DNA from: Arthrobacter sp. ok362 | Lineage (GTDB): Bacteria > Actinomycetota > Actinomycetes > Actinomycetales > Micrococcaceae | Length of the DNA: 64,000 nt | Direction of reading: 5' to 3' | Assembly (NCBI RefSeq): GCF_900102785.1 | Contig: NZ_FNGC01000002.1 | Span: 310,001 to 374,000, forward strand | Shown here: piece by piece, positions 1 to 64,000 of the stretch | How positions within the stretch are numbered: position 1 is the first letter of the stretch | Layout of the letters: each line of letters starts with the position of its first letter | Translations under genes and position numbers: made by a program | Notes under the pieces: generated by a model | What the model saw: only the letters and a program-made list of their open reading frames with translations | Database searches by the model: none | Told to the model about the DNA's origin: nothing

Positions 1-1
1 G

Positions 2-718
2 ATCGGCAAGACCTCCACCACGGTTGGCGTCGGGCTGACCCTGGCCGAGTTCCGGGGTGATCCTCCGTGCGCGATCGACGCCAACCCCGATTCCGGCGAC
101 CTCGTCGAACGCGCCCTCGGAGAGGGCATCTACCAGCAGCAGAGCCCGCGGACCATCACGGACCTGCTCAGGAACATCGAGTCGGTCGATTCCCTCACGG
201 CCCTGGCCCGCTACATGCACCATGCCGGCAGGCTGCACCTCATTGCCGGTGAACAGGATCCAGAGGTGTCGGATTCGCTGACTGCCGAGGAATACCTGCG
301 GATCCGCAAGCTCATCTCCGCCTACTACTCCGTGGCGCTGATCGACTGCGGCACGGGCGTGACGCACAATGCCATGAGCGGCATCCTGCAGTCGGCGGAC
401 AACCTGATCATCGCGGCCGGCTATGCCGTCAGCGGCGCCAAACGGGCCCGCAGCACGCTGCACTGGCTGGCGAGCCACGGCTACGAAGACCTGGCCCGCA
501 ACGCCGTCGTGGTCATCACCGACAAGGACGAGGTGTCCACCCGGGTGGACAAGGACGCTATCGAGGAACACCTGTCCGGCATCTGCCGCCAGCTGATCGC
601 GGTTCCGCACGACCGCGGAGTGGCCGACGGCGACCTCGTCACCCTTGACGTGCTCCGCCCCGAAACGCGGCGCGCCTACCGGGAGATCGCCGCGGCAATC
701 GTCGACGGCTACATCTAA
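2..718 (+). CDS. MinD/ParA-like ATPase, C-terminal part (5' cut by window)
   Basis: The reading frame is open from base 2, so the N-terminus lies outside the window. The first residues seen, IGKTSTT, are the end of a deviant Walker A (GK[T/S]) of the SIMIBI MinD/ParA class, followed by an AIDANPDSGDL segment typical of the switch I aspartate. ALIDCGTG around residue 115 of the visible part matches the Walker B region. In actinobacteria such proteins occur as CpaE/TadZ-like or type VII secretion-linked (EspI-like) ATPases. The upstream neighbour would decide which, and it is not visible. The downstream regulator starts 35 bases later with its own promoter. Family is clear; biological role is not. 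Confidence 0.85.
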   Translation: MGKTSTTVGVGLTLAEFRGDPPCAIDANPDSGDLVERALGEGIYQQQSPRTITDLLRNIESVDSLTALARYMHHAGRLHLIAGEQDPEVSDSLTAEEYLRIRKLISAYYSVALIDCGTGVTHNAMSGILQSADNLIIAAGYAVSGAKRARSTLHWLASHGYEDLARNAVVVITDKDEVSTRVDKDAIEEHLSGICRQLIAVPHDRGVADGDLVTLDVLRPETRRAYREIAAAIVDGYI

Positions 719-753
719 GCGCGCCCATGCGGGCCTCCGCGGTACATTTGACC

Positions 754-1491
754 ATGGCCAACAACTACGTCGGGGACGCCGCCGCCCGGCACCTGCAGGA
801 TTTACTGCTGGGGACCGAAAACGTCGACGACTTCCTGAATCGTCTCGCGGAGTTTTCGGCCGCCACGCTGAGCCACATGACTGGCGCCGCGGTTGAGTGC
901 GGTGTCACGCTCCAGCGCCGTAAACGGACCATGACAGTCGCGGGCAGCAGCCCCCGGGCCGTGGTCCTGGACCGCATTGAGCAAAGCTTGGGTAACGGTC
1001 CCTGCATCGAGGCCCTGCGCACCAAGGACATGGTCCTGCTGGCGGATGTGGACACAGACCACCGCTGGCCCGAATACCAGCGCCAGCTTGCCGCCAACGG
1101 GTGCCGCAGCACGCTGGGCGTTCCACTGGAAATTGGTCAGGACGCCGCAGCCGCACTGAACTTCTTCGCGGCGGACACTGGGGTCTACACCGAGGCGACC
1201 ATCGCCGAAGCTGCCGGTTTCGCGGACTTGGCAGGGCGTGCCCTGCGCCTGGCCGTGCGGATCGGAACCGCCCAGTCCCGGGCCGAGGACATGCAGGCCG
1301 CCATGGAACACCGCACCTCCATAGATCTCGCCTGTGGTGTGGTCATGGCGCAGAACCGCTGCTCGCAGGAGGAGGCCATGGCCATCCTGACCCGGGTATC
1401 CAGCAACCGGAACCAAAAGCTCCGGGAAGTCGCCGCAGAGGTGCTCCGGAACCTCACCAGCGTCGAAGTCCGTACCCACTTCGACGTCTAG
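754..1491 (+). CDS. GAF and ANTAR domain regulator
   Basis: A GAF sensor domain covers roughly residues 20-160, and a C-terminal ANTAR domain follows (about 175-235, segment RTSIDLACGVVMAQNRCSQE). ANTAR domains bind nascent RNA and prevent termination, so this is a cytoplasmic antiterminator responding to a ligand or redox signal sensed by GAF. I chose ATG 754 rather than 727: no ribosome binding site precedes either, but TACATT at 743-748 lies 5 bases before 754, which fits a leaderless mRNA. The RNA target is not identifiable here. Confidence 0.85.
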   Translation: MANNYVGDAAARHLQDLLLGTENVDDFLNRLAEFSAATLSHMTGAAVECGVTLQRRKRTMTVAGSSPRAVVLDRIEQSLGNGPCIEALRTKDMVLLADVDTDHRWPEYQRQLAANGCRSTLGVPLEIGQDAAAALNFFAADTGVYTEATIAEAAGFADLAGRALRLAVRIGTAQSRAEDMQAAMEHRTSIDLACGVVMAQNRCSQEEAMAILTRVSSNRNQKLREVAAEVLRNLTSVEVRTHFDV

Positions 1492-1528
1492 GCAGTGACG
1501 GTCGCGGCGGATGCCTAGGATGGAGGGG

Positions 1529-2743
1529 ATGACCACCACACGCCTCGCCCCCTTCAGCCTCCGCAGCATCGCCGTTCCCGCGTTCGGGCCGGCCCTCATG
1601 TTCAGCCTGGGCGAGGGAGCGATCCTTCCCGTGGTTGCCCTGTCCGCCCGCGATCTTGGCGCTTCCGTGGCAGGGGCTGCGCTGATTGTCACCTTGATCG
1701 GGCTCGGATCCTGGTTCTTCAACCTGCCGGCGTCAATGATCACACTGAAATTTGGGGAACGCTGGGCGATCGTGGGGGCTGCCGCCGCCAGCGCCGTGGC
1801 CCTCGCCGCGGCGGCGGTCGCTCCGCTGTTTCCCGGCGGCCTCTGGGTACTGGCGGCGGCGATGGTGGTTGTCGGCATGGCCGCCAGCGTGTTCAGCCTG
1901 GCGCGGCAGAAATACCTGACCGAGGCCGTGCCGGTCATGGTCCGGGCGCGGGCCCTGTCCACGCTCGGCGGCGTTAACAGGATCGGGATCTTCATCGGCC
2001 CCTTTATCGGCGCCGCCGTCATGCAGTTTGCCGGCATCAGCGGGGCCTACTGGGCGGGCGTCGTGGCCATGGCCGCCGCGGCGGCGGTGTCCGTCACCAT
2101 CCCCGACCTTGAGGCGAAGCCGCTTCCGGCCGACGGCGTCCTGGCGCAACAGCCCACCCTGCGCAGCATCGCGGTGTCCCACGCCGGCGTCTTCCTGAGC
2201 GTGGGATCCGGGGTCCTGCTGCTGAGCGCTTTGCGTGCCTCGCGCCAGGCAGTCATCCCGCTGTGGGCCGATCACCTGGGCCTGGACCCCACCCAGGCCT
2301 CCCTGATCTACGGGATCTCCGGGGCGATCGACATGCTGGTGTTCTATCCGGCCGGAAAGCTGATGGACCGCAAGGGCCGGCAATGGGTGGCCGTGCCGTC
2401 CACGCTCATCATGGGGACGGCCATGCTGCTGATCCCGCTCAGCACCGGCTTCGTCTCGCTCATGCTGGCGGCGCTCCTGATCGGCTTCGGCAACGGGATC
2501 AGCTCCGGCCTGAACATGACGCTCGGGGCCGATTTCTCGCCGGACAACGGCCGCGGCCAGTTCCTGGGCATCTGGCGCTTCATGGCCGACGCCGGCGCCA
2601 CCGGCGGTCCGGTGCTACTCTCAGCTGTCACCGCCGTCGCGGCCCTGGGGGCCGGAGTGGCTGCGACCGGTGTGATCGGCTTCGCCGCCGCGGCGGTGTT
2701 CGCCGTGACCATTCCGCGCCTCAAGCACCGCCGGAACTACTGA
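1529..2743 (+). CDS. MFS transporter
   Basis: About 404 residues with a dozen hydrophobic segments and MFS-type loops (LMDRKGRQWVAVPS between TM6/7-like regions, GADFSPDNGRGQFLGIWR later). It is likely an inner-membrane drug or metabolite exporter; the substrate is unknown. ATG 1529 is preferred over 1511, because a -10-like TAGGAT (1516-1521) ends 7 bases upstream, consistent with leaderless transcription. Its 3' end overlaps the converging PAP2 gene by a few bases, with no room for a terminator. Confidence 0.85.
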   Translation: MTTTRLAPFSLRSIAVPAFGPALMFSLGEGAILPVVALSARDLGASVAGAALIVTLIGLGSWFFNLPASMITLKFGERWAIVGAAAASAVALAAAAVAPLFPGGLWVLAAAMVVVGMAASVFSLARQKYLTEAVPVMVRARALSTLGGVNRIGIFIGPFIGAAVMQFAGISGAYWAGVVAMAAAAAVSVTIPDLEAKPLPADGVLAQQPTLRSIAVSHAGVFLSVGSGVLLLSALRASRQAVIPLWADHLGLDPTQASLIYGISGAIDMLVFYPAGKLMDRKGRQWVAVPSTLIMGTAMLLIPLSTGFVSLMLAALLIGFGNGISSGLNMTLGADFSPDNGRGQFLGIWRFMADAGATGGPVLLSAVTAVAALGAGVAATGVIGFAAAAVFAVTIPRLKHRRNY

Positions 2744-3762
2744 ACGGCCCTCTGCCGGGCCGCAAGGCCGAACAACCACACGCCGGCCACGGTGGCGAGG
2801 TAGCCAGCAATGATGATCAGCGACGTCCCGGCCCAGAAGTAACTGGTGGTGCTGATCTGCCCGCTCGGGCCGATGCTCAGCAAGGCATAGGCCGCCACCC
2901 CGGCCGCGGCAAGGCCGGTGAGGACCGGAAGCACCACCCACACCCTGGCTGAGGCCCAGTGCCCGCCGTAGCCGTCCCAGACGTTCCAGCGCTGGCCCCG
3001 GCGGATGATCAGCCAGCCGGCCGGGATCATGAAGGCGCCCACCAGCAGGAAGGCTGCCACGACGTCGGCGGGCCGGTGCCACTGGTTGATCAGGGTGGAC
3101 ACACCCGTGGCGACCGCGAAGCTGCCGCCCAGATAACCGGCCAGCGGCCGCCAGCGCGGCGAGACCAACAGGAACACGGCGGCGGCGGCCGAAGCCGCTA
3201 TGGTGGTGTGGCCCGAGGGCAGCGAATTCAGCTCCAGCGTCTCGACGCCGCGGTATGGCCGGACCGGGAGCAGGTCCTTCAGGATTTGCGTGGCCACGTT
3301 GGCGCCCACACAGGCGGCAATCGCGATCCCGGCCGCAGACCAGCGGCGCCGCAGGATGGTGACGAATACCACCACGATTGACGCGATCACCACAGAGAGC
3401 GCCGGCAGCCAGTCCAATAGCTTCGTGGCGGCCTTGCCCGCGGCACCGCTGAGCTCAACGGCTTCGACGAGGGCCGATTCGTCAATGAACTGTCCGGTGG
3501 TGGTGCGGACAAAAAAGAAGTAGGTGGCCGCCAGCCCAGCGACGCAGACAACCGTGGCCAGCACGAACAAGGCGGCCGCGGCCTTGCCGGGGGACCCCTG
3601 GGCCCGAAGATCCGGTGTGCTGCGCACTCGAGGCCGGCGCTCCGGAGGTTCGGGCGGCCGGGCGGTGAGGACCTGTGTTTCCGCGAGCTGTGTTTCCGCG
3701 GCCTGTGTTTCCTGGACTCGGGCAGACGGGTCCCAGGGGGTGCGCTCCTGCCGAAAAGTCAT
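2737..3762 (-). CDS. PAP2 family membrane phosphatase
   Basis: An integral membrane phosphatase of the lipid phosphate phosphatase/haloperoxidase superfamily. The three signature motifs are in order: KDLLPVRP (K-x6-RP), PSGHTT, and a third motif with H-x3-D (NQWHRPADV). These supply the catalytic histidine and phosphate-binding residues. The N-terminus (about 70 residues) is polar with an ETQ-rich repeat, followed by about six TM segments. Substrates are probably undecaprenyl or phosphatidyl phosphates. I start at ATG 3762 (MTFRQERTPW); the longer frame to 3834 has no supporting site. It converges on the MFS gene. Confidence 0.85.
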   Translation of the reverse strand: MTFRQERTPWDPSARVQETQAAETQLAETQVLTARPPEPPERRPRVRSTPDLRAQGSPGKAAAALFVLATVVCVAGLAATYFFFVRTTTGQFIDESALVEAVELSGAAGKAATKLLDWLPALSVVIASIVVVFVTILRRRWSAAGIAIAACVGANVATQILKDLLPVRPYRGVETLELNSLPSGHTTIAASAAAAVFLLVSPRWRPLAGYLGGSFAVATGVSTLINQWHRPADVVAAFLLVGAFMIPAGWLIIRRGQRWNVWDGYGGHWASARVWVVLPVLTGLAAAGVAAYALLSIGPSGQISTTSYFWAGTSLIIIAGYLATVAGVWLFGLAARQRAVQ

Positions 3763-4062
3763 GCCATTAAGATTCCCACAGAACCCTGCGCGCCAGCTGA
3801 AGGTCCGGCGCGCGGCGGGTGTAGCGCCGGCCAATAATCGAGTACTCGCTACTCGTGTCCCGCCGGACCGGGACTCATAGAGTCGTTTGTGCCGGCGCGG
3901 ATTGTTCCCGGCACTACGCTCCTTGAGCGGGGCCGGCGAGGACGAGTTTCCTGGACCAGGGACTCACCCCCAGTCGTCGCCGGCCCATCAAGGACCTCAT
4001 CAGCCTCCCAGCACCGCGTCCCGGTGCGGGATCGCAGGACGGCATACCAGTACAGTGGCACC
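3763..4062. promoter_or_regulatory. 300-bp divergent intergenic region with menC promoter
   Basis: No credible gene fills this space between the divergent PAP2 and menC genes. A -10-like TACAGT at 4051-4056 sits 6 bases before menC ATG 4063, so menC is probably leaderless. I see no other strong structure. Confidence 0.5.
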
Positions 4063-5100
4063 ATGCCCGCCCTCCCCATGGACCCCCCGGCACCTCCTGC
4101 CGCGCCCCTGCCCGGCCTCGACGAACTCCTGGCCGGCGCCCATGTTGTGAGCCTGCCGATGCGCGTGAAATTCCGGGGCGTCCTGCAGCGCGAGGCCCTG
4201 CTGCTCCGCGGGCCGCTGGGCTGGGGCGAATTCTCTCCCTTCCCCGAGTACGGCGACGCCGAGGCCTCCCGCTGGCTTGCGGCCGCCATCGAGGCCGGCT
4301 GGGCCGGGTTCCCGGCGCCGTTGCGGGACAGCATCCCGGTCAACGCCACTGTCCCTGCCGTGCCGGCGCACCAGGTGCCCGAGATCCTGGCCCGCTTTGG
4401 CCGGGTGGACGCGGTCAAAGTCAAGGTCGCGGAACGCGGCCAAAGCCTCGACGACGACGCCGCCCGCGTGGCGGCCGTCCGGGAGGCGCTGCCGGACGCC
4501 GCGATCCGGGTGGACGCGAACGGTGGCTGGAACGTGCCGGAGGCCGTCACGGCACTGAGGCGGCTCGCCGCCGTCGGGCTCGAATATGCCGAACAGCCCG
4601 TGCCGGAGATCGCGGGCCTCGCCGAGGTCCGGAGGCAGCTCCGGGCCGGCGGCGTGCCGGTGCTGATCGCCGCGGATGAGAGCGTGCGCAAGGAAGACGA
4701 CCCCCTCAAAGTGGCCCGCGCCGGCGCCGCGGACCTGATCGTGGTCAAGGTCGCCCCGCTCGGGGGAGTGCGGCGCGCCCTGCAGATCGTGGCGCAGGCC
4801 GGGCTGCCCGCCGTCGTGAGTTCGGCGCTGGACACCTCGGTGGGCATCCGGGCCGGCCTGGCCCTCGCCGCCGCCCTGCCCGAACTGCCGTACGCCTGCG
4901 GCCTGGGGACGGTGTCCCTGCTCGCCGCCGATGTCACGCAGGATTCACTGGTTCCCGACGACGGCACGATCGCCCTCCGCGACGTCCGCCCGGCGCCGGA
5001 GCTGCTGGACGCACACGCCGCCTCGCGGGAACGCCGAGACTGGTGGCTGGACCGGCTGCGGCGCGTGCGTGCGGTGCTGGCCACATCGACTGCTCCGTAA
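4063..5100 (+). CDS. menC: o-succinylbenzoate synthase
   Basis: An enolase-superfamily enzyme that dehydrates SHCHC to o-succinylbenzoate in menaquinone synthesis. Visible landmarks are the catalytic KxK lysines (VDAVKVKVAE), and metal ligands D, E and D in IRVDANGG, YAEQPV and AADESV. The second catalytic lysine is in IVVKVAPLGG. Length (345 aa) is normal for actinobacterial MenC. ATG 4063 follows TACAGT by 6 bases (leaderless). The final codons and TAA stop lie inside the left arm of a palindromic repeat (5091-5138). That suggests the element trimmed or replaced the original C-terminus. Confidence 0.93.
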   Translation: MPALPMDPPAPPAAPLPGLDELLAGAHVVSLPMRVKFRGVLQREALLLRGPLGWGEFSPFPEYGDAEASRWLAAAIEAGWAGFPAPLRDSIPVNATVPAVPAHQVPEILARFGRVDAVKVKVAERGQSLDDDAARVAAVREALPDAAIRVDANGGWNVPEAVTALRRLAAVGLEYAEQPVPEIAGLAEVRRQLRAGGVPVLIAADESVRKEDDPLKVARAGAADLIVVKVAPLGGVRRALQIVAQAGLPAVVSSALDTSVGIRAGLALAAALPELPYACGLGTVSLLAADVTQDSLVPDDGTIALRDVRPAPELLDAHAASRERRDWWLDRLRRVRAVLATSTAP

Positions 5101-5138
5101 CGGCCCTTATGGACGCCCAAAACGGCGTTTACGGAGCA
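5091..5138 (+). repeat. Palindromic repeat family P2, copy 1
   Basis: A 48-base imperfect palindrome with 10-base outer arms TGCTCCGTAA (5091-5100) and TTACGGAGCA (5129-5138). It aligns without a gap to 35777-35824, and similarity continues a few bases past the right arm (ACSGATG). Stem position 7/42 is G-C here and A-T in the other copy, a compensatory change. The menC stop codon is the last three bases of the left arm. Confidence 0.8.
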
Positions 5139-5258
5139 ACCGATGGGTTGGCGCGCAAGGGAGAGCGTTCATCGGCTCTTCACCCGGGGGACGGGTCCGC
5201 GTCGTCCGCGGCTGCAAGGGTGGGCGCGACCGCAACTCACCCCATGGAAGGTCTCTCC

Positions 5259-7355
5259 ATGTCTGTCTCCTCCGGACGCACATTCTCCCTGCTCCCCATG
5301 CTTGGCCACACCAAAGGCAAGCGAAGCCCCGTCACCTGCGCGCTGAAGTGCGACAACGCCTGCTCGGGCGAGGTCTGCAACACCAGCACCAACAGCTACT
5401 TCCGTGACATCGCCTCCGCCACGATGTCCCGCCGCGCCGCCCTGGGCTTCGGCGCCGCCGGCGCGCTCGCCGTCGCCCTCGGCAACGCGGTGACATCCGC
5501 CGGACCCGCTGCCGCCGACGGCGGCCCGGGCCTCGCCGCTGCCGCCAAGGACGGGTTTGGAAAATCCAAGCTGCAGTTCACCGCCATCGCTCCGGTGGAC
5601 GCCACCGTGGACCAGCTCACCGTCCCCGCCGGGTTCACCTGGCGGCCGGTCATCCGCTGGGGCGACCCGCTCTTCCAGGACTCGCCGGCCTTCGATATCG
5701 ATCGCCAGAGCGCGGCGGCGCAGGCCCGCCAGTTCGGCTACAACAACGACTACACGGACATCCTGCCGGTCGACGGCTCCAAGGACCGCCGGGCCGTGCT
5801 CTTCACCAACCACGAATACACCAACGAGTCCATCATGCTGCCGGCCGGATTCGACGCCGCCGAGACCCGCGCGATCGGCCGCGCAGCCCACGGCCTCACC
5901 GTGGTCGAGTTGGAGCGCGCGAACAAGAACAAGCCCTGGAACTACGTCCAGGGCGCCGGCCTGAACCGCCGCTTCCTGACCGACACCACCTACGAGCTCG
6001 ACGGCCCGGCCGCCGGGTCCGCGCTCCTGAAGACCGCAGCCGATCCCTCCGGCCGGTCCATCAAGGGCACGCTGGGCAACTGCTCCGGCGGCACCACGCC
6101 GTGGGGCACCATCTTGTCCGGCGAGGAAAACTTCAACGGCTATTTCGCGGCGCCCGGAACTTCTGACGCCGACAAGCGCTACGGCCTGACCAGCAAGCCC
6201 ACCGCCCGCCAGTGGGAACTGGATGACCCGCGCTTCGACACCCGCAACCCCGGGTACCAGAACGAGGCCAACCGCTTCGGCTGGATCGTGGAAGTGGACC
6301 CGCTCGATCCCTCCTCCACGCCCCGCAAGCACTCCGCGATGGGCCGCTTCAAGCATGAGGGCGCCAACGTGATCGTCGCCAAGTCCGGCCACGTCGTGGC
6401 CTACATGGGCGACGACGAGCGCTTCGACTACCTGTACAAGTTCGTCTCGGCCGGCACATACCGGCCCGGCAAAACGGCGGAGGACCGCAAGAACAACCTC
6501 GCACTGCTCTCGGAGGGTGACCTGTACGTCGCCAAGTTCACGGGCAATTCGGCGGCCGCCGGGTTCGACGGCGCGGGCAAGCTTCCGGCCGATGGGGCCT
6601 TCGACGGCGCAGGGGAATGGCTGCCCCTCGTGGTCGGCGGACAGTCCAAGGTGGCCGGGATGTCCGTGGAAGAGGTGCTCGTGTACACCCGCCTCGCCGC
6701 CGACAAGGTGGGGCCCACGAAGATGGACCGCTGCGAAGACGTCCAGCCCAGCCTGCATACCGGCAAGGTCTACGTGGTCTGCACAAACAACGCGGACCGC
6801 GGCAAGCCCGGCAAGGAAGGGGCCACCGAGGTCAACCCCCGCACCCTCAACCGCGACGGCCACATCGTCGAAATCACCGAAACCGGGGACCAGAGCTCCA
6901 CAACCTTTGGCTGGAACCTGCTGATGGTCTGCGGCGATCCGGCCAAGAACTCCGCCGCCTACTTCGCCGGGTTCCCCGCCAGCCAGGTCTCACCCATCTC
7001 CTGCCCGGACAACGTGGCCTTCGACTCCGTGGGCAACCTGTGGATCTCCACCGACGGCGCGCCCTCCAGCATCGGCTACGCCGACGGGCTCTTCAAAGTG
7101 ACCTTGGACGGTGCCGAACGGGGCAAGGTGGAGCAGTTCCTCGCGGTCCCGCGCGACGCCGAGACCTGCGGCCCCGTCATCCACGACGACGAACGCACCG
7201 TATTCGTCGCCGTTCAGCACCCGGGCGAGGAAGGCACATTCGCCGAGCAGCACTCCTACTTCCCGGACTACGTCGCCGCCGGCGCGACGCCGAAGCCCGG
7301 CCAGGTCCGTGCCCCGCGTCCGTCCGTGGTCCAGGTGTTCCGCACGGGCGGCTAG
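5259..7355 (+). CDS. phoX: PhoX-type alkaline phosphatase, Tat-exported
   Basis: A 698-residue PhoX-family phosphatase. These are monomeric Ca/Fe-dependent phosphomonoesterases that release phosphate outside the cell. The twin-arginine signal (SRRAALGFGAAGALAVALG) lies about 50 residues in. Before it is a Cys-rich leader (CALKCDNACSGEVC) with a SLLPMLGHTKGKRS start, as I recall for other actinobacterial PhoX. The body carries the family blocks LGNCSGGTTPWGTILSGEENFNGY and SCPDNVAFDSVGNLWISTDG. The start ATG 5259 has GGAAGG 7 bases upstream. The gene stands alone, bracketed by palindromes P2 (upstream) and P1 (downstream). No PHO box could be assigned. Confidence 0.92.
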   Translation: MSVSSGRTFSLLPMLGHTKGKRSPVTCALKCDNACSGEVCNTSTNSYFRDIASATMSRRAALGFGAAGALAVALGNAVTSAGPAAADGGPGLAAAAKDGFGKSKLQFTAIAPVDATVDQLTVPAGFTWRPVIRWGDPLFQDSPAFDIDRQSAAAQARQFGYNNDYTDILPVDGSKDRRAVLFTNHEYTNESIMLPAGFDAAETRAIGRAAHGLTVVELERANKNKPWNYVQGAGLNRRFLTDTTYELDGPAAGSALLKTAADPSGRSIKGTLGNCSGGTTPWGTILSGEENFNGYFAAPGTSDADKRYGLTSKPTARQWELDDPRFDTRNPGYQNEANRFGWIVEVDPLDPSSTPRKHSAMGRFKHEGANVIVAKSGHVVAYMGDDERFDYLYKFVSAGTYRPGKTAEDRKNNLALLSEGDLYVAKFTGNSAAAGFDGAGKLPADGAFDGAGEWLPLVVGGQSKVAGMSVEEVLVYTRLAADKVGPTKMDRCEDVQPSLHTGKVYVVCTNNADRGKPGKEGATEVNPRTLNRDGHIVEITETGDQSSTTFGWNLLMVCGDPAKNSAAYFAGFPASQVSPISCPDNVAFDSVGNLWISTDGAPSSIGYADGLFKVTLDGAERGKVEQFLAVPRDAETCGPVIHDDERTVFVAVQHPGEEGTFAEQHSYFPDYVAAGATPKPGQVRAPRPSVVQVFRTGG

Positions 7356-7369
7356 CCTCCTCCCGGCAC

Positions 7370-7435
7370 AGCAACGCGGGTTCACTTCGCGCCCATGTGG
7401 GGCCCTGCATGGGCGCGAAGTGAACCCGCGTTGCT
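7370..7435. repeat. Palindromic repeat family P1, copy 1
   Basis: A perfect 28-bp stem (7370-7397 with 7408-7435) and a 10-base loop, starting 14 bases after the phoX stop. Core AACGCGGG-TTCACTTCGCGC is shared with 37329-37393, where paired positions differ in a compensatory way. It has no U tract, so it may end or stabilise the phoX transcript rather than act as a classical terminator. Confidence 0.85.
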
Positions 7436-7489
7436 TCGGGCCGCGGAAGGGGAGAAACCCGGGCAGGCCCGAACTGATAATTTGGGACT

Positions 7490-9316
7490 GTGAATAATCC
7501 GGCCGAATTGATTGTCCCCAGAGTCCAGGCTGCAATTGCCACCGCGTTCGGCGAAGAGTTCCGGCAGACGGACCCGGTGCTCAGGCCCTCCCAGTTCGCC
7601 GACATCCAGATCAACGCCGCCATGGCCCTGGCCAAGAAAGCCGGCCTGCCGCCGCGGGACGCCGCCGCGAAGATCGTGGACGCCCTGAACCTGGACGGCA
7701 TCTGCACCAGTGTGGAAATCTCCGGGCCCGGCTTCATCAACCTGAGCTTTGACGGCACCTGGATCGAGGAACTGCTCAATGCAGAGTCGGTCCAAGCCGC
7801 GTCCATCGCCACGGCAGTCACGCCGGCCGCGACACCGCAGCGCGTCGTCGTCGACTATTCCTCCCCGAACGTCGCCAAGGAAATGCACGTCGGCCACCTG
7901 CGCACCACCGTGGTGGGGGACAGCCTCGTCAAGGTGCTCGAAGCCCTCGGCGACACTGTGATCCGGCAGAACCACATCGGTGACTGGGGCACGCCGTTCG
8001 GCATGCTGATCGAACACTGGCTGGAGATCGGCGAGGACTCCCCGGACGCGGCGCTGCTGGTGGAGGACCCCAGCGCGTTCTACCAGGCCGCCCGGGCCAA
8101 GTTCGATGCCTCCGCCACCGACGAGGACGGCTTCGCCACCCGGGCCCGGCTCCGCGTCGTGGCCCTGCAGGGCGGCGACGCCGAGACGTTCGCCGTCTGG
8201 CAGCGGCTCGTCGCCCAGTCCAAGCGCTACTTCAACGCCATCTACTCCACGCTGGGCATCAGCCTCACCGATGACCACATCGCCGGTGAAAGCTCCTACG
8301 ACGCGCATCTGGCACAGCTGTGCCAGGAACTCGAGGAACGCGGCCTCGCCCGGATCAGCGACGGCGCCCTGTGCACCTTCCCCGCAGGCTTTACCGGCCG
8401 CGACGGGCAGCCGCTGCCGCTGATCATCCGCAAGTCCGACGGCGGCTACGGCTACGGCACCACGGACCTCGCCACCATCCGCTACCGGGTCCGGGACCTG
8501 GCGGCCAACCGGATCCTCTACGTTGTCGGCGCCCCGCAGAACGTCCACCTGCGCATGGTCATGGCCACCGCCCGGGACGCCGGCTGGCTTCCGGACGCGG
8601 TCCAGGCCGTGCATGTGCAGATCGGCAACGTGCTAGGCGAGGACGGGAAGATCCTCAAGTCCCGCTCCGGTGCCCCGGTGAAGCTCATGGCCCTGCTCGA
8701 GGAGGCCGTGGACCGCGCCCGCGCCGTCATTGACGCGAGCCGGCCCGAGCTCAGCGAGGACGAGCGCGCCGTGACCGCCCGCCAGGTGGGCATCGGCGCC
8801 GTCAAGTACGCCGACCTCTCCACCGGCCACGACACCGAGTACGTCTTCGACTTCGACCGCATGCTCGCCCTCAGCGGCAACACAGGACCCTACGTCCAGT
8901 ACGCTGCCGCCAGGATCCGCTCCATCCTGCGCAAAGCCGGGGTGCTGGAGCAGGTCACCGGCGGACCGGACGGCGGCACGCCAGCCGGCACCCGGGCAAA
9001 TGGCATCGCGGCAGCCGGGGTGGGCGGGCCGGCCACGGCGATCGCCGTCGTCGAACCCGCAGAACGCGCGCTGGCACTGCACCTGCTGGAGTTCGACGCG
9101 ACGCTGAACAAGGTCAGGGACGCGCTCGAGCCGCACCGGCTCTGCGGCTACCTCTTTGAGCTCGCGCAGCTGTTTACCACTTTCTACGACCAGTGCCCGG
9201 TGCTCAAGGCCGAGGAATCCGTCCGGGACTCGCGGCTGGCCCTGTGCGCACTGGCGCTGCGCCGTCTGTCCGGCGGCCTGGAGCTGCTGGGCATCGAAAC
9301 GCCGGAGAACATGTGA
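7490..9316 (+). CDS. argS: Arginyl-tRNA synthetase
   Basis: A class I aminoacyl-tRNA synthetase that charges tRNA-Arg. The N-terminal Add1 region is followed by the HIGH-like motif in NVAKEMHVGHLRTT (about residue 130), the KMSKS-equivalent GKILKSRSG, and the C-terminal anticodon-binding domain ending in LSGGLELLGIETPENM. Length 608 is usual. It starts with GTG 7490, with TAATTT 6 bases upstream and no ribosome binding site, so the mRNA is probably leaderless. Its stop overlaps the menD start (GTGA), suggesting translational coupling. Confidence 0.96.
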   Translation: MNNPAELIVPRVQAAIATAFGEEFRQTDPVLRPSQFADIQINAAMALAKKAGLPPRDAAAKIVDALNLDGICTSVEISGPGFINLSFDGTWIEELLNAESVQAASIATAVTPAATPQRVVVDYSSPNVAKEMHVGHLRTTVVGDSLVKVLEALGDTVIRQNHIGDWGTPFGMLIEHWLEIGEDSPDAALLVEDPSAFYQAARAKFDASATDEDGFATRARLRVVALQGGDAETFAVWQRLVAQSKRYFNAIYSTLGISLTDDHIAGESSYDAHLAQLCQELEERGLARISDGALCTFPAGFTGRDGQPLPLIIRKSDGGYGYGTTDLATIRYRVRDLAANRILYVVGAPQNVHLRMVMATARDAGWLPDAVQAVHVQIGNVLGEDGKILKSRSGAPVKLMALLEEAVDRARAVIDASRPELSEDERAVTARQVGIGAVKYADLSTGHDTEYVFDFDRMLALSGNTGPYVQYAAARIRSILRKAGVLEQVTGGPDGGTPAGTRANGIAAAGVGGPATAIAVVEPAERALALHLLEFDATLNKVRDALEPHRLCGYLFELAQLFTTFYDQCPVLKAEESVRDSRLALCALALRRLSGGLELLGIETPENM

Positions 9317-11046
9317 GTCCGGCGGATTCCGCTGCCGCCTCGTCCACCTCCGGCGGCCTGACCGCGGTGGAGGCGGCGCGCATCGCCGTCGACACTTTGC
9401 TTGCCGCCGGTGTGCGCCAGGTGGTGGTGTCCCCGGGTTCGCGGTCGGCGCCCATGGCCTACGCCCTGGCCGAGGCCGAAGCCGCCGGACGCGTGGAGCT
9501 GCTGGTCCGGATCGACGAGCGGTCGGCCGGCTTCACGGCCCTCGGCCTCGCCTTGTCCGCCGGAGCCCCCGTCGCCGTCCTCACCACGTCCGGGACCGCC
9601 GTCGGCAACCTCCTGCCCGCCGTCATGGAGGCCAACCACGCCGCGGTGCCGCTCGTGGTCATCTCCGCCGACCGGCCCGAGGAACTGCGGGGGACCGGCG
9701 CCAACCAGACCACCGTGCAACTGGACCTCTTTGGCGAGCACGTCCGCTTCGCCGTCGACGTGCCCGCGGGCAGCGATCCGCAGCGCGCCGTGGACACGGC
9801 CCTCAGCGCCGCCACCGGAGCCTTCGAGGACGCCCCTCCCGGGCCGGTGCAGCTGAACCTTGCCTTCCGCGACCCGCTGGTCCCGGCCGTGGGCGACGGA
9901 CTGCCCGCAACGGCCAGCCGAGGCATATACCGGGCCGCCCGGAACCCCCTGGCACTGGACTTTCCGGCAGCGTCAACGGCACTGCCGGAGCGGCGCACCG
10001 TGGTGCTGGCCGGGCACTACGCCGGACCGGTCGCCGAGGCCTTCGCCCGCGCGCACGGCCTGCCGCTGCTGGCCGAACCGTCCTCCAACGCACGCTTCGG
10101 CCCCAACGCCGTGGGGCCCTACCGGCTGCTGATCGAGCACTTCGGCGCGGACTCGGCACACCCGATCGAGCGTGTGGTCCTCTTCGGCCGGCCGACGCTC
10201 TCCCGGCCCGTGAGCGCGCTGCTGGAGCGGGCCGATGTCCCCTCGGCCCTGTACCAGCCCGTTCCGGTCGCCTGGTATGAACCAGGCCGCCGCACCGAAC
10301 TGCCGCTGGAAACCCTGGCGGACCTGGCGGAGTTCGCCGGGCGCGGAGCTGCCGTGTGGCTCGATGCCTGGCTGCTGGCAGGAGCCGCCGCGCAGCACGC
10401 CGTGGACCTGAACCTCGCCGCGTCCCCCGCCGCGACCGGGCCGTCGGTCGGCGCCGAGGTCTGGAAGCACGCCCGCGGGCAGCTGGTACTGGGCTCGTCG
10501 AACGGGATCCGCGACGTCGACCTCGCCGGGGCGCCGCCCGCGGAACCGCAGGCCACCATGTTCGCCAACAGGGGTCTGGCCGGGATCGACGGCACCACGT
10601 CCACCGCCACGGGGATCGCGCTGGGCGGGGGCCAGGAAACCACCGTGCTCATGGGGGACGTGACATTCCTGCATGACGCCGGGGGACTCCTGCTCGGCGT
10701 CGGGGAGGCCGAACCGCAGCTGCGGATCGTGGTGCTCAATGACGCCGGCGGTGCCATCTTCGGGCTCTTGGAGCACGGCGCAGTCGCCGCGGCGGGACGC
10801 TATGGCAACGCCGTTGAACGCCTCTTCGCCACCCCGCAGCGGGTGGACATCGCTGCGCTGGCCGCGGCATACGGCGTCGCGCACCGCCGGGTCGGCACGA
10901 CGGCGGAACTCGCCGAGGCGCTGTCCGGCCCGCTGGAGGGCCGCAGCATCATCGAAGTGCGCACGGACCGGCACCGGCTCGGGGAACTGCACCGCGCCAT
11001 CCGGGCCGCGGTGGCCACCGCCGTGGAAGGCCTCCCGCAGACCTGA
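9313..11046 (+). CDS. menD: SEPHCHC synthase (menaquinone synthesis)
   Basis: A ThDP-dependent enzyme that adds 2-oxoglutarate-derived succinic semialdehyde to isochorismate. Family landmarks are SPGSRSAPM, the cofactor glutamate in RIDERSAGFTALG, SADRPEELRGTGANQT, QLDLFG, the Mg/ThDP block NRGLAGIDGT...TATG, and NDAGGAIFGLLEHG. GTG 9313 overlaps the argS stop by 4 bases and has GGAG 5 bases upstream. That gives 577 aa. A tRNA synthetase and a quinone enzyme share one transcript. Confidence 0.95.
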   Translation: MSPADSAAASSTSGGLTAVEAARIAVDTLLAAGVRQVVVSPGSRSAPMAYALAEAEAAGRVELLVRIDERSAGFTALGLALSAGAPVAVLTTSGTAVGNLLPAVMEANHAAVPLVVISADRPEELRGTGANQTTVQLDLFGEHVRFAVDVPAGSDPQRAVDTALSAATGAFEDAPPGPVQLNLAFRDPLVPAVGDGLPATASRGIYRAARNPLALDFPAASTALPERRTVVLAGHYAGPVAEAFARAHGLPLLAEPSSNARFGPNAVGPYRLLIEHFGADSAHPIERVVLFGRPTLSRPVSALLERADVPSALYQPVPVAWYEPGRRTELPLETLADLAEFAGRGAAVWLDAWLLAGAAAQHAVDLNLAASPAATGPSVGAEVWKHARGQLVLGSSNGIRDVDLAGAPPAEPQATMFANRGLAGIDGTTSTATGIALGGGQETTVLMGDVTFLHDAGGLLLGVGEAEPQLRIVVLNDAGGAIFGLLEHGAVAAAGRYGNAVERLFATPQRVDIAALAAAYGVAHRRVGTTAELAEALSGPLEGRSIIEVRTDRHRLGELHRAIRAAVATAVEGLPQT

Positions 11047-11126
11047 CCTTGGGTGCGCTGCGCTGGGCGCGACGACCCGCTGTTGGTGCGGGGACGCGCA
11101 TTCGGCAATAGGACGCCCGGATGTGC

Positions 11127-11145
11127 GCGTCCGGCGGCCGGACGC
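11127..11145. repeat. Short GC-rich hairpin downstream of menD
   Basis: Perfect 8-bp arms GCGTCCGG / CCGGACGC with a CGG loop, 80 bases after the menD stop in the otherwise featureless 11047-11247 gap. No U tract follows; it is a weak terminator candidate. Confidence 0.35.
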
Positions 11146-11247
11146 GGGTCCGCGGTCTGGATCCGTGTCCGCGTGGTCCGGATGCGGTTGTCCACATGGG
11201 CGCGCGTGCGGGGTGCGCGCAGTCCCGGTCCCTGAGAGGCTCGGTCC

Positions 11248-12204
11248 ATGATGGACCTTCCCCGACTAGTGTTGGCCAAGGACCTGGCGTTACTCGGCGC
11301 CAGTTCCCGCCCGCTATCTGCCGCTGCCAAGTCCGGACGCCTCCTCAGGCTCCGCCACGGAGTCTACGTGGAACGGGACCTGTGGACGAACCTCAACTTC
11401 TGGCAGCAATACAGGCTGCAGGTTGAAGCCGCTGCCGAGTCTCTCCAGTCGCCCACGATCTTCTCGCACCACTCCGGGGCCTCCGTCTGGGGGATACCCA
11501 CCATCCTGAAGGATCAGCCGGTCCATGCACTGACCACCTTCCGGGGCGGGGGCAGGTCCCGCGCCGGAGTTCGGAGGCACCTGGTGGAGCCTGCCATGGC
11601 AGAGGCCCAGGAAATTGAGGGACTCCTCGTCACATCCCGGATGGCCACAGTGCTGGACCTTGCGGCCTTCGTTCCTTTCGCCGAGGCCGTCGTACCGCTG
11701 GATCATGTGCTCAAGCCCGACGCCGTTCGCGGTCTGGCGGCCTTCGCCAAGGCCGAACTCCTGGACGCGTTGCCGGGACGCTATCCGTTGGCAGTAGAAA
11801 GGAGGGTGCGTGCGGTGGTGGCGTTTGCGGATTCCGCCTCCGGCTCGCCGGGGGAGTCCTACAGCCGGGGAGTGATCCACGTGTCCGGCTTTGCTCCGCC
11901 CGAGTTGCAGTACGAGGTTCGCAATTCAACCGGACGCGTGGCCTATTCGGACTTCTATTGGGAAGGTAGCCGCACTGTGGGCGAATTCGACGGTGTCGCC
12001 AAGTATCAGCGGGACGAATTTCTCCGAGGGGGAACGCCCGGGCAAGTCGTGGTGGATGAAAAGATACGCGAGGACCGGATCCGGGCGACGGGCAGAAACG
12101 TCGTCCGCTGGACGTGGGCCGTCCTTTGGAAACCCCGGGCCCTGGAAGAGTTGCTGTCGCAGGCCGGCGTGCCGCGCCGTCGTCGGCCTGCGTCGGGACA
12201 GTGA
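11248..12204 (+). CDS. AbiEi-like N-terminus plus DUF559-like nuclease-fold protein
   Basis: The N-terminal ~70 residues resemble the winged-helix antitoxin domain of AbiEi-type proteins (SSRPLSAAAKSGRLLRLRHGVYV). The C-terminus resembles a DUF559/Vsr-type restriction fold: SPGESYSRGVI, then DFYWEGSRTVGEFDG with acidic residues, and a terminal IREDRIRATGRNVVRWTW. Such proteins are common single genes in actinobacteria and their function is not established. No toxin partner adjoins, so I do not call a toxin-antitoxin system. GAGAGG lies 8 bases before ATG 11248. A second member occurs at 20505. Confidence 0.75.
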   Translation: MMDLPRLVLAKDLALLGASSRPLSAAAKSGRLLRLRHGVYVERDLWTNLNFWQQYRLQVEAAAESLQSPTIFSHHSGASVWGIPTILKDQPVHALTTFRGGGRSRAGVRRHLVEPAMAEAQEIEGLLVTSRMATVLDLAAFVPFAEAVVPLDHVLKPDAVRGLAAFAKAELLDALPGRYPLAVERRVRAVVAFADSASGSPGESYSRGVIHVSGFAPPELQYEVRNSTGRVAYSDFYWEGSRTVGEFDGVAKYQRDEFLRGGTPGQVVVDEKIREDRIRATGRNVVRWTWAVLWKPRALEELLSQAGVPRRRRPASGQ

Positions 12205-12215
12205 AATGTTGCCGT

Positions 12216-12273
12216 GACACGGAAGCGGTCCGGGGACATCCATATATAAATGTCCCCGGACCGCAAGCGTGTC
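12216..12273. terminator. Bidirectional terminator hairpin
   Basis: Arms GCGGTCCGGGGACAT (12225-12239) and its exact complement (12250-12264) flank a 10-base AT-rich loop. An outer GACACG/CGTGTC pair extends the stem across symmetric 3-base bulges. It sits between two converging genes (11248 gene and the ABC ATPase), so it probably ends both transcripts. U-rich tails are weak. Confidence 0.8.
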
Positions 12274-12314
12274 TTCAGGTATTCTGCGCGTCTTCAGACG
12301 GCTTCCGCGTCGGG

Positions 12315-13091
12315 TTACAGCACCCGGCTCAGGAACTCCTTGGTGCGGGGGTGCTGCGGGTTGGCCAGGACCTCCCGCGGGTCGCCCGCCTCCACCACGA
12401 CGCCGCCGTCCATGAACGTCAGGCGGTCACCGACCTCCCGGGCGAAGCCGATCTCGTGGGTCACCACGATCATGGTCATGCCGGACTTGGCGAGGTCCTT
12501 CATCACGTTCAGGACATCGCCCACGAGCTCCGGGTCAAGAGCGGACGTGGGCTCATCGAAGAGCATGAGCTCCGGATCCATGGCCAGGGCACGGGCAATC
12601 GCAACACGCTGCTGCTGGCCGCCGGAGAGCTGGTTCGGGTAGTGGCCGGCACGGTCGCCGAGCCCCACGCGGTCCAGCAGTTCCAGGGCCCGCTTCCGGG
12701 CCACTGTCTTCGACTGGCCCTTGACCTGCACCGGGGCTTCCATGATGTTCTGCATCGCGGTCTTGTGCGGGAACAGGTTGAAGCGCTGGAACACCATGCC
12801 GATCTCGCGCCGCTGGGCGGCGATCTCCTTGGTCTTCAGGTCATGGAGCCGGCCCTTGACCTCGCGGTAGCCGATCAGCTGGCCGCCCACGGAAATGCGT
12901 CCCGCGCTGATGGTCTCCAGCAGGTTCACGCAGCGGAGCATGGTGGACTTGCCGGAACCGGACGGGCCGATCACAACCGACACCTCGCCCTGGTTGACGG
13001 TCAGGTCGATGCCGCGCAGCACGTGGTGCTCGCCGTAGTACTTGTGAAGGCCCTCGATCTGTACCAGCGGTTTCTCAGGGGTGATCGTCAT
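12315..13091 (-). CDS. Polar amino-acid ABC transporter ATPase (GlnQ-like)
   Basis: The 258-residue ATP-binding subunit of a polar amino-acid importer. Walker A is GPSGSGKST at 42-50, the signature is LSGGQQQR, and Walker B is [12 protein letters not shown], with the downstream H-loop TH. It is last in a three-gene operon (binding protein, permease, ATPase). The start overlaps the permease stop by 4 bases (ATGA), with GGAGG just upstream. The substrate is not decidable from sequence; glutamate/cystine-type importers look similar. Confidence 0.93.
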
Positions 13092-14059
13092 TTCGCCTCC
13101 TCCTCGGGGAAGTCCATCTTCAGGTCCGGCTCGGCCTCGGCGCTGGGGGCCCCCGCCGCTGCAGCCTTGGCCGCTGCGGGGTTGACCGCTGCTGGAACGC
13201 GGTTGTCCACGCCCTTGCCGTAGTACGCCTCAATGAAGTGCTGGCCCACCATCAGGAGGCTGGTGATCAGCAGGTACCAGAAAGCCGCGACAATCAGCAG
13301 TGGAATGGGAAGGTAGATGCGGTTGGCCAGGGCGTTGGTCGCAAAGGTCAGATCCAGCGTGAACGGCACGGCCAGGACCAGCGAGGTGGTCTTGAGCATG
13401 CCGATGGTTTCATTGCCGGTCGGCGGGACGATGACGCGCATGGCCTGCGGCAGGATGATCCGCCGCATGATCTTGCCCTTCGTCATGCCGAGGGCCTCTG
13501 CGGCCTCACTCTGGCCCTGGTCGACGGACTTCAGGCCGGCCCGGAAGATTTCGGCGAGGTACGCGGACTCATTCAGGCCCAGGCCAAGGATGGCCGGGAT
13601 CAGGCCGTGCGTGGGATCCGAGGTCACCCAGGTGATGGCTGCAGGACCAAACGGGATGCCGAGAACGATCGTCGGATAGAGGACGGTGGCCAGCCCCCAG
13701 AAGAGCAGCTGGGTGTAGATCGGGGTGCCGCGGAAGAACCAGACCCAGGTCCAGCTGGACCAGCGGAACACCGGGTTGTCGGACTGCCGCATGAAGGCCA
13801 GCAGGATGGCCAGGATGATTGCCAGGACCATGGAGGCAAACGTCAGGAACAGGGTCCAGACCACGCCCTGGACCACCTTGGTGTCCAGGATGTAGGTCCC
13901 GACGACGTCCCAGCGGAAGTTGGGGTTCGTGAATAGGCTCTGCAGGAAGGCGGCAAGGAAGCCGACAATGATGATGGCGCTGATCCAGCGGCCCGGGTGC
14001 CGCACCGGTACGGCATTATTCAGTACCGGTGCGGCGTGGCGGTCATGATGGTTGTCCAT
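13088..14059 (-). CDS. Polar amino-acid ABC transporter permease
   Basis: An inner-membrane permease with the HisM/GlnP-type loop [29 protein letters not shown], which contacts the ATPase. It has an extended N-terminus (about 60 residues) before the first conserved TM block and an Ala/Pro-rich C-terminal tail. I start at ATG 14059 because AGGGG lies 5 bases upstream. The longer frame starts at TTG 14098, overlapping the binding-protein stop, without a ribosome site. It is the middle gene of the operon. Confidence 0.9.
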
Positions 14060-14094
14060 CTGTGCCCCTGGTGTGTGTCCGGTTGCTGGCAGGC

Positions 14095-15048
14095 TCAAGA
14101 CGTCGCCGCCGGGTTGACCTCGGACTTGGTGATGGCACCGTCAGCGGCGCCCCAGCCCTCGAGGATCTTCTTGTAGGAGCCGTCTTCCATCAGCTTGGTG
14201 ACGGTCTTCTGGACGACGTCCGCCAGGGCCTTGTCGGATTTGGCGACGGCAATGCCCTGCGGTGCGGCGTCGTAGACCTCGCCGAGCTTTTCGAGCTGTC
14301 CGCCGGTCTGGGTCAGCGCGTAGCCGATGATGGGGGAGTCGGCCGCCATCGCATCGATGCTGCCATTGACCAGACGTGTGGTGATATCGGTCTGGGTCTT
14401 GAGTGTCACGATGTTGATGGGCTGCTTGCCCTCGGCGGTGCACTTCTTGTTGCGGCCCGAGAGGTCCGGATCTTCCTGGATGGTGCCGGTCTGAACGCCG
14501 ACGGACTTGCCGCACAGGTCATCCAGGGAGACCTTTTTCGGGTTGCCCTTCTGCACGGCCCAGCCGGTGCCTGCCTGATAGTAGCTGACCATATTCACCG
14601 CGGCGAGCCGCTCCGGGTTGATGGTGAAGGAGGAGACACCGAGGTCGTACTTCGGGCCGAGGGCCGGGAGGATACCGGTGAATTCGGCCGTCTGGACCTG
14701 GACCTTCAGGCCGAGCGCGGCGCCGATCGCCTTGGCGATGTCGACGTCGTAGCCCACAGGTGTCTGGCCGTCGGTGCCGAGGAATTCTGCGGGGGCGTAG
14801 GAAGTGTCCGAGCCAACGGTAAGGGTGCCCTTTGACTTGATTGCCTCGGGCACCATGGCCGCCAGGGCATCGTCCTTCTGAACGGTGCTGGGGTCAAAGC
14901 TGGCCGCGGCACTGCCGGAAGCGGAAGCCGCGCCGGAGGTGCCGGTCTCGGAGGCGTTGGTGCAGGCCGTCAGGGCCAATGTGCCGACGGCGAGCACCGT
15001 GGCGACCTTCAGGGCGGGGTTGCTCAGGAGCGAACGGGAGATCTGCAT
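14095..15048 (-). CDS. Amino-acid ABC transporter substrate-binding lipoprotein
   Basis: A family 3 extracellular solute-binding protein, 317 aa. The N-terminus MQISRSLLSNPALKVATVLAVGTLALTAC is a lipoprotein signal with lipobox LTAC. The binding core includes GYDVDIAKAIGAALGLKVQVQTAEF and GVQTGTIQEDPDL. It captures a polar amino acid for the two downstream genes. ATG 15048 has AAAGG 7 bases upstream. It is the first gene of the operon; the AT-rich 15085-15200 region upstream is the likely promoter zone. Confidence 0.92.
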   Translation of the reverse strand: MQISRSLLSNPALKVATVLAVGTLALTACTNASETGTSGAASASGSAAASFDPSTVQKDDALAAMVPEAIKSKGTLTVGSDTSYAPAEFLGTDGQTPVGYDVDIAKAIGAALGLKVQVQTAEFTGILPALGPKYDLGVSSFTINPERLAAVNMVSYYQAGTGWAVQKGNPKKVSLDDLCGKSVGVQTGTIQEDPDLSGRNKKCTAEGKQPINIVTLKTQTDITTRLVNGSIDAMAADSPIIGYALTQTGGQLEKLGEVYDAAPQGIAVAKSDKALADVVQKTVTKLMEDGSYKKILEGWGAADGAITKSEVNPAATS

Positions 15049-15084
15049 TTTCTTACCTTTTGTTGCCGGAGGGATGCGTAACAA

Positions 15085-15278
15085 GCCGATTTATAGTGTA
15101 TCGCCGAACAAGAGATGTACGTCACAGAAAACTAAGTTTCACTATTGGATAACTAAACCAGACCCATATGCAATATCTTCAATGGCCGATCTGTCTGTAA
15201 TCCCGGATTCCTTCTGAATTCGCCGGGACCGCCGGGCCAAGTTCTCCTGCCCGGCGCCAACCCCGCTGGCCCCGCCGA
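15085..15278 (-). promoter_or_regulatory. AT-rich promoter region of the amino-acid transporter operon
   Basis: This stretch is markedly AT-richer than its surroundings (for example 15108-15200). On the minus strand TATAAA at 15097-15102 is a good -10 candidate about 50 bases before the start; no consensus -35 is seen. The low GC of this block stands out from the rest of the window. Confidence 0.4.
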
Positions 15279-16649
15279 CTAGCTGCTGATGCCGAGCGAC
15301 TCCAGCATGGGACGGAACTTCGCCCACGTCTCGGCGAGTTCGGTCTCGGGGACGGAGCCATCCACCACGCCGCAGCCCGCGTAAAGCCGGACCGTCTGCG
15401 GGGACTCGATGACGGCGCCGCGCAGCGCGATGCCCCACTCGCCGTTGCCAGCCGCGTCCAGCCAGCCGACCGGCCCGGCGTAGGGGCCGCGGTCCAGATG
15501 CTCAAGCTTGCGGATCAGTGCCCCGGCCACGGTGGTGGGTGTGCCACAGACGGCGGCTGTCGGATGCAGTGCGTTGATCAGGGCCAGGCACGTGGGGACG
15601 TGGCCTTCCACCTCGGCCAGCTCGGCCTTCACATCCGAGGCCAGGTGCCACACATTGGGCAGTTCCAGGATGAACGGCTCGCTGTGGGCGTTCATGGCCT
15701 CGGAAAACGGGGCCAGCTGCGTGGTCAGGGACTGGATCGCGATGTCGTGTTCGTGCCGCTGCTTCTCGGACCCGGCAAGGACGCGTTCGGCGAATTCCAG
15801 CGGGGAGCCGTCCATGCCGTCGGCGTCGCGGCGGTCCAGCGTGCCGGCCAGGACGCGGGCTTGCGCGGTGCGGCCTTCCACTTGGATCAGCATCTCCGGC
15901 GTGGCGCCCACCAGTCCGTCCACTCCGTACGTCCAGCATTCGCGGTACCGGGCGGACAGCTCGCGGAGAACCTGGGCGGCGTTGACGCCGGTGGGGACGG
16001 TGGCCACCACGTCGCGGGCCAGCACCAGCTTCTCCAGGGCCCCGGTCCGGATCTCTTGGACCCCGGCGGCGACGGCGGCCATCCAGTCCTCCTCGCTGAG
16101 CGAGCCGGTGTGCAGAGTTGCCCCTGCAGCCAAGGGCAAAGGGCGTACGACGGCGACACCGGCCTGGGCGGCCGCCGGCGGCGGGTCGTCCACCACGGCG
16201 CTGTCGGTATTGGCGCTGGCGCTGCCAAGCCAGCGGTCCAGGGCGGCGCGGGCGCCCGCTTCGGTGAGTTCGCCGTCGTCAAGGGTGAGTTGGGTTAGCC
16301 ACGCCTGACCGTCGCGGAGCCCCACGACGATTTCGGGGACCAGCAGCCGGGACTCGTGGGCGGAGACTTTGGAGAAGGCGAAGGAGCCAAAGGCCACCGG
16401 GCCGGTGCCGGGGCAGTCCACCTCGTCCTCGATGTCCGCCTCCAGGACCAGATGACGCCACCAGATGTCGGCCTCCAGGAAACGCTCGGGGCCGGTGGCG
16501 GTGAACCGGGCGATCTCGCCGAAGCCCACCAGCCCGGCCTCGCGGCGGGTCCAGCAGAGGACATCGTCACGGACCAGAAACGACGGCAGGCCCCCGGGGA
16601 AAGTTTCGGCATCGAGGGGGACTGTCAAGGTGCGGAACGTGCTCGTCAT
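15279..16649 (-). CDS. menF: Isochorismate synthase
   Basis: A chorismate-utilising enzyme, 456 aa, converting chorismate to isochorismate as the entry step to menaquinone. The C-terminal catalytic domain has the family blocks TPEMLIQVEGR, LAGTLDRR, SEKQRHEHDIAIQSL, HLASDVKAEL, LHPTAAVCGTP and YAGCGVVDGS. Isochorismate synthases for siderophores (EntC/DhbC type) look similar, but menD, menG and menC nearby favour menaquinone. TGTTAT at 16656-16661 (minus strand) lies 6 bases before ATG, so it is probably leaderless. Transcribed divergently from menG. Confidence 0.92.
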   Translation of the reverse strand: MTSTFRTLTVPLDAETFPGGLPSFLVRDDVLCWTRREAGLVGFGEIARFTATGPERFLEADIWWRHLVLEADIEDEVDCPGTGPVAFGSFAFSKVSAHESRLLVPEIVVGLRDGQAWLTQLTLDDGELTEAGARAALDRWLGSASANTDSAVVDDPPPAAAQAGVAVVRPLPLAAGATLHTGSLSEEDWMAAVAAGVQEIRTGALEKLVLARDVVATVPTGVNAAQVLRELSARYRECWTYGVDGLVGATPEMLIQVEGRTAQARVLAGTLDRRDADGMDGSPLEFAERVLAGSEKQRHEHDIAIQSLTTQLAPFSEAMNAHSEPFILELPNVWHLASDVKAELAEVEGHVPTCLALINALHPTAAVCGTPTTVAGALIRKLEHLDRGPYAGPVGWLDAAGNGEWGIALRGAVIESPQTVRLYAGCGVVDGSVPETELAETWAKFRPMLESLGISS

Positions 16650-16802
16650 GATGGCATAACACTAGCCCGTGAACGCCCGTGCCGTGGATATACACGGTCC
16701 GGCAGGGGCTGAGCGAGGCGGCCGCGGCCGTTCCCGCAGGTGAAAGCCGCGTTGATTGGCGCCCCGTTCGTGGGGGAGCCGATCATTTGAGACAATGGCA
16801 GG

Positions 16803-17597
16803 GTGAACCGAGCATCCTTGGAAAAGCGTCCGGACGAAGTAGCCACGATGTTTGACGACGTCGCCCCCAAATACGACGTCGTCAACGATGTCCTGTCGTT
16901 GGGGCAGACGCGGCGTTGGCGCAAGGTGGTGGTGGAGGCCGTGGGCGTATCGACCGGCCAGCGCGTCCTGGACCTCGCCGCCGGCACCGGCACCTCTAGT
17001 GAGCCGTATGCCGACGCCGGCATCAACGTCATCGCCTGTGATTTCTCCCTTGGCATGCTCAAGGTCGGCAAGCGCCGCCGCCCGGACATCGACTTCATCG
17101 CCGGGGATGCCACCCGCCTGCCATTCGCGGACAACACCTTTGATGCCAGCACGATCTCCTTTGGCCTGCGCAACGTCAACGAGCCGAAGAAGGCCCTGGC
17201 CGAGATGCTGCGGGTCACCAAGCCCGGCGGTCGGCTGGTCATCGCGGAATTCTCCCAGCCCGTGGTGCCGCTGTGGCGCACCATGTACACCGAATACCTC
17301 ATGCGGGCCCTCCCGGCCATCGCCGTCAAGGTCTCCTCCAACCCCGACGCCTATGTCTACCTCGCCGAGTCCATCCGCGCCTGGCCGGACCAGGACCACC
17401 TCGCGGCCTGGCTGCAGGAGGCCGGCTGGGAATCCGTCACCTACCGCAACCTCAGCGGCGGCATCGTCGCCGTGCACCGGGCCCAGAAACCGCTGGCCGG
17501 CCCCGCAAGTGATCCCGCCACGGGCGCTGCCGCGCTGGCAGCCCACACCGGACCCGTGGCCAAGCTGCGCCGCAACATCACCCGGCCTGGGCGTTAG
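16803..17597 (+). CDS. menG: Demethylmenaquinone methyltransferase
   Basis: A UbiE/MenG-family SAM methyltransferase (264 aa) that methylates demethylmenaquinone. Visible are SAM motif [29 protein letters not shown], the family signature [20 protein letters not shown], and [17 protein letters not shown] 16803 lies 6 bases after GACAAT (16791-16796), again a leaderless layout. It heads a run with the reductase and prenyl synthase. Confidence 0.94.
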
Positions 17598-17609
17598 CCG
17601 CTACGCGTC

Positions 17610-18971
17610 GTGAATGTACTGATCGTCGGAGCGGGCCCGGCCGGATCCACCGCCGCCTACTACCTTGCCAAAGCCGGCATTGATGTCACGGTGCTGGAGA
17701 AAACCAGCTTTCCCCGCGAGAAGGTCTGCGGCGACGGCCTGACTCCGCGCGCAGTCCGCGAGATCCAGAAGCTGGGCCTCGCACATCCTGAAACCGAGGG
17801 CTGGCGGCGGAACAAAGGCCTGCGCCTGATCGCCGGCGGGCGCACGATCGAGCTGCCCTGGCCGGAGGTCGCCGACTTCCCGCAGTACGGGCTGATCCGG
17901 ACCCGGCTCGGCTTCGACGAACAATTGGCCCGGCACGCCCAGTCCGCGGGCGCCGTCGTGCTGGAACGCCACAGCGTCACCGAGGCGCTGCACTCCGACG
18001 ATGGCCGGGTGACTGGGGTCCGCGCCGCGCTGCTGGACAACTCAGGGCGCAAAACCGGGGAAACGCGCGACTTCACCGCCGACGTCGTCCTCGCCGCAGA
18101 CGGCAACTCGACGCGCACCGCCGTCTCACTGGGCATCCGCAAGCGCGACGACCGGCCGCTCGGCGTGGCCGTGCGGACCTACTTCACCTCGCCGCGGCAC
18201 GAGGACGACTGGATGGAAGGCTGGCTGGAACTTCCCGGCCGCGACGGCAAACTCCTGCCCGGCTACGGCTGGGTCTTTGGCGTCGGCGACGGAACCTCCA
18301 ACGTGGGCCTGGGCATCCTGAACTCCTCGAAGGACTTCGGCAAGCTGGACTACAAGCAGGTGCTGCGCGAATGGACCGCCGGCATGCCCGCCGGCTGGGG
18401 CTTCACGCCGGAAAACCAGGTCGGCGAGATCCGCGGCGCCGCGCTGCCCATGGGCTTCAACCGGACCCCGCACTACTCGCCGGGCCTGCTGCTGCTCGGC
18501 GACGCCGGCGGCATGGTCTCCCCGTTCAACGGCGAGGGCATCTCCTACGCCATGGAGTCCGCCCGCTTTGCGGCCGAATTCATCATCGACGGCGCTGCCC
18601 GGTCGGCGTCGGCAGGCTGGGGCGCCACAGCCGCCGACGCGCACCTTGCCCGGTATGCCGACTACGTGCGGCAGCAGTGGGGCTCACACTTCACGCTGGG
18701 CCGGGCCTTCGCCGCACTGATCGGCAAGCCTGCCGTCATGAAACTGGCCCTCCGGACGGGCATGCCTGTCCCCGTGCTCATGCGTTTTGTGGTGCGCATG
18801 CTGGCCAACCTCACCGATCCTGCCGCCAAGGGCTTCGAGGACCGGGTCATCCGCGTCCTGGAATCCCTGGTCCCCGCCACGTCCAACAAGGCCGCGCCCA
18901 CCACGGACAGCGTTCCGCACTCCGGCACCAACTCCGCGGTTTCCGCAACAAAAGTTAGGGTTAACCCGTGA
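17610..18971 (+). CDS. Geranylgeranyl-reductase family flavoprotein (MenJ-like)
   Basis: An FAD-dependent reductase, 453 aa, with N-terminal dinucleotide fold VLIVGAGPAGSTAAYYLAKAG, then FPREKVCGDGLTP and the second FAD motif LLLGDAGGMVSPFNGEGISYAMES. In mycobacteria the homologue MenJ saturates one isoprene unit of menaquinone. Its place between menG and the prenyl synthase makes the same job likely here. GTG 17610 lies 12 bases after menG. It could also act on other isoprenoids. Confidence 0.88.
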   Translation: MNVLIVGAGPAGSTAAYYLAKAGIDVTVLEKTSFPREKVCGDGLTPRAVREIQKLGLAHPETEGWRRNKGLRLIAGGRTIELPWPEVADFPQYGLIRTRLGFDEQLARHAQSAGAVVLERHSVTEALHSDDGRVTGVRAALLDNSGRKTGETRDFTADVVLAADGNSTRTAVSLGIRKRDDRPLGVAVRTYFTSPRHEDDWMEGWLELPGRDGKLLPGYGWVFGVGDGTSNVGLGILNSSKDFGKLDYKQVLREWTAGMPAGWGFTPENQVGEIRGAALPMGFNRTPHYSPGLLLLGDAGGMVSPFNGEGISYAMESARFAAEFIIDGAARSASAGWGATAADAHLARYADYVRQQWGSHFTLGRAFAALIGKPAVMKLALRTGMPVPVLMRFVVRMLANLTDPAAKGFEDRVIRVLESLVPATSNKAAPTTDSVPHSGTNSAVSATKVRVNP

Positions 18972-20068
18972 CCAACTCTGCAGACCAAAGCTGGACGCAC
19001 GCCGGACACGGCCCGTCGAGCTCTGAACCCGACCTTAACACCACGGCGATCGCCACCGGCCTCCAACTGCCGGCAGGCTTCGCGGCGATTGCTGGCGACC
19101 CCGAGCTGGGTCCCGCGCTCACCACCAACCTGGCGCGCGTCGAGAAGAGGTTGCGCGAAGCCATCGCCAATTCCGATCCCCTGGCTGACGCAACGTCGCG
19201 TCACCTCGTGGAAGCCGGCGGCAAGCGCATCCGGCCGCTGCTGACCCTGCTGTGCGCCCACCTTGGCGACGCCTCGCTGCCCGCTGTGGTGCAGGCCGCC
19301 GTCGTCGTTGAACTGACGCACCTCGCCACCCTGTACCACGACGACGTCATGGACTCCGCGCCGTTCCGCCGTGGGGCGCCGACGGCCCACGAGGTCTGGG
19401 GCAACTCCGTCGCCGTCCTGACTGGCGACCTCATCTTTGCGCGCGCCTCCATCCTGGTCTCGGAGCTCGGCTCCCGTGCGCTTGGCATCCAGGCGCGCAC
19501 CTTTGAACGGCTCTGCCTGGGCCAGCTGCACGAGACCGTGGGACCGCGGCCGGACGAGGACCCCCTGGCGCACTACCTGTCCGTCATCGCTGACAAGACG
19601 GGCTCGCTGGTGGCCGCCTCCGGCCAGCTTGGCGCGATCTTCTCCGGTGCCGACGAAGCCTACGAGCCCCTCCTGGTCGAGTACGGCGAGAAGGTGGGCG
19701 TGGCCTTCCAGCTCGCCGACGACGTCATCGACGTCACCGGGATCAAGGTCAAGTCCGGCAAGTCCCCGGGGACCGACCTGCGCGAAGGCGTCCCCACCCT
19801 GCCCGTGCTGCTGCTGCGCAACGCCGCCCGCGACGGGGATCAAACCGCCGTCGAACTGCTGACGCTGATCGACGGCGACCTCAGCTCGGACGAGGCCCTG
19901 ACCGCCGCCGTGGCCGGACTCCGGGAACACCCCGTCACCGCACAGTCCTGGGTGGTGGCACGCACCTGGGCCGATGAAGCCATTGCCGCTCTTGCCCCGC
20001 TGCCGGAAGGCGTCGTGAAGGCCTCGCTGACCAGCTTCGCCCACGCGGTAGTGGACCGCAGCAGCTAG
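18968..20068 (+). CDS. Long-chain polyprenyl diphosphate synthase
   Basis: A trans-prenyltransferase, 366 aa, making the menaquinone side chain. First aspartate motif is DDVMD in LYHDDVMDSAPFRRGAPT, second DDVID in QLADDVIDVTG, with GGKRIRPLL at the isopentenyl site. Chain length (hepta- to nonaprenyl) cannot be read from sequence. The N-terminal ~50 residues before the catalytic core are extra. GTG 18968 overlaps the reductase stop by 4 bases (GTGA). A strong hairpin follows. Confidence 0.93.
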   Translation: MTNSADQSWTHAGHGPSSSEPDLNTTAIATGLQLPAGFAAIAGDPELGPALTTNLARVEKRLREAIANSDPLADATSRHLVEAGGKRIRPLLTLLCAHLGDASLPAVVQAAVVVELTHLATLYHDDVMDSAPFRRGAPTAHEVWGNSVAVLTGDLIFARASILVSELGSRALGIQARTFERLCLGQLHETVGPRPDEDPLAHYLSVIADKTGSLVAASGQLGAIFSGADEAYEPLLVEYGEKVGVAFQLADDVIDVTGIKVKSGKSPGTDLREGVPTLPVLLLRNAARDGDQTAVELLTLIDGDLSSDEALTAAVAGLREHPVTAQSWVVARTWADEAIAALAPLPEGVVKASLTSFAHAVVDRSS

Positions 20069-20176
20069 CCTGACGGCCTGGCGCTGAGCCTCCACCGCAT
20101 GCCTCGGCCGAGACTTTCGGCTGGGCGCGTCTGGCACGTCCGGCTGGGCGCGTCCGGCGTGCCGATTCTTAAACGG

Positions 20177-20233
20177 AATGGCCCCGGTTCCTCACAACGT
20201 TCGAGTCTTCCGTTGTGCCGAACCGGGGCCATT
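20177..20233 (+). terminator. Terminator hairpin after the prenyl synthase
   Basis: Perfect 14-bp arms AATGGCCCCGGTTC (20177-20190) and complement (20220-20233), with an inner 7-bp stem CACAACG/CGTTGTG (20193-20199, 20211-20217), followed by TTCTCC. It probably ends the menG operon. Confidence 0.8.
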
Positions 20234-20413
20234 TCTCCGTTCGCATCAGATCCACCGGAGGCAGGTGGTGAACCCAAGAAAGAGCATATGACAGAAATGT
20301 CACACTGTCCAGCGATTTTGTAAATTGTTTGTCACGGGTCTTGCTGGTGCTGCGGCGGAATCTCCCACCTCTGGATCAGGGAGCGCTAAAACGGTGGCGG
20401 CACGCCGTGTGGC

Positions 20414-20445
20414 GGCGCCAAACCGGGGAGAATCGGCGCCGGAAG
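20414..20445 (+). repeat. Imperfect direct repeat, left copy flanking DUF559 gene
   Basis: GCCAAACC-GGGGAGAA-CGGCG core, repeated in the same orientation at 21393-21426 with a single-base indel and a few mismatches. The pair brackets the 20505 gene. Confidence 0.55.
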
Positions 20446-20504
20446 TTTCCACATAGGCGTCAAGACTGCTGTTGGATCGTCCGGTCCGTGGCTGTGCTGG
20501 GTTC

Positions 20505-21326
20505 ATGGACCTCACCAGTTACCTCAAGTACGCAGGCTCGGTGGCCCGGACCGGGACGCTGTTGCAGGCTGGCTTCTCTGAGCGGAGCATCAGGAATGCA
20601 GTCGCGGCAGGGGAGATGCAGCGGCTGCGCCACGGCGTCGTGGCGCTGGCCGGGCCGGAGCCTGATCTGGTGGCCGCGGTGCTGGCCAACGGTTCGCTGT
20701 GCTGCGCGTCGGCGGCTCCGCACCACAGGCTTTGGCAGCTCCATGCCCCAGAGCGGCTGCATCTGCTGTGTCGGCATGGCGTGGCCGCCGGTGCGGTCAT
20801 CCACCGAGGCAGCGTAGTGCCGCCGGAGTTTCCGCGGCCCGTGGCCGGGCTCACTGACACCCTGCTCCATGCGCTCCGTTGCCTGCCGCCGGTCGATGCC
20901 GCCGTCATGGTGGAAAGTGCCCTGCTGCAGGGCCGCACCACGCTCGATTACCTCAGGCATCGGCTGCCGGGAAACCGGAACGGTGCCGCCCGTGCAGTCC
21001 TGGAGCTGGTCGACGGCACGGCTGATTCGCCGATCGAAGTCGTGGCCAGGCTACTCTTCAGGAGCCAGGGCATCTACACCCAGACGCAGGTGAACCTGCC
21101 GGGGATCGGCTTCGTGGACTTCTTGCTCGAAGGATTCCTGATCGTGGAGATCGACGGGAGCACCCATCTTGAGCCGGCGCAGGTCAAGAGGGACCGGGGG
21201 CGGAACAACGCCAGCACGCTGACGGGCTACGCTGTGCTCCGGTACGGGTATCACGACATCGTCTACAACCCGCAGAAGGTCGTCGATGAGGTGTGGCAGG
21301 TCCTACGCGGCCGCGTCATCCGCTGA
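20505..21326 (+). CDS. DUF559-type nuclease-fold protein, second copy
   Basis: About 273 aa, same general architecture as the 11248 gene but only distantly similar. An N-terminal winged-helix-like part (LLQAGFSERSIRNAVAAGEMQRLRHGVVAL) is followed by a DUF559 C-terminus: SPIEVVARLLFRSQGI, VDFLLEGFLIVEIDG with the acidic pair, RDRGRNNASTLTGYAVLRYGYHDI. Such domains are related to Vsr/very short patch endonucleases; activity is unproven. ATG 20505 is chosen over TTG 20472; TGTGCT 6 bases upstream is a poor -10. Imperfect direct repeats flank the gene. Confidence 0.75.
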   Translation: MDLTSYLKYAGSVARTGTLLQAGFSERSIRNAVAAGEMQRLRHGVVALAGPEPDLVAAVLANGSLCCASAAPHHRLWQLHAPERLHLLCRHGVAAGAVIHRGSVVPPEFPRPVAGLTDTLLHALRCLPPVDAAVMVESALLQGRTTLDYLRHRLPGNRNGAARAVLELVDGTADSPIEVVARLLFRSQGIYTQTQVNLPGIGFVDFLLEGFLIVEIDGSTHLEPAQVKRDRGRNNASTLTGYAVLRYGYHDIVYNPQKVVDEVWQVLRGRVIR

Positions 21327-21392
21327 ATTCCCCCAGGTTTGAACTTCCGACGCCGCAGAATACCCGCGGTTCCGCCGGACACTCCGGTGAGG

Positions 21393-21426
21393 GACGCCAA
21401 ACATGGGGAGAAGCGGCGGCGGGAAG
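21393..21426 (+). repeat. Imperfect direct repeat, right copy flanking DUF559 gene
   Basis: GCCAAACATGGGGAGAAGCG, matching 20414-20445. It lies between the DUF559 gene stop (21326) and the converging small gene at 21467. Confidence 0.55.
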
Positions 21427-21466
21427 GGGGAGGAGGCGGGACTGAGAGCGCAGGAGGAGCGGAGGC

Positions 21467-21895
21467 CTAGTCTTCGTCCTCGTCGTTGAAGGCCCATTCG
21501 AACATGTCGAACACGAATTCGGAGAAGGTCCCCTCCTCGCTCTTCCACTGGGCGCGGGCGTTGTTCCTGCGGTACACGATGGGATCCGGGATGCTGAGGT
21601 CCCCGACGCGGAAGCCCCAGGTGAACTGCTCTTGCTCGTCCTCGAGGAACATGAGGAAACCCTCGTCATCGACTTCGAGCTCTTCGGGGTCCCAGAAGTA
21701 GTGGTAGGCCTCCATGAGGTCCTCGCAGCCGCCGACGGCCAGGTAAAACTCGCGCAGGACCGGCGGGACCTGGAACTGGTGTTCGGCCAGTGCGGCGTCG
21801 AGCTCGTCGGCCGGGAGGCCATCTTCTTCCTGCCATTCGTCTTCGAGATACTTCGGGACAAGCGCGCGGAATTTCTCGAGGAACATGTCAGTCAT
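21467..21895 (-). CDS. Small acidic SUKH/SMI1-like protein
   Basis: 142 aa, very acidic (C-terminus FNDEDED). LPADELDAALAEHQFQVPPVLREFYLAVGG resembles the start of SMI1/KNR4 (SUKH) domains, used as immunity proteins or as general regulators. No toxin gene adjoins, so immunity is only one option. TAGGAT (minus strand 21902-21907) lies 6 bases before ATG, indicating leaderless transcription. Family assignment is moderate. Confidence 0.6.
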   Translation of the reverse strand: MTDMFLEKFRALVPKYLEDEWQEEDGLPADELDAALAEHQFQVPPVLREFYLAVGGCEDLMEAYHYFWDPEELEVDDEGFLMFLEDEQEQFTWGFRVGDLSIPDPIVYRRNNARAQWKSEEGTFSEFVFDMFEWAFNDEDED

Positions 21896-21915
21896 GGTCT
21901 TATCCTAGCTAATCC

Positions 21916-22581
21916 CTAGCGCTCATTTTCCGCCTCGTCCAGGCCCAGCCGGTGCCAGCCGCGCACCGCCAGCGGAACGTACCAGTGGCGCCGCCAGGCC
22001 GTGACCCGGAAGGCGAAGACGACCGCGGTGACGGCGCAGGCCGTCACCGCGGTAAAGGTACCCGTGAGGGACAGGATCACGGTCGACACTGCCCCGGCGA
22101 ACGCCGGCAGGGCGTACAGATCCTTGGGGTCGAAGAGCTGCGGCACCTCGTTGGCGGTGATATCCCGCAGCAGGCCGCCGCCCACCGCCGTCGTGACACC
22201 CAGCAGGACGGCAGCCACGGGATTCATCCCGGCGGCCAGGGCCTTCAGGGTGCCGGTGATGCAGAACAGGGCCAGGCCGCCGGCGTCGAACAGGACCAGC
22301 AGCGAAGTGAAGCGCTGGACGCTGGAGAACAGGAAATACACCAGCACCGTGGCGAGCATTGGCGGCGCCAGATACGCCGGGTTGGTGAACGCGGCGGGCG
22401 GGCCTGCGTTGATGATGATGTCGCGGATGACACCGCCGCCAAGGCTCACCAGCGAGGCCAGGAGCAGCGAGCCGATGATGTCGAACTGCTTCCGCGCCGC
22501 GAGCAGCGAGCCGGAGACGGCAAAGAAGAACACTCCGGCGAGGTCAAGCCAGACCAGGACAATACTGAAGGAGAAGGTCAT
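21916..22581 (-). CDS. TRIC-type cation channel family membrane protein (UPF0126)
   Basis: 221 aa with seven hydrophobic segments arranged as two related halves. Each half has a glycine-rich GGG motif: SLVSLGGGVIRDII and TTAVGGGLLRDITANEVP, the hallmark of the YicG/TRIC family of monovalent cation channels. It acts in the inner membrane; the in-vivo ion is unknown. It is divergent from the chelatase gene. Confidence 0.88.
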   Translation of the reverse strand: MTFSFSIVLVWLDLAGVFFFAVSGSLLAARKQFDIIGSLLLASLVSLGGGVIRDIIINAGPPAAFTNPAYLAPPMLATVLVYFLFSSVQRFTSLLVLFDAGGLALFCITGTLKALAAGMNPVAAVLLGVTTAVGGGLLRDITANEVPQLFDPKDLYALPAFAGAVSTVILSLTGTFTAVTACAVTAVVFAFRVTAWRRHWYVPLAVRGWHRLGLDEAENER

Positions 22582-22644
22582 GGAGCGTCCCGGTCGATAA
22601 CAAGGGGGCGGATAGAGGGCGGCTCCAAGGTTACGCTAACGGCT

Positions 22645-23391
22645 ATGAATAGCCCCATCCTGATCGCTTGCGCCCATGGCACGTCGAGCCCGCAGGGAGC
22701 TGTGGAGGTCAACAAGCTCCGGGACGGCATCGCCGGGCTCCGGCCCGGGCTGGACGTCCGCGAGGCCTACGTCGACGTGCAGGACCCGGATCTGCAGGCT
22801 GTTGTGGCGGGCATTCCGGAGGGGGAGACCGCCGTCGTGGTTCCGCTGCTGCTGAGCGTCGGGTACCACGTCAAGGTGGACATCGCCCGGGCCGTGAAGA
22901 GCCGGCCGGACACTCTTGCCGCGGCGCCGCTGGGGCCGGATCCGCGGCTTGCAGCGCTGCTGGACCAGCGGCTGCGCGAGGCCGGGGTGACGGACAACGA
23001 CGCAGTGGTCCTCGCCGCCGCCGGATCCTCCGATCCCAGCGCGGGGCGGAATGTCGAGGAACTCGCGGACCAGCTCCGTGCGCTGCGTTCCAACCGGATC
23101 GTGGCTGGCTACGGCGCCTCCGCCAAGCCCTCGGTTCCCGACGCCGTCGCGATGCTCCGCGAGGAAGCCGCCGGCGGTGCCGGCGCGGGGGAATCGGCCG
23201 GTGCGGTGGACCTCGGCGGACGCGTGGTCATCGCCTCCTATCTCTTGGCGCCCGGCTTCTTCCATGACCAGTTGGCCAAGGCCGGCGCGGACCTTGTGAC
23301 GGCGCCGCTCCTGCCCTCGCCGGTCCTCGCCGAAATTGCCCTGGAACGCTACGACGCCGCGCTGGACGCAGCCCCACAACACCGGCCCTGA
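22645..23391 (+). CDS. Sirohydrochlorin chelatase (CbiX-like)
   Basis: 248 aa, CbiX/SirB family. The N-terminal half begins ILIACAHGTSSPQGA with the catalytic histidine and continues with AYVDVQDPDLQAVV and VVVPLLLSVGYHVKVDI (second histidine). The C-terminal half repeats the fold (VVLAAAGSSDP, IASYLLAPGFFHDQL). It inserts iron (or cobalt) into sirohydrochlorin. The siroheme enzyme NirA is encoded 130 bases downstream, so siroheme is the likely product. ATG 22645 follows TACGCT by 7 bases (leaderless). Confidence 0.85.
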   Translation: MNSPILIACAHGTSSPQGAVEVNKLRDGIAGLRPGLDVREAYVDVQDPDLQAVVAGIPEGETAVVVPLLLSVGYHVKVDIARAVKSRPDTLAAAPLGPDPRLAALLDQRLREAGVTDNDAVVLAAAGSSDPSAGRNVEELADQLRALRSNRIVAGYGASAKPSVPDAVAMLREEAAGGAGAGESAGAVDLGGRVVIASYLLAPGFFHDQLAKAGADLVTAPLLPSPVLAEIALERYDAALDAAPQHRP

Positions 23392-23443
23392 CCGTCCCCG
23401 CAGATGCACAGACGCATGGCTACTTCAAGGGTTTTCGGCGGTT

Positions 23444-23522
23444 CGTGACGAAATATTTCCCTAGGTGACTCCCCATTTCTGAACCTTTGTGACGGGTTTG
23501 CGGCCACCCCTACAGTCGATGC
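23444..23522 (+). promoter_or_regulatory. Sulfur-regulon promoter module, nirA copy
   Basis: CGTGACG begins 23444, AGGTGACT 23463 and TTTCTG 23476, then -35 TTGTGA (23487-23492), an 18-base spacer, -10 TACAGT (23511-23516) and 6 bases to ATG 23523. Every block is at the same distance as in the ssuA and cysG promoters. The GTGA half-sites are direct repeats 20 bp apart, which suits an activator upstream of -35. Confidence 0.7.
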
Positions 23523-25268
23523 ATGACTGATACAGCTCTAGCCGGAGCGTCCACGGACGAGGCTGCCGCCGGCCGCACCAAACGCCCCTCCCGTCCGGCC
23601 GCAAAGCCGCACGGGCAGTGGAAAGTGGACGGCACCACGCCGCTGAACGCCAACGAGACCTGGAAACAGGAAGACAACGGCCTCAACGTCCGCGAGCGTA
23701 TCGAGTCCGTCTACTCCAAGCACGGCTTCGACTCGATCGACGGCACCGACCTGCACGGCCGCTTCCGCTGGTGGGGCCTGTACACCCAGCGCAAACCCGG
23801 GATCGACGGCGGCAAGACCGCCACGCTTGAGCCGCACGAACTCGAAGACAAATACTTCATGCTCCGCGTGCGGATCGACGGTGGTGCGCTGACCACCGAG
23901 CAGCTGCGCGTCATCGGCCAGATCTCCGTGGACTTCGCCCGCGACTCGGCCGACCTCACGGACCGCCAGAACATCCAGCTGCACTGGATCCGGGTGGAGG
24001 ACATGCCCGAGATCTGGCGCCGGCTCGAGGGCGTGGGGCTGTCCACCACGGAAGCCTGCGGCGACGTCCCCCGCGTGATCCTCGGCTCCCCGGTTGCGGG
24101 CATCGCCAAGGACGAGATCATCGACCCCACGCCGCTGATCCAGGAACTCGCCGAACGGTTTATCGGCGACCCGGAGCTGGCCAACCTGCCGCGCAAATTC
24201 AAGACCGCCATCACCGGCCACCCCAGCCAGGACGTGGTGCATGAGATCAACGACGTCGCCCTGGTGGGCCTGGTCCACCCCGAGCTCGGCATCGGCTACG
24301 ACCTCTGGGTAGGCGGCGCGCTTTCCACCAACCCCATGCTGGCCAAGCGCCTCGGCGCATTCGTTCGCCCGGACCAGGCCGCGGACGTGTGGCTCGGCGT
24401 CACCAGCATCTTCCGCGACTACGGTTACCGGCGCATGCGCACCAAGGCCCGCCTGAAGTTCCTGCTGGCCGACTGGGGACCGGTGAAGTTCCGTCAGGTC
24501 CTTGAGGACGAATACCTCGGCTACAAGCTCTCCGACGGCCCCGCGGCGCCCAAGCCGTCCACGCCCGGCGACCACGTCGGCGTGCACGAACAGAAGGACG
24601 GCAAGTTCTTCATCGGCGCCACGCCGTTGGCTGGCCGCCTCTCCGGCAGCCAGCTGGTCAAGCTCGCGGACACCCTCGAAGCCCGCGGCTCACGGCGCCT
24701 GCGCACCACCCCGCACCAGAAGCTCGTGGTCCTCGACGTGCCCAAGGACGAGGTGGACCCGCTCGTCGCCGAGCTCGACGCCCTGGGCCTGTCCGCCCGC
24801 CCGTCCGTGTTCCGGCGCGGCACCATCGCCTGCACCGGCATCGAGTTCTGCAAGCTCGCCATCGTGGAAACGAAGGTTACTGCGGCGACGGCGGTTGCCG
24901 AGCTGGAGCGCCGCCTGGCCGACCTTGCAGAGAGCAAACAGCTGCCCCAGGCACTGTCGCTGCACATCAACGGCTGCCCCAACTCCTGCGCCCGGATCCA
25001 GACGGCGGACATCGGCCTCAAGGGCATGATGCTGCCCACGCCCGACGGCGACCCGACCCCGGGCTTCCAGGTCCACCTCGGCGGCGGGCTGGCGTCCTCG
25101 AACCGCGAAGAGGCCGGCCTCGGACGCACCGTCCGCGGCCTGAAGGTGTACGTTGCGGACTTGCCGGACTACGTGGAACGCGTAGTGCGGAAGTTCGTGG
25201 CGGAACGCGTCGAAGGCCAGACCTTCGCCGAGTGGGCGTTCGCCGCCGAAGAGGGTGATCTGCAGTGA
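23523..25268 (+). CDS. nirA: Ferredoxin-dependent sulfite (nitrite) reductase
   Basis: 581 aa, siroheme/4Fe-4S reductase of the NirA/Sir family. Cluster cysteines are in ACTGIEFCKLAI and, later, HINGCPNSCARIQ. The two ferredoxin-reductase half domains are visible (RFRWWGLYTQRKPG... and a second repeat after residue 340). The operon with cysH, cysD and cysN argues for sulfite to sulfide rather than nitrite reduction; the fold alone cannot tell. ATG 23523 is leaderless. Electron supply probably comes from ferredoxin and the FprA encoded at 35854. Confidence 0.93.
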   Translation: MTDTALAGASTDEAAAGRTKRPSRPAAKPHGQWKVDGTTPLNANETWKQEDNGLNVRERIESVYSKHGFDSIDGTDLHGRFRWWGLYTQRKPGIDGGKTATLEPHELEDKYFMLRVRIDGGALTTEQLRVIGQISVDFARDSADLTDRQNIQLHWIRVEDMPEIWRRLEGVGLSTTEACGDVPRVILGSPVAGIAKDEIIDPTPLIQELAERFIGDPELANLPRKFKTAITGHPSQDVVHEINDVALVGLVHPELGIGYDLWVGGALSTNPMLAKRLGAFVRPDQAADVWLGVTSIFRDYGYRRMRTKARLKFLLADWGPVKFRQVLEDEYLGYKLSDGPAAPKPSTPGDHVGVHEQKDGKFFIGATPLAGRLSGSQLVKLADTLEARGSRRLRTTPHQKLVVLDVPKDEVDPLVAELDALGLSARPSVFRRGTIACTGIEFCKLAIVETKVTAATAVAELERRLADLAESKQLPQALSLHINGCPNSCARIQTADIGLKGMMLPTPDGDPTPGFQVHLGGGLASSNREEAGLGRTVRGLKVYVADLPDYVERVVRKFVAERVEGQTFAEWAFAAEEGDLQ

Positions 25269-25975
25269 CCGCCGTGCTCCGCTCCCACGACGAGCTCAAG
25301 GTCCTCGCCGAGGCCGGCGCCGCCGAACTCGGCTGGGACGCCCCGGCCCGCGATGTCATCGCCTGGGCGGCCCGCAATTTCGAGCTGCCTATGGTCGCCG
25401 TCGCCTGCTCCATGGCGGATGCGGTCCTGCCGGCGCTTGTCGCGGACCAGCTTCCCGGCGTCGACGTCCTGTTCCTGGAGACCGGCTACCACTTTCCGGA
25501 GACGCACGCGACCCGCGACGAGGTGGCGGCCAACCTGCGCGTCAACGTGGTGGACGTGCTGCCGGAGAATACCGTGGAGCAGCAGGACCGGCTCTTGGGC
25601 AAGGACCTCTTCGCCCGCGACCCCGCGCAGTGCTGCGCCCTGCGCAAGGTGGCGCCGCTGCGGCGCACCTTGGCCGGCTACGAGCTCTGGTTCACCGGGG
25701 TCCGCCGCGACGAGGCGCCCACCCGCACCAACACGCCGCTGATCACCTGGGACGAGGCCAATGGCCTGGTCAAGGTCAACCCCGTGGCGGCCTGGAGCTT
25801 CGACCAGCTGGTGCAGTATTCCGATGACAACCTCCTTCCCGTCAACCCGCTGCTTTCACAGGGCTACCCGTCCATTGGCTGCCAGCCCTGCACCCGCAAG
25901 GTGGCGCCCGGCGACGACCCCCGCGCCGGACGCTGGGCAGGAACCGACAAGACAGAATGCGGACTACACGTATGA
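25265..25975 (+). CDS. cysH: Assimilatory adenylylsulfate (APS) reductase
   Basis: 236 aa, CysH family. Besides VLFLETGYHFPETH it has the paired cysteines CCALRKVAPL and the SIGCQPCTRKV block, i.e. the four 4Fe-4S cysteines that mark APS-using enzymes, and the catalytic Cys in TECGLHV. It reduces APS to sulfite and AMP, so no APS kinase is needed; none is seen here. It overlaps nirA (GTGA) and cysD (ATGA) by 4 bases each, indicating coupled translation. Confidence 0.94.
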   Translation: MTAVLRSHDELKVLAEAGAAELGWDAPARDVIAWAARNFELPMVAVACSMADAVLPALVADQLPGVDVLFLETGYHFPETHATRDEVAANLRVNVVDVLPENTVEQQDRLLGKDLFARDPAQCCALRKVAPLRRTLAGYELWFTGVRRDEAPTRTNTPLITWDEANGLVKVNPVAAWSFDQLVQYSDDNLLPVNPLLSQGYPSIGCQPCTRKVAPGDDPRAGRWAGTDKTECGLHV

Positions 25976-27027
25976 GCAACTTGAGCACGACGACGACGGT
26001 CACCACCGCCTTCGCAGCAGATGCCGCCCCCGCCCCTTCGCTGGACGGCAATGCTGCAAGCAGCATGCCGTCCAGCTACGGCAGGCCCGATGCCACTCCC
26101 GGGGCGGCATCCGCCGCTCCGGCTCTGCGGTCGGCTCGCCTGTCGTCTTTGGACACCTTGGAATCGGAAGCGATTCACATCATCCGGGAGGTCGTCGCAG
26201 AGTTCGAGAAGCCTGCGCTGCTGTTTTCCGGCGGCAAGGATTCCGTTGTCATGCTGCACCTGGCCACCAAGGCGTTCTGGCCGGGCAAGGTGCCCTTCCC
26301 GGTGCTGCACGTGGATACCGGGCACAACTTTCCCGAGGTCATCGACTTCCGCGACCGCACCGTGGAACGGCTGGGCCTGAAGCTCGTTGTCGGCTCCGTC
26401 CAGGACTTCATCGACTCCGGCGAGCTGGCCGAGCGTGCCGACGGCACCCGGAACCCGCTGCAGACCGTCCCGCTGCTGGATGCGATCCAGCGCAACAAGT
26501 TCGACGCCGTCTTCGGCGGCGGCCGCCGGGACGAGGACAAGGCCCGGGCGAAGGAACGGATCCTGAGCCTGCGCGACGAGTTCGGCCAGTGGGACCCCCG
26601 CAACCAGCGCCCCGAGCTGTGGAACCTCTACAACGGCCGGCACACCGTGGGCCAGCACGTCCGCGCCTTCCCGATCAGCAACTGGACCGAACTGGATGTG
26701 TGGCGCTACATCGAGCGCGAGAACATCGAGCTGCCGGGCCTCTACTACGCCCACGACCGCGAAGTCTTTGCCCGCGACGGCATGTGGCGCGCCGTTGGCG
26801 AAGTCTCCCAGCCGCGCGAACAGGAGGAAGTCATCACCAAGACCGTCCGCTACCGGACCGTCGGCGACATGTCCTGCACCGGCGCCGTGGAATCGGCCGC
26901 CGCCACCGTGCGCGACGTCGTCATTGAGGTTGCCGCCTCGACCATCACCGAACGTGGCGCCACCCGGGCCGATGACCGCATCTCCGAGGCCGCCATGGAA
27001 GACCGCAAGAAGGACGGCTATTTCTAA
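25972..27027 (+). CDS. cysD: Sulfate adenylyltransferase subunit 2
   Basis: The ATP-pyrophosphatase-type subunit that adenylates sulfate to APS with CysN. The PP-loop FSGGKDSVVML lies near residue 85, then VLHVDTGHNFPEV, GGGRRDEDKARAKERI and the C-terminal RKKDGYF. The first ~60 residues are an Ala/Ser/Pro-rich extension not part of the usual CysD core. ATG 25972 overlaps the cysH stop by 4 bases. The stop TAA shares one base with the cysN ATG. Confidence 0.94.
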   Translation: MSNLSTTTTVTTAFAADAAPAPSLDGNAASSMPSSYGRPDATPGAASAAPALRSARLSSLDTLESEAIHIIREVVAEFEKPALLFSGGKDSVVMLHLATKAFWPGKVPFPVLHVDTGHNFPEVIDFRDRTVERLGLKLVVGSVQDFIDSGELAERADGTRNPLQTVPLLDAIQRNKFDAVFGGGRRDEDKARAKERILSLRDEFGQWDPRNQRPELWNLYNGRHTVGQHVRAFPISNWTELDVWRYIERENIELPGLYYAHDREVFARDGMWRAVGEVSQPREQEEVITKTVRYRTVGDMSCTGAVESAAATVRDVVIEVAASTITERGATRADDRISEAAMEDRKKDGYF

Positions 27028-28451
27028 TGAGCACGGAAACGTTTCTCCCGGGCCCGGACCTCGTTGCCGCGGCGCTGCCCACCACCCTGTTCCGCTTCGC
27101 CACCGCAGGCTCCGTCGATGACGGCAAGTCCACGCTGGTGGGCCGGCTCCTGCACGACTCGAAGGCGATCCTCGCCGACCAGCTCGACGCCGTCGCCCGC
27201 ACCTCCGCGGACCGCGGTTTCGGCGGCGAAGGGGCCACCGGCACAAAAGCGATCGACCTCGCCCTGCTGACCGACGGCCTGCGCGCGGAGCGCGAGCAGG
27301 GCATCACGATCGACGTCGCCTACCGCTACTTCGCCACGGACCGCCGCAGCTTCATCCTTGCGGACTGCCCCGGGCACGTGCAGTACACCAAGAACACGGT
27401 GACCGGCGCGTCCACCGCGGACGCCGTCGTCGTGCTCATCGACGCCCGCAAGGGTGTCCTGGAGCAGACCCGCCGGCACCTGTCCGTGCTGCAGCTGCTG
27501 CGCGTGGCGCACGTGATCGTCGCCGTGAACAAGATCGACCTCGTGGACTTCAGCGAGGACGTGTTCCGCGGGATCGAGGCGGACGTCCAGCAGGTCGGCC
27601 GTGAGCTCGGGCTCGGTCGTGACGGCGTCGCTGACCTCCGGGTCATCCCCGTTTCCGCGCTCGACGGCGACAACGTCGTCGACCGCTCGGAGCGGACCCC
27701 GTGGTACGACGGCCCGGCGCTGCTGGAAGTCCTGGAGACCCTGCCGGCCGCCGACGAACTCGAAAGCCACCTGGAGAGCTTCCGCCTCCCGGTCCAGCTG
27801 GTCATCCGGCCGCAGGGCGCGCTGGCTCCGGACGCCGTCGCCGGCGGCCTGGATCCCGAGGCGTACCGCGACTACCGCGCCTACGCCGGCCAGATCACTG
27901 AGGGCTCCGTGAAGCTGGGGGACCAGGTCAGCATCCTGACGCCGGGCCAGGCCCCGCGCACCACCGCCGTCACCGGGATCGACTTCGCGGGCCGCGAGCT
28001 TGCCGAGGCGGCCGCCCCGCAGTCCGTGGCCCTGCGCCTGGCCGACGAATTCGACGTCGCCCGCGGTGACACGATCGCGGCGGCCGGCACCATCCGGGAA
28101 GCCTCGGCGGACCTGTACGCCGCCTTGTGCTGGCTCTCGCCCAAGCCGCTCCGCGAGGGGGCCAAGGTGCTGGTCAAGCACGGCACCCGCACAGTCCAGG
28201 CCCTGGTCCGGAACGTGACCGGCAAGCTGGACCTCGCCAGCTTCGGCCTGGAGCCGACGTCCACCCTGGAACTCAACGACATCGGGCACGCGCAGCTTCG
28301 TCTCTCCGCCCCGCTTCCGCTGGAGAACTACCTGCACCACCGCCGCACCGGGGCCTTCCTGGTGATCGATCCGCTCGACGGCAGCACCCTCGCCGCGGGC
28401 CTGGTCAAGGACCACCCCGGCGACCACGAGGACGAGCGCTACTCGATCTAG
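27027..28451 (+). CDS. cysN: Sulfate adenylyltransferase subunit 1 (GTPase)
   Basis: 474 aa, EF-Tu-like GTPase that drives APS formation with CysD. The P-loop is GSVDDGKST (28-36); G3 is DCPGHVQYTKN, G4 is VNKIDLVD, followed by beta-barrel domains. The length shows that no APS kinase (CysC) is fused at the C-terminus, which fits the APS-type CysH next door. Last gene of the nirA-cysHDN operon; a strong terminator starts 18 bases after its stop. Confidence 0.95.
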   Translation: MSTETFLPGPDLVAAALPTTLFRFATAGSVDDGKSTLVGRLLHDSKAILADQLDAVARTSADRGFGGEGATGTKAIDLALLTDGLRAEREQGITIDVAYRYFATDRRSFILADCPGHVQYTKNTVTGASTADAVVVLIDARKGVLEQTRRHLSVLQLLRVAHVIVAVNKIDLVDFSEDVFRGIEADVQQVGRELGLGRDGVADLRVIPVSALDGDNVVDRSERTPWYDGPALLEVLETLPAADELESHLESFRLPVQLVIRPQGALAPDAVAGGLDPEAYRDYRAYAGQITEGSVKLGDQVSILTPGQAPRTTAVTGIDFAGRELAEAAAPQSVALRLADEFDVARGDTIAAAGTIREASADLYAALCWLSPKPLREGAKVLVKHGTRTVQALVRNVTGKLDLASFGLEPTSTLELNDIGHAQLRLSAPLPLENYLHHRRTGAFLVIDPLDGSTLAAGLVKDHPGDHEDERYSI

Positions 28452-28468
28452 CCCACCGGCCCACAAGC

Positions 28469-28530
28469 GCAGCCTGTTTCCCCGCCCGCCGCCATGCGCC
28501 GCAGGCCAGGAAACAGGCTGCCGTCTTTTG
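28469..28530 (+). terminator. Rho-independent terminator after cysN
   Basis: Perfect 13-bp arms GCAGCCTGTTTCC (28469-28481) and GGAAACAGGCTGC (28509-28521), followed by CGTCTTTTG. It separates the nirA-cysHDN operon from the ssu promoter. Confidence 0.85.
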
Positions 28531-28538
28531 GGGCCAAA

Positions 28539-28617
28539 TGTGACGTTGCGTGAACCCGCGTGACCCCCGGTTTCCGGGCCGTTGAACCGCGATTATGACA
28601 CTCCCTATGGTGAATGA
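28539..28617 (+). promoter_or_regulatory. Sulfur-regulon promoter module, ssu copy
   Basis: TGTGACG at 28539, GCGTGACC at 28558, TTTCCG at 28571, -35 TTGAAC (28582-28587), 18-base spacer, -10 TATGGT (28606-28611), then 6 bases to an ATG at 28618. Spacing is identical to the nirA and cysG promoters. Here the ATG at the predicted +1 opens a 22-codon micro-ORF, not the ssuA gene. An additional GCGTGAAC lies at 28548. Confidence 0.7.
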
Positions 28618-28686
28618 ATGAAGACGACGGAACGGTTCCCCGGCCTCCCCCGCAGGGACTCCCAGGGGCGATGTCGCCGGCCCTAG
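28618..28686 (+). CDS. Leaderless micro-ORF in the ssuA leader (22 aa)
   Basis: ATG 28618 sits 6 bases after the -10 TATGGT, exactly where nirA and cysG begin, so ribosomes should start here without a leader. It encodes MKTTERFPGLPRRDSQGRC followed by RRP and a stop. There is one cysteine codon near the end. It ends 47 bases before ssuA. Cysteine-responsive leaderless leader peptides are known in mycobacteria, but those have runs of Cys codons; only one is present here. Existence and function are inferred. Confidence 0.4.
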   Translation: MKTTERFPGLPRRDSQGRCRRP

Positions 28687-28733
28687 ACCACCAGCCCGGC
28701 CCTCCGCACTCACCCCAGAACAGGACTTCACCC

Positions 28734-29912
28734 ATGTCACGCACCCCCGAAAACCCCGCGCCCGGCACGCAGCCCGGCACCACCCGGATTGTCGCTGGCG
28801 AGACCGGCAAACCCAAGCGCAAACGCACCCTAGAGATCGCCCTGGTCGCGGGGCTTGTACTCCTGATCGGCGCCGGCGCAGCCGTGGCATCCTCGCTGTC
28901 CCGCGGCCCGGAAACCGCCCCGGCAGCGGCCGCGGCGGACGCCGGGCCGGCCGCCGAACTCCGGCTCGGCTACTTTGGCAACATCACCCACGCCCCGGCC
29001 CTGGTCGGCGTCAGCAAGGGCCTTATCGCCAAGGACCTGGGCGCAACCAAGCTCACCACGCAGACCTTCAACGCCGGCCCGGCCGCGATCGAGGCCCTCA
29101 ACGCCGGCGCCATTGACGCCACCTACATCGGCCCCAACCCGGCCATCAACTCCTACGTCAAGAGCAACGGCCAATCCATCAGCATCATCGCCGGAGCCAC
29201 GGCCGGTGGGGCGCAGCTGGTGGTCAAACCCGGTATCAACTCGGCCGCCGACCTCAAGGGCAAGACGCTTGCGTCCCCGCAGCTCGGCGGCACCCAGGAC
29301 GTGGCCCTCCGGGCCTGGCTCGGCAAGCAGGGGTTCAAGACCTCCACGGACGGCAGCGGCGATGTCGCGATCAACCCGACCGAGAACGCCCAGACCCTCA
29401 AACTGTTCCAGGACGGCAAGCTCGACGGCGCATGGCTGCCGGAGCCCTGGGCCTCCCGCCTGGTGCTTCAGGCCGGCGCGAAGGTCCTGGTCGACGAGAA
29501 GGACCTGTGGGAGAAGGGCGAGTTCGTCACCACGGTCCTGATCGTCAACAAGAAGTTCGCGGCCGAGCACCCGGCCACCGTGCAGGCGCTCCTCAAGGGC
29601 CATGTTGAATCCGTGGACTGGCTCAATGCGGCGCCCGCCGCGGAGAAGGCCACGGTCCTCAATGACGCACTCAAGGCAGCCGCCGGCAAGGCGTTGCCGG
29701 CCGACGTCATCGACCGGTCCCTGAAGAACATCGTCTTCACCACCGACCCGCTCGCCGGCACCTACAAGAAACTGCTCCAAGACGGCGTCGACGCCGGCAC
29801 CACCAAACAGGCCGACATCAACGGCATCTTCGACCTCACAGCGCTCAACAGTGTCCTGGGCGAGAGTGTGGCCGGCAAGAAGATTTCCGCCGAAGGGCTC
29901 GGCAAGGACTAG
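28734..29912 (+). CDS. ssuA: Sulfonate/taurine-type ABC transporter substrate-binding protein
   Basis: A SsuA/TauA/NMT1-type periplasmic-binding protein, 392 aa. A polar N-terminus is followed by one TM anchor (IALVAGLVLLIGAGAAVA), then the binding domain starting LRLGYFGNITHAPALVGV, with ALNAGAIDATYIGPNPAIN. ATG 28734 has AGGA 8 bases upstream. A longer frame from 28614 would start 2 bases after the -10 and is unlikely. Context beside cysDN suggests organosulfur import; nitrate-type substrates are an alternative. Confidence 0.85.
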   Translation: MSRTPENPAPGTQPGTTRIVAGETGKPKRKRTLEIALVAGLVLLIGAGAAVASSLSRGPETAPAAAAADAGPAAELRLGYFGNITHAPALVGVSKGLIAKDLGATKLTTQTFNAGPAAIEALNAGAIDATYIGPNPAINSYVKSNGQSISIIAGATAGGAQLVVKPGINSAADLKGKTLASPQLGGTQDVALRAWLGKQGFKTSTDGSGDVAINPTENAQTLKLFQDGKLDGAWLPEPWASRLVLQAGAKVLVDEKDLWEKGEFVTTVLIVNKKFAAEHPATVQALLKGHVESVDWLNAAPAAEKATVLNDALKAAAGKALPADVIDRSLKNIVFTTDPLAGTYKKLLQDGVDAGTTKQADINGIFDLTALNSVLGESVAGKKISAEGLGKD

Positions 29913-29956
29913 CTCCCGGGCCTCCAGCCATCCGCCACAACAGTAAGGACCAGACC

Positions 29957-30682
29957 ATGCCAGTCGTACTGGAAAACCTGGGCAAGCGCTTCGGCGACGG
30001 CGCCCCGGTACTGGACGACGTCAACGCCACCATCGGGCAGGGCGAGTTCGTCGCCCTGCTCGGTGCGTCCGGCTGCGGCAAGTCCACCCTGCTCAACATC
30101 ATGGCGGGACTGGAGGCCCCGACGTCGGGGGCCCTCGAGGTGCCCAGCGACGGCGCCGCCTTCATGTTCCAGGACGCGGCACTGTTTCCTTGGCTGACCG
30201 CGCGGGAGAACATCGAGCTGGCCCTGAAGCTGCGCGGCGTCGGGAAAGCCGGCCGCAGGGTCCGGGCGGGGGAGCTGCTGGACCTGGTGCACCTGGGCGG
30301 TGCGGGGGACAAACGGCCCCACGAACTCTCCGGCGGGATGCGCCAGCGTGTGTCCCTGGCCCGGTCGCTTGCCCAGGACCGGCAGCTGCTCCTCATGGAC
30401 GAGCCCTTCGCGGCCCTGGACGCGATTACCCGGGACCTCCTCCATGACGAGCTCGAACGCATCTGGAAGGAAACCGGCCGGACCATCGTCTTCGTCACCC
30501 ACAACGTCCGGGAGGCCGTCCGGCTTGGCCAGCGCGTGCTGCTGCTCTCCTCCCGGCCCGGCCGCGTGGTGCGGGAATGGCACGTCAGCGAGGAACACCG
30601 CACCGACGCCGGACTGGCCGGCCAGCTCACCGGCGAAATCACCGCCCGGCTACGCGAGGAGATCCGCCGCCATGCCAAGTAA
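29957..30682 (+). CDS. ssuB: Sulfonate-type ABC transporter ATPase
   Basis: 241 aa, SsuB/TauB/NrtD type. Walker A is GASGCGKST at 36-44, the Q-loop region is MFQDAALFPWL, the signature LSGGMRQR, and Walker B LLLMDEPFAALD. It energises import through the permease whose gene overlaps its 3' end by 11 bases. Confidence 0.9.
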   Translation: MPVVLENLGKRFGDGAPVLDDVNATIGQGEFVALLGASGCGKSTLLNIMAGLEAPTSGALEVPSDGAAFMFQDAALFPWLTARENIELALKLRGVGKAGRRVRAGELLDLVHLGGAGDKRPHELSGGMRQRVSLARSLAQDRQLLLMDEPFAALDAITRDLLHDELERIWKETGRTIVFVTHNVREAVRLGQRVLLLSSRPGRVVREWHVSEEHRTDAGLAGQLTGEITARLREEIRRHAK

Positions 30683-31610
30683 CCAACTCCCCGTGGCGGA
30701 AGCCCCGGCTGAGACCCGCAAAGTACATGCGGCCCTGACCCGTTCTTCCAGCGGCAAGGAAGACCTGCGCGAGCTCGAGGCGGGCCTCGATTCCCTCCAG
30801 TCCGATGCCGGACGCAAAGCCGGCATCGACTGGAGCCGGATCCTGCTGCCGGTGGCTGCGCTCGCGGTGCTGGTCATCCTCTGGCAGCTGTACGTGTCCC
30901 TCGGCTTCAAGCGGCGCGACATCGTGCCCGGCCCGCTGGATGTCATCGGCCAGATCGGAACCCTGTGGGGCGAGGGCAAGCTGCAGGAGGCCGTCTGGAC
31001 CTCGCTGCAGCGCGGCGTCGTGGGCTTCCTGATCAGCGTGGTCATCGCAACTCCGGTGGGGCTCCTGCTGGCCCAGGTGGCACCGCTGCGCCGCGCGTTC
31101 GGGCCACTGATCTCCGGGCTGCAGGTCCTGCCGTCCGTGGCCTGGGTGCCGGCAGCCATCCTCTGGTTCGGCCTCACCGACGCCACCGTGTATTTCGTAG
31201 TCTTCATGGGTGCCATTCCCTCGATCATCAACGGCCTGATCTCCGGTGTGGACCAGATTCCGCCGCAGTACCGCAGCGTCGGAAAGGTCCTGGGTGCGTC
31301 CCGGCTCCAGCTGGCCCTGCAAATCATCCTGCCGGCGGCCCTGCCCGGGTACCTCGGCGGCCTCAAACAGGGGTGGGCGTTCTCCTGGCGCTCGCTGATG
31401 GCGGCCGAGATCATCGCCGTCGGCGGCACCATCGGCTTTGGCCTGGGCTCCATGCTGAACCAGGGCCGTGACCTGTCCGACATGACCATTGCGATGTCCG
31501 CGATCCTGCTGATCCTCGCCGTCGGCATCCTGATCGAACTGCTCGTCTTCGCCCCGATCGAAAAGCGGCTGCTCCGCCGCCGGGGCCTGCTCGCCGGCAG
31601 CACACGCTAA
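30672..31610 (+). CDS. ssuC: Sulfonate-type ABC transporter permease
   Basis: 312 aa, SsuC/TauC type inner-membrane permease with six TM segments and the ATPase-contact loop YRSVGKVLGASRLQLALQIILPAALPGYLGG. The hydrophilic first ~55 residues are an extension. ATG 30672 lies inside the last codons of ssuB, implying coupling. The operon ends at the terminator starting 31636. Confidence 0.9.
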   Translation: MPSNQLPVAEAPAETRKVHAALTRSSSGKEDLRELEAGLDSLQSDAGRKAGIDWSRILLPVAALAVLVILWQLYVSLGFKRRDIVPGPLDVIGQIGTLWGEGKLQEAVWTSLQRGVVGFLISVVIATPVGLLLAQVAPLRRAFGPLISGLQVLPSVAWVPAAILWFGLTDATVYFVVFMGAIPSIINGLISGVDQIPPQYRSVGKVLGASRLQLALQIILPAALPGYLGGLKQGWAFSWRSLMAAEIIAVGGTIGFGLGSMLNQGRDLSDMTIAMSAILLILAVGILIELLVFAPIEKRLLRRRGLLAGSTR

Positions 31611-31635
31611 AGCACCTCAGCAATACCAAACAACG

Positions 31636-31675
31636 AAAGCCCGACGGCGATACTCGCCGTCGGGCTTTCTGCTGT
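31636..31675 (+). terminator. Rho-independent terminator after ssuC
   Basis: Perfect 14-bp arms AAAGCCCGACGGCG (31636-31649) and complement (31655-31668) with a 5-base loop and a CTTT end. Its right half (31646-31672) recurs with one mismatch at 33804-33830. It may also terminate the converging 31683 gene. Confidence 0.85.
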
Positions 31676-31682
31676 CCGTATG

Positions 31683-33689
31683 TCAGCCGCGCGTCAGCGT
31701 GCCGCAGCCATGGACCTCGAAACCCCTTGTTCCGGCCGGGATTGTGACGATGGTCCTGGCCGCACCGAAGTAGTTGTCGATGATGTCGCCAACTATTTCG
31801 CCACTGAAACCGCTGAGCGTGGCCCAGTAACAGGACGCTCCTGCTCCATATCCGTAGTAGGTGCCAGGCAGGATGTCGATGCCGACGCGGTAAGTGCCAT
31901 CGGTTGTGATCCGTGTGGACTTGGCCCCGGTGGAAGGAACGGTCGTCCACGAGCCGCAGCCGTGGGAGCTGAATCCGACGTCTCCCGGAAGGATCTGGAC
32001 GTATGTCCGGGCCGTTCCAAAGTAGTTGGCATTGATCTGGCTCAGGCTGCCGGAGAAGCCACTGAGCCTCTCCCAGTAGCATCCGCTGCCGGTCCCCGTT
32101 GCCTTGTACAGACCGGGCTTGATCTGCGTTCCGACACGGTATGTGCCGTCACCACGAAGTACCGTCACAGCCCAGACAGGCAGTTTCAGCGCCGGACTCA
32201 TGGTGACCCGCGTATCAAAGTCGATCAGACTGGCGGACACGCGGACCGTGATGGAGCTGGCGTTGTCCGCGGCAGTGAGACGGTAGGTGCGGTAGCGCGC
32301 GCCGTAGATCGCGGCGCCGTTACGGTACCACTGGTAGGCGTAGGCCGACGGTGCCTGCGCGTAGGTGCCGACGTAGGCTGTCAGGGTCGATCCAAGGGAC
32401 AGCGCTCCGGTGACCCTGGGGGCTGACGTCAACGTGATCACGGCCTTGCCCACGGTGATTGCCGCAGTGGTGGCCGAGCGGGTCGTGTATCCGGCCTTGG
32501 AGACTGTGACCTTTAGGTTCACCCGGGCGCCGATGTAGCCGCTGTTAAGGTACAGGGCGTAACCGGTCCCGCCCCTGACCGCGACGCCGTTCCGGTACCA
32601 CTGGTACCGGATGGTTGAACCGGCAGTCCAACCCTGAGAAACCTTCACCGTCTGTCCATAGCGGTGGGTTCCGACCACCGTCAGCGTCCTGGTGGCCGCG
32701 ATGGTCCCGGCAGCAATCGAGCGGGCGGCGGAGTAGCGGTCCAGCGTTGTGTAGCCGGACTTGGCTGCACGCACCCTGACCTTGAGCGTCTTCCCGTAGT
32801 CGAGTGCAGCGGTGGTGTAGGTGCGGCTGACTGCGCCAACGATGGCTGCCGTTCCGCGGTACCACTGGTAGGAGAGCGTGGCACCGGTCGGCGCCCACGT
32901 GCCCGCATTGACAGTCTGCAGCTGGCCCACCTTGGCGATACCGCTGACTGTCGGTACCGGCGCCGTCACAAAGCTTCCCTTCCCGACGGTGACTTGGGCA
33001 GAAGTCAGTACCACTGAGGTGAAGCCCGGCGCGGAGAGCGTCACCTTGGCCCACAGCTTCTGAGCGTCGTCGGCGGCAGCCACCGTGTAGCTCGGTTTGG
33101 TCGCACCAGTGATGAAGCCAGCTCCGCGGTACCACTGGTAGCCGATTGCGGCACTCTGGACCGCAGTGTTGCTCCACTTCGGTGCGCTCAGCGACAGCGC
33201 CTGCCCGACGACGGGTTTGCCGGCTACAGCGTTGCTCCAGCTGACCCCTACGAAGGTTCCCGGACGAACCGTTACCGGCGTGGCAGCCAGCTTGGTGCCG
33301 GGCCCCTGGGCCTCCAGCGACGCCAGCACCGTTAGCTGGACCGACTTGCTTGCCATGGACGGATCAATGTGAAACACCTCAGCTTCGCCAACCGCGTGGT
33401 CGGCCGCTTGAACCGTGACACCGTCGACGATCCAGCTGTACTTGATCCAGCCGGCGCCGTTCCACTGGCCGCCCGTCGAGGTGAGAGTGCCACCGGCAAC
33501 AGGGTCGCCCTCAATAACCGGCGGGCTGACGTTTGTCGGAGCGGCGGGCGTTACTTCCATCGGCAGCGCCTGTGCTGCCGGAGCCATCAGCAGACCGGCG
33601 ATCAGTGCGATGCTCCCGGCTGTGGCTAGTGCCCTGGTCATACGGCCAGGGCGGCGCGTACGAGTACGGCCGTTTTCGTGCAGAGACAA
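31683..33689 (-). CDS. Large secreted protein with Ig-like repeats and a duplicated Cys-containing C-terminal domain
   Basis: 668 aa. The N-terminal signal peptide (ATAGSIALIAGLLMAPAAQA, cleavage near 41) is followed by about five Ig-like repeats, each with a YQWYRxGxxIxGA core (IGYQWYRGAGFITGA, LSYQWYRGTAAIVGA, YAYQWYRNGAAIYGA). Two tandem ~80-residue units follow, from about 514 and 597. Each reads DGTYRVG...PG.Y......CYW..LSGFSG....I..NYFG.ART......GF..HGCG, with two cysteines likely paired. No LPXTG or membrane anchor is seen. Start TTG 33689 is supported by AAGGGGA 5 bases upstream; ATG 33641 is the alternative. It lies opposite to and inside the sulfur cluster. Confidence 0.75.
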   Translation of the reverse strand: MSLHENGRTRTRRPGRMTRALATAGSIALIAGLLMAPAAQALPMEVTPAAPTNVSPPVIEGDPVAGGTLTSTGGQWNGAGWIKYSWIVDGVTVQAADHAVGEAEVFHIDPSMASKSVQLTVLASLEAQGPGTKLAATPVTVRPGTFVGVSWSNAVAGKPVVGQALSLSAPKWSNTAVQSAAIGYQWYRGAGFITGATKPSYTVAAADDAQKLWAKVTLSAPGFTSVVLTSAQVTVGKGSFVTAPVPTVSGIAKVGQLQTVNAGTWAPTGATLSYQWYRGTAAIVGAVSRTYTTAALDYGKTLKVRVRAAKSGYTTLDRYSAARSIAAGTIAATRTLTVVGTHRYGQTVKVSQGWTAGSTIRYQWYRNGVAVRGGTGYALYLNSGYIGARVNLKVTVSKAGYTTRSATTAAITVGKAVITLTSAPRVTGALSLGSTLTAYVGTYAQAPSAYAYQWYRNGAAIYGARYRTYRLTAADNASSITVRVSASLIDFDTRVTMSPALKLPVWAVTVLRGDGTYRVGTQIKPGLYKATGTGSGCYWERLSGFSGSLSQINANYFGTARTYVQILPGDVGFSSHGCGSWTTVPSTGAKSTRITTDGTYRVGIDILPGTYYGYGAGASCYWATLSGFSGEIVGDIIDNYFGAARTIVTIPAGTRGFEVHGCGTLTRG

Positions 33690-33803
33690 CTAAGTCCCCT
33701 TCCCCCATGTTGAGACTGACCGGAGAGCCCGGCCGGAGTAAATTGTATGGCTCATCACACCGGATAAGTGTGCGGGGTCTTGCCGGAACACAAAATGCTA
33801 AGC

Positions 33804-33830
33804 GGCGATGCTCGCCGTCGGGCTTTCTGC
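33804..33830 (+). repeat. Copy of the right half of the ssuC terminator
   Basis: 27 bases matching 31646-31672 with a single G/A difference, same orientation. The left arm of the hairpin is missing, so it cannot form the full terminator. Together the copies bracket the 31683-33689 gene as direct repeats. Confidence 0.8.
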
Positions 33831-33942
33831 GGTCCGCTGGCGGACCCTTGCTCCGCCGAAACCGCGGGCCTACACTCACGCCTATAGGCCGGGTTGCGGC
33901 CCATTCGAGCCCGATTCCAAGACTTAATCCGAGGAGATAGCT

Positions 33943-34239
33943 GTGGCAGCAAAATTTGGCGTGCTGGCCCTGGTCGAAGCCAAAGCGGGGAAGGAACAGG
34001 ACGTGTGGGACTTCCTGAACGGGGGCCGCGAGATCGTGCTCAACGAACCAGGAACTCGTTCCTGGTACGCCTTCCGGGTCAATGAGAACACTTTCGGCAT
34101 CTTCGACACCTTCGATACCGAGGAGGACCGGCAGGCCCACCTGGGCGGCGCCATCCCCGCCGCCCTTGGCGAACACGGTCCGGCCATGCTCGCCAAGGAT
34201 CCGGACATCAAGCTGATCGAACTCATTGCCGTGAAATAG
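33943..34239 (+). CDS. Small antibiotic-biosynthesis-monooxygenase (ABM) fold protein
   Basis: 98 aa, dimeric ferredoxin-like fold of the ABM/quinol monooxygenase family: FGVLALVEAKAGKEQDVWDFL, SWYAFRVNENTFGIFDTFDTEEDRQAHL, and a C-terminal IKLIELIAVK. Members oxidise quinones or act on small phenolics; the substrate is unknown. GTG 33943 has GGAG 6 bases upstream. It lies between the secreted protein and cysG. Confidence 0.75.
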   Translation: MAAKFGVLALVEAKAGKEQDVWDFLNGGREIVLNEPGTRSWYAFRVNENTFGIFDTFDTEEDRQAHLGGAIPAALGEHGPAMLAKDPDIKLIELIAVK

Positions 34240-34300
34240 GCGCGCCCGTCCCGGTTGCCCCCGGCTGCGGCCCTGCGATCGCCCCTCAGCGTCCGGAGCG

Positions 34301-34368
34301 GGGGCACATTGACCCCGACACGCCGGGGTTTCCGCCCAAAGCGGCCGACCCGGCCGTCAAAGTGCCCC
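34301..34368. repeat. Inverted repeat between the ABM gene and cysG
   Basis: Arms GGGGCACATTGAC (34301-34313) and GTCAAAGTGCCCC (34356-34368), 12 of 13 paired, with GC-rich sequence between. It may terminate the small monooxygenase gene. No U tract. Confidence 0.45.
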
Positions 34369-34399
34369 GGACCGTTGCCCGGTGCCGCAATTGCCACAA

Positions 34400-34478
34400 T
34401 GTGACGCGGCATTACCTTGCGTGAACTGGTGTTTCCGCACCGTTGTTCCGCTCTGTGACGCCGCCCTATCGTCGATGC
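34400..34478 (+). promoter_or_regulatory. Sulfur-regulon promoter module, cysG copy
   Basis: TGTGACG at 34400, GCGTGAAC at 34419, TTTCCG at 34432, -35 TTGTTC (34443-34448), 18-base spacer, -10 TATCGT (34467-34472), and CGATGC then ATG 34479. The six bases before ATG are identical to nirA. Spacing is identical to the two other copies. Confidence 0.7.
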
Positions 34479-35765
34479 ATGGCAATTCAGGACATTTACC
34501 CCACGGCGCTGCGGCTCCTCGGCCGTCCCGTGCTGGTGGTTGGCGCCGGACCGGTGGCCGCCCGGCGGACCAAGGGGCTGCTCGACGCCGGAGCCCGCGT
34601 CACCGTCGTGGCACCGGTCGCCTGCCCGGCGCTGGCTGAACTTGCCGACGCCGGCCTCCTGAACTGGGAACCCCGCCCGTACCGCCCCTCCGACGTCGAC
34701 GGCGTCTGGTTCGTCCAGACCGCCACCGGCGACGCCGCCGTGGACGGGCAGGTCTCGGCCGACGCCGAGGCGCAGCGCGTCTGGTGCGTCAACGCCTCCG
34801 ACCACGAAGCATCCGCCGCTTGGACGCCCGCCGTCGCCGTGGTTGACGACGTCAAGATCGCCGTCAACGCCGGCGGAGACCCGCGCCGCGCCATGGCCCT
34901 GCGCGACGCCGTCGCCACCGCCCTGGACACCGGAGACCTGCCGCTGCGCCGGTACCGTGGTTCCGGAATGGGTGCAACCACCGGATCGGTGGCCCTCGTG
35001 GGCGGCGGTCCCGGCGACACCGGACTCATCACCGTCCGCGGCCGCCGGCTCCTTGGCCAGGCCGACGTCGTGGTGGCGGACCGGCTCGGCCCGCGTGAAC
35101 TCCTGGCCGAACTGGCCCCCGACGTCCGCGTGATCGAGGTCGGCAAGACCCCCGGCCACCATCCGGTGCCGCAGGCCGGGATCAACCGGATCCTGGTCGA
35201 GGAAGCCTTGCAGGGCCAGCGCGTGGTCCGGCTCAAGGGCGGCGACCCGTATGTCCTGGGCCGCGGCGGCGAGGAAGCCGAATTCTGCCGCCGGCACGGC
35301 GTCGAGGTCGAAGTGGTTCCCGGCGTTACCTCGGCCATTTCCGTCCCGGCCGCCGCCGGCATCCCGGTCACACACCGCGGGCTCGCCAAGGGCTTCAGCG
35401 TGGTCACCGGCCACGAGGAACTCTCCGAGGTCCCCGCCCGTGCCGACCACACTGTGATCCTGCTCATGGGCGTGGGCCAGCTGCGCGATTCCGCAGCCTC
35501 CCTGGCCCGGGCCGGTTTGCCTCAGGGCACGCCTGTTGGCATCGTAGAGAACGGATACCTGCCTAACCAGCGAGTGACCATCGGAACCCTCGGGACCATC
35601 GCGGACCAGGCGGAGGCCGCCGGCGTCGTGAACCCCGCCGTGATCGTGATCGGCGACGTGGTCCGCGTCAGCCCGTTCGCGCCGTCGCACTTCAAGACCG
35701 CGGACTACAGCACCACCGCCCCGAACGCTCCGCGCACCACCAAGACCCGCGTACTGACCCCGTAA
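34479..35765 (+). CDS. cysG: Siroheme synthase: precorrin-2 dehydrogenase/uroporphyrinogen-III methyltransferase fusion
   Basis: 428 aa. The N-terminal ~150 residues are an NAD-binding precorrin-2 dehydrogenase domain (RPVLVVGAGPVAARRTKGLLDAGARVTVVAP). The C-terminal two thirds are a SUMT methylase: VALVGGGPGDTGLITVRG, VVVADRL, GGDPYVLGRGGEE, VVPGVTSAISVPAAAGIPVTHRG. It makes sirohydrochlorin for NirA; chelation may be shared with the CbiX-like protein at 22645. Leaderless start with the shared sulfur promoter. Followed by palindrome P2. Confidence 0.93.
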   Translation: MAIQDIYPTALRLLGRPVLVVGAGPVAARRTKGLLDAGARVTVVAPVACPALAELADAGLLNWEPRPYRPSDVDGVWFVQTATGDAAVDGQVSADAEAQRVWCVNASDHEASAAWTPAVAVVDDVKIAVNAGGDPRRAMALRDAVATALDTGDLPLRRYRGSGMGATTGSVALVGGGPGDTGLITVRGRRLLGQADVVVADRLGPRELLAELAPDVRVIEVGKTPGHHPVPQAGINRILVEEALQGQRVVRLKGGDPYVLGRGGEEAEFCRRHGVEVEVVPGVTSAISVPAAAGIPVTHRGLAKGFSVVTGHEELSEVPARADHTVILLMGVGQLRDSAASLARAGLPQGTPVGIVENGYLPNQRVTIGTLGTIADQAEAAGVVNPAVIVIGDVVRVSPFAPSHFKTADYSTTAPNAPRTTKTRVLTP

Positions 35766-35776
35766 AGCCCGTCGAT

Positions 35777-35824
35777 TGCTCCATAACTGCCGTTATCAAG
35801 CCTCAAAAGGGCAGTTGTGGAGCA
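35777..35824 (+). repeat. Palindromic repeat family P2, copy 2
   Basis: Arms TGCTCCATAACTGCC (35777-35791) and GGCAGTTGTGGAGCA (35810-35824), 15 pairs with one G-T wobble, extended by an outer T-A pair. It aligns gap-free with 5091-5138. It starts 11 bases after the cysG stop and ends 29 bases before fprA. Confidence 0.85.
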
Positions 35825-35853
35825 ACGGATGCAGAAGAAAAAGGAACACAGCC

Positions 35854-37317
35854 GTGTCAACGAACACCCCTGTAGGAACCGCCGCCCGCCCGCTGCGCGT
35901 CGCCGTCGTCGGCTCCGGTCCCGCCGGCGTCTACGCCGCGGACATCCTGACCAAGAGCGAGGCCGTCAAGAGCGGCGAGCTCACCGTCAGCATCGACCTC
36001 TTCGACCGCTACCCGGCACCCTATGGCTTGATCCGCTACGGCGTGGCCCCCGACCACCCCCGCATCAAGGGCATCGTCAACGCCCTGCACAAGGTCCTGG
36101 ACCGCGGCGACATCCGTTTCTTCGGCAACGTGGACTACGGCACGGACCTGTCCATCGATGACCTCCGCAACCACTACGACGCCGTCATCTTCGCCACCGG
36201 GGCCATCAAGGACGCGGACCTCAACATCCCCGGCATCGAGCTCGAGGGCTCCTACGGCGGCGCCGACTTCGTGTCCTGGTACGACGGCCACCCCGACGTG
36301 TCCCGCGAATGGCCGCTGGAGGCCAAGGAAATCGCCGTGATCGGCAACGGCAACGTGGCCCTGGACGTGGCCCGCATGCTCTCCAAGCACGCCGACGACC
36401 TCCTGGTCTCCGAAATCCCGGACAACGTCTACGCCGGGCTGAAGTCCTCGCCCGTCACGGACGTGCACGTGTTCGGCCGCCGCGGGCCGGCCCAGGTCAA
36501 GTTCACGCCCCTGGAGCTGCGCGAACTCTCCCACTCCAAGGACGTGGACATCATCCTCTACGCCGAGGACTTCGAGTTCGACGCCGAGTCGGACCGGCAG
36601 ATCCAGAGCAACAACCAGACCAAGACCATGGTGGGCACGCTCACTAACTGGATCGCCGAACAGCCCGAGGACCTCTCCGAACTCACCGCGTCCCGCCGGC
36701 TGCACCTGCACTTCCTGCACAGCCCGGTCGAGGTGTACGACAGCGCCGAGGCTCCCGGCCGCGTCGCCGGGATCAAATTCGAGCGCACCGAACTGGACGG
36801 CACCGGCAACGCCCGCGGCACCGGCGAGTTTGTCGATTACCCGGTCCAGGCCGTGTACCGCGCCATCGGCTACTTCGGTTCCGCCCTCCCCGAGATCGAG
36901 TTCGATCACAGTAAGGGCGTCGTCCCGAACGACGGCGGCCGTGTCCTGGATGCCGCCGGCACCCCCGTGCCGGGGATTTACGCGACCGGTTGGATCAAGC
37001 GCGGGCCCGTCGGGCTGATCGGCCACACCAAGGGTGACGCCCTCGAAACCGTGACCTACCTGCTCGAGGACCGCGAAAACCTGCCACTGGCCGCCACACC
37101 CGCTCCGGAGGCGATCGTCGAACTCCTGGCGGCCCGCGGCGTCGAGTACACCAGCTGGGAAGGCTGGCTGGCCCTGGACGAGCACGAGCGCGCCCTCGGT
37201 GAGAAGGCCACTGCGGCCGGCGAATCGCACGGGGTCGCCGTCCAGCGCGAGCGCATCAAGGTGGTCCCCCGCGAGGACATGGTGGAGATCTCCCGCGGCG
37301 CCGCCGTCGAGGTCTAG
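35854..37317 (+). CDS. fprA: Ferredoxin-NADP reductase (FprA type), copy 1
   Basis: 487 aa, adrenodoxin-reductase-like flavoprotein that passes electrons between NADPH and ferredoxin. The FAD fold is VAVVGSGPAGVYAADIL, then YPAPYGLIRYGVAPDHPR, the NADP motif AVIGNGNVALDVARML, and the C-terminal ATGWIKRGPVGLIGHTKGDA. GTG 35854 has AAGGA 8 bases upstream. Its position beside cysG and near nirA suggests it reduces the ferredoxin used by NirA. A close paralogue lies at 57118. It is bracketed by palindromes P2 and P1, like phoX. Confidence 0.93.
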   Translation: MSTNTPVGTAARPLRVAVVGSGPAGVYAADILTKSEAVKSGELTVSIDLFDRYPAPYGLIRYGVAPDHPRIKGIVNALHKVLDRGDIRFFGNVDYGTDLSIDDLRNHYDAVIFATGAIKDADLNIPGIELEGSYGGADFVSWYDGHPDVSREWPLEAKEIAVIGNGNVALDVARMLSKHADDLLVSEIPDNVYAGLKSSPVTDVHVFGRRGPAQVKFTPLELRELSHSKDVDIILYAEDFEFDAESDRQIQSNNQTKTMVGTLTNWIAEQPEDLSELTASRRLHLHFLHSPVEVYDSAEAPGRVAGIKFERTELDGTGNARGTGEFVDYPVQAVYRAIGYFGSALPEIEFDHSKGVVPNDGGRVLDAAGTPVPGIYATGWIKRGPVGLIGHTKGDALETVTYLLEDRENLPLAATPAPEAIVELLAARGVEYTSWEGWLALDEHERALGEKATAAGESHGVAVQRERIKVVPREDMVEISRGAAVEV

Positions 37318-37328
37318 CCTCCAAGCAG

Positions 37329-37393
37329 AACAACGCGGGGTCACTTCGCGCGCATCCCAGGCGGGATTATGCGCGAAGTGACCCCGCGTTGTT
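37329..37393. repeat. Palindromic repeat family P1, copy 2
   Basis: Perfect 23-bp stem (37329-37351 with 37371-37393) enclosing a small ATCCC/GGGAT inner hairpin, 11 bases after the fprA stop. It shares the AACGCGGG-TCACTTCGCGC core with 7370-7435. Two stem positions differ on both arms so that pairing is kept. Confidence 0.85.
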
Positions 37394-37437
37394 TGCTTTG
37401 CGTGGAAACCCGGGCAGTAGTCAGTAGGCTTACCGTC

Positions 37438-37473
37438 ATGGATGAGCACGATTCGCCAGGGACCGGCCAATGA
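37438..37473 (+). CDS. Leaderless micro-ORF coupled to topoisomerase IB (11 aa)
   Basis: ATG 37438 lies 7 bases after TAGGCT (37425-37430). The frame encodes MDEHDSPGTGQ and its TGA overlaps the ATG of the next gene (ATGA at 37470-37473). The topoisomerase gene has no good ribosome site of its own, so termination-reinitiation from this micro-ORF is a plausible way it is translated. Inferred, not proven. Confidence 0.4.
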   Translation: MDEHDSPGTGQ

Positions 37474-38471
37474 GGCTCCGTCACAGCAACGCGTCCGGCC
37501 GCGGATACCGCCGGGTCCCCGCCGGGACGGGGTTCAGCTACAAGGACCTGGACGGGTCCACCCTGCCGCCCGGACCCGTGCGGGAGCGGCTGGAGGGCAT
37601 CGGGATCCCGCCGGCCTGGACGGATGTCTGGATTGCCCCGTACGACAACGGACACATCCAGGCCACGGGAGTCGACGCGGTGGGCCGGCGGCAGTACATC
37701 TACCATCCGAGCTGGCGGGAGCGGAAGGACCGGCTGAAGTTCGACCGTTCGCTCCAGCTGGCCGAAACCCTACCGGCCGCACGCCGCCTGGTGACCATGG
37801 ACCTGCGTTCCGAAGGGCTGACCCGGGAACGGGTGCTGGCGGCCGCCTTTCGGATGCTCGACAGCGGGTCGCTGCGGGTCGGCTCGGAGCGCTACACCAA
37901 CGAAAACGGCAGCCACGGCCTCGCCACTTTACTCTGCGCCCACGTCAAGGTGCGCAAGAACGAACTTCGGCTCAGTTTCCCGGCCAAGAGCGGCAAGACC
38001 TGGGAGTCGCGGATCGACGACGCCGACCTCGCCGCCGTCGTGCGTCAGCTCAAGCGGCGCGGCGGCAAGGCCCGGCTGCTGGCCTACAAGGACGGCCGCA
38101 GTTGGCATCCGGTGTCGAGCGCGGACATCAACGAGTACGTCAAGGAGCGCACGGGGGAGGACTTCACCGCCAAGGACTTCCGCACCCTGCGGGGGACGGC
38201 GGCGGCAGCGGTCAGCCTGGCACAGAGCGGCCCGCAAGCGAAGGTGGCCGCCCGCAAGAGCGCGGTGAGCCGCGCCATGCAGGACGCGGCCGCGGTCCTG
38301 GGCAACACGCCGTCGATCGCCCGGAAAAGCTATGTGGATCCGCGGCTACTGGACCACTTCGCGGCGGGGGAGACGATCGACCCGAAGCGGCCCGATTCCG
38401 CCGAGTCCGAGATCCGCGCCTTGCTGTACCAGGAAGGCGATGTGGTGCCGCTGCGGAAAGCGGCAAGCTGA
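37470..38471 (+). CDS. DNA topoisomerase IB
   Basis: 333 aa, eukaryote-like type IB topoisomerase (short bacterial/poxvirus form) that relaxes supercoils by nicking one strand. The N-terminal beta domain contains WIAPYDNGHIQATGVDAVGRRQYIYH. The catalytic domain has RVGSERYTNENGSHGLATL, DFRTLRGT and the nucleophile Tyr288 in IARKSYVDP. Single gene; probably accessory or repair-linked. ATG 37470 overlaps the upstream micro-ORF stop. Confidence 0.92.
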   Translation: MRLRHSNASGRGYRRVPAGTGFSYKDLDGSTLPPGPVRERLEGIGIPPAWTDVWIAPYDNGHIQATGVDAVGRRQYIYHPSWRERKDRLKFDRSLQLAETLPAARRLVTMDLRSEGLTRERVLAAAFRMLDSGSLRVGSERYTNENGSHGLATLLCAHVKVRKNELRLSFPAKSGKTWESRIDDADLAAVVRQLKRRGGKARLLAYKDGRSWHPVSSADINEYVKERTGEDFTAKDFRTLRGTAAAAVSLAQSGPQAKVAARKSAVSRAMQDAAAVLGNTPSIARKSYVDPRLLDHFAAGETIDPKRPDSAESEIRALLYQEGDVVPLRKAAS

Positions 38472-38486
38472 CCCTCCGGAAGGTGG

Positions 38487-39341
38487 CTACATCCGGCCAA
38501 AACGTGCGCGTACCAGGGCGAACGAACCGTAGGCAATGAAGCCAGCACCGATCGCCAGGAGCAGGTACGGGCCGAAGGGGTGGTCCCGGAGTGCCTTGAG
38601 GCTGCCGTCCAGGCCGGTGGAAGAACTGGGGTTGTTGGTCGCCGCGGCGATGACGAACAGCAGCCCGGTCAGGATCAGCGCCAGCCCTTTCGCGACGTGG
38701 CCGGTGACTCCGAGCACGCTGATCAGCTTGCCGCGGTGGGTCCCTTCGAAGTGGTGCAGTTCCTCCTTGAACTTCTTCCCGAACCCCTTGACGATGAAGT
38801 ACACGCCGATCCCGATGATGGTCAGCCCGAGGGCGATCAGCAACGGGACTCCGAAGGTGCTCTGCACCAGCGCCGTGCTGAAGTCCCGTGTCGAGTCTCC
38901 GGAATCGCCGCGGTTGCCGAGCGCGAAGCCCGCGAAGCTCAAGCCGACGCTGCCATAGGCGACGGCGAGGAAGCCGGAGGAGATGAGTTTGCCCAGCCGT
39001 TCCCCGCGCGGGAGATGGCGGGCACGCAGGGTCGCCTCGCTCAGCTGCCAGAGCGAAAGGCCAGCGCATCCGAGGAACCCGGCCCACATCACCACGGGCC
39101 CCCAGGGGTTGGCGGCGAGTTGCTCGATCGCGCCGGTCGGTTCGGCCTGGCCGGGGGCGCCCAGCACCAGCGCGATAGCAATCGAACCGATCACGATGTG
39201 GAGCAGGGCCATGACGGCGAATCCTGCGCGCGCGACGACGTCGAGCACGGTACTGTTCGATGCCGCCTCCGCTGCGTCGGCCGCTTCCCCGATAGCAGTT
39301 TCGTTGGACGACATCCGCCCCGCTCCCATCCGCTTGTTCAC
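38487..39341 (-). CDS. DUF1206 membrane protein
   Basis: About 284 aa with three internal DUF1206 repeats, each a pair of TM segments: ARAGFAVMALLHIVIGSIAI, SGFLAVAYGSVGLSFAGFAL, VTGHVAKGLALILTGLLFVI. Function unknown; in actinobacteria it is often near stress genes. Start is uncertain: GTG 39341 has AAGAAT 6 bases upstream (possible leaderless), while ATG 39314 (MSSNETAIG) has a purine-rich GGGAGCGGGGCGG directly before it. It converges tightly on topoisomerase IB. Confidence 0.8.
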   Translation of the reverse strand: MNKRMGAGRMSSNETAIGEAADAAEAASNSTVLDVVARAGFAVMALLHIVIGSIAIALVLGAPGQAEPTGAIEQLAANPWGPVVMWAGFLGCAGLSLWQLSEATLRARHLPRGERLGKLISSGFLAVAYGSVGLSFAGFALGNRGDSGDSTRDFSTALVQSTFGVPLLIALGLTIIGIGVYFIVKGFGKKFKEELHHFEGTHRGKLISVLGVTGHVAKGLALILTGLLFVIAAATNNPSSSTGLDGSLKALRDHPFGPYLLLAIGAGFIAYGSFALVRARFGRM

Positions 39342-39351
39342 TGTTCGATTC

Positions 39352-39642
39352 TTAGCCGTTCATGGGGCCTTCGGCATGGACGTCGCCCGCGCCGGGACCC
39401 ACGATCGTTACGGTGCACCGGACAATGAGTCCGCCAGGGGCGGAGTCCAGTTCGATCAAGGTCTCTCCCTTTTCGATCACCGCGTAAGTTTCCGCCCCGG
39501 CTTCCAAGTCGAAACCGCGCGAGGCGGCGTCCTTCTCGGCGTTAGCCAGCGCGGCCTCCCGGAGGTTGTCCAGGTATCCCGGCTCGTCGGCCCGGGACTT
39601 GTCTCCGAAGGACCAACCGAAGAGCTGCCCCGTTTGTTTCAT
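39352..39642 (-). CDS. Conserved-looking 96-aa protein of unknown function
   Basis: A small soluble protein (SFGDKSRADEPGYLDNLREAALANAEKDAASRGF...). No recognised domain; the C-terminal half reads like a beta sheet (ETYAVIEKGETLIELDSAPGGLIVRCTVTIVG). TAAGAT (minus strand 39649-39654) lies 6 bases before ATG, a strong leaderless signal supporting a real gene. It lies 10 bases before the DUF1206 gene and may be cotranscribed. Confidence 0.65.
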   Translation of the reverse strand: MKQTGQLFGWSFGDKSRADEPGYLDNLREAALANAEKDAASRGFDLEAGAETYAVIEKGETLIELDSAPGGLIVRCTVTIVGPGAGDVHAEGPMNG

Positions 39643-39834
39643 GGCCCGATCTTACGCGCAGGCGCCGCGCCTTCACGGGTGGGCCGCCCTAGGTCGTCGA
39701 CACTACCGACTTGTTGCTAAGTGTGCTTACTATAGCGCAACTAAGCCCGCGTTTGTGGGCACGCACCCGGCGGCACCAGCGTCAGGTGCTGCTCCCGCGA
39801 TTCGGATCCGAAGACAGACGATAGGAAGCTCAAC

Positions 39835-40371
39835 ATGGCAGGTAATCTTGTTGCCCGATCCATTCACGACCTGACGGCAGCCGCCTGGTTCGGCGGTTCG
39901 CTGATGGGTGCCATAGGGCTCAACGGTGCCTCAGCTGTTGCCAACGACCCGGCCGAACGTACCCGCCTGTCAAGCGTGGGCTGGAAGAAGTGGGCGCCGT
40001 ACCAGGCGGCGGCGTTAGGGGCGCACTTTCTTTCCGGACTCGCCGTCATCTGGGAAAACAAGGGACGGATGGCCAAGCAGGACGGCGTCACGCGCCTGAG
40101 CGTCTACAAGTCCGTCGTCACCCTCGCCGGTGCCGCTGTGACCCTGTATGCCGGCCTGCAGGGAGCCAAGGTGGATAAGCTGGCCGCCGAGGGTGCCAAG
40201 GGCGCCACCGAGCCGAAGCCTGAGGCCTCAGAGGAACTCCGTTCCGCGCAGCAGCACTTGAAGATCCTGCAGTGGGCCATCCCCGTCTTCGCCGGCTGGG
40301 TGATTGTTCTCGGCGCCAAGCACGGCGAAATGCAGCGCCCGAAGAACGTCCTCAAGGGCCTCATCCGCTAG
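39835..40371 (+). CDS. Small membrane protein of unknown function
   Basis: 178 aa with about four hydrophobic segments (AAWFGGSLMGAIGLNGAS, AALGAHFLSGLAVIW, SVVTLAGAAVTLYAGL, ILQWAIPVFAGWVIVLG) and a charged loop rich in Glu/Lys/Pro. I do not recognise the family. ATG 39835 has AGGAAG 6 bases upstream. The preceding ~100 bases are AT-richer, with TATAGC near 39732 as a possible -10. It converges on the P-type ATPase with a hairpin between. Confidence 0.7.
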   Translation: MAGNLVARSIHDLTAAAWFGGSLMGAIGLNGASAVANDPAERTRLSSVGWKKWAPYQAAALGAHFLSGLAVIWENKGRMAKQDGVTRLSVYKSVVTLAGAAVTLYAGLQGAKVDKLAAEGAKGATEPKPEASEELRSAQQHLKILQWAIPVFAGWVIVLGAKHGEMQRPKNVLKGLIR

Positions 40372-40399
40372 CACCCGCACTTCAGGACCACCACATGCC

Positions 40400-40434
40400 G
40401 CTGAGGGCCGGAACATCGCGTTCCGGTCCTCAGC
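40400..40434. terminator. Bidirectional terminator hairpin
   Basis: 15-base arms GCTGAGGGCCGGAAC (40400-40414) and GTTCCGGTCCTCAGC (40420-40434), paired throughout with one G-T wobble, 5-base loop, between two converging genes. Confidence 0.7.
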
Positions 40435-40448
40435 AGTTGCAGACGCGC

Positions 40449-43217
40449 TCAGGCAGGAACAGGCGCAGCCTCGACTTTGGCCTTTTCGCCCGCGCGCCTG
40501 GCCCGCAGGATCACCTTGAACAGTTCGCCCAGGAGCAGCAGCACCACGGCCGGCACCAGGCAGATCAGCCACTGCTCACCGGTGAGCGGGAGGGTGCCGA
40601 ACAGTTCCTGCAGCACGCGGATCTGTGTGATCAGCATCGAGCCGACAACCGCCCAGCCGAACGCCCAGAGCAGCTTCGGGTTGGACACCGTGGAAGGCCC
40701 GAACGCGCTCTCCTCGGGGAAACGCAGATTGAGGGCGACCGCAATGTTCATGAGCCCCAGGCCAACTATGGCCATGGTCTGGCCGACCTCGAGTGAACCG
40801 TAGCTGGCCTTGCCAACTTGCACGAGGAGCAGTGTGGCGGCCGCCATGAACAGCCCGACGACGAACAGGCGCACCATCATCGACCGGACGATGATCGGCT
40901 GATTGAACGGCCGGGGCTTGCGGTCCATGATGCCCGGCGTCGCGAGGTCCAGGCCCATCACGGCCCCAATGGGGGCGACGATCGCCATGTGGATCCACAG
41001 CACCTGAGCCGGGCTGAGCAGCGCCGTGCCGGCGATCGCGAACGCCGACGAGCCGATGAAGGCCAAGATGAACATGAACAGGTTGGCGACCTGGATGCGG
41101 ATGAACTTCTGCAGGTTGTCATACACGAGCCGGCCCTGCTCGACCGCGGTCACGATGGTGGCGAAGTTGTCATCGGCCAGGATCATCTTCGCTGCTCCCT
41201 TGGCGACATCGGTGCCGGTGATGCCCATCGCGATCCCGATGTCGGCCGCGGCGATGGCCGGTGCGTCGTTCACGCCGTCGCCGGTCATCGCGACGACGTT
41301 GCCTTTGCGCTTGAGCACCTCGACCAGCCGGACTTTGTGCTCCGGTGCCACCCGGGCGATCACCCCGATCCCATCCACCTGGCTGTCGGCCTCGGAGTCG
41401 CTCAAGGCCGCGAACTCGGCGCCGGTGACCGCGCGCCCGCGGATACCCAGCTCGTCGGCGATTGCCGCCGCGGTGATGGCATGGTCACCAGTGATCATCC
41501 GGACCCGGATGCCGGCGTGTTTCGCCTTGGCGATGGCAGTCACCGCCTCGGCTCGCGGCGGGTCCACCTCGCCAATCAGCGCCGAAATCTCCAGATCCTG
41601 CATCAGCGCCATCAGATCCCCTGACGGCTGGAACGTCGACGGGTCGAACTCCCGCTGCGCCAGGGCGAGCACCCGCCGGCCCTGGCTGGCGATGCGCTCG
41701 TTCGCGGCCAGGACCTTCCCCCGCATTTCCTCGGTGAGGGACTCGGCGCGGCCGCCCGGCATCCGCCCGGAGGACGACCTGTTGAGCACGACGTCGGGTG
41801 CGCCCTTCACGTAGGCCCTGACCACGGGCCTGCCATCGGCGCCCGGCATCACGTGGAAGGTGGCCATGAACTTGTAGTCGGAGTCAAAGGGCACGGACGC
41901 CACCCGCGGATTGTTCCTGCGGAACTCCCGGACGTCCACGCCGCCCTTCTGCGCGAGCACGTACAGCGCAGCCTCCGTGGGGTCCCCGATGACTTCGCCG
42001 TCCTCGATGTCGGAGTCGTTGCACAGCGCACACGGGAACATCACGTAGTCCAGGTCGCGTTCGGCGTCGCCGGTGGTCCGTTGGATCTGGCCGTTGAAGC
42101 TGTAGCCCTCACCGCTGACGGTGTAGTGGTGCTGTACTGTCACGATTTCCCGCACAGTCATCTGGTTCAGGGTCAGGGTGCCGGTCTTGTCGGAATTGAT
42201 GGCCGACGTGGAGCCCAGCGTCTCGACCGCCGGCAGGACCTTCATGATGGCATTCTTCTTGGCCATGTTGACCGATCCCACCGACAGGATGGTGGTGACG
42301 ACGGCAGGCAGCGCATCCGGGATCGAGCCGACCGCCAGGGCCACGCCGATCCCGAAGAGCACCGCGAAGGATTCGCCCTGGGCCAGGCCCATCACTACGA
42401 TCGCGACGAACGCGAAGAGGGCCGCGATGATGATGAAAATCGTCAGCCGGTCCACCTGCTTAGTGAGGGGGGTTTTCTCCTCCTTTTGGCCGGACAGCAT
42501 GTGGGCGATATGGCCGACCTCGGACCCCATGCCCGTGGTGGTCACGAGGATCTCGCCGTGGCCCCGGGTCACGTTGGTGTTCATGAACGCCATGTTCAGG
42601 CGGTCTCCGATGCCGACATCGTGCCGGCTGATGGCCGCCGTGTCCTTTTCGACAGCGACGCTTTCGCCGGTCAGTGCGCCTTCCTCGATCTGGAGGGTTG
42701 CCGCCAGGATGATCCTGCCGTCGGCAGGGACCCGGTCGCCGGCATCGACCACCACGATATCGCCGGGCACAAGCTGCTCGGCGGGAATCTCCGCCATGTC
42801 ACCGTCGCGGCGCACCTTGGCCATCGCCTTCATCATTTGCCCCAAGGAAGCGGCGGCCGCCTCGGCCTTGCCTTCCTGGTGATAGCCCAACCAGGCGTTA
42901 AACAGCGTCAGCACGGCCAGCCCGATGGCGGTCCCATACTCCCCGATCAACAGGCTGACTAAGGCGGCGACCACGAGCACGATCTGCATGTAGTCCCGGT
43001 AGTGCTTGAAGAACCGCTTCCAGACCGGTTCCGGCTTCGTGGCGGCTAGGGCGTTCCGGCCGTACTCCTGCAGCCGCTGCTCCGCCTCTGCCGCGCTCAA
43101 CCCGCCGGCCGGGTCCACCTGCAGCTCGGCCGCCACGTCCGCGGGTGCCAACGCGTACCACGTCGCGTCCACGTCGGTCGCAGCCAACTCTGCTGCTGCT
43201 CCGGGATTGTCGGTCAT
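40449..43217 (-). CDS. P2-like cation-transporting P-type ATPase, atypical ion site
   Basis: 922 aa. It has the full P-type core: N-terminal cation ATPase domain, TGES at 183-186, phosphorylation Asp343 in SDKTGTLT, KGAPDVVL, and MTGDGVNDAPAIAAADIGIAM. TM4 reads IPDALP (300-304) where Ca pumps have PEGLP. The TM5 stretch IRIQVANLFMF and TM6 stretch WIHMAIVAPIGAVMGLD lack the usual Asn/Glu/Asp calcium ligands. The transported ion is therefore unknown. ATG 43217 follows GAGGAGGAAG. It lies 28 bases after ppk2 and is probably cotranscribed. Confidence 0.9.
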   Translation of the reverse strand: MTDNPGAAAELAATDVDATWYALAPADVAAELQVDPAGGLSAAEAEQRLQEYGRNALAATKPEPVWKRFFKHYRDYMQIVLVVAALVSLLIGEYGTAIGLAVLTLFNAWLGYHQEGKAEAAAASLGQMMKAMAKVRRDGDMAEIPAEQLVPGDIVVVDAGDRVPADGRIILAATLQIEEGALTGESVAVEKDTAAISRHDVGIGDRLNMAFMNTNVTRGHGEILVTTTGMGSEVGHIAHMLSGQKEEKTPLTKQVDRLTIFIIIAALFAFVAIVVMGLAQGESFAVLFGIGVALAVGSIPDALPAVVTTILSVGSVNMAKKNAIMKVLPAVETLGSTSAINSDKTGTLTLNQMTVREIVTVQHHYTVSGEGYSFNGQIQRTTGDAERDLDYVMFPCALCNDSDIEDGEVIGDPTEAALYVLAQKGGVDVREFRRNNPRVASVPFDSDYKFMATFHVMPGADGRPVVRAYVKGAPDVVLNRSSSGRMPGGRAESLTEEMRGKVLAANERIASQGRRVLALAQREFDPSTFQPSGDLMALMQDLEISALIGEVDPPRAEAVTAIAKAKHAGIRVRMITGDHAITAAAIADELGIRGRAVTGAEFAALSDSEADSQVDGIGVIARVAPEHKVRLVEVLKRKGNVVAMTGDGVNDAPAIAAADIGIAMGITGTDVAKGAAKMILADDNFATIVTAVEQGRLVYDNLQKFIRIQVANLFMFILAFIGSSAFAIAGTALLSPAQVLWIHMAIVAPIGAVMGLDLATPGIMDRKPRPFNQPIIVRSMMVRLFVVGLFMAAATLLLVQVGKASYGSLEVGQTMAIVGLGLMNIAVALNLRFPEESAFGPSTVSNPKLLWAFGWAVVGSMLITQIRVLQELFGTLPLTGEQWLICLVPAVVLLLLGELFKVILRARRAGEKAKVEAAPVPA

Positions 43218-43245
43218 GACTTCCTCCTCATCGCCGGGACGCTGC

Positions 43246-44076
43246 TCAGAACGGTGTCGGGATGTGCCGGACGGCCAGGGTGGGTTCACGGTAGTCGCCG
43301 GCCTTCTGACGCTTGGGGAGCTCGACGTCGAGCCCCGGGAACGGCTCGTAGGGCACCTGGCTGAGAATATGGCTGATGATGTTGAGCCGGCCGCGCTTCT
43401 TGACGTCGTTGTTCACTACGTACCAGGGCGCCCAAGCGGTGTCCGTTGTCTCGAACATGGCGTCCCTGGCCCTGGAGTAGTCGTACCACCGGCTGTAGGA
43501 TTTCAGGTCCATCGGCGACAGCTTCCAGGTCTTGCGAGGATCGTCCATGCGGCTCTCTAGCCGCCGGGTCTGCTCGTCGGGGCTGACCTCCAGCCAGTAC
43601 TTGAGCAGGATCATTCCGGAGTCGACCATCGCCTTCTCAACCATTGGGACCAAAGTGAGGAACTTCTCGGTCTGCTCCGGGGTGCAGAAGCCCATTACGC
43701 GCTCCACGCCCGCACGGTTGTACCAGCTGCGATCAAAGATGACCACCTCGCCGGCCGCCGGGAAGTGCGACATATAGCGCTGGAGGTACATCTGGGATTT
43801 CTCCCGCTCCGTCGGTGTGGGGAGCGCCACCACCCGGAACACCCGGGGGCTCACCCGCTCGACAATGCGTTTGATCGTTCCGCCCTTGCCTGCCGTGTCG
43901 CGGCCCTCGAACACGATGCAGATCTTGGCTCCGGTGGACTTTACCCACTCCTGCAGGGCGACCAGCTCGCCTTGGAGGACGGTCATCTCCGCCTCGTACT
44001 CCTTGCGCCGCATCTTTGTCGTGGACTGCTCGTCCTGACCGTCGGAGCCCTTGTTCTTTTTCTTCTTCTTGCCCAC
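43246..44076 (-). CDS. ppk2: Polyphosphate kinase 2
   Basis: 276 aa, PPK2 family, moving phosphate between polyphosphate and nucleoside diphosphates. Walker A is FEGRDTAGKGG (GRDTAGKGG at 58-66), Walker B region is VVIFDRSWYNRAGVERVMGF, then the lid MDDPRKTWKLSPMDL. The start is a lysine-rich GKKKKKNKG tail. GTG 44076 has AGGAGG 6 bases upstream; the longer frame to 44136 lacks one. Upstream gene of the ATPase pair, so it may supply nucleotide to the pump. Confidence 0.92.
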   Translation of the reverse strand: MGKKKKKNKGSDGQDEQSTTKMRRKEYEAEMTVLQGELVALQEWVKSTGAKICIVFEGRDTAGKGGTIKRIVERVSPRVFRVVALPTPTEREKSQMYLQRYMSHFPAAGEVVIFDRSWYNRAGVERVMGFCTPEQTEKFLTLVPMVEKAMVDSGMILLKYWLEVSPDEQTRRLESRMDDPRKTWKLSPMDLKSYSRWYDYSRARDAMFETTDTAWAPWYVVNNDVKKRGRLNIISHILSQVPYEPFPGLDVELPKRQKAGDYREPTLAVRHIPTPF

Positions 44077-44489
44077 TGTCGACCTCCTGGCGGCGTACTT
44101 GCTGGGGCAATTCACAACACCCGGCAAGACTGGCACCCGAGGAGACCGTCATTCGCTGAGGCCGGCATCTTCGTCCCCGGGACTGGGCCTGAAGTGCAGG
44201 CACCCTTGTCGCGGGCACCCTCGTATAGCGTCCTACCACTCTTAGTGTTGACCGAGGTCGGGGCCCGGTCTACGGCACTAAGACCCTATTGACGTGCCCG
44301 CGGAACCACGTGCCACAGTCGAGCCGGCCCCTGCTGCTGGGCGCAGGGGCCGGCCGTCTGGACTCGGCGTTGACGCCGATGATGACGGGAATCCGCGTGG
44401 TCGCGAGCCTGGCCGCGAGGCCGGTGCGCGAGTGGCGGCCGCCACTGAGACAGAAGCATCTTCCGGCCACCTTGGGAAAACCCTAGAGG
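44077..44489. other. 413-bp gap: ppk2 promoter region, no gene
   Basis: No supported gene. On the minus strand TCAACA (44246-44251), an 18-base spacer and TATACG (44222-44227) form a plausible ppk2 promoter. Eight-base arms TCTTAGTG (44240-44247) and CACTAAGA (44276-44283) form an inverted repeat over the -35, a possible operator. The small open frames in 44270-44505 on both strands look like chance GC-rich frames. Confidence 0.45.
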
Positions 44490-45170
44490 CTACTCTTGGA
44501 GCCATTCCGCGCAGGAGTTCAGGTTCCGGGTGACGCTCTCGACGGCGGCGGTCTCGTCCCGGGCGGCAATCGCGGCCACGAGTTCGTCGTGGCCCTCGAG
44601 CGGCAGGCCGTTGAAACCTCCCCGCCGCTGCTGGCGGAGCAGATCATTGTGGAAAACGCTGCCGAAGCTGACGTACAGCTCATACAGCAGCGGGTTGGCG
44701 GACGCCTGCGCCACGAGCACATGGAAGTCCCAGTCGGCGCGGGCCCACGCGGGATAGTCCTCGGCCAACCAGGCGGCACGGCGTGCGGTGAGCAAGCCGC
44801 GCAGGGCGGTGAGGTCGTCGGCCGTCGCGTGACGGGCAGCAAGCCGGGCCGCCTGGGTGTCCAGCCCGACCCGGACCTCGAGGATGTGCTCCTGGGAGTG
44901 GTCCTCATACATCCGCTGCGTGGCGCCTGCGATCTCGCTCGTGGCGCGGACGTACGTGCCGTCCCCGCGGCGGACCTCGAGCATTCCGCTGTGGGCGAGC
45001 GCTTTGATGGCCTCGCGGAGCGTGCCGCGGGAGACCCCGAACGCGGCCATCAATTCAGGTTCGGCCGGAATGCGCTGCTGCAGCGGCCACTCGCCCGAGT
45101 GGATCAGGGCCCGCAGCTTGGCAGTGATCTCCTCCGCCAACGGTGGCCGGTGCGAGGCAGTGAGTGTCAT
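44490..45170 (-). CDS. GntR/FadR-family transcriptional regulator
   Basis: 226 aa. The N-terminal winged helix-turn-helix (ITAKLRALIHSGEWPLQQRIPAEPELMAAFGVSRGTLREAIKAL) is followed by an all-helical FCD effector domain (HILEVRVGLDTQAARLAARHAT, DWDFHVLVAQASANPLLYEL). It is probably the local repressor of the upstream MFS gene, with which it overlaps by 4 bases. ATG 45170. The much longer frame to 46262 reads through the MFS gene out of frame and is not real. Confidence 0.92.
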   Translation of the reverse strand: MTLTASHRPPLAEEITAKLRALIHSGEWPLQQRIPAEPELMAAFGVSRGTLREAIKALAHSGMLEVRRGDGTYVRATSEIAGATQRMYEDHSQEHILEVRVGLDTQAARLAARHATADDLTALRGLLTARRAAWLAEDYPAWARADWDFHVLVAQASANPLLYELYVSFGSVFHNDLLRQQRRGGFNGLPLEGHDELVAAIAARDETAAVESVTRNLNSCAEWLQE

Positions 45171-46489
45171 CGCAGTGTTCCTTCTGAAACGGGCGAAGTT
45201 CCGTCTGAGGAGTGCGAAGCGGCGGCCCGCAGTTCTTTGGCCCGCAGCTCCTTGGCCCGCAGCTGCTTCGGTCCCGCCGACAGGAGATGGCCTACCGCGA
45301 TCTGGCCGAGGGCCACTGCCAGCAGGAGGGCCAAGGGAAGCGTCCAGGAGTTGGTGGCGCTGTGCAGCAGGCCCATGCCGAACGGCCCGAGGGTCGCGAA
45401 CAGATACCCTGCGGACTGGGCCACGGTGGACAGCGCGGTGGTCTCGGCCGTGGTGCGGCCGCTGCGGCTGATCATCACCATGACCAGCGGGAAGATGCCG
45501 AGACCGAAGCCCAGCAGCACCGCGGTCAGTGGAGCCCAGGCAGCTGGCAGGACCAGCATGGCCAGGACGCCGAGGGCCATGGTCACGGTGGCCAGGTAGA
45601 ACGCCGTCCGCAGCATCCGGGGGCGTGAGCCGATGGCGACCAGCACCATGCCGGCGGGGACGGAGACGAGCTGCATGAGTCCGAACATGAGCCCGCTGCC
45701 GGAGGCGGTGAGGCCCATCGTGGCCAGCATGTAGGGGAACCAGCTGAGCACGGCATAGGCCAGGAGTGCCTGCACCGTGAAGCCGAGGGTGATCAGCGCG
45801 CCGGTGCGGGTCCGCAGCAGGGGCCATGGGGAAACCCGGGCGGCCTTTCCGGCGGACGCGTTGCGGTGGGCGTGCACCGCGATCGGAATGAAGCCGAGGC
45901 AGGCGCCCAGGGCCAGGAAACCGATTGAACCGACGCCCGCCGAGGGTGAGCCAAGGGCCTGCGCCACCGGAACGATCAGCACGGCGGTGACGGTAGCGCC
46001 TGTGGTCATGGTCAACGTGTAGACGGCGGTCATGAGGGACGTGCGGTCCGCGAAATGCACCCTGATGAAGGAGGGCATGGCCACGTTGCAGATGGCCAGC
46101 CCGGACATCCCCGCCACGGTGCCGGCCAGCAGCATCCCGGTGGACGGAACTCCGCGGAGAAGCAGCCCTGCCGCCAGCATCACGAGGGAGAGCAGGATGG
46201 CCTTTTCCAGTCCCAGCTGCCGGGTAAGCCAGGACGTGGCAGCACCGGCCACCGCGAAACACAGCGTGGGGATCGAGGGGATCAGGGCTGCGATCAGCGG
46301 GCCGTAGCCCAGGACAGCCTGCAGATCGTGGAAGAGCGCGGCGGCGCCGGTGATGCCGGCGCGCAGGTTCAGCCCGATGAGCACGAGCGCCACGACGCCG
46401 GCCACGATCACGCCGCGCGGGCGGACCGCTCCGGGTGGAGCTGTCTGGGAAAGTGCGGAAACCGCCGTGCCGCTAGCCATACTCATCAT
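45167..46489 (-). CDS. CynX/NimT-type MFS transporter
   Basis: 440 aa, 12 TM segments. LVLIGLNLRAGITGAAALFHDLQ near the start resembles the CynX/NimT (cyanate / 2-nitroimidazole) branch. The C-terminus carries a repeated KELRAKELRA stretch. ATG 46489 follows TAACCT by 6 bases on the minus strand (leaderless). It forms an operon with the GntR regulator. Substrate unknown. Confidence 0.85.
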   Translation of the reverse strand: MMSMASGTAVSALSQTAPPGAVRPRGVIVAGVVALVLIGLNLRAGITGAAALFHDLQAVLGYGPLIAALIPSIPTLCFAVAGAATSWLTRQLGLEKAILLSLVMLAAGLLLRGVPSTGMLLAGTVAGMSGLAICNVAMPSFIRVHFADRTSLMTAVYTLTMTTGATVTAVLIVPVAQALGSPSAGVGSIGFLALGACLGFIPIAVHAHRNASAGKAARVSPWPLLRTRTGALITLGFTVQALLAYAVLSWFPYMLATMGLTASGSGLMFGLMQLVSVPAGMVLVAIGSRPRMLRTAFYLATVTMALGVLAMLVLPAAWAPLTAVLLGFGLGIFPLVMVMISRSGRTTAETTALSTVAQSAGYLFATLGPFGMGLLHSATNSWTLPLALLLAVALGQIAVGHLLSAGPKQLRAKELRAKELRAAASHSSDGTSPVSEGTLR

Positions 46490-46592
46490 CTTCAAAGGTT
46501 AGACGTTTGATGTTTGAGACTCAGTCTTTAGTGGCGAATATCTCGGCAAGTGACACGTTCGCCGAAGGCGCCGCCGGTGCAGGCAGTGGTTG

Positions 46593-48035
46593 TCAGCGCG
46601 GGTGCCGGGCGCTGAGCCGCTGCACCGCCAGCGCGAGCCAGAGTTGCACCCGGTCCGGTGTCTGGGCGGGGTCGTAGCCGGTGAGCTCGGTGATCTGCGC
46701 CAACCGGTAGCGGACCGTATTGCGGTGCAGGGTGAGTTCCTCGGCGACGGCGGCCACCGAGCCGTTGTTGTGGAGATAGCTTTCCAGCGTGGCCATGAGT
46801 TCTGCGCCGTGCGCCGCGTCAAAGGCGCGCAGGGGGTTCAGCGATTCGTTGGCCATGTCCGCCAGCGGAACGTCCTCGCTGGCCAGCAGCAGCGAGGTCA
46901 GGCTCAGCCGCTCGGGCTCGTTGACCGGCAGGCCGTGGCTGGCCGCGTCGCGTGCCTCGAAGTAGCTCCAGCGCAGGCCGTTGGGCTTGGTGTAGGCCCC
47001 GCCAAGGCCGATCGTCGCGTGGATCCCGGCCTCGGCCAGGTGGTCGCTGAGGCTGCGGGCGAGGGCGCTGGCGCCGCTGCCGTCGTCGGGCATCACCACC
47101 ACGAGGTCCTTCCCGACGACGGCGCTGACCGCCGCCTCGAGCGGCTGGGGCAGGGAAGAACTCCCCAGCTGTTTCTGGTGGGCGGCCGATTCGGCGAGCA
47201 GGACCACGTTCTTGCGGGTGCTGTTGATGCCGACCCCGGCGAGGCGCCGGGTGGCTTCGCTGGCCTCCAGCGTCCCGTGGATGACGTCGTCGAGGACCTG
47301 GCCGGCCAGCGCCCGCTGGGCCTGCCGCTGCTTGACCATGTTGTTGAGTTCAACGCTGATCAGGTTTTGGGCGTACCCCACGATGCCCGAGTCCTCGAAC
47401 GGCTGCTTCACCCACAGGGTGCAGGCGTCGCGGCGGCCCGTGGGGATGGGGTAGGACGCCCAGCCCTCCGCCTTGGGCGCCGGGTGGCCGGGCACGCTGT
47501 TGTACAGCTGGGCGGTGAACTGGGTCAGGATGATCTCGGTGCGCAGCATCGAGCCGAGGTGTTTCAGGAGTTCGGCCAGGCCGCCGCCGGTCAGCAGGGC
47601 GCGGGCCAGGATCTGGTGCCCGGCGATGAGCCGCTCGAGTTTGACCAGGTGGTCCGCAGACTGGGCGTCGGCCACGAGCTTTCCGATCGCGATAAAAGGC
47701 GTTTCGTACGGCACATCCACCACCGGCAGCCCCCATCGGTTGGCCTCGGCGATCAGGGCAGGCGGCACGGCGTCGTGCGTCAGGCCGACCCCGAACCCGA
47801 TTCCCACCGCACCTGCCCGCTGGACCTGACGCACGAACCGGCGCTGCTCCGCGGCGCTCTTGAGCCGCATTCCCGTCGTCAGGATCAGTTCGCCGCCGTT
47901 GAGGAACCGCTGCGGATCCTCCTGTTCGGTGACGGCCACCCAGAGAATGTCCTGGTGCCAGGTGGTTTCGGCGAGGCCGGCCTTGGTGAGATTCAGGGAC
48001 GGAACTCCCAGCAGGGCGGCGAGTGAAATGGCCAT
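46593..48035 (-). CDS. PucR-family transcriptional regulator
   Basis: 480 aa. An N-terminal PucR sensor domain (MAISLAALLGVPSLNLTKAGL, GGELILTTGMRL) is followed by a GGDEF-related middle region and a C-terminal helix-turn-helix (LTLHRNTVRYRLAQITELTG). Such regulators control purine, amino-acid or GABA catabolism. Divergent position next to the aldehyde dehydrogenase/gabT pair suggests it governs them. TATCCT lies 6 bases before ATG 48035 (leaderless). Confidence 0.9.
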   Translation of the reverse strand: MAISLAALLGVPSLNLTKAGLAETTWHQDILWVAVTEQEDPQRFLNGGELILTTGMRLKSAAEQRRFVRQVQRAGAVGIGFGVGLTHDAVPPALIAEANRWGLPVVDVPYETPFIAIGKLVADAQSADHLVKLERLIAGHQILARALLTGGGLAELLKHLGSMLRTEIILTQFTAQLYNSVPGHPAPKAEGWASYPIPTGRRDACTLWVKQPFEDSGIVGYAQNLISVELNNMVKQRQAQRALAGQVLDDVIHGTLEASEATRRLAGVGINSTRKNVVLLAESAAHQKQLGSSSLPQPLEAAVSAVVGKDLVVVMPDDGSGASALARSLSDHLAEAGIHATIGLGGAYTKPNGLRWSYFEARDAASHGLPVNEPERLSLTSLLLASEDVPLADMANESLNPLRAFDAAHGAELMATLESYLHNNGSVAAVAEELTLHRNTVRYRLAQITELTGYDPAQTPDRVQLWLALAVQRLSARHPR

Positions 48036-48181
48036 GGATTAAGGATAGCCGGGTGCTGGTCAAGCGCACTAAAGGGTGGCGGGCATGGTGTGCAGGTGCC
48101 TATTCCCTGACTTGCCCAGCTGGCATAGGCTCGTGACCAGTCACACATCCGTCATTGGCAGTAAGAAAGAGGTTGTACACC

Positions 48182-49612
48182 GTGGTTCAAACCTTGCAGA
48201 ACTTCATCAACGGCGAGTTTGTCACCCCCGCCGGCACAGGGTTGCTGCCCATCGTGAACCCCACCAACGGCGACGTGGTGGCACAGGCGCCGATCTCGGT
48301 GCAGGCCGACGTCGATGCCGCCATGACGGCAGCCAAAAACGCCTTCAAGACCTGGAAGCACACCACGCCCGGGCAGCGGCAGCTCATGCTGCTCAAGCTC
48401 GCGGATGCCGTCGAGGCCAACAGCGACGAGCTCGTGGAGGCCCAGCACCGCAACACCGGCCAGGTCCGCTCCCTGATCGCCTCCGAGGAAGTGGCCGCGG
48501 GCGCCGACCAGCTGCGCTTCTTCGCCGGCGCCGCCCGCATCATGGAAGGCAAGTCCGCCGGCGAGTACTTCGAAGGCCACACCTCCTACGTGCGGCGGGA
48601 ACCGATCGGCGTCGTCGCCCAGGTTGCCCCGTGGAACTACCCGTTCCTGATGGCCATCTGGAAGATCGGCCCCGCCCTGGCCGCCGGCAACACCGTGGTC
48701 CTCAAGCCCTCGGACACCACCCCGGAATCCACCCTGGTGCTGGCCCGGCTCGCCGGTGAGATCTTCCCGGCCGGCGTCCTGAACGTTGTCCTGGGCACCG
48801 GCGAGACCGGCGCCATGATGGTGGAGCACAAGGTCCCGGGCCTGGTCTCCATCACCGGTTCCGTCCGCGCCGGCATCGCCGTCGCCTCGGGCGCCGCCAG
48901 GGGACTCAAGCGCGCCCACCTGGAACTCGGCGGCAAGGCCCCGGCCATTGTGTTCGCCGACGCCGACATCAAGAAGAGCGCCGCGGCGATCGCTGAGTTC
49001 GCCTTCCTCAATGCCGGCCAGGACTGCACGGCAATCACCCGGGTCCTGGTTCAGGATTCGGTGCACGACGACGTCGTCGCCGCCATGGTGGAGCACACCA
49101 AGACCCTGCACACGGGCTCGCAGAACGACGAAGACAACTACTTCGGCCCGCTGAACAACGTCAACCACTTCAACGCGGTCACCTCCGTGGTCGAGCACCT
49201 GCCGGCGAACTGCAAGATCGAGACCGGCGGCCACCGCGCGGGCGAGAAGGGCTTCTTCTTCGAGCCCACGATTGTCACCGGCGCCAAGCAGACCGATGAC
49301 ATTGTCCAGAAGGAAACGTTCGGCCCGGTCATCACGGTGCAGAAGTTCAGCACCGAGGACGAGGCAGTGGAGCTGGCGAACGACGTCGAGTACGCCCTGG
49401 CCTCCAGCGTCTGGACGTCCAACCACGGCACCGCCATGCGCCTTAGCCGGGACCTCGACTTCGGCGCCGTCTGGATCAACACCCACATTCTTCTCACCGC
49501 CGAAATGCCGCACGGTGGCTTCAAACAGTCCGGCTACGGCAAGGACCTGTCCATGTACGGCGTCGAGGACTATACCCGCATCAAGCACGTCATGAGTGCG
49601 TTGGACGCATAA
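48182..49612 (+). CDS. NAD-dependent aldehyde dehydrogenase (gamma-aminobutyraldehyde type)
   Basis: 476 aa ALDH superfamily enzyme. The Asn in VAPWNYPFLMAIWK, the Glu in LELGGKAP and the catalytic Cys in NAGQDCTAITR are present. The pattern YFGPLNNVNHFN and the gabT gene downstream favour oxidation of 4-aminobutyraldehyde (PatD/PuuC-like) to GABA. GTG 48182 has AAGAGG 9 bases upstream. Other small aldehydes cannot be excluded. Confidence 0.9.
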   Translation: MVQTLQNFINGEFVTPAGTGLLPIVNPTNGDVVAQAPISVQADVDAAMTAAKNAFKTWKHTTPGQRQLMLLKLADAVEANSDELVEAQHRNTGQVRSLIASEEVAAGADQLRFFAGAARIMEGKSAGEYFEGHTSYVRREPIGVVAQVAPWNYPFLMAIWKIGPALAAGNTVVLKPSDTTPESTLVLARLAGEIFPAGVLNVVLGTGETGAMMVEHKVPGLVSITGSVRAGIAVASGAARGLKRAHLELGGKAPAIVFADADIKKSAAAIAEFAFLNAGQDCTAITRVLVQDSVHDDVVAAMVEHTKTLHTGSQNDEDNYFGPLNNVNHFNAVTSVVEHLPANCKIETGGHRAGEKGFFFEPTIVTGAKQTDDIVQKETFGPVITVQKFSTEDEAVELANDVEYALASSVWTSNHGTAMRLSRDLDFGAVWINTHILLTAEMPHGGFKQSGYGKDLSMYGVEDYTRIKHVMSALDA

Positions 49613-49693
49613 CGCCGTCGCGTAACGCGGCCGCCCAGCCCACCCTGACGCATAACTCGCGCGCCTCAACCGCACGCTTAGAAAGGTTTTCCC

Positions 49694-51049
49694 ATGACCA
49701 CCACCGCACATGACATCACCTACCGGCTCGAGCAGAAACGCCGCGTCCAGGCCGACTTCCCCGGTCCCAAGTCCGTTGCCCTTACCGAGCGCCGCAAGGC
49801 GGTCGTCGCCGCCGGCGTCGCGTCCAGCGTCCCGGTCTTCGTGGCCGACGCCGACGGTGGCATCATCCACGACGTCGACGGCAACTCCTTCATCGACCTC
49901 GGCGCCGGCATCGCGGTGACGAGCGTCGGCGCCTCGGACCCCGCCGTCGTCGGCGCCGTGAAGGAAGCCGTGGAGCACTTCACCCACACCTGCTTCATGG
50001 TCACCCCGTACGAAGGCTACGTCGCCGTGGCCGAGCAGCTGAACCGCCTCACCCCGGGCGACCACGAAAAGCGCACGGTGCTGTTCAACTCCGGCGCCGA
50101 GGCTGTCGAGAACGCCGTCAAGGTGGCCCGCCTGGCCACCGGCCGGGACGCCGTCGTCGCGTTCGACCACGCCTACCACGGCCGCACCAACCTGACCATG
50201 GCGCTGACCGCCAAGGCCATGCCGTACAAGACCAACTTCGGCCCGTTCGCGCCCGAGGTCTACCGCATGCCGATGAGCTACCCGTACCGCGAGGAAAACC
50301 CGGAGATCACCGGTGCCGAGGCCGCCAAGCGCGCCATCACCATGATCGAGAAGCAGATTGGCGGCGAGCAGGTTGCCGCGATCATCATCGAACCCATCCA
50401 GGGCGAGGGCGGCTTCATTGTCCCCGCCGACGGGTTCCTGCCCGCGCTGGCGGACTGGGCCAAGGAGAAGGGCATCGTCTTCATCGCTGATGAGGTCCAG
50501 TCCGGCTTCTGCCGCACCGGCGAATGGTTCGCCGTGAACCACGAAGGTGTTGTCCCGGACATCATCACCATGGCCAAGGGCATCGCCGGCGGCATGCCGC
50601 TCTCCGCCATCACCGGCCGCGCCGACCTCCTCGACGCCGTCCACCCGGGCGGCCTCGGCGGCACCTACGGCGGCAACCCGGTGGCGTGCGCTGCCGCGCT
50701 GGCCTCGATCGGTTCGATGGAGCAGTACGACCTCAACGGCCGCGCCAAGCACATCGAGGAGATCGCCCTCGGCAAGCTGCGCGAACTCGCAACTGAGCAG
50801 TCCGTGATCGGTGACGTCCGCGGCCGCGGCGCCATGCTGGCCATTGAACTCGTCCAGGCCGGTTCCAAGGAGCCCAACCCGGAGCTGACCAAGGCCGTCG
50901 CCGCAGCCTGCCTCAAGGAGGGCGTCATCATCCTCACCTGCGGGACCTACGGCAACGTCATCCGGCTGCTGCCGCCGCTGGTAATCAGCGACGAGCTGCT
51001 GCTGGACGGCCTCGCGGTCTTGGCCGCGGCCGTCAAGGCGAACGCCTAG
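49694..51049 (+). CDS. gabT: 4-aminobutyrate aminotransferase
   Basis: 451 aa class III PLP aminotransferase transferring the amino group of GABA to 2-oxoglutarate. Visible are NSGAEAVENAVKVAR, the FDHAYHGRTN block, FIADEVQSGFCRTG with the cofactor Asp, and the Schiff-base lysine in ITMAKGIAGGMPLSA. It lies 81 bases after the aldehyde dehydrogenase; together they degrade putrescine/GABA to succinic semialdehyde. ATG 49694 has AAAGG 7 bases upstream. Confidence 0.95.
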   Translation: MTTTAHDITYRLEQKRRVQADFPGPKSVALTERRKAVVAAGVASSVPVFVADADGGIIHDVDGNSFIDLGAGIAVTSVGASDPAVVGAVKEAVEHFTHTCFMVTPYEGYVAVAEQLNRLTPGDHEKRTVLFNSGAEAVENAVKVARLATGRDAVVAFDHAYHGRTNLTMALTAKAMPYKTNFGPFAPEVYRMPMSYPYREENPEITGAEAAKRAITMIEKQIGGEQVAAIIIEPIQGEGGFIVPADGFLPALADWAKEKGIVFIADEVQSGFCRTGEWFAVNHEGVVPDIITMAKGIAGGMPLSAITGRADLLDAVHPGGLGGTYGGNPVACAAALASIGSMEQYDLNGRAKHIEEIALGKLRELATEQSVIGDVRGRGAMLAIELVQAGSKEPNPELTKAVAAACLKEGVIILTCGTYGNVIRLLPPLVISDELLLDGLAVLAAAVKANA

Positions 51050-51121
51050 CCCACGGCCCAATGAGCTGCCGGGAAGGCAATCCCTTCCCGGAGACCGGCC
51101 CCGCCGGAAACGGCGGGCGAC

Positions 51122-51172
51122 ACAACAGAGGAGCCACGGACACATCGTCCGCGGCTCCTCCGTTGTTTCTTT
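51122..51172 (+). terminator. Terminator after gabT
   Basis: 20-base arms (51122-51141 and 51147-51166) with 18 pairs, 5-base loop, followed by TTCTTT. Confidence 0.8.
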
Positions 51173-51176
51173 GGTC

Positions 51177-51228
51177 CCGCTGTTTCCGCCGTTCGGCTGT
51201 TCCGCCGTCTCCGCTGTTTCCGCCGTTC
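51177..51228. repeat. Short direct repeat downstream of gabT
   Basis: The 18-mer CCGCTGTTTCCGCCGTTC occurs at 51177-51194 and again at 51211-51228, with a degenerate copy between and a T6 run just after. It may be a slippage-prone remnant in the gap between the terminator and the next gene. Confidence 0.6.
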
Positions 51229-51253
51229 CGTCTTTTTTCGGCTTCTGCCGGCC

Positions 51254-52024
51254 CTACTTCCAGGCGGTCGCGTCCAGCTGGATCGCCACCACGTACAGGT
51301 GCTGGCCCTGGTCGATCTTCTCCACCTCAGTGACCCGCACCTTTGTCTCAGGGATCGTGCTCATCGGACGTCCGACGCCGATTCCGTAGCTCAGCACGCC
51401 CTCGAAGTCTCCGGCTGGCGCGTAGCTGGTGAGCGCCTGGTAGCCGATGGCCGGTGCAGGCGCGCTGGTCACGGTGCTGGCCGTGCCGTCCGCGGTGTGC
51501 GACTGGGCTCCGCGGAACGTCACCTCGAGGATGGTTCCCGTGCCGGGCATCGGGATGGGCAGGCCGCTGCCGTCATTGACGAGCTCGGGGACCATCTCGA
51601 CGTCGTAGCTGGGGAATCCGCCGGCGAACCGGAAGCTCAGCTGGTCATACGGCGGAGTGTCGGAGGCGTGCTGGCCCGCGCCGATCGCGTACAGCGTCGG
51701 CAGCGGTGCCGCCGGCGGTGGCGCAATCGGCACAGGGTTCTCGTGGTCCGTGTGGAACGGAGGGGTCGGCCCCGGCACTGACCAGTTGTGGGTGACCGTG
51801 GAGGAGATCACTTTGTCGCCGGGTTGCGGCGGTGCCGTTTCGTCAGCGTCACCGGTCGCCGACAGGCTGGCCGCCGCGGTGGCGGACGGGGACTGCGACG
51901 GCGGCTGGCTGCCGGCGGAGGGCTGCGGGGCCGGCGGCGTGCAGGCAGTCAGGACCAGCAGGAGCGTCAGAGTTCCCAGCCCCGCGGTCCGCGACCCGGT
52001 CCTGCGGTTGCGAATGGCGGTCAT
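51254..52024 (-). CDS. Secreted lipoprotein, AMIN-like domain
   Basis: 256 aa. Signal peptide with lipobox LTAC (TLTLLLVLTACTPPAP), a Ser/Pro/Ala-rich linker to about residue 75, then a folded beta-rich domain (YDQLSFRFAGGFPSYDVEMVPEL, LEVTFRGAQSHT, VRVTEVEKIDQGQHLYVVAIQL). This resembles the AMIN-like domain of actinobacterial lipoproteins of unknown role, anchored outside the membrane. GAGGGAG lies 6 bases before ATG 52024. Confidence 0.75.
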   Translation of the reverse strand: MTAIRNRRTGSRTAGLGTLTLLLVLTACTPPAPQPSAGSQPPSQSPSATAAASLSATGDADETAPPQPGDKVISSTVTHNWSVPGPTPPFHTDHENPVPIAPPPAAPLPTLYAIGAGQHASDTPPYDQLSFRFAGGFPSYDVEMVPELVNDGSGLPIPMPGTGTILEVTFRGAQSHTADGTASTVTSAPAPAIGYQALTSYAPAGDFEGVLSYGIGVGRPMSTIPETKVRVTEVEKIDQGQHLYVVAIQLDATAWK

Positions 52025-52212
52025 GACGGGCTCCCTCGACCATCTCAGCCTAGGCCAGGAAGAATGTGCTGCTCAGGGCCATTAGTCACCACCTTTCGGG
52101 CCCCGCTGGACTAGAGTCGTTCCTATCCACTGCAGGAGCGCAGACCGGCCGACGTCGCCCGGAATCCCCGGGCGCAGCTGGCGTCTGCCACAGACCCATA
52201 AGGGGTTCACAC

Positions 52213-53085
52213 ATGCGATACGTAGTCGGCTATACACCCACCGAACGCGGCGCGGACGCCATCGCACTGGCGTCGGCCATGGCCCGCGCACAGGGAGCGC
52301 ATCTCGACCTGGTCTATGTGGTGGACCGGCACACGCCCTATGTGGCGATGAACCCGGAAGGAAACCGGGTCAGCGCCGCGGAGCAGCAGGTCCTTTCCGC
52401 GGAACGCCAGGGAATGGAACTGGTCCCTGAGGGCCTGGAGGCGCACTTCCATGTCCGCCAGGCGGAATCGTTCGCAGCTGGCCTGATCGAAGCCGCACTC
52501 GAGTACAGGGCCGGCCTGATTGTGGTGGGTGCGGCAAGCAGTGGCCTGTTTAAGCGCCATACCGTAGGTAACGTGGCCAACGCCCTGCTGCACGCCGCCC
52601 CGGTTCCGGTGGCCCTGGCGCCGCGCGGCTACCGCAGGACCGAAGCCGTCACGCGCCTGACCCTCGCGGTGGGCCAGCGCGTCGGAGCGGAGGCGGCGAT
52701 CGATGTCGCGATCGAATCCGCCGAGCGCCGCGGCGTCCCCCTTCGGCTGGTCTCCCTCGTGGAACTGGACGTAGAGGGAGACGGTGGGGAAAACGTCAAC
52801 GCTGCCCACATCCACGCCAACACCGTTCTGACCGCCGCCGCGGCCCGTCTGCCAGAGGGCCACCACGTCAGTGTGGAGGTCGCCCACGGCCGCACGATCG
52901 AGGAAGCAATCGACGATCTGGAATGGGACGACGGCGAGGTCATGATTGTCGGGTCCTCCCGCCTGGCGGAGAAGTACAAGCTGTTCATCGGCAGCACGGC
53001 CTACAAGGTGCTGCGGGCGCTCCCCGTTCCGATGGTCGTGGTCCCGCGCGACTACCAGCGAGTGGATACGTTCCCGGAGGTCTGA
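52213..53085 (+). CDS. Universal stress protein, tandem UspA domains
   Basis: 290 aa with two UspA halves: RYVVGYTPTERGADAIALASAMA... ending VVGAASSGLFKRHTVGNVANALLHAAPVPVALAP, and a second half ending MIVGSSRLAEKYKLFIGSTAYKVLRALPVPMVVVP. G-x(9)-G-type nucleotide-binding segments are recognisable. It probably acts in stress or stationary phase. ATG 52213 has AAGGGG 7 bases upstream. Its 3' end overlaps the converging methyltransferase gene by 34 bases. Confidence 0.88.
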   Translation: MRYVVGYTPTERGADAIALASAMARAQGAHLDLVYVVDRHTPYVAMNPEGNRVSAAEQQVLSAERQGMELVPEGLEAHFHVRQAESFAAGLIEAALEYRAGLIVVGAASSGLFKRHTVGNVANALLHAAPVPVALAPRGYRRTEAVTRLTLAVGQRVGAEAAIDVAIESAERRGVPLRLVSLVELDVEGDGGENVNAAHIHANTVLTAAAARLPEGHHVSVEVAHGRTIEEAIDDLEWDDGEVMIVGSSRLAEKYKLFIGSTAYKVLRALPVPMVVVPRDYQRVDTFPEV

Positions 53086-53957
53086 GGCCGCGGGGCCAGG
53101 ACCGCCCAGTACGCGGGAATGCTGCCGGGCGGTCCACCGGCCTCCATCGGGTTGGTCCTCAGGACGGTGGCACCCTCCGCGATGAGGGTCCAGCGGTCCG
53201 CGGGAAACACGCGCGAGCGTTGCCCGGCACCGAATTGGCCCGGTTTCGGCAGGGCAGAAATGGCCTGGCGGAGCGGTCCGGGGATCTTCTCGCCCGTGGC
53301 GCCCAGCCCCCGCAGGTAGCTGAGCGCGCCGCCCGCGACGTTTGTCTCGACGAGGTAGATCCGTCCCCGGGTGCCGAGGAGGGCTTCGATGGAGCCCGCG
53401 AGGCATGCCTGCCGTCGCCGGCTAAGGATGTGGAACACGCCGCGGACAAAGACGTTGGCGTCGCCGAGTTCGCGCGCCAGCCCGGCTGCCGCGGCCGGCT
53501 GCGTGGCATCCAGGCTCCGGAAACTGAGGCCCGGGACATGCGGCTGCGCGCAATGCGCGGCTGCCACGGCCTCGGGTGAGACGTCGACGCCTAGGACCGA
53601 GGGGAAGATTTCTGTCAGCCGCCGTGTGATGGAGCCGTTCCCGCAGCCGAGATCGATCATGGGAAGGCTGGTATCCATCGCGCCGGCCATTGCCTGCAGG
53701 TGGTGCCGGATCTCTTCGTTCCCGGCGCCGGGGGCGGCATCCCAGATGATCGGTTCCCGGAGGGAACCAAGGGAGACTCCGCGCCAGAAGGCATCCCAGC
53801 GTCGGTCCGGGCTGCTGGGACGGTGCAGGGACAGTACCGCGACCCTGGCTGCCAGCCGGAGCGTGTCCGCCGCACTGTGCAGGCCCGTCCCGCTTGTGTG
53901 TGTGGCTGTTTTGGGCGTGTCCGTTTTGGGCGTGCCCGCCGGAACCGGTCCGCTCAC
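53052..53957 (-). CDS. SAM-dependent class I methyltransferase
   Basis: 301 aa. Motif I is MIDLGCGNGSITRRL, then VLGVDVSPEAVAAA and the post-motif region FVRGVFHILS. The substrate is unknown. GTG 53957 overlaps the stop of the GGDEF-EAL gene by 4 bases (GTGA), so the two are translationally coupled. Its 3' end overlaps the universal stress protein gene on the opposite strand. Confidence 0.85.
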   Translation of the reverse strand: MSGPVPAGTPKTDTPKTATHTSGTGLHSAADTLRLAARVAVLSLHRPSSPDRRWDAFWRGVSLGSLREPIIWDAAPGAGNEEIRHHLQAMAGAMDTSLPMIDLGCGNGSITRRLTEIFPSVLGVDVSPEAVAAAHCAQPHVPGLSFRSLDATQPAAAAGLARELGDANVFVRGVFHILSRRRQACLAGSIEALLGTRGRIYLVETNVAGGALSYLRGLGATGEKIPGPLRQAISALPKPGQFGAGQRSRVFPADRWTLIAEGATVLRTNPMEAGGPPGSIPAYWAVLAPRPQTSGNVSTRW

Positions 53958-55486
53958 GCGAGGGGACCATCTCTGTGCGCGAGCAGATCCGTCATGTCCG
54001 ACACCGGCAGCGGACGGCTGAAGAAGTACCCCTGACCGAATTCGCAGTTCAGCTGCCGCAGCCTGTTCGCTTGCTCCCTGTCCTCGATGCCCTCGGCGAC
54101 GGCGCCCAGTCCGGCCGAATGGATCAGTTGCAGGATGGCCGCGACGAATGCCTCCTGTTGCCGGTCTGTGGTCAGTCCGTGGAGCAGGGACTTGTCGATC
54201 TTTGCCTGCGCGGCCGGAAGGGTGCGCAGGTAGCTGATGGACGAATAGCCCGTGCCGAAGTCGTCGATCTCGATCCGGACGCCGAGATCATTGAGCGACT
54301 GCATGGTGGCTGCCACTTCCGGGCCGCCGCGCATGATCGCGGTTTCGGTGATCTCGATTGAGACCTGGCAGGGGTCGACGCCGTGCCGGGCCAACAGGCT
54401 TTCGACATAGGGCGCCAGATCGACGTGGTGCAGGTCCGCAGGGGAGAGATTGATGTGCGTGCTGAAGTCCGCCGGAAGCCCGGGATTGGACTTCCATCGG
54501 CCGGTTTGCGCGATGGCGTTCCGGAGCACCCAGTGGCCGATTTCCACGGTGAGCCCGGCCTCGTCGGCGGCGTCGAGGAAGGTATCCGGCGCCAGCAGGC
54601 CCAAAGCGGGGTGGCGCCAGCGGATCAGGGCCTCGGCGCCGGCAATGGCTCCGGTGCGCAGGTCCATGATGGGCTGGTATTCCAGCTCGAGCTGGTCCAT
54701 CGCCAGCGCCGTCCTCAGCTCCGCCACCTGGTGGACGCGCTGCTTGGCGGCATCGTGCATGGCCGCGGAAAAGACCAGGAGGGTGTCCCGGCCGCGTTTC
54801 TTGGCCTCATGCATGGCGATGTCGGCATCACGGATGAGTTCCTCGCTGCGCAGGCCAGGTTCCCCCAGCCGGACACCGGTTCCTGCCGTAAGGCCGACTG
54901 CGACCCCGCCGGCGACGATTCTGTCCTTCAGCGATTCGCCGAGCCGGGCCGCGATCTGCAGCACGGCCTCCGTGTCCTGGTCCGCGACGAGCACGGCGAA
55001 CTCGTCGCCGCTGAGGCGTGCGATCAGGTGGCCGGCCCCGGCCGCCTGGCTAAGCCGCTGGGCCGCTTCGCGCAGCACGGCGTCCCCCGCGGCGTGGCCG
55101 AGGCTGTCGTTGATGAGCCGGAAGGAATCGAGGTCCAGCAGGATGAGGGCCGGCTGGTGTCCCGCGCCGGCCCCGGCAACGGCTTCGGCCGCTTTTTCCT
55201 GCAGCAGCGAGCGGCTCGCCAGGCCGGTCAGCTCGTCGGTGTTGATGACGCGCCGGAGTTCGGCTTTGGCCGCCTCGAGGAGAGCGGTCCGCTCGGCGAC
55301 CCGGACTTCCAGGTCCTCGTACATGCTTTGGAGCTCTTCGGCCAGCAGGTTGATGCCGGTGGTGACGGCGTCAATGCCGTCCCGTGCCGGTGAGACTGGC
55401 AGGCGGTTCGACAGATCGCCCGAGGACAGTACGACGATGCCGTCCACGAGTTCCTCGAGGCGGCGGTCATCCTCACGCCCTGTCAT
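53954..55486 (-). CDS. GGDEF-EAL cyclic-di-GMP protein
   Basis: 510 aa, cytoplasmic. A HAMP-like helix region and coiled coil (residues 1-80) lead into GGDEF (about 80-245). That domain's signature reads SGDEF (159-163), so cyclase activity is doubtful. The EAL domain (about 255-505) keeps its catalytic set: EAL at 285-287, INLSP, EITETA, IDDFGTGYSS, KIDKS, AEGIE and GQGY. It is most likely a phosphodiesterase with a regulatory GGDEF. It overlaps the STAS-like gene by 14 bases and the methyltransferase by 4. Confidence 0.92.
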   Translation of the reverse strand: MTGREDDRRLEELVDGIVVLSSGDLSNRLPVSPARDGIDAVTTGINLLAEELQSMYEDLEVRVAERTALLEAAKAELRRVINTDELTGLASRSLLQEKAAEAVAGAGAGHQPALILLDLDSFRLINDSLGHAAGDAVLREAAQRLSQAAGAGHLIARLSGDEFAVLVADQDTEAVLQIAARLGESLKDRIVAGGVAVGLTAGTGVRLGEPGLRSEELIRDADIAMHEAKKRGRDTLLVFSAAMHDAAKQRVHQVAELRTALAMDQLELEYQPIMDLRTGAIAGAEALIRWRHPALGLLAPDTFLDAADEAGLTVEIGHWVLRNAIAQTGRWKSNPGLPADFSTHINLSPADLHHVDLAPYVESLLARHGVDPCQVSIEITETAIMRGGPEVAATMQSLNDLGVRIEIDDFGTGYSSISYLRTLPAAQAKIDKSLLHGLTTDRQQEAFVAAILQLIHSAGLGAVAEGIEDREQANRLRQLNCEFGQGYFFSRPLPVSDMTDLLAHRDGPLA

Positions 55487-55877
55487 GACCCTGCGCGGTC
55501 AGCCAGCGGACCGCCTCATCGCTGTTGGTGAAAAAGCGTGTCGGAACCGGCGCCGAATTCACGCCCAGGAAGAAATTGGCGAGAACCCGGTCCACGGCGG
55601 ACGAGCCGAGGAGCGCGATTGCCGAGGCGTCGCAGCGCTTGGCGAACACGGCCCGCGCGGCCCTGCTGACGGAATCAGTGGTGGCCATGTCGATCAGCAG
55701 CGGCGTGGGCCGGCCGCCGCACACTTCATTGACACGATCCATGGCCAGTTGGGCGTTGGGAGCATCAATCACGACGTCCCGGGCCCACTCGAGGCGCAGG
55801 ATGCCGCTGCTGTCGAAGTCCAGGGACGAGATGTCGCGCCTGCCCGGAGTTTCACGATCCTCTTCTGGCACCAGCAA
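55473..55877 (-). CDS. Small STAS/SpoIIAA-like protein
   Basis: 134 aa, alternating beta/alpha pattern (LLIDMATTDSVSRAARAVFAKRCDASAIALLGSSAVDRVLANFFLG) ending FFTNSDEAVRWLTAQG. This is the look of the actinobacterial SpoIIAA/STAS-like family (DUF7793-type). The first gene of a three-gene overlapping set with the GGDEF-EAL protein and methyltransferase; it may be a partner or sensor for the phosphodiesterase. Confidence 0.7.
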   Translation of the reverse strand: MLVPEEDRETPGRRDISSLDFDSSGILRLEWARDVVIDAPNAQLAMDRVNEVCGGRPTPLLIDMATTDSVSRAARAVFAKRCDASAIALLGSSAVDRVLANFFLGVNSAPVPTRFFTNSDEAVRWLTAQGHDRA

Positions 55878-55961
55878 TCCTCAATGTCGCCCCAACGGTT
55901 TGCACTCATGATGACACTAATGCACAGGGGGCGCAGGCAGTAACCCGTCGGTGTAGTAGCG

Positions 55962-56987
55962 CTAGGCGGCGGCGCGGGCCAATTTTCGGGTCACGGAGTT
56001 CTTCCGGGCAGTGTGCAGCATGTCCACCGTCAGCACGAGCAGCGCCAGCCAGACGACGCCGAAACCGACCCAGCGGTCCGGGGTCATGGTTTCCTTGAAC
56101 ACGACGAGCGCGACGATGAACTGCAGGACAGGTGCGAAGTACTGCAGCAGGCCGATCGTTGTCATCGGCAGCCGGCGGGCAGAGGCCCCGAAGAACAGCA
56201 GCGGGACCGCGGTGATGACGCCCGACGCCACCAGCAGCCAAAAATGCCCCGCACCGTTCGAGGCCAGACTTGCCGCCCCGCTGACCGCGAGGAAGATCAT
56301 CGTGGCCGCGGCCACTGGCGCCAGCACGATCGTCTCCACGGTGAGGCTCGTGATCGCGTCCGCCCGCGGGCCAACATGCTTCTTGACAAATCCGTACAGT
56401 CCGAAGCTCAGCGCCAGCGTCAGCGCGATCCAGGGGAGCTTGCCGTAGGAGACCGTCAGCACTCCGACGGCAACGAAACCGATGCCGACGGCGGCCCACT
56501 GCAGCGGCCGCAGCTTCTCCTTCAGGACAAAGACTCCCAGCAACACGGAGACCAGCGGGTTGATGAAATAGCCCAAAGAGGCTTCGACGGCCTGGCCGGT
56601 GGTCACGCCGTAGGTATACGTCAGCCAGTTCACCGCGATCAGAACTGCGGCGATGGACAGCGGGCCAATCACCGTGCGGTTGCGGAATGCGGCGCCGAGC
56701 ACCCGCCAGGAGCGGGTGACGGTGATCAGCAGGGTGCAAAACAGAAGTGACCAGACCACCCGGTTGGCCACGATCTCGACGGCGCCGGCGGGTGCCAGCA
56801 CAAAGAAATACAGGGGCAGCAGTCCCCAGAGCCCGTAAGCGCCGATGCCGAACAGGATCCCCGCCGTCGTGTCCTTGTCTACCTGCGCCGGTCCAGCCGG
56901 CCGGGCCGGCGCAGACCCTGTTGCAGCGGCTGCGGCGCTCGTCGCTGTCAGTGGGGCGGGGGAGAAGGATCCATCGGGCTTAGGCAC
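55962..56987 (-). CDS. rarD: RarD-type EamA-family transporter
   Basis: 341 aa with ten TM segments, EamA/DMT superfamily. GILFGIGAYGLWGLLPLYFFVLAPAGAVEIVANRVVWSLL is the RarD signature region, followed by ALSFGLYGFVKKHVG. Role in vivo is poorly known (permease). The first ~40 residues are an Ala/Pro-rich extension. GTG 56987 has TGTTAT 7 bases upstream (minus strand), a leaderless layout. Confidence 0.88.
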   Translation of the reverse strand: MPKPDGSFSPAPLTATSAAAAATGSAPARPAGPAQVDKDTTAGILFGIGAYGLWGLLPLYFFVLAPAGAVEIVANRVVWSLLFCTLLITVTRSWRVLGAAFRNRTVIGPLSIAAVLIAVNWLTYTYGVTTGQAVEASLGYFINPLVSVLLGVFVLKEKLRPLQWAAVGIGFVAVGVLTVSYGKLPWIALTLALSFGLYGFVKKHVGPRADAITSLTVETIVLAPVAAATMIFLAVSGAASLASNGAGHFWLLVASGVITAVPLLFFGASARRLPMTTIGLLQYFAPVLQFIVALVVFKETMTPDRWVGFGVVWLALLVLTVDMLHTARKNSVTRKLARAAA

Positions 56988-57117
56988 AAGATCAATAACA
57001 CCACCTGTGCGGCGACTATTCCTGCCGATCGGAGCGCGAGCCAGCCGGCGACATTTAGAATAGGGGCCTGTGCGCTGTATCTACTGGCGCTGTCCCTAAG
57101 ACTCAGAAGGGCTCCCG

Positions 57118-58554
57118 GTGTCCAACTCGGCCGAATCCCCATCCACTCGTCCCCTCCGTGTCGCGATTGTTGGCGCCGGTCCGGCCGGCGTCTACGCCGC
57201 GGACATCCTGACGAAGTCCAATGAGGTCAAAGACGGCGACTTCCAGGTCAGCATCGATCTCTTCGAGGCATATCCGGCACCGTACGGCCTTATCCGGTAT
57301 GGGGTGGCTCCTGACCATCCGCGGATCAAGGGGATCGTCAACGCGCTGCACAAGGTCCTGGATCGCGGCGACATCCGGTTCCTCGGCAACGTCACCTATG
57401 GCCAGGATCTGACGCTGCATGACTTCCGGGCGTTCTACGACGCCGTCATCTTCTCCACCGGCGCCATCAAGGACGCGGACCTGGATATTCCCGGGATCGG
57501 CCTGGAGGGTTCCTTCGGCGGGGCAGACTTCGTCTCCTGGTACGACGGCCACCCCGATGTGCCGCGGGACTGGCCGCTGGAGGCCAAGGAGATTGCGGTG
57601 ATCGGCAACGGCAACGTGGCCCTCGATGTGGCCCGCATGCTGGTCAAGCACGCTGATGAACTCCTGGTCACCGAAATCCCGGACAACGTCTACCGGGCCC
57701 TGAAGGATTCGCCGGTCACCGACGTCCACGTTTTTGGCCGCCGCGGCCCGGCCCAGGTGAAGTTCACGCCGCTGGAGCTGCGCGAACTCAGCCACGCCAA
57801 AGACGTGGACATCGTCCTGTACCCGGAGGATTTCGACTTCGACGAGGCCTCGGACGAGGCCATCCGCAGCAACAACCAGGTACGGACCATGGTCAACACC
57901 CTGACGAACTGGCTCGTCGAGGAGCATGCCGAGGCCGAGGAACCGTCCTCGCGCCGGCTGCACCTGCACTTCCTGCACAGCCCCGTCGAGATCCATGACG
58001 ACGCCGCGAACCCCGGCAAGGTCGCCGGCATCAAGTTCGAACGCATGCAGCTGGACGGCACCGGGAATGTCAAGGGCACCGGGGAGTTCATCGACTACCC
58101 GGTCCAGGCCGTCTACCGGGCGATCGGCTACCACGGTTCGCCGCTGGATGAGCTGGAATACGATGCACGCCGCGGCGTTGTCCCGAACGAGGGCGGCCGG
58201 GTGCTCGATGCCGAGGGAAACGCCGTGCCCGGGATCTACGCCACGGGCTGGATCAAGCGCGGTCCGGTCGGGCTGATCGGCCACACCAAGGGCGACGCGC
58301 TGGAGACCATCGGCTTCCTGCTGGAGGACCGGCTGACCCTGCCGCCGGCGCAGAACCCGGACCCGCAGGCCATCATCGACCTGCTCCAGGAGCGGGGCAT
58401 CGAGTACACCACGTGGGAAGGGTGGATCAAGCTCGACGCCCACGAGCTCGCCCTCGGAGCGGAGTGGTCCGCGGCGGCATCCGCCAACGGGATCGAACGG
58501 GAGCGCATCAAGGTTGTGCCGCGCGAACACATGATTGAGATTTCGCGCGACTAG
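57118..58554 (+). CDS. Ferredoxin-NADP reductase (FprA type), copy 2
   Basis: 478 aa, a close paralogue of the 35854 gene, sharing long blocks such as RYGVAPDHPRIKGIVNALH and ATGWIKRGPVGLIGHTKGDA. FAD motif is VAIVGAGPAGVYAADIL; NADP motif is AVIGNGNVALDVARML. It differs mainly at both ends and at about residues 240-290. GTG 57118 has GAAGG 7 bases upstream. No sulfur genes adjoin and no flanking palindromes are seen, so it may serve other ferredoxin pathways. Confidence 0.92.
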   Translation: MSNSAESPSTRPLRVAIVGAGPAGVYAADILTKSNEVKDGDFQVSIDLFEAYPAPYGLIRYGVAPDHPRIKGIVNALHKVLDRGDIRFLGNVTYGQDLTLHDFRAFYDAVIFSTGAIKDADLDIPGIGLEGSFGGADFVSWYDGHPDVPRDWPLEAKEIAVIGNGNVALDVARMLVKHADELLVTEIPDNVYRALKDSPVTDVHVFGRRGPAQVKFTPLELRELSHAKDVDIVLYPEDFDFDEASDEAIRSNNQVRTMVNTLTNWLVEEHAEAEEPSSRRLHLHFLHSPVEIHDDAANPGKVAGIKFERMQLDGTGNVKGTGEFIDYPVQAVYRAIGYHGSPLDELEYDARRGVVPNEGGRVLDAEGNAVPGIYATGWIKRGPVGLIGHTKGDALETIGFLLEDRLTLPPAQNPDPQAIIDLLQERGIEYTTWEGWIKLDAHELALGAEWSAAASANGIERERIKVVPREHMIEISRD

Positions 58555-58697
58555 CCCGTGCCGGGGCCGCTGCTGAGGCGGCCGGCTGTGCTGGCTGAGG
58601 AACAGAGACGTGCGTTTCCAAACTTCCCGCCCGGAACTAGACTGGGCCGGACGTGGCGGCCTCCGGCACGCCGTCGAGCCCGTCCGGTGGGAGTTCA

Positions 58698-60077
58698 ATG
58701 AGGAATCTGGTCCATCCGGCAGCACTGTTACCGCCAGCAGGCGGGGTCTCCGCAGCGCTGCGCCAGCAGCATGCCAGTGCCGGGCACGAGGAACTGGACT
58801 TGCGGGGACCCGATTTCCCCGCGGACCTGCACCTGCGCGGACTCAGCAGCCTGGTCCAGGAGTCGTGGCGGCGGTCGGTGGAACTGCAGGCCAACCCGGA
58901 CAACCCCGAGGCGCCGCTGGCCATGGACCGCGAAGAACTCGAAGAGTACCGCCGCCAGCATCCGCTCGCGGCCATCATGCCCGTGATCCACAAGCTCCTC
59001 GTCCTGCCGAGCCATGACAGCGGGATGCTGGTGGCCGTGGGGGACGAGGTCGGCAGGCTGCTCTGGGTGGAAGGCGACGCCGCCTTGCAGCGTCGGGCCG
59101 AGGGCATGATGTTTGTCCCGGGCGCCGACTGGTCCGAGGCGACAGTCGGCACCAGCGCCCCGGGCACCGCGCTGGCCCTCGGCCGGGGCATCCAGATCTC
59201 CGGTGCAGAACACTACAAGCGTTCGGTGCATCCGTGGAGCTGCACGGCTGTGCCCTTCCACGATCCGGATTCCGGCGCCTTGCTGGGGGTCGTGGACATT
59301 ACCGGTACGGAGTCGGCGGTGGCCCCGCATACGTTGTCGCTAGTTGAAGCGACGGTCGCCGCGGCCCAGGCGCACCTGCGGGTGGAACGGCTGCAGCTGG
59401 CCGCGGGCCAGTCCTCGCCGTCCCGGCGACGAAGCCCGGCCGCGCCGAAAACGGTGGGGGTGCCGGCTGCCAACAGCCTGTACCGCAACAGCCTGCAGCT
59501 GCTCGGCCGTGATCAGGCACTGCTCAGCATCGACGGCCGCACCGTGGCCCTGTCCGCACGGCACAGTGAGATCCTGGCCCTGCTCAGCACCCACCCCGGA
59601 GGGCTGAACGCCGAGGAGCTGTGCGCCCTCCTGTACCCCGGGGAAGCCTCCACCATGACGCTGCGTGCGGAAATGGTGCGCCTGCGCAAGGTCCTGCACC
59701 AGCTCAATCCCGGCGCCGTCCCGGAATCACGCCCCTACCGGCTGCCGCTGGACCTCGTTCCGGACTCCGGGCAGGTGCTGAACTGCCTGCAGCGCGGAGC
59801 ACACCGGATCGCGCTGGAAATCTACCGCGGCGCCGTCCTGCCGCGCTCCGAAGCCCCTGGCATCGTGGAACTTCGGGCCAGGGTCTCCGCGCTTATGCGC
59901 GAGGTCCTGCTGACCGACGGCAGTCCCGAATCGCTGCTGAAGTACGCCGAGCTGCCCGAGGCAAGGGACGACGTCGACGTCCGGACCGCCGCGCTCAAGC
60001 TGCTGGCGCCCCGCTCGCCCAAGCGGGCCGCCGTCGTCGCCGATCTGGAACGACTGGACCGGGAGCTGCGCGCCTGA
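58698..60077 (+). CDS. GAF-domain transcriptional regulator of the aldehyde dehydrogenase locus
   Basis: 459 aa. A GAF sensor (about residues 70-220; MLVAVGDEVGRLLWVEGDA, GTSAPGTALALGRGIQISGAEHY, WSCTAVPFHDPDSGALLGVVDITG) resembles the N-terminus of AcoR-type activators, but no AAA+ domain follows. Instead a C-terminal winged-helix-like part is seen (ALSARHSEILALLSTHPGGLNAEELCALLY...RAEMVRLRKVL). It probably activates the downstream aldehyde dehydrogenase. Start: ATG 58698 has GGGAG 4 bases upstream; GTG 58653 (TAGACT 9 bases before) is an alternative. Confidence 0.8.
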   Translation: MRNLVHPAALLPPAGGVSAALRQQHASAGHEELDLRGPDFPADLHLRGLSSLVQESWRRSVELQANPDNPEAPLAMDREELEEYRRQHPLAAIMPVIHKLLVLPSHDSGMLVAVGDEVGRLLWVEGDAALQRRAEGMMFVPGADWSEATVGTSAPGTALALGRGIQISGAEHYKRSVHPWSCTAVPFHDPDSGALLGVVDITGTESAVAPHTLSLVEATVAAAQAHLRVERLQLAAGQSSPSRRRSPAAPKTVGVPAANSLYRNSLQLLGRDQALLSIDGRTVALSARHSEILALLSTHPGGLNAEELCALLYPGEASTMTLRAEMVRLRKVLHQLNPGAVPESRPYRLPLDLVPDSGQVLNCLQRGAHRIALEIYRGAVLPRSEAPGIVELRARVSALMREVLLTDGSPESLLKYAELPEARDDVDVRTAALKLLAPRSPKRAAVVADLERLDRELRA

Positions 60078-60178
60078 GCCGTTGCAGCGTGCCGGGACAT
60101 CCGGGTGGTGACCAGGCATGGGCCCACGCCTGCCGGGTTCCCTGGCCGAGCTTGCGAGGTTAGGGGGCAGGTGGGGAC

Positions 60179-60225
60179 GGTTGCAACCTGACTGCAACCT
60201 TAGCGCCCCTACGCTGAGTGCAACG
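60179..60225 (+). promoter_or_regulatory. aldehyde dehydrogenase promoter with TGCAACC repeats
   Basis: TGCAACC occurs at 60182-60188 and 60193-60199, exactly 11 bp apart. A third TGCAACG is at 60219-60225. The first lies in the palindrome GGTTGCAACC (60179-60188). TACGCT (60210-60215) is a -10 candidate, so the pair overlaps the -35 region. Probable operator of the adjacent GAF regulator (inferred). Confidence 0.5.
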
Positions 60226-60276
60226 GGGGCCGGAAGCGCCTTGCTGCCCCCATCTTGCACAGCAAAGGAGCTAGCA

Positions 60277-61800
60277 ATGACTGTTTTCGCCCAGCCCGGT
60301 ACCGAGGGCTCGAAAGTCACGTTCAAGGACCGCTACGAAAACTGGATCGGCGGCGAATGGGTTGCCCCGGTCAAGGGCCAGTACTTCGAGAACATCACCC
60401 CGGTGACCGGCAAGGCGTTCTGCGAGGTGGCCCGCGGCACCGCCGAGGACATCGAACTGGCGTTGGACGCCGCCCACAAGATCGCGCCGTCCTGGGGCAA
60501 GACCTCCGTGGCCGAGCGCGCCGCGATCCTGAACAAGATTGCCGACCGGATCGATGAGAACACCGAGATGCTCGCCGTCGCCGAATCCTGGGACAACGGC
60601 AAGCCGATCCGCGAGACCCTCAACGCGGACATTCCCCTCGCCGCGGACCACTTTCGTTACTTTGCCTCCGCCGTCCGCGCCCAGGAGGGCCGCCTTTCCC
60701 AGCTCGACGACGACACCACCGCCTACCACTACCACGAGCCGCTCGGCGTCGTCGGGCAGATCATTCCCTGGAACTTCCCGATCCTCATGGCCGTCTGGAA
60801 GCTCGCCCCGGCGCTCGCCGCGGGCAACGCCGTGGTGCTGAAGCCGGCCGAGCAGACGCCGTCCTCGATCCTGGTGCTGATGGAACTGATCAGCGACATC
60901 CTGCCGGCCGGTGTGGTCAACGTGGTCAACGGCTTCGGTGTGGAGGCCGGCAAGCCGCTGGCCTCCAGCCCGCGGATCCGCAAGATCGCCTTCACCGGCG
61001 AAACCACCACCGGCCGCCTGATCAGCCAGTACGCGAGCCAGAACCTGATCCCGGTCACCCTGGAACTCGGCGGCAAGAGCCCCAACATCTTCTTCAACGA
61101 CGTTGCCGAGAACAATGACGCCTTCTACGACAAGGCCCTTGAAGGCTTCACGCTCTTCGCCTTCAACCAGGGCGAGGTCTGCACCTGCCCGTCCCGCGCC
61201 CTGGTCCAGGAAGGCATCTACGACTCGTTCATGTCCGACGCACTGGCCCGCACCCAGAAGATTATTCAGGGCAACCCGCTGGATACCGAGACCCAGCTCG
61301 GCGCCCAGGCCTCCAATGACCAGCTTGAGAAGATCCTGTCCTACATCGACATCGGAAAGCAGGAGGGTGCCAAAGCCCTCACCGGCGGCGCCCGCGCCGA
61401 GCTGTCCGGAGACCTGGCCGGCGGCTACTACGTGCAGCCGACCATTTTCGAAGGCCACAACAAGATGCGCATCTTCCAGGAGGAGATCTTCGGACCCGTC
61501 GTGTCGGTGACGCGCTTCAGTGATTACAGCGACGCCATGGGGATCGCCAACGACACCCTCTACGGCCTCGGCGCCGGCGTCTGGTCCCGCAACGGCAATG
61601 TCGCCTACCGTGCCGGCCGCGAGATCCAGGCCGGGCGCGTGTGGGTCAACAACTACCACGCCTACCCGGCCGGTGCCGCGTTCGGCGGGTACAAGTCCTC
61701 CGGCATCGGGCGCGAGAACCACGCGATGATGCTGGATCACTACCAGCAGACCAAGAACCTCCTGGTCAGCTACAACGAAAACAAGCTCGGCTTCTTCTAA
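60277..61800 (+). CDS. Acetaldehyde-type NAD aldehyde dehydrogenase (ExaC/AldA-like)
   Basis: 507 aa. Conserved ALDH residues: [59 protein letters not shown], and the catalytic cysteine in [14 protein letters not shown]. Length and the double Cys match the ExaC/AldB group that oxidises acetaldehyde in ethanol metabolism. ATG 60277 has AAAGGAG 6 bases upstream. Controlled probably by the preceding GAF regulator, with a DUF779 protein as partner downstream. Confidence 0.92.
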
Positions 61801-61812
61801 GCCGCATTGACC

Positions 61813-61848
61813 CGGGCGGGGCGGATCGGCAGTGATCCGCCCCGCCCG
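61813..61848 (+). terminator. Hairpin between aldehyde dehydrogenase and DUF779 gene
   Basis: Perfect 15-bp arms CGGGCGGGGCGGATC (61813-61827) and complement (61834-61848) with a 6-base loop, 12 bases after the dehydrogenase stop. No U tract. It may cut DUF779 expression relative to the dehydrogenase or protect the upstream mRNA. Confidence 0.65.
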
Positions 61849-61881
61849 CACCACTTTCCGGACCAGCCAGGGAGACCCCCG

Positions 61882-62289
61882 ATGACCCAAACCAGGCTCG
61901 ACGCCGCCGTCACCCGCCCCGGCGAGGACTTCTCCCGGGTGGCGCTCACTCCGGAGGCCGTGGACCTGCTGCGCAACCTGTGGCTCCAGCACGGGCCGCT
62001 GATGTTCCACCAGTCCGGGGGCTGCTGCGACGGTTCCTCACCGATGTGCTATCCGGCAGGGGAGTTCATCACGGGGGACTCGGACGTTCTGCTGGGCCTG
62101 TTCGACGTCTCTGACGGGCTGCAGCCCCAGCCGCTGGAATTCTGGATGTCGCGGGAGCAGTTCAACTACTGGAGCCACACGCACCTGACTGTCGACGTCG
62201 TTCCGGGCCGGGGGAGTGGGTTCTCCGTCGAAGCCCCGGAAGGCAAGCGGTTCCTGATCCGCTCGACGCTGATGGACTGGCCCGTCTGA
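61882..62289 (+). CDS. DUF779 protein, aldehyde dehydrogenase companion
   Basis: 135 aa DUF779 family: LMFHQSGGCCDGSSPMCYPAGEFITGDSDVLLG holds three cysteines and a histidine that could bind metal, followed by FWMSREQFNYWSHTHLTVDVVPGRGSGFSVEAPEGKRFLIRS. The family commonly lies next to ExaC/AldB-like dehydrogenases; its role is unknown. ATG 61882 follows a GGAG site. The stop codon is the start of an 11-bp repeat array. Confidence 0.88.
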   Translation: MTQTRLDAAVTRPGEDFSRVALTPEAVDLLRNLWLQHGPLMFHQSGGCCDGSSPMCYPAGEFITGDSDVLLGLFDVSDGLQPQPLEFWMSREQFNYWSHTHLTVDVVPGRGSGFSVEAPEGKRFLIRSTLMDWPV

Positions 62290-62353
62290 GGCCCATCCGA
62301 GGCCCATCCGGGCCGGTTCCGGGCCGGATCCGGGCCGGATCCGGGCCGGATCC
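62288..62353. repeat. Six-unit 11-bp tandem array
   Basis: Units begin at 62288, 62299, 62310, 62321, 62332 and 62343: two GAGGCCCATCC, one GGGCCGGTTCC, three GGGCCGGATCC. Neighbouring units can pair with each other (GGATCCGG is complementary to CCGGATCC). The array starts within the DUF779 stop codon. Confidence 0.85.
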
Positions 62354-62494
62354 GGGGTGTTTTGAGGCTGGTCCGCGGACGCCCCCGCCCGGAATGGCGT
62401 CTCACTATGTGGGACAAATCGGGCCGCCCACTGGATGGACACTACTATTAATAGGTCTGTTTCCAAACCAGTTATCGAGATTGCGGACTTTCCT

Positions 62495-64000
62495 ATGAAC
62501 CTTTTCCGGACCAAATCCATCGAGCAGTCCATGTCCGACGCCGATGAACCCGGACGCAAGCTGAAGCGCTCGCTAAGCACGTGGGACCTCATGATCATGG
62601 GGGTCGCGGTTGCCGTGGGCGCCGGGATCTTCTCGGTCGGCGCCAAGGCCGCCGCGAATTTTGCCGGCCCGGCCGTGACCATCTCCTTCGCGATCGCCGC
62701 CGTCACCTGTGCGCTCGCCATCATGTGCTACGCCGAGTTTGCGACGGCGATCCCGGTGGCAGGCTCCGCCTACGTCTTCACGTACGCGACCATGGGTGAG
62801 ATCCTCGCGTGGATTATCGGCTGGAACCTGATCCTCGAACTCTTCACGGCCGGCGCCGTGATCGCGAAGTACTGGGGCATCTACCTCAGCAAAGTCTTTG
62901 CGCTCATGGGCGTGGACATTCCGCCATCGATCTCCCTGGGCGGCGTCGACCTCTACTGGGGCGCCTTCCTGATTGTTGCTATCTTCACGGTGCTGCTGGT
63001 TCTCGGGACCAAGCTCTCTGCCCGCGTCGGCAACATCTTCACGCTCATCAAGATCGCGGTGGTCCTCTTCGTGATCGTCGTCGGCTTCACCTACTTGAAG
63101 GTCGAGAACTACACTCCGTTCGTCCCGGCGTCCGAGCCGACCGGAGGCACCGGAACCGCGGATGTCCTCAAGCAGTCTTTCTTCGGCTTCCTGACCGGTG
63201 CGGCCCCCGCCCAGTACGGAACCCTCGGAATCTTCGCCGGCGCCGCCCTGGTCTTCTTCGCCTTCATCGGCTTCGACGTCGTCGCCACCTCGGCCGAAGA
63301 GGTCAAGAACCCGCAGAAGACGCTGCCCCGCGGCATCTTCGGTGGCCTGGCGATCGTCACGGTGCTGTACATCCTGGTGTCGCTGGCACTGACCGGCATG
63401 GTGTCCTACACGCAGCTGGCTGAGGCCAAGAACCCGACGCTCACCACCGCCTTCGAGGCCGTCGGCAATACCGACGCCGCCAAGGTCATCGCCTTTGGCT
63501 CACTGGTGGGCCTTACCACCGTCATCATGGTGCTGCTCATGGGCCTGTCCCGCGTGGTCCTCGCGATGAGCCGCGACGGCCTGCTTCCACGCTCCCTGTC
63601 CAAGACCAGCGCCGAGCGCGGGACACCGGCCCGCCTCCAGATCATCTGCGGCGCCGGAGTGGCGCTCGTTGCCGGCTTGACCAACGTGGACCTGCTGGAG
63701 GAAATGATCAATATCGGGACCCTGTCCGCCTTCGTGATGGTCAGCCTCGGCATCCTGGTGCTGCGCAAGAAGCGTCCCGACCTGAAGCCGGCCTTCCGCG
63801 TCCCGTTCGGCAAGGTACTCCCGATCGTCTCTGCCGTCCTGTGCCTGTACCTCATGACGAACCTCGCCGTGGAAACCTGGATCTTCTTCGCGATCTGGCT
63901 GGTGATCGGTATCGCGATCTACTTCGCCTACGGCCAGCGCCACTCCCGGCTGAACGAAAAGTTCGCGGCGGCCCGCGCCTCCGTGAACGGCCCGGGCACG
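62495..64000 (+). CDS. APC-family amino-acid permease (3' end cut by window)
   Basis: At least 502 aa, still open at base 64000. A cationic-amino-acid-transporter-like APC protein: LKRSLSTWDLMIMGVAVAVGAGIFSVG, PVAGSAYVFTYATMGEILAWIIGWNLILE, FFAFIGFDVVATSAEEVKNPQKTLPRGIFGGL, then ILVLRKKRPDLKPAFRVPF. It has about 12 TM segments and a cytoplasmic tail beginning at the window edge. ATG 62495 has no clear ribosome site. The AT-rich stretch ACTACTATTAATAGG near 62441-62455 is the best promoter candidate. Substrate unknown. Confidence 0.9.
   Translation, partial: MNLFRTKSIEQSMSDADEPGRKLKRSLSTWDLMIMGVAVAVGAGIFSVGAKAAANFAGPAVTISFAIAAVTCALAIMCYAEFATAIPVAGSAYVFTYATMGEILAWIIGWNLILELFTAGAVIAKYWGIYLSKVFALMGVDIPPSISLGGVDLYWGAFLIVAIFTVLLVLGTKLSARVGNIFTLIKIAVVLFVIVVGFTYLKVENYTPFVPASEPTGGTGTADVLKQSFFGFLTGAAPAQYGTLGIFAGAALVFFAFIGFDVVATSAEEVKNPQKTLPRGIFGGLAIVTVLYILVSLALTGMVSYTQLAEAKNPTLTTAFEAVGNTDAAKVIAFGSLVGLTTVIMVLLMGLSRVVLAMSRDGLLPRSLSKTSAERGTPARLQIICGAGVALVAGLTNVDLLEEMINIGTLSAFVMVSLGILVLRKKRPDLKPAFRVPFGKVLPIVSAVLCLYLMTNLAVETWIFFAIWLVIGIAIYFAYGQRHSRLNEKFAAARASVNGPGT

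Follow-up and report, generated by a model that had tools for sequence, protein, structure and literature searches.

Two described systems of dispersed palindromes come closest to the elements analyzed here. In the REP-rayt-REP units of gammaproteobacteria, as presented in the cited portions of Nunvar 2010 (PMC2817692), the enzyme gene lies between two dispersed palindromes, one of which follows the stop codon of that gene at a short distance; the enzyme and its palindrome have diversified jointly, and symmetry is kept by complementary changes. The REPINs of Pseudomonas, according to the cited portions of Bertels and Rainey 2011 (PMC3116915), have inverted invariant ends, a spacer conserved in length and not in sequence, hairpin potential, and frequent compensatory changes. 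Arthrobacter livingstonensis is listed in a table of a REP survey (PMC12306157), and REP counts for the genus are thus in print.

We analyzed two palindromes, P1 and P2, in a 64-kb stretch of the genome of Arthrobacter sp. ok362 (hereafter, the window). They belong to a family that we call family A. Compared with REP-rayt-REP units as portrayed in the portions of PMC2817692 cited above, the present system likewise has a bracketed enzyme gene, a palindrome shortly after the stop codon of this gene, joint diversification, and complementary changes. Unlike in those units, the enzyme is PD-(D/E)XK-like with an AbiEi-like N-terminus instead of an IS200/IS605-type Y1 transposase, the palindromes are 50–67 nt long, often near perfect and without a GTAG head, and the named hosts are actinobacteria. 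Family A shares with the REPINs of the PMC3116915 excerpts its invariant inverted ends, a fixed-length spacer, a hairpin, frequent compensatory changes, and dispersal in extragenic space, but differs from those Pseudomonas elements in that it has no RAYT, is shorter (67 nt), and forms a near-continuous stem in place of two REPs each with an inner palindrome.

Our working model is a palindrome-nuclease-palindrome system that would be analogous to REP-rayt-REP despite an unrelated enzyme, with an AbiEi-like/PD-(D/E)XK-like nuclease apparently occupying the place of RAYT. P1 and P2 would then be REP/REPIN-like miniature elements with about 20 copies in their own genome, and would represent one of several palindrome families, each with its cognate nuclease; we put the probability of this reading at roughly 0.6. 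REP-like palindromes in genomes devoid of RAYT have been without a candidate enzyme; if the present enzyme acts on its palindromes, its class would, to our knowledge, be new to palindrome dispersal. In the present case, matching palindromes enclose members of one gene family in several lineages, and this recurrent bracketing makes the origin and spread of REP-like repeats directly testable. Among the matches listed in full-text literature searches (PMC), there was no description of family A or of palindrome-tied DUF559/AbiEi nucleases.

P1 and P2 in the window

Both palindromes lie in tandem gene pairs, P1 between phoX and argS and P2 between an oxidoreductase gene and the gene for topoisomerase IB (Table 1).

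Table 1. Positions of the two palindromes, their outer arms, and the neighboring genes in the window
Feature	Coordinates	Strand	Remark
P1, family-A palindrome, 66 nt	7370..7435	.	loop region about 7397-7408
P1 left outer arm, positions 1-13	7372..7384	+	T at position 10, other copies G
P1 right outer arm, positions 1-13	7421..7433	-	carries matching change at position 10
P2, family-A palindrome, 65 nt	37329..37393	.	
P2 left outer arm, positions 1-13	37331..37343	+	
P2 right outer arm, positions 1-13	37379..37391	-	
phoX (PF05787), upstream of P1	5244..7355	+	start from simple gene caller
argS (arginyl-tRNA synthetase), downstream of P1	7490..9316	+	
pyridine nucleotide-disulphide oxidoreductase (labelled fprA), upstream of P2	35854..37317	+	
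topoisomerase IB, downstream of P2	37470..38471	+	

An earlier note on this DNA had described P1 as a perfect 28-bp palindrome, and two perfect 28-nt arms were indeed found, which extend to 33 nt at 94%; P2 has two arms of 23 nt at 100%. These arms are far above chance: a 20-nt arm pattern occurred four times in the window (both arms of P1 and of P2) against an expectation of 0.02, and four or more occurrences arose in 0 of 100 shuffles. The folding energies were -64.5 kcal/mol for P1 (z -10.7) and -61.8 kcal/mol for P2 (z -12.2), equaled in neither case by any of 200 shuffles. The same note had both copies following a stop codon, and this holds: P1 lies 14 nt past the TAG at 7353-7355 and P2 11 nt past the TAG at 37315-37317. 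It had also listed two stem pairs that differ between the copies on both arms. Both double changes are real, one from G-C to A-T at the second pair and the other from T-A to G-C within CGGG[T/G]TCAC, but the list was incomplete, as P2 has in addition one altered base in its inner part and is 1 nt shorter in total. At position 10, it is P1 that deviates from the family-A norm, in both arms alike.

Rfam gave no match at gathering score across the 64 kb of the window. A further hairpin, AATGGCCCCGGTTCCTYACAACG, at window positions 20177-20233, is conserved with its surroundings in the ok362 genome and in G064, G058, and G024, and is absent from that place in G061; it may simply be a conserved regulatory or RNA element of an ordinary kind.

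Copies, anatomy, and surroundings of family A

Family A was searched for with a covariance model built from 14 copies of the ok362 genome, together with half-arm patterns. In the ok362 genome (4.71 Mb), the model matched 20 places at E≤1, of which 19 were used and the 20th, a partial match, was dropped. The genome-wide covariance search suggested by the earlier note thus yielded further copies, and its view of P1 and P2 as REP-like dispersed elements gained from two relatives with covarying arms: G008 has 46 copies (92 matches among 150 scored candidates, an unsaturated search), and G014 has at least 75 (149 of 150 scored candidates matched, a saturated set that may favor clean copies). The model was run on 39 genomes, 25 from the genus (ok362 included) and 14 from other families of the order, and matched at E≤0.01 in 25/25 and 3/14, respectively. 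Copy number and match strength differed widely within the genus, from a few weak matches in some genomes to the level of G014.

A pattern scan of one genome per species (84,980 species), which may omit records of the ok362 genome, gave 102 stretches, mostly from Arthrobacter, Pseudarthrobacter, and Paenarthrobacter, with some from Leucobacter and Arenimonas and single others. Carriage of family A by phages was considered and rejected, as the phage records searched contained none. Among plasmid records, only two had family A, both of Arthrobacter sp. StoSoilB13. The Leucobacter stretches (L104, L134, L160, L170, and L184) and those from Arenimonas MAGs (L094, L101, L114, L118, L128, and L182) hold palindromes with a GGGTCACTTC core, which the scan required; their core length is about equal to that of family A, and several lie at contig ends. 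This suggests that they are additional high-copy families.

The REPIN-like anatomy of family A would suit a RAYT-type (Y1) transposase that moves the palindromes in trans, which is how the earlier note had explained the pattern. We give this explanation almost no credence, since a profile search with PF01797 (Y1_Tnp) found no match in any of the 25 genus genomes, high-copy ones included; the ok362 genome was among them, and a look for such a gene elsewhere in that genome, which the note had advised, was thus negative. The same search was positive in 5/14 control genomes and in 1/14 genomes of other families. When the palindrome foot was inspected for the GTAG/CGTC tetranucleotide, two positions beyond position 1 were not invariant (146 arms of G014 and 92 of G008), and the tetranucleotide was absent from the feet of P1 and P2. 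Family A stands outside REP/RAYT as defined, because the defining enzyme was tested for and is absent, yet it probably works like REP/RAYT.

A family-A unit is normally 67 nt long. In each arm, positions 1–13 and about 20–22 are nearly invariant, whereas 14–15 and 17–19 are variable yet paired above expectation, and the arms enclose a 13-nt loop that varies in sequence and is almost constant in length. In G008 (46 copies, 92 arms, matches on both strands), 45 of the 46 copies measure 67 nt; a single base accounts for 98–100% at positions 1–4, 6–13, and 19–22 and for 86/92 at position 5. The variable positions 14, 15, 17, and 18 pair in 86, 86, 89, and 82%, against expected values of 73, 77, 81, and 76%, and the 13-nt loop is near random (0.1–0.5 bits) at fixed length. 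In the 73 G014 copies of 67 nt (146 arms), positions 4–13 are invariant except for one base at position 5, as are positions 20 and 22. Here, positions 14, 15, 17, 18, and 19 pair in 89, 69, 68, 67, and 63% (expected 65, 35, 47, 44, and 47%), while pairing within the loop is no better than expected. Half-loops are drawn from a limited repertoire, and copies in the ok362 genome are more decayed, at 65–72 nt. At one seemingly orthologous site, the loop is inverted between unchanged arms in one genome (L089 versus L105, L179, and L187).

The pairing was also followed at a single orthologous place, the P2 slot behind the oxidoreductase gene. One 63-nt copy, measured from position 1 of one arm to position 1 of the other, was compared from each of 26 genomes. 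By counts on a rough tree from about 250 nt, the outer 16 pairs had 1.8 substitutions per pair versus 9.0 in the next 8, and about 12.6 double changes converted one standard pair into another. In transcript orientation, G-U and A-C mismatches were equally frequent, at 54:48 and 3:5 (pooled 57:53, p 0.78), which weakens the case for selection on pairing at the RNA level; as the main cause of the symmetry, such selection is unsupported. According to the earlier note, double changes imply either selection for pairing or a copying mechanism that keeps palindromes. The first part lost ground with the lack of a G-U excess, in so far as it concerns RNA, and symmetry at the DNA level or symmetry-keeping copying fits the double changes better. 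Compensatory changes in genomic palindromes need not mean functional RNA.

A palindrome superfamily with the pattern ACGC-N4-TCACYT...ARGTGA-N4-GCGT was found in 55/61 genus genomes (reversed control, 1/61), with lengths near 37, 47, and 59 nt among the matches listed and with N4 varying between genomes. The pattern is strong and may contain a universal four-letter arm code; the variants could not each be tied to a nuclease.

Intrinsic terminators, some of them without a U-tract, are GC-rich hairpins that immediately follow stop codons or separate convergent genes, and family A is found in the same two kinds of place. The 126 classed elements occupied 65 tandem, 52 convergent, and 9 divergent gaps, compared with 98, 12, and 65 in 175 element-free control gaps; classes were assigned with our own simple gene caller, leaving out 13 of 139 elements that overlapped a gene or lay at a locus edge (7/139 were counted as overlaps with a called gene). 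In three genomes, the median distance from the 3' gene end was 15, 20, and 6.5 nt; 132/173 distances did not exceed 40 nt. This closeness to stop codons, and the excess of convergent and deficit of divergent gaps, would be expected if the elements were bidirectional terminators or 3'-end stabilizers under selection, with gene conversion producing their likeness within a genome and with a nuclease gene that is merely flanked by terminators. We regard this explanation as unlikely. The G-U excess is absent, no terminator-like site was called at P1 or P2, and termination requires neither an invariant arm sequence nor a fixed loop length. The stem with U-tract and RNA-level pairing of an intrinsic terminator was not found in family A, which does have a T-rich tail, if a weak one. 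Family A differs from such terminators by its blocks of invariant sequence, the constant length of its loop, its occurrence as dispersed families, and its cognate nuclease gene.

Probable nuclease genes between palindromes

Genes located between close pairs of elements (23 pairs, 30-odd genes) were searched for a partner of family A. One gene recurred, in G014 and G008, encoding a protein of ~300 aa, and tblastn over the loci examined added it in G023, AL07, and Hiyo4. Family A lies on both sides of the nuclease gene in G008, G023, SO3 (=G014), AL07, and Hiyo4, five loci that are syntenic and therefore amount to about one observation. None of the ok362 loci examined contains the gene. Hiyo4 has a second nuclease, about one-third identical, which is flanked by a different palindrome of 57 nt with the arm CGAGATGGCAyTT, further copies of which lie elsewhere in Hiyo4.

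Homologs of 22–37% identity were detected in Arthrobacter, Tsukamurella, and a phage-labelled contig, where the flanking palindromes are not family A but their own. Searches of plasmid and phage collections that relied solely on protein similarity yielded eight homolog loci, L489–L496. A matching palindrome is present on each side in L489, L491, L492, and L495, and a diverged palindrome of the same type on both sides in L490; L494 has a full palindrome downstream and half of one upstream, L496 has half a palindrome on each side, resembling terminal repeats, and the Nonomuraea locus L493 has no flanking palindrome. A word of at least 13 nt common to both 200-nt flanks was detected for 6/8 of these nuclease homologs versus 4/~622 other genes called in L089–L190 and L489–L496 (Fisher p 7e-11). 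A palindrome shared by both flanks is thus usual for the nuclease and rare for other genes, which argues against a gene that terminators happen to flank. Three viral nuclease-like proteins (119–240 aa), retrieved with a pattern for the C-terminal domain, had no long word in common between their flanks.

Palindrome and nuclease also go together across organisms. When five nuclease palindromes were compared with 72,556 plasmid records, each had matches solely in its nuclease-bearing organism: 12 and 20 places in Tsukamurella (E limits 1 and 0.01), 39 and 11 in StoSoilB13, and 15 in ERGS1:01 (E limit 1 for all three). Because both strands of one palindrome can be counted, real sites number at least half of these places. 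In the nuclease tree, the four family-A enzymes grouped with support 100 and two GAGATGGCA enzymes from two species with support 99; related nucleases share a palindrome and distant ones differ. Hiyo4, StoSoilB13, and Tsukamurella each have two or three such nucleases.

The protein itself probably combines an AbiEi-like N-terminus with a weakly matched C-terminal domain of the PD-(D/E)XK-like (DUF559/MTES_1575) kind. An alignment of twelve homologs spans about 300 aa, with invariant residues including S207, E210, R214, D242, G256, H259, Q264, D268, and R271, and with D255 in 11/12. The N-terminal part matches AbiEi profiles (PADLOC) in all four proteins scanned. Weak C-terminal matches to MTES_1575/DUF559 (Pfam; best E 5e-7 to 4e-3) were found in 9 of 11 homologs scanned, L131 and L494 being without a match; DUF559 was above cut-off in three (L492, L495, and L496) and MTES_1575 in none. 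The bracketed gene would share a nuclease-like C-terminal domain with DUF559/MTES_1575 nucleases (Pfam) and an AbiEi-like N-terminal part with AbiE type IV toxin-antitoxin systems (PADLOC), but unlike either, it has both parts fused and lies between cognate palindromes. NCBIfam gave nothing for two homologs and PHROGs nothing convincing for three; a profile search of solved structures with the nuclease reached a best E of 0.054, and structure prediction gave a mean pLDDT of 42.9. The nuclease domain presumably resembles Vsr. Family-A nucleases have QYDG where L489, L491, and three Tsukamurella proteins have EYDG, and Q appears to replace what we take to be the usual acidic residue of the nuclease motif. 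Cleavage by family-A nucleases is uncertain on this account.

The Q in family-A enzymes, like the AbiEi-like N-terminus, would also suit a link that consists in regulation or defense, in which the AbiEi-like part binds palindromes at its own gene and dispersed ones and the copies spread by other means. We consider this rather doubtful, as it leaves unexplained both the copy-number range within the genus and the matching of one arm to the other at drifting positions. The nuclease gene might instead be a homing-like passenger that entered pre-existing palindromes of other origin. L496, with half a palindrome per side, does resemble an interrupted palindrome, and a second repeat inserted inside family-A elements of two genomes indicates that such palindromes can be targets. 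A whole palindrome lies on each side in most cases, however, and the palindrome family goes with the nuclease lineage, making a homing-like origin very improbable.

In the palindrome-nuclease-palindrome model, the N-terminal part would recognize the pair of invariant outer arms with the constant distance between them; invariant arms at a fixed spacing are consistent with a protein that reads the element as DNA. By analogy with REP-rayt-REP, the nuclease would bind and nick the palindrome, or a cruciform formed by it, and repair of the nick would spread copies to new sites and rewrite one arm from the other. Such rewriting could be the reason why variable positions still match between arms. Copies would last where they are least harmful, directly behind stop codons, and the long hairpin at this position may end or protect transcripts. 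If the enzyme does act on the palindromes, their near-perfection could be explained by arm-to-arm repair and not by RNA selection.

More broadly, it seems somewhat likelier than an even bet that these proteins form a new actinobacterial class, in which fused AbiEi-like/PD-(D/E)XK-like nucleases each recognize, spread, and keep symmetric their own 50–67-nt palindromes and sit between them. If so, the RAYT-REP way of life would have evolved independently a second time, and the class would imply an enzyme/arm-sequence code, with one palindrome family per nuclease lineage.

Orthologous slots and vertical history

By a set criterion, the P2 slot holds family A in 31/60 genus genomes, and a displaced or short family-A element was seen by eye in two more (G059 and G062). 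Such long vertical retention is a point in favor of regulation or defense. Of the remaining 27 genomes, 24 have another hairpin (arm score ≥10) in this slot, as selected terminators or stabilizers would predict, and G010, G018, and G045 have none of note. At the P1 slot, family A is present in G061 and G058, and a different hairpin family in G064 and G024. A third slot (46412-46592) has a family-A element in G061 and G064, a one-arm remnant in G019, and none in the ok362 genome, a pattern that points to loss through decay.

When elements were compared with their orthologous sites (357 distinct comparisons), the site held an intact family-A element in 276 cases, a decayed one in 41, another hairpin in 25, and none called in 15. 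No clean empty site from which a target duplication could be read occurred among the 357 comparisons, and 0/15 uncalled sites formed a plain inserted/empty pair; it is from copy number alone that we infer movement of family A. A strict genome-wide dialect at the P2 slot was refuted by G008 and G053, in which the slot copy is unlike most of their listed copies.

Several other repeats were observed at these slots. The P2 slot of G016, G020, G063, G073, G050, and G002 contains a different family of 64–66 nt with the arm AGCGCGAACNGGCAGCTAATGACC. A second repeat of ~75 nt (core CCTAGCCTCGCAAGCTCGGCCAGGGAACCCTGCGGG) interrupts a family-A palindrome at an identical point in two genomes, in L167 near 5338-5386 (intact ortholog L096:7022-7085) and in L427 (G059, P2 slot), as if it targeted family-A palindromes. 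At the phoX slot, family-B hairpins (GACGCTCYCTCAC) form nested arrays in L195, L198, L199, L201, L215, and L219, in which several left half-arms (with a period of about 32–33 nt in L219) are followed by a central hairpin and then by right half-arms.
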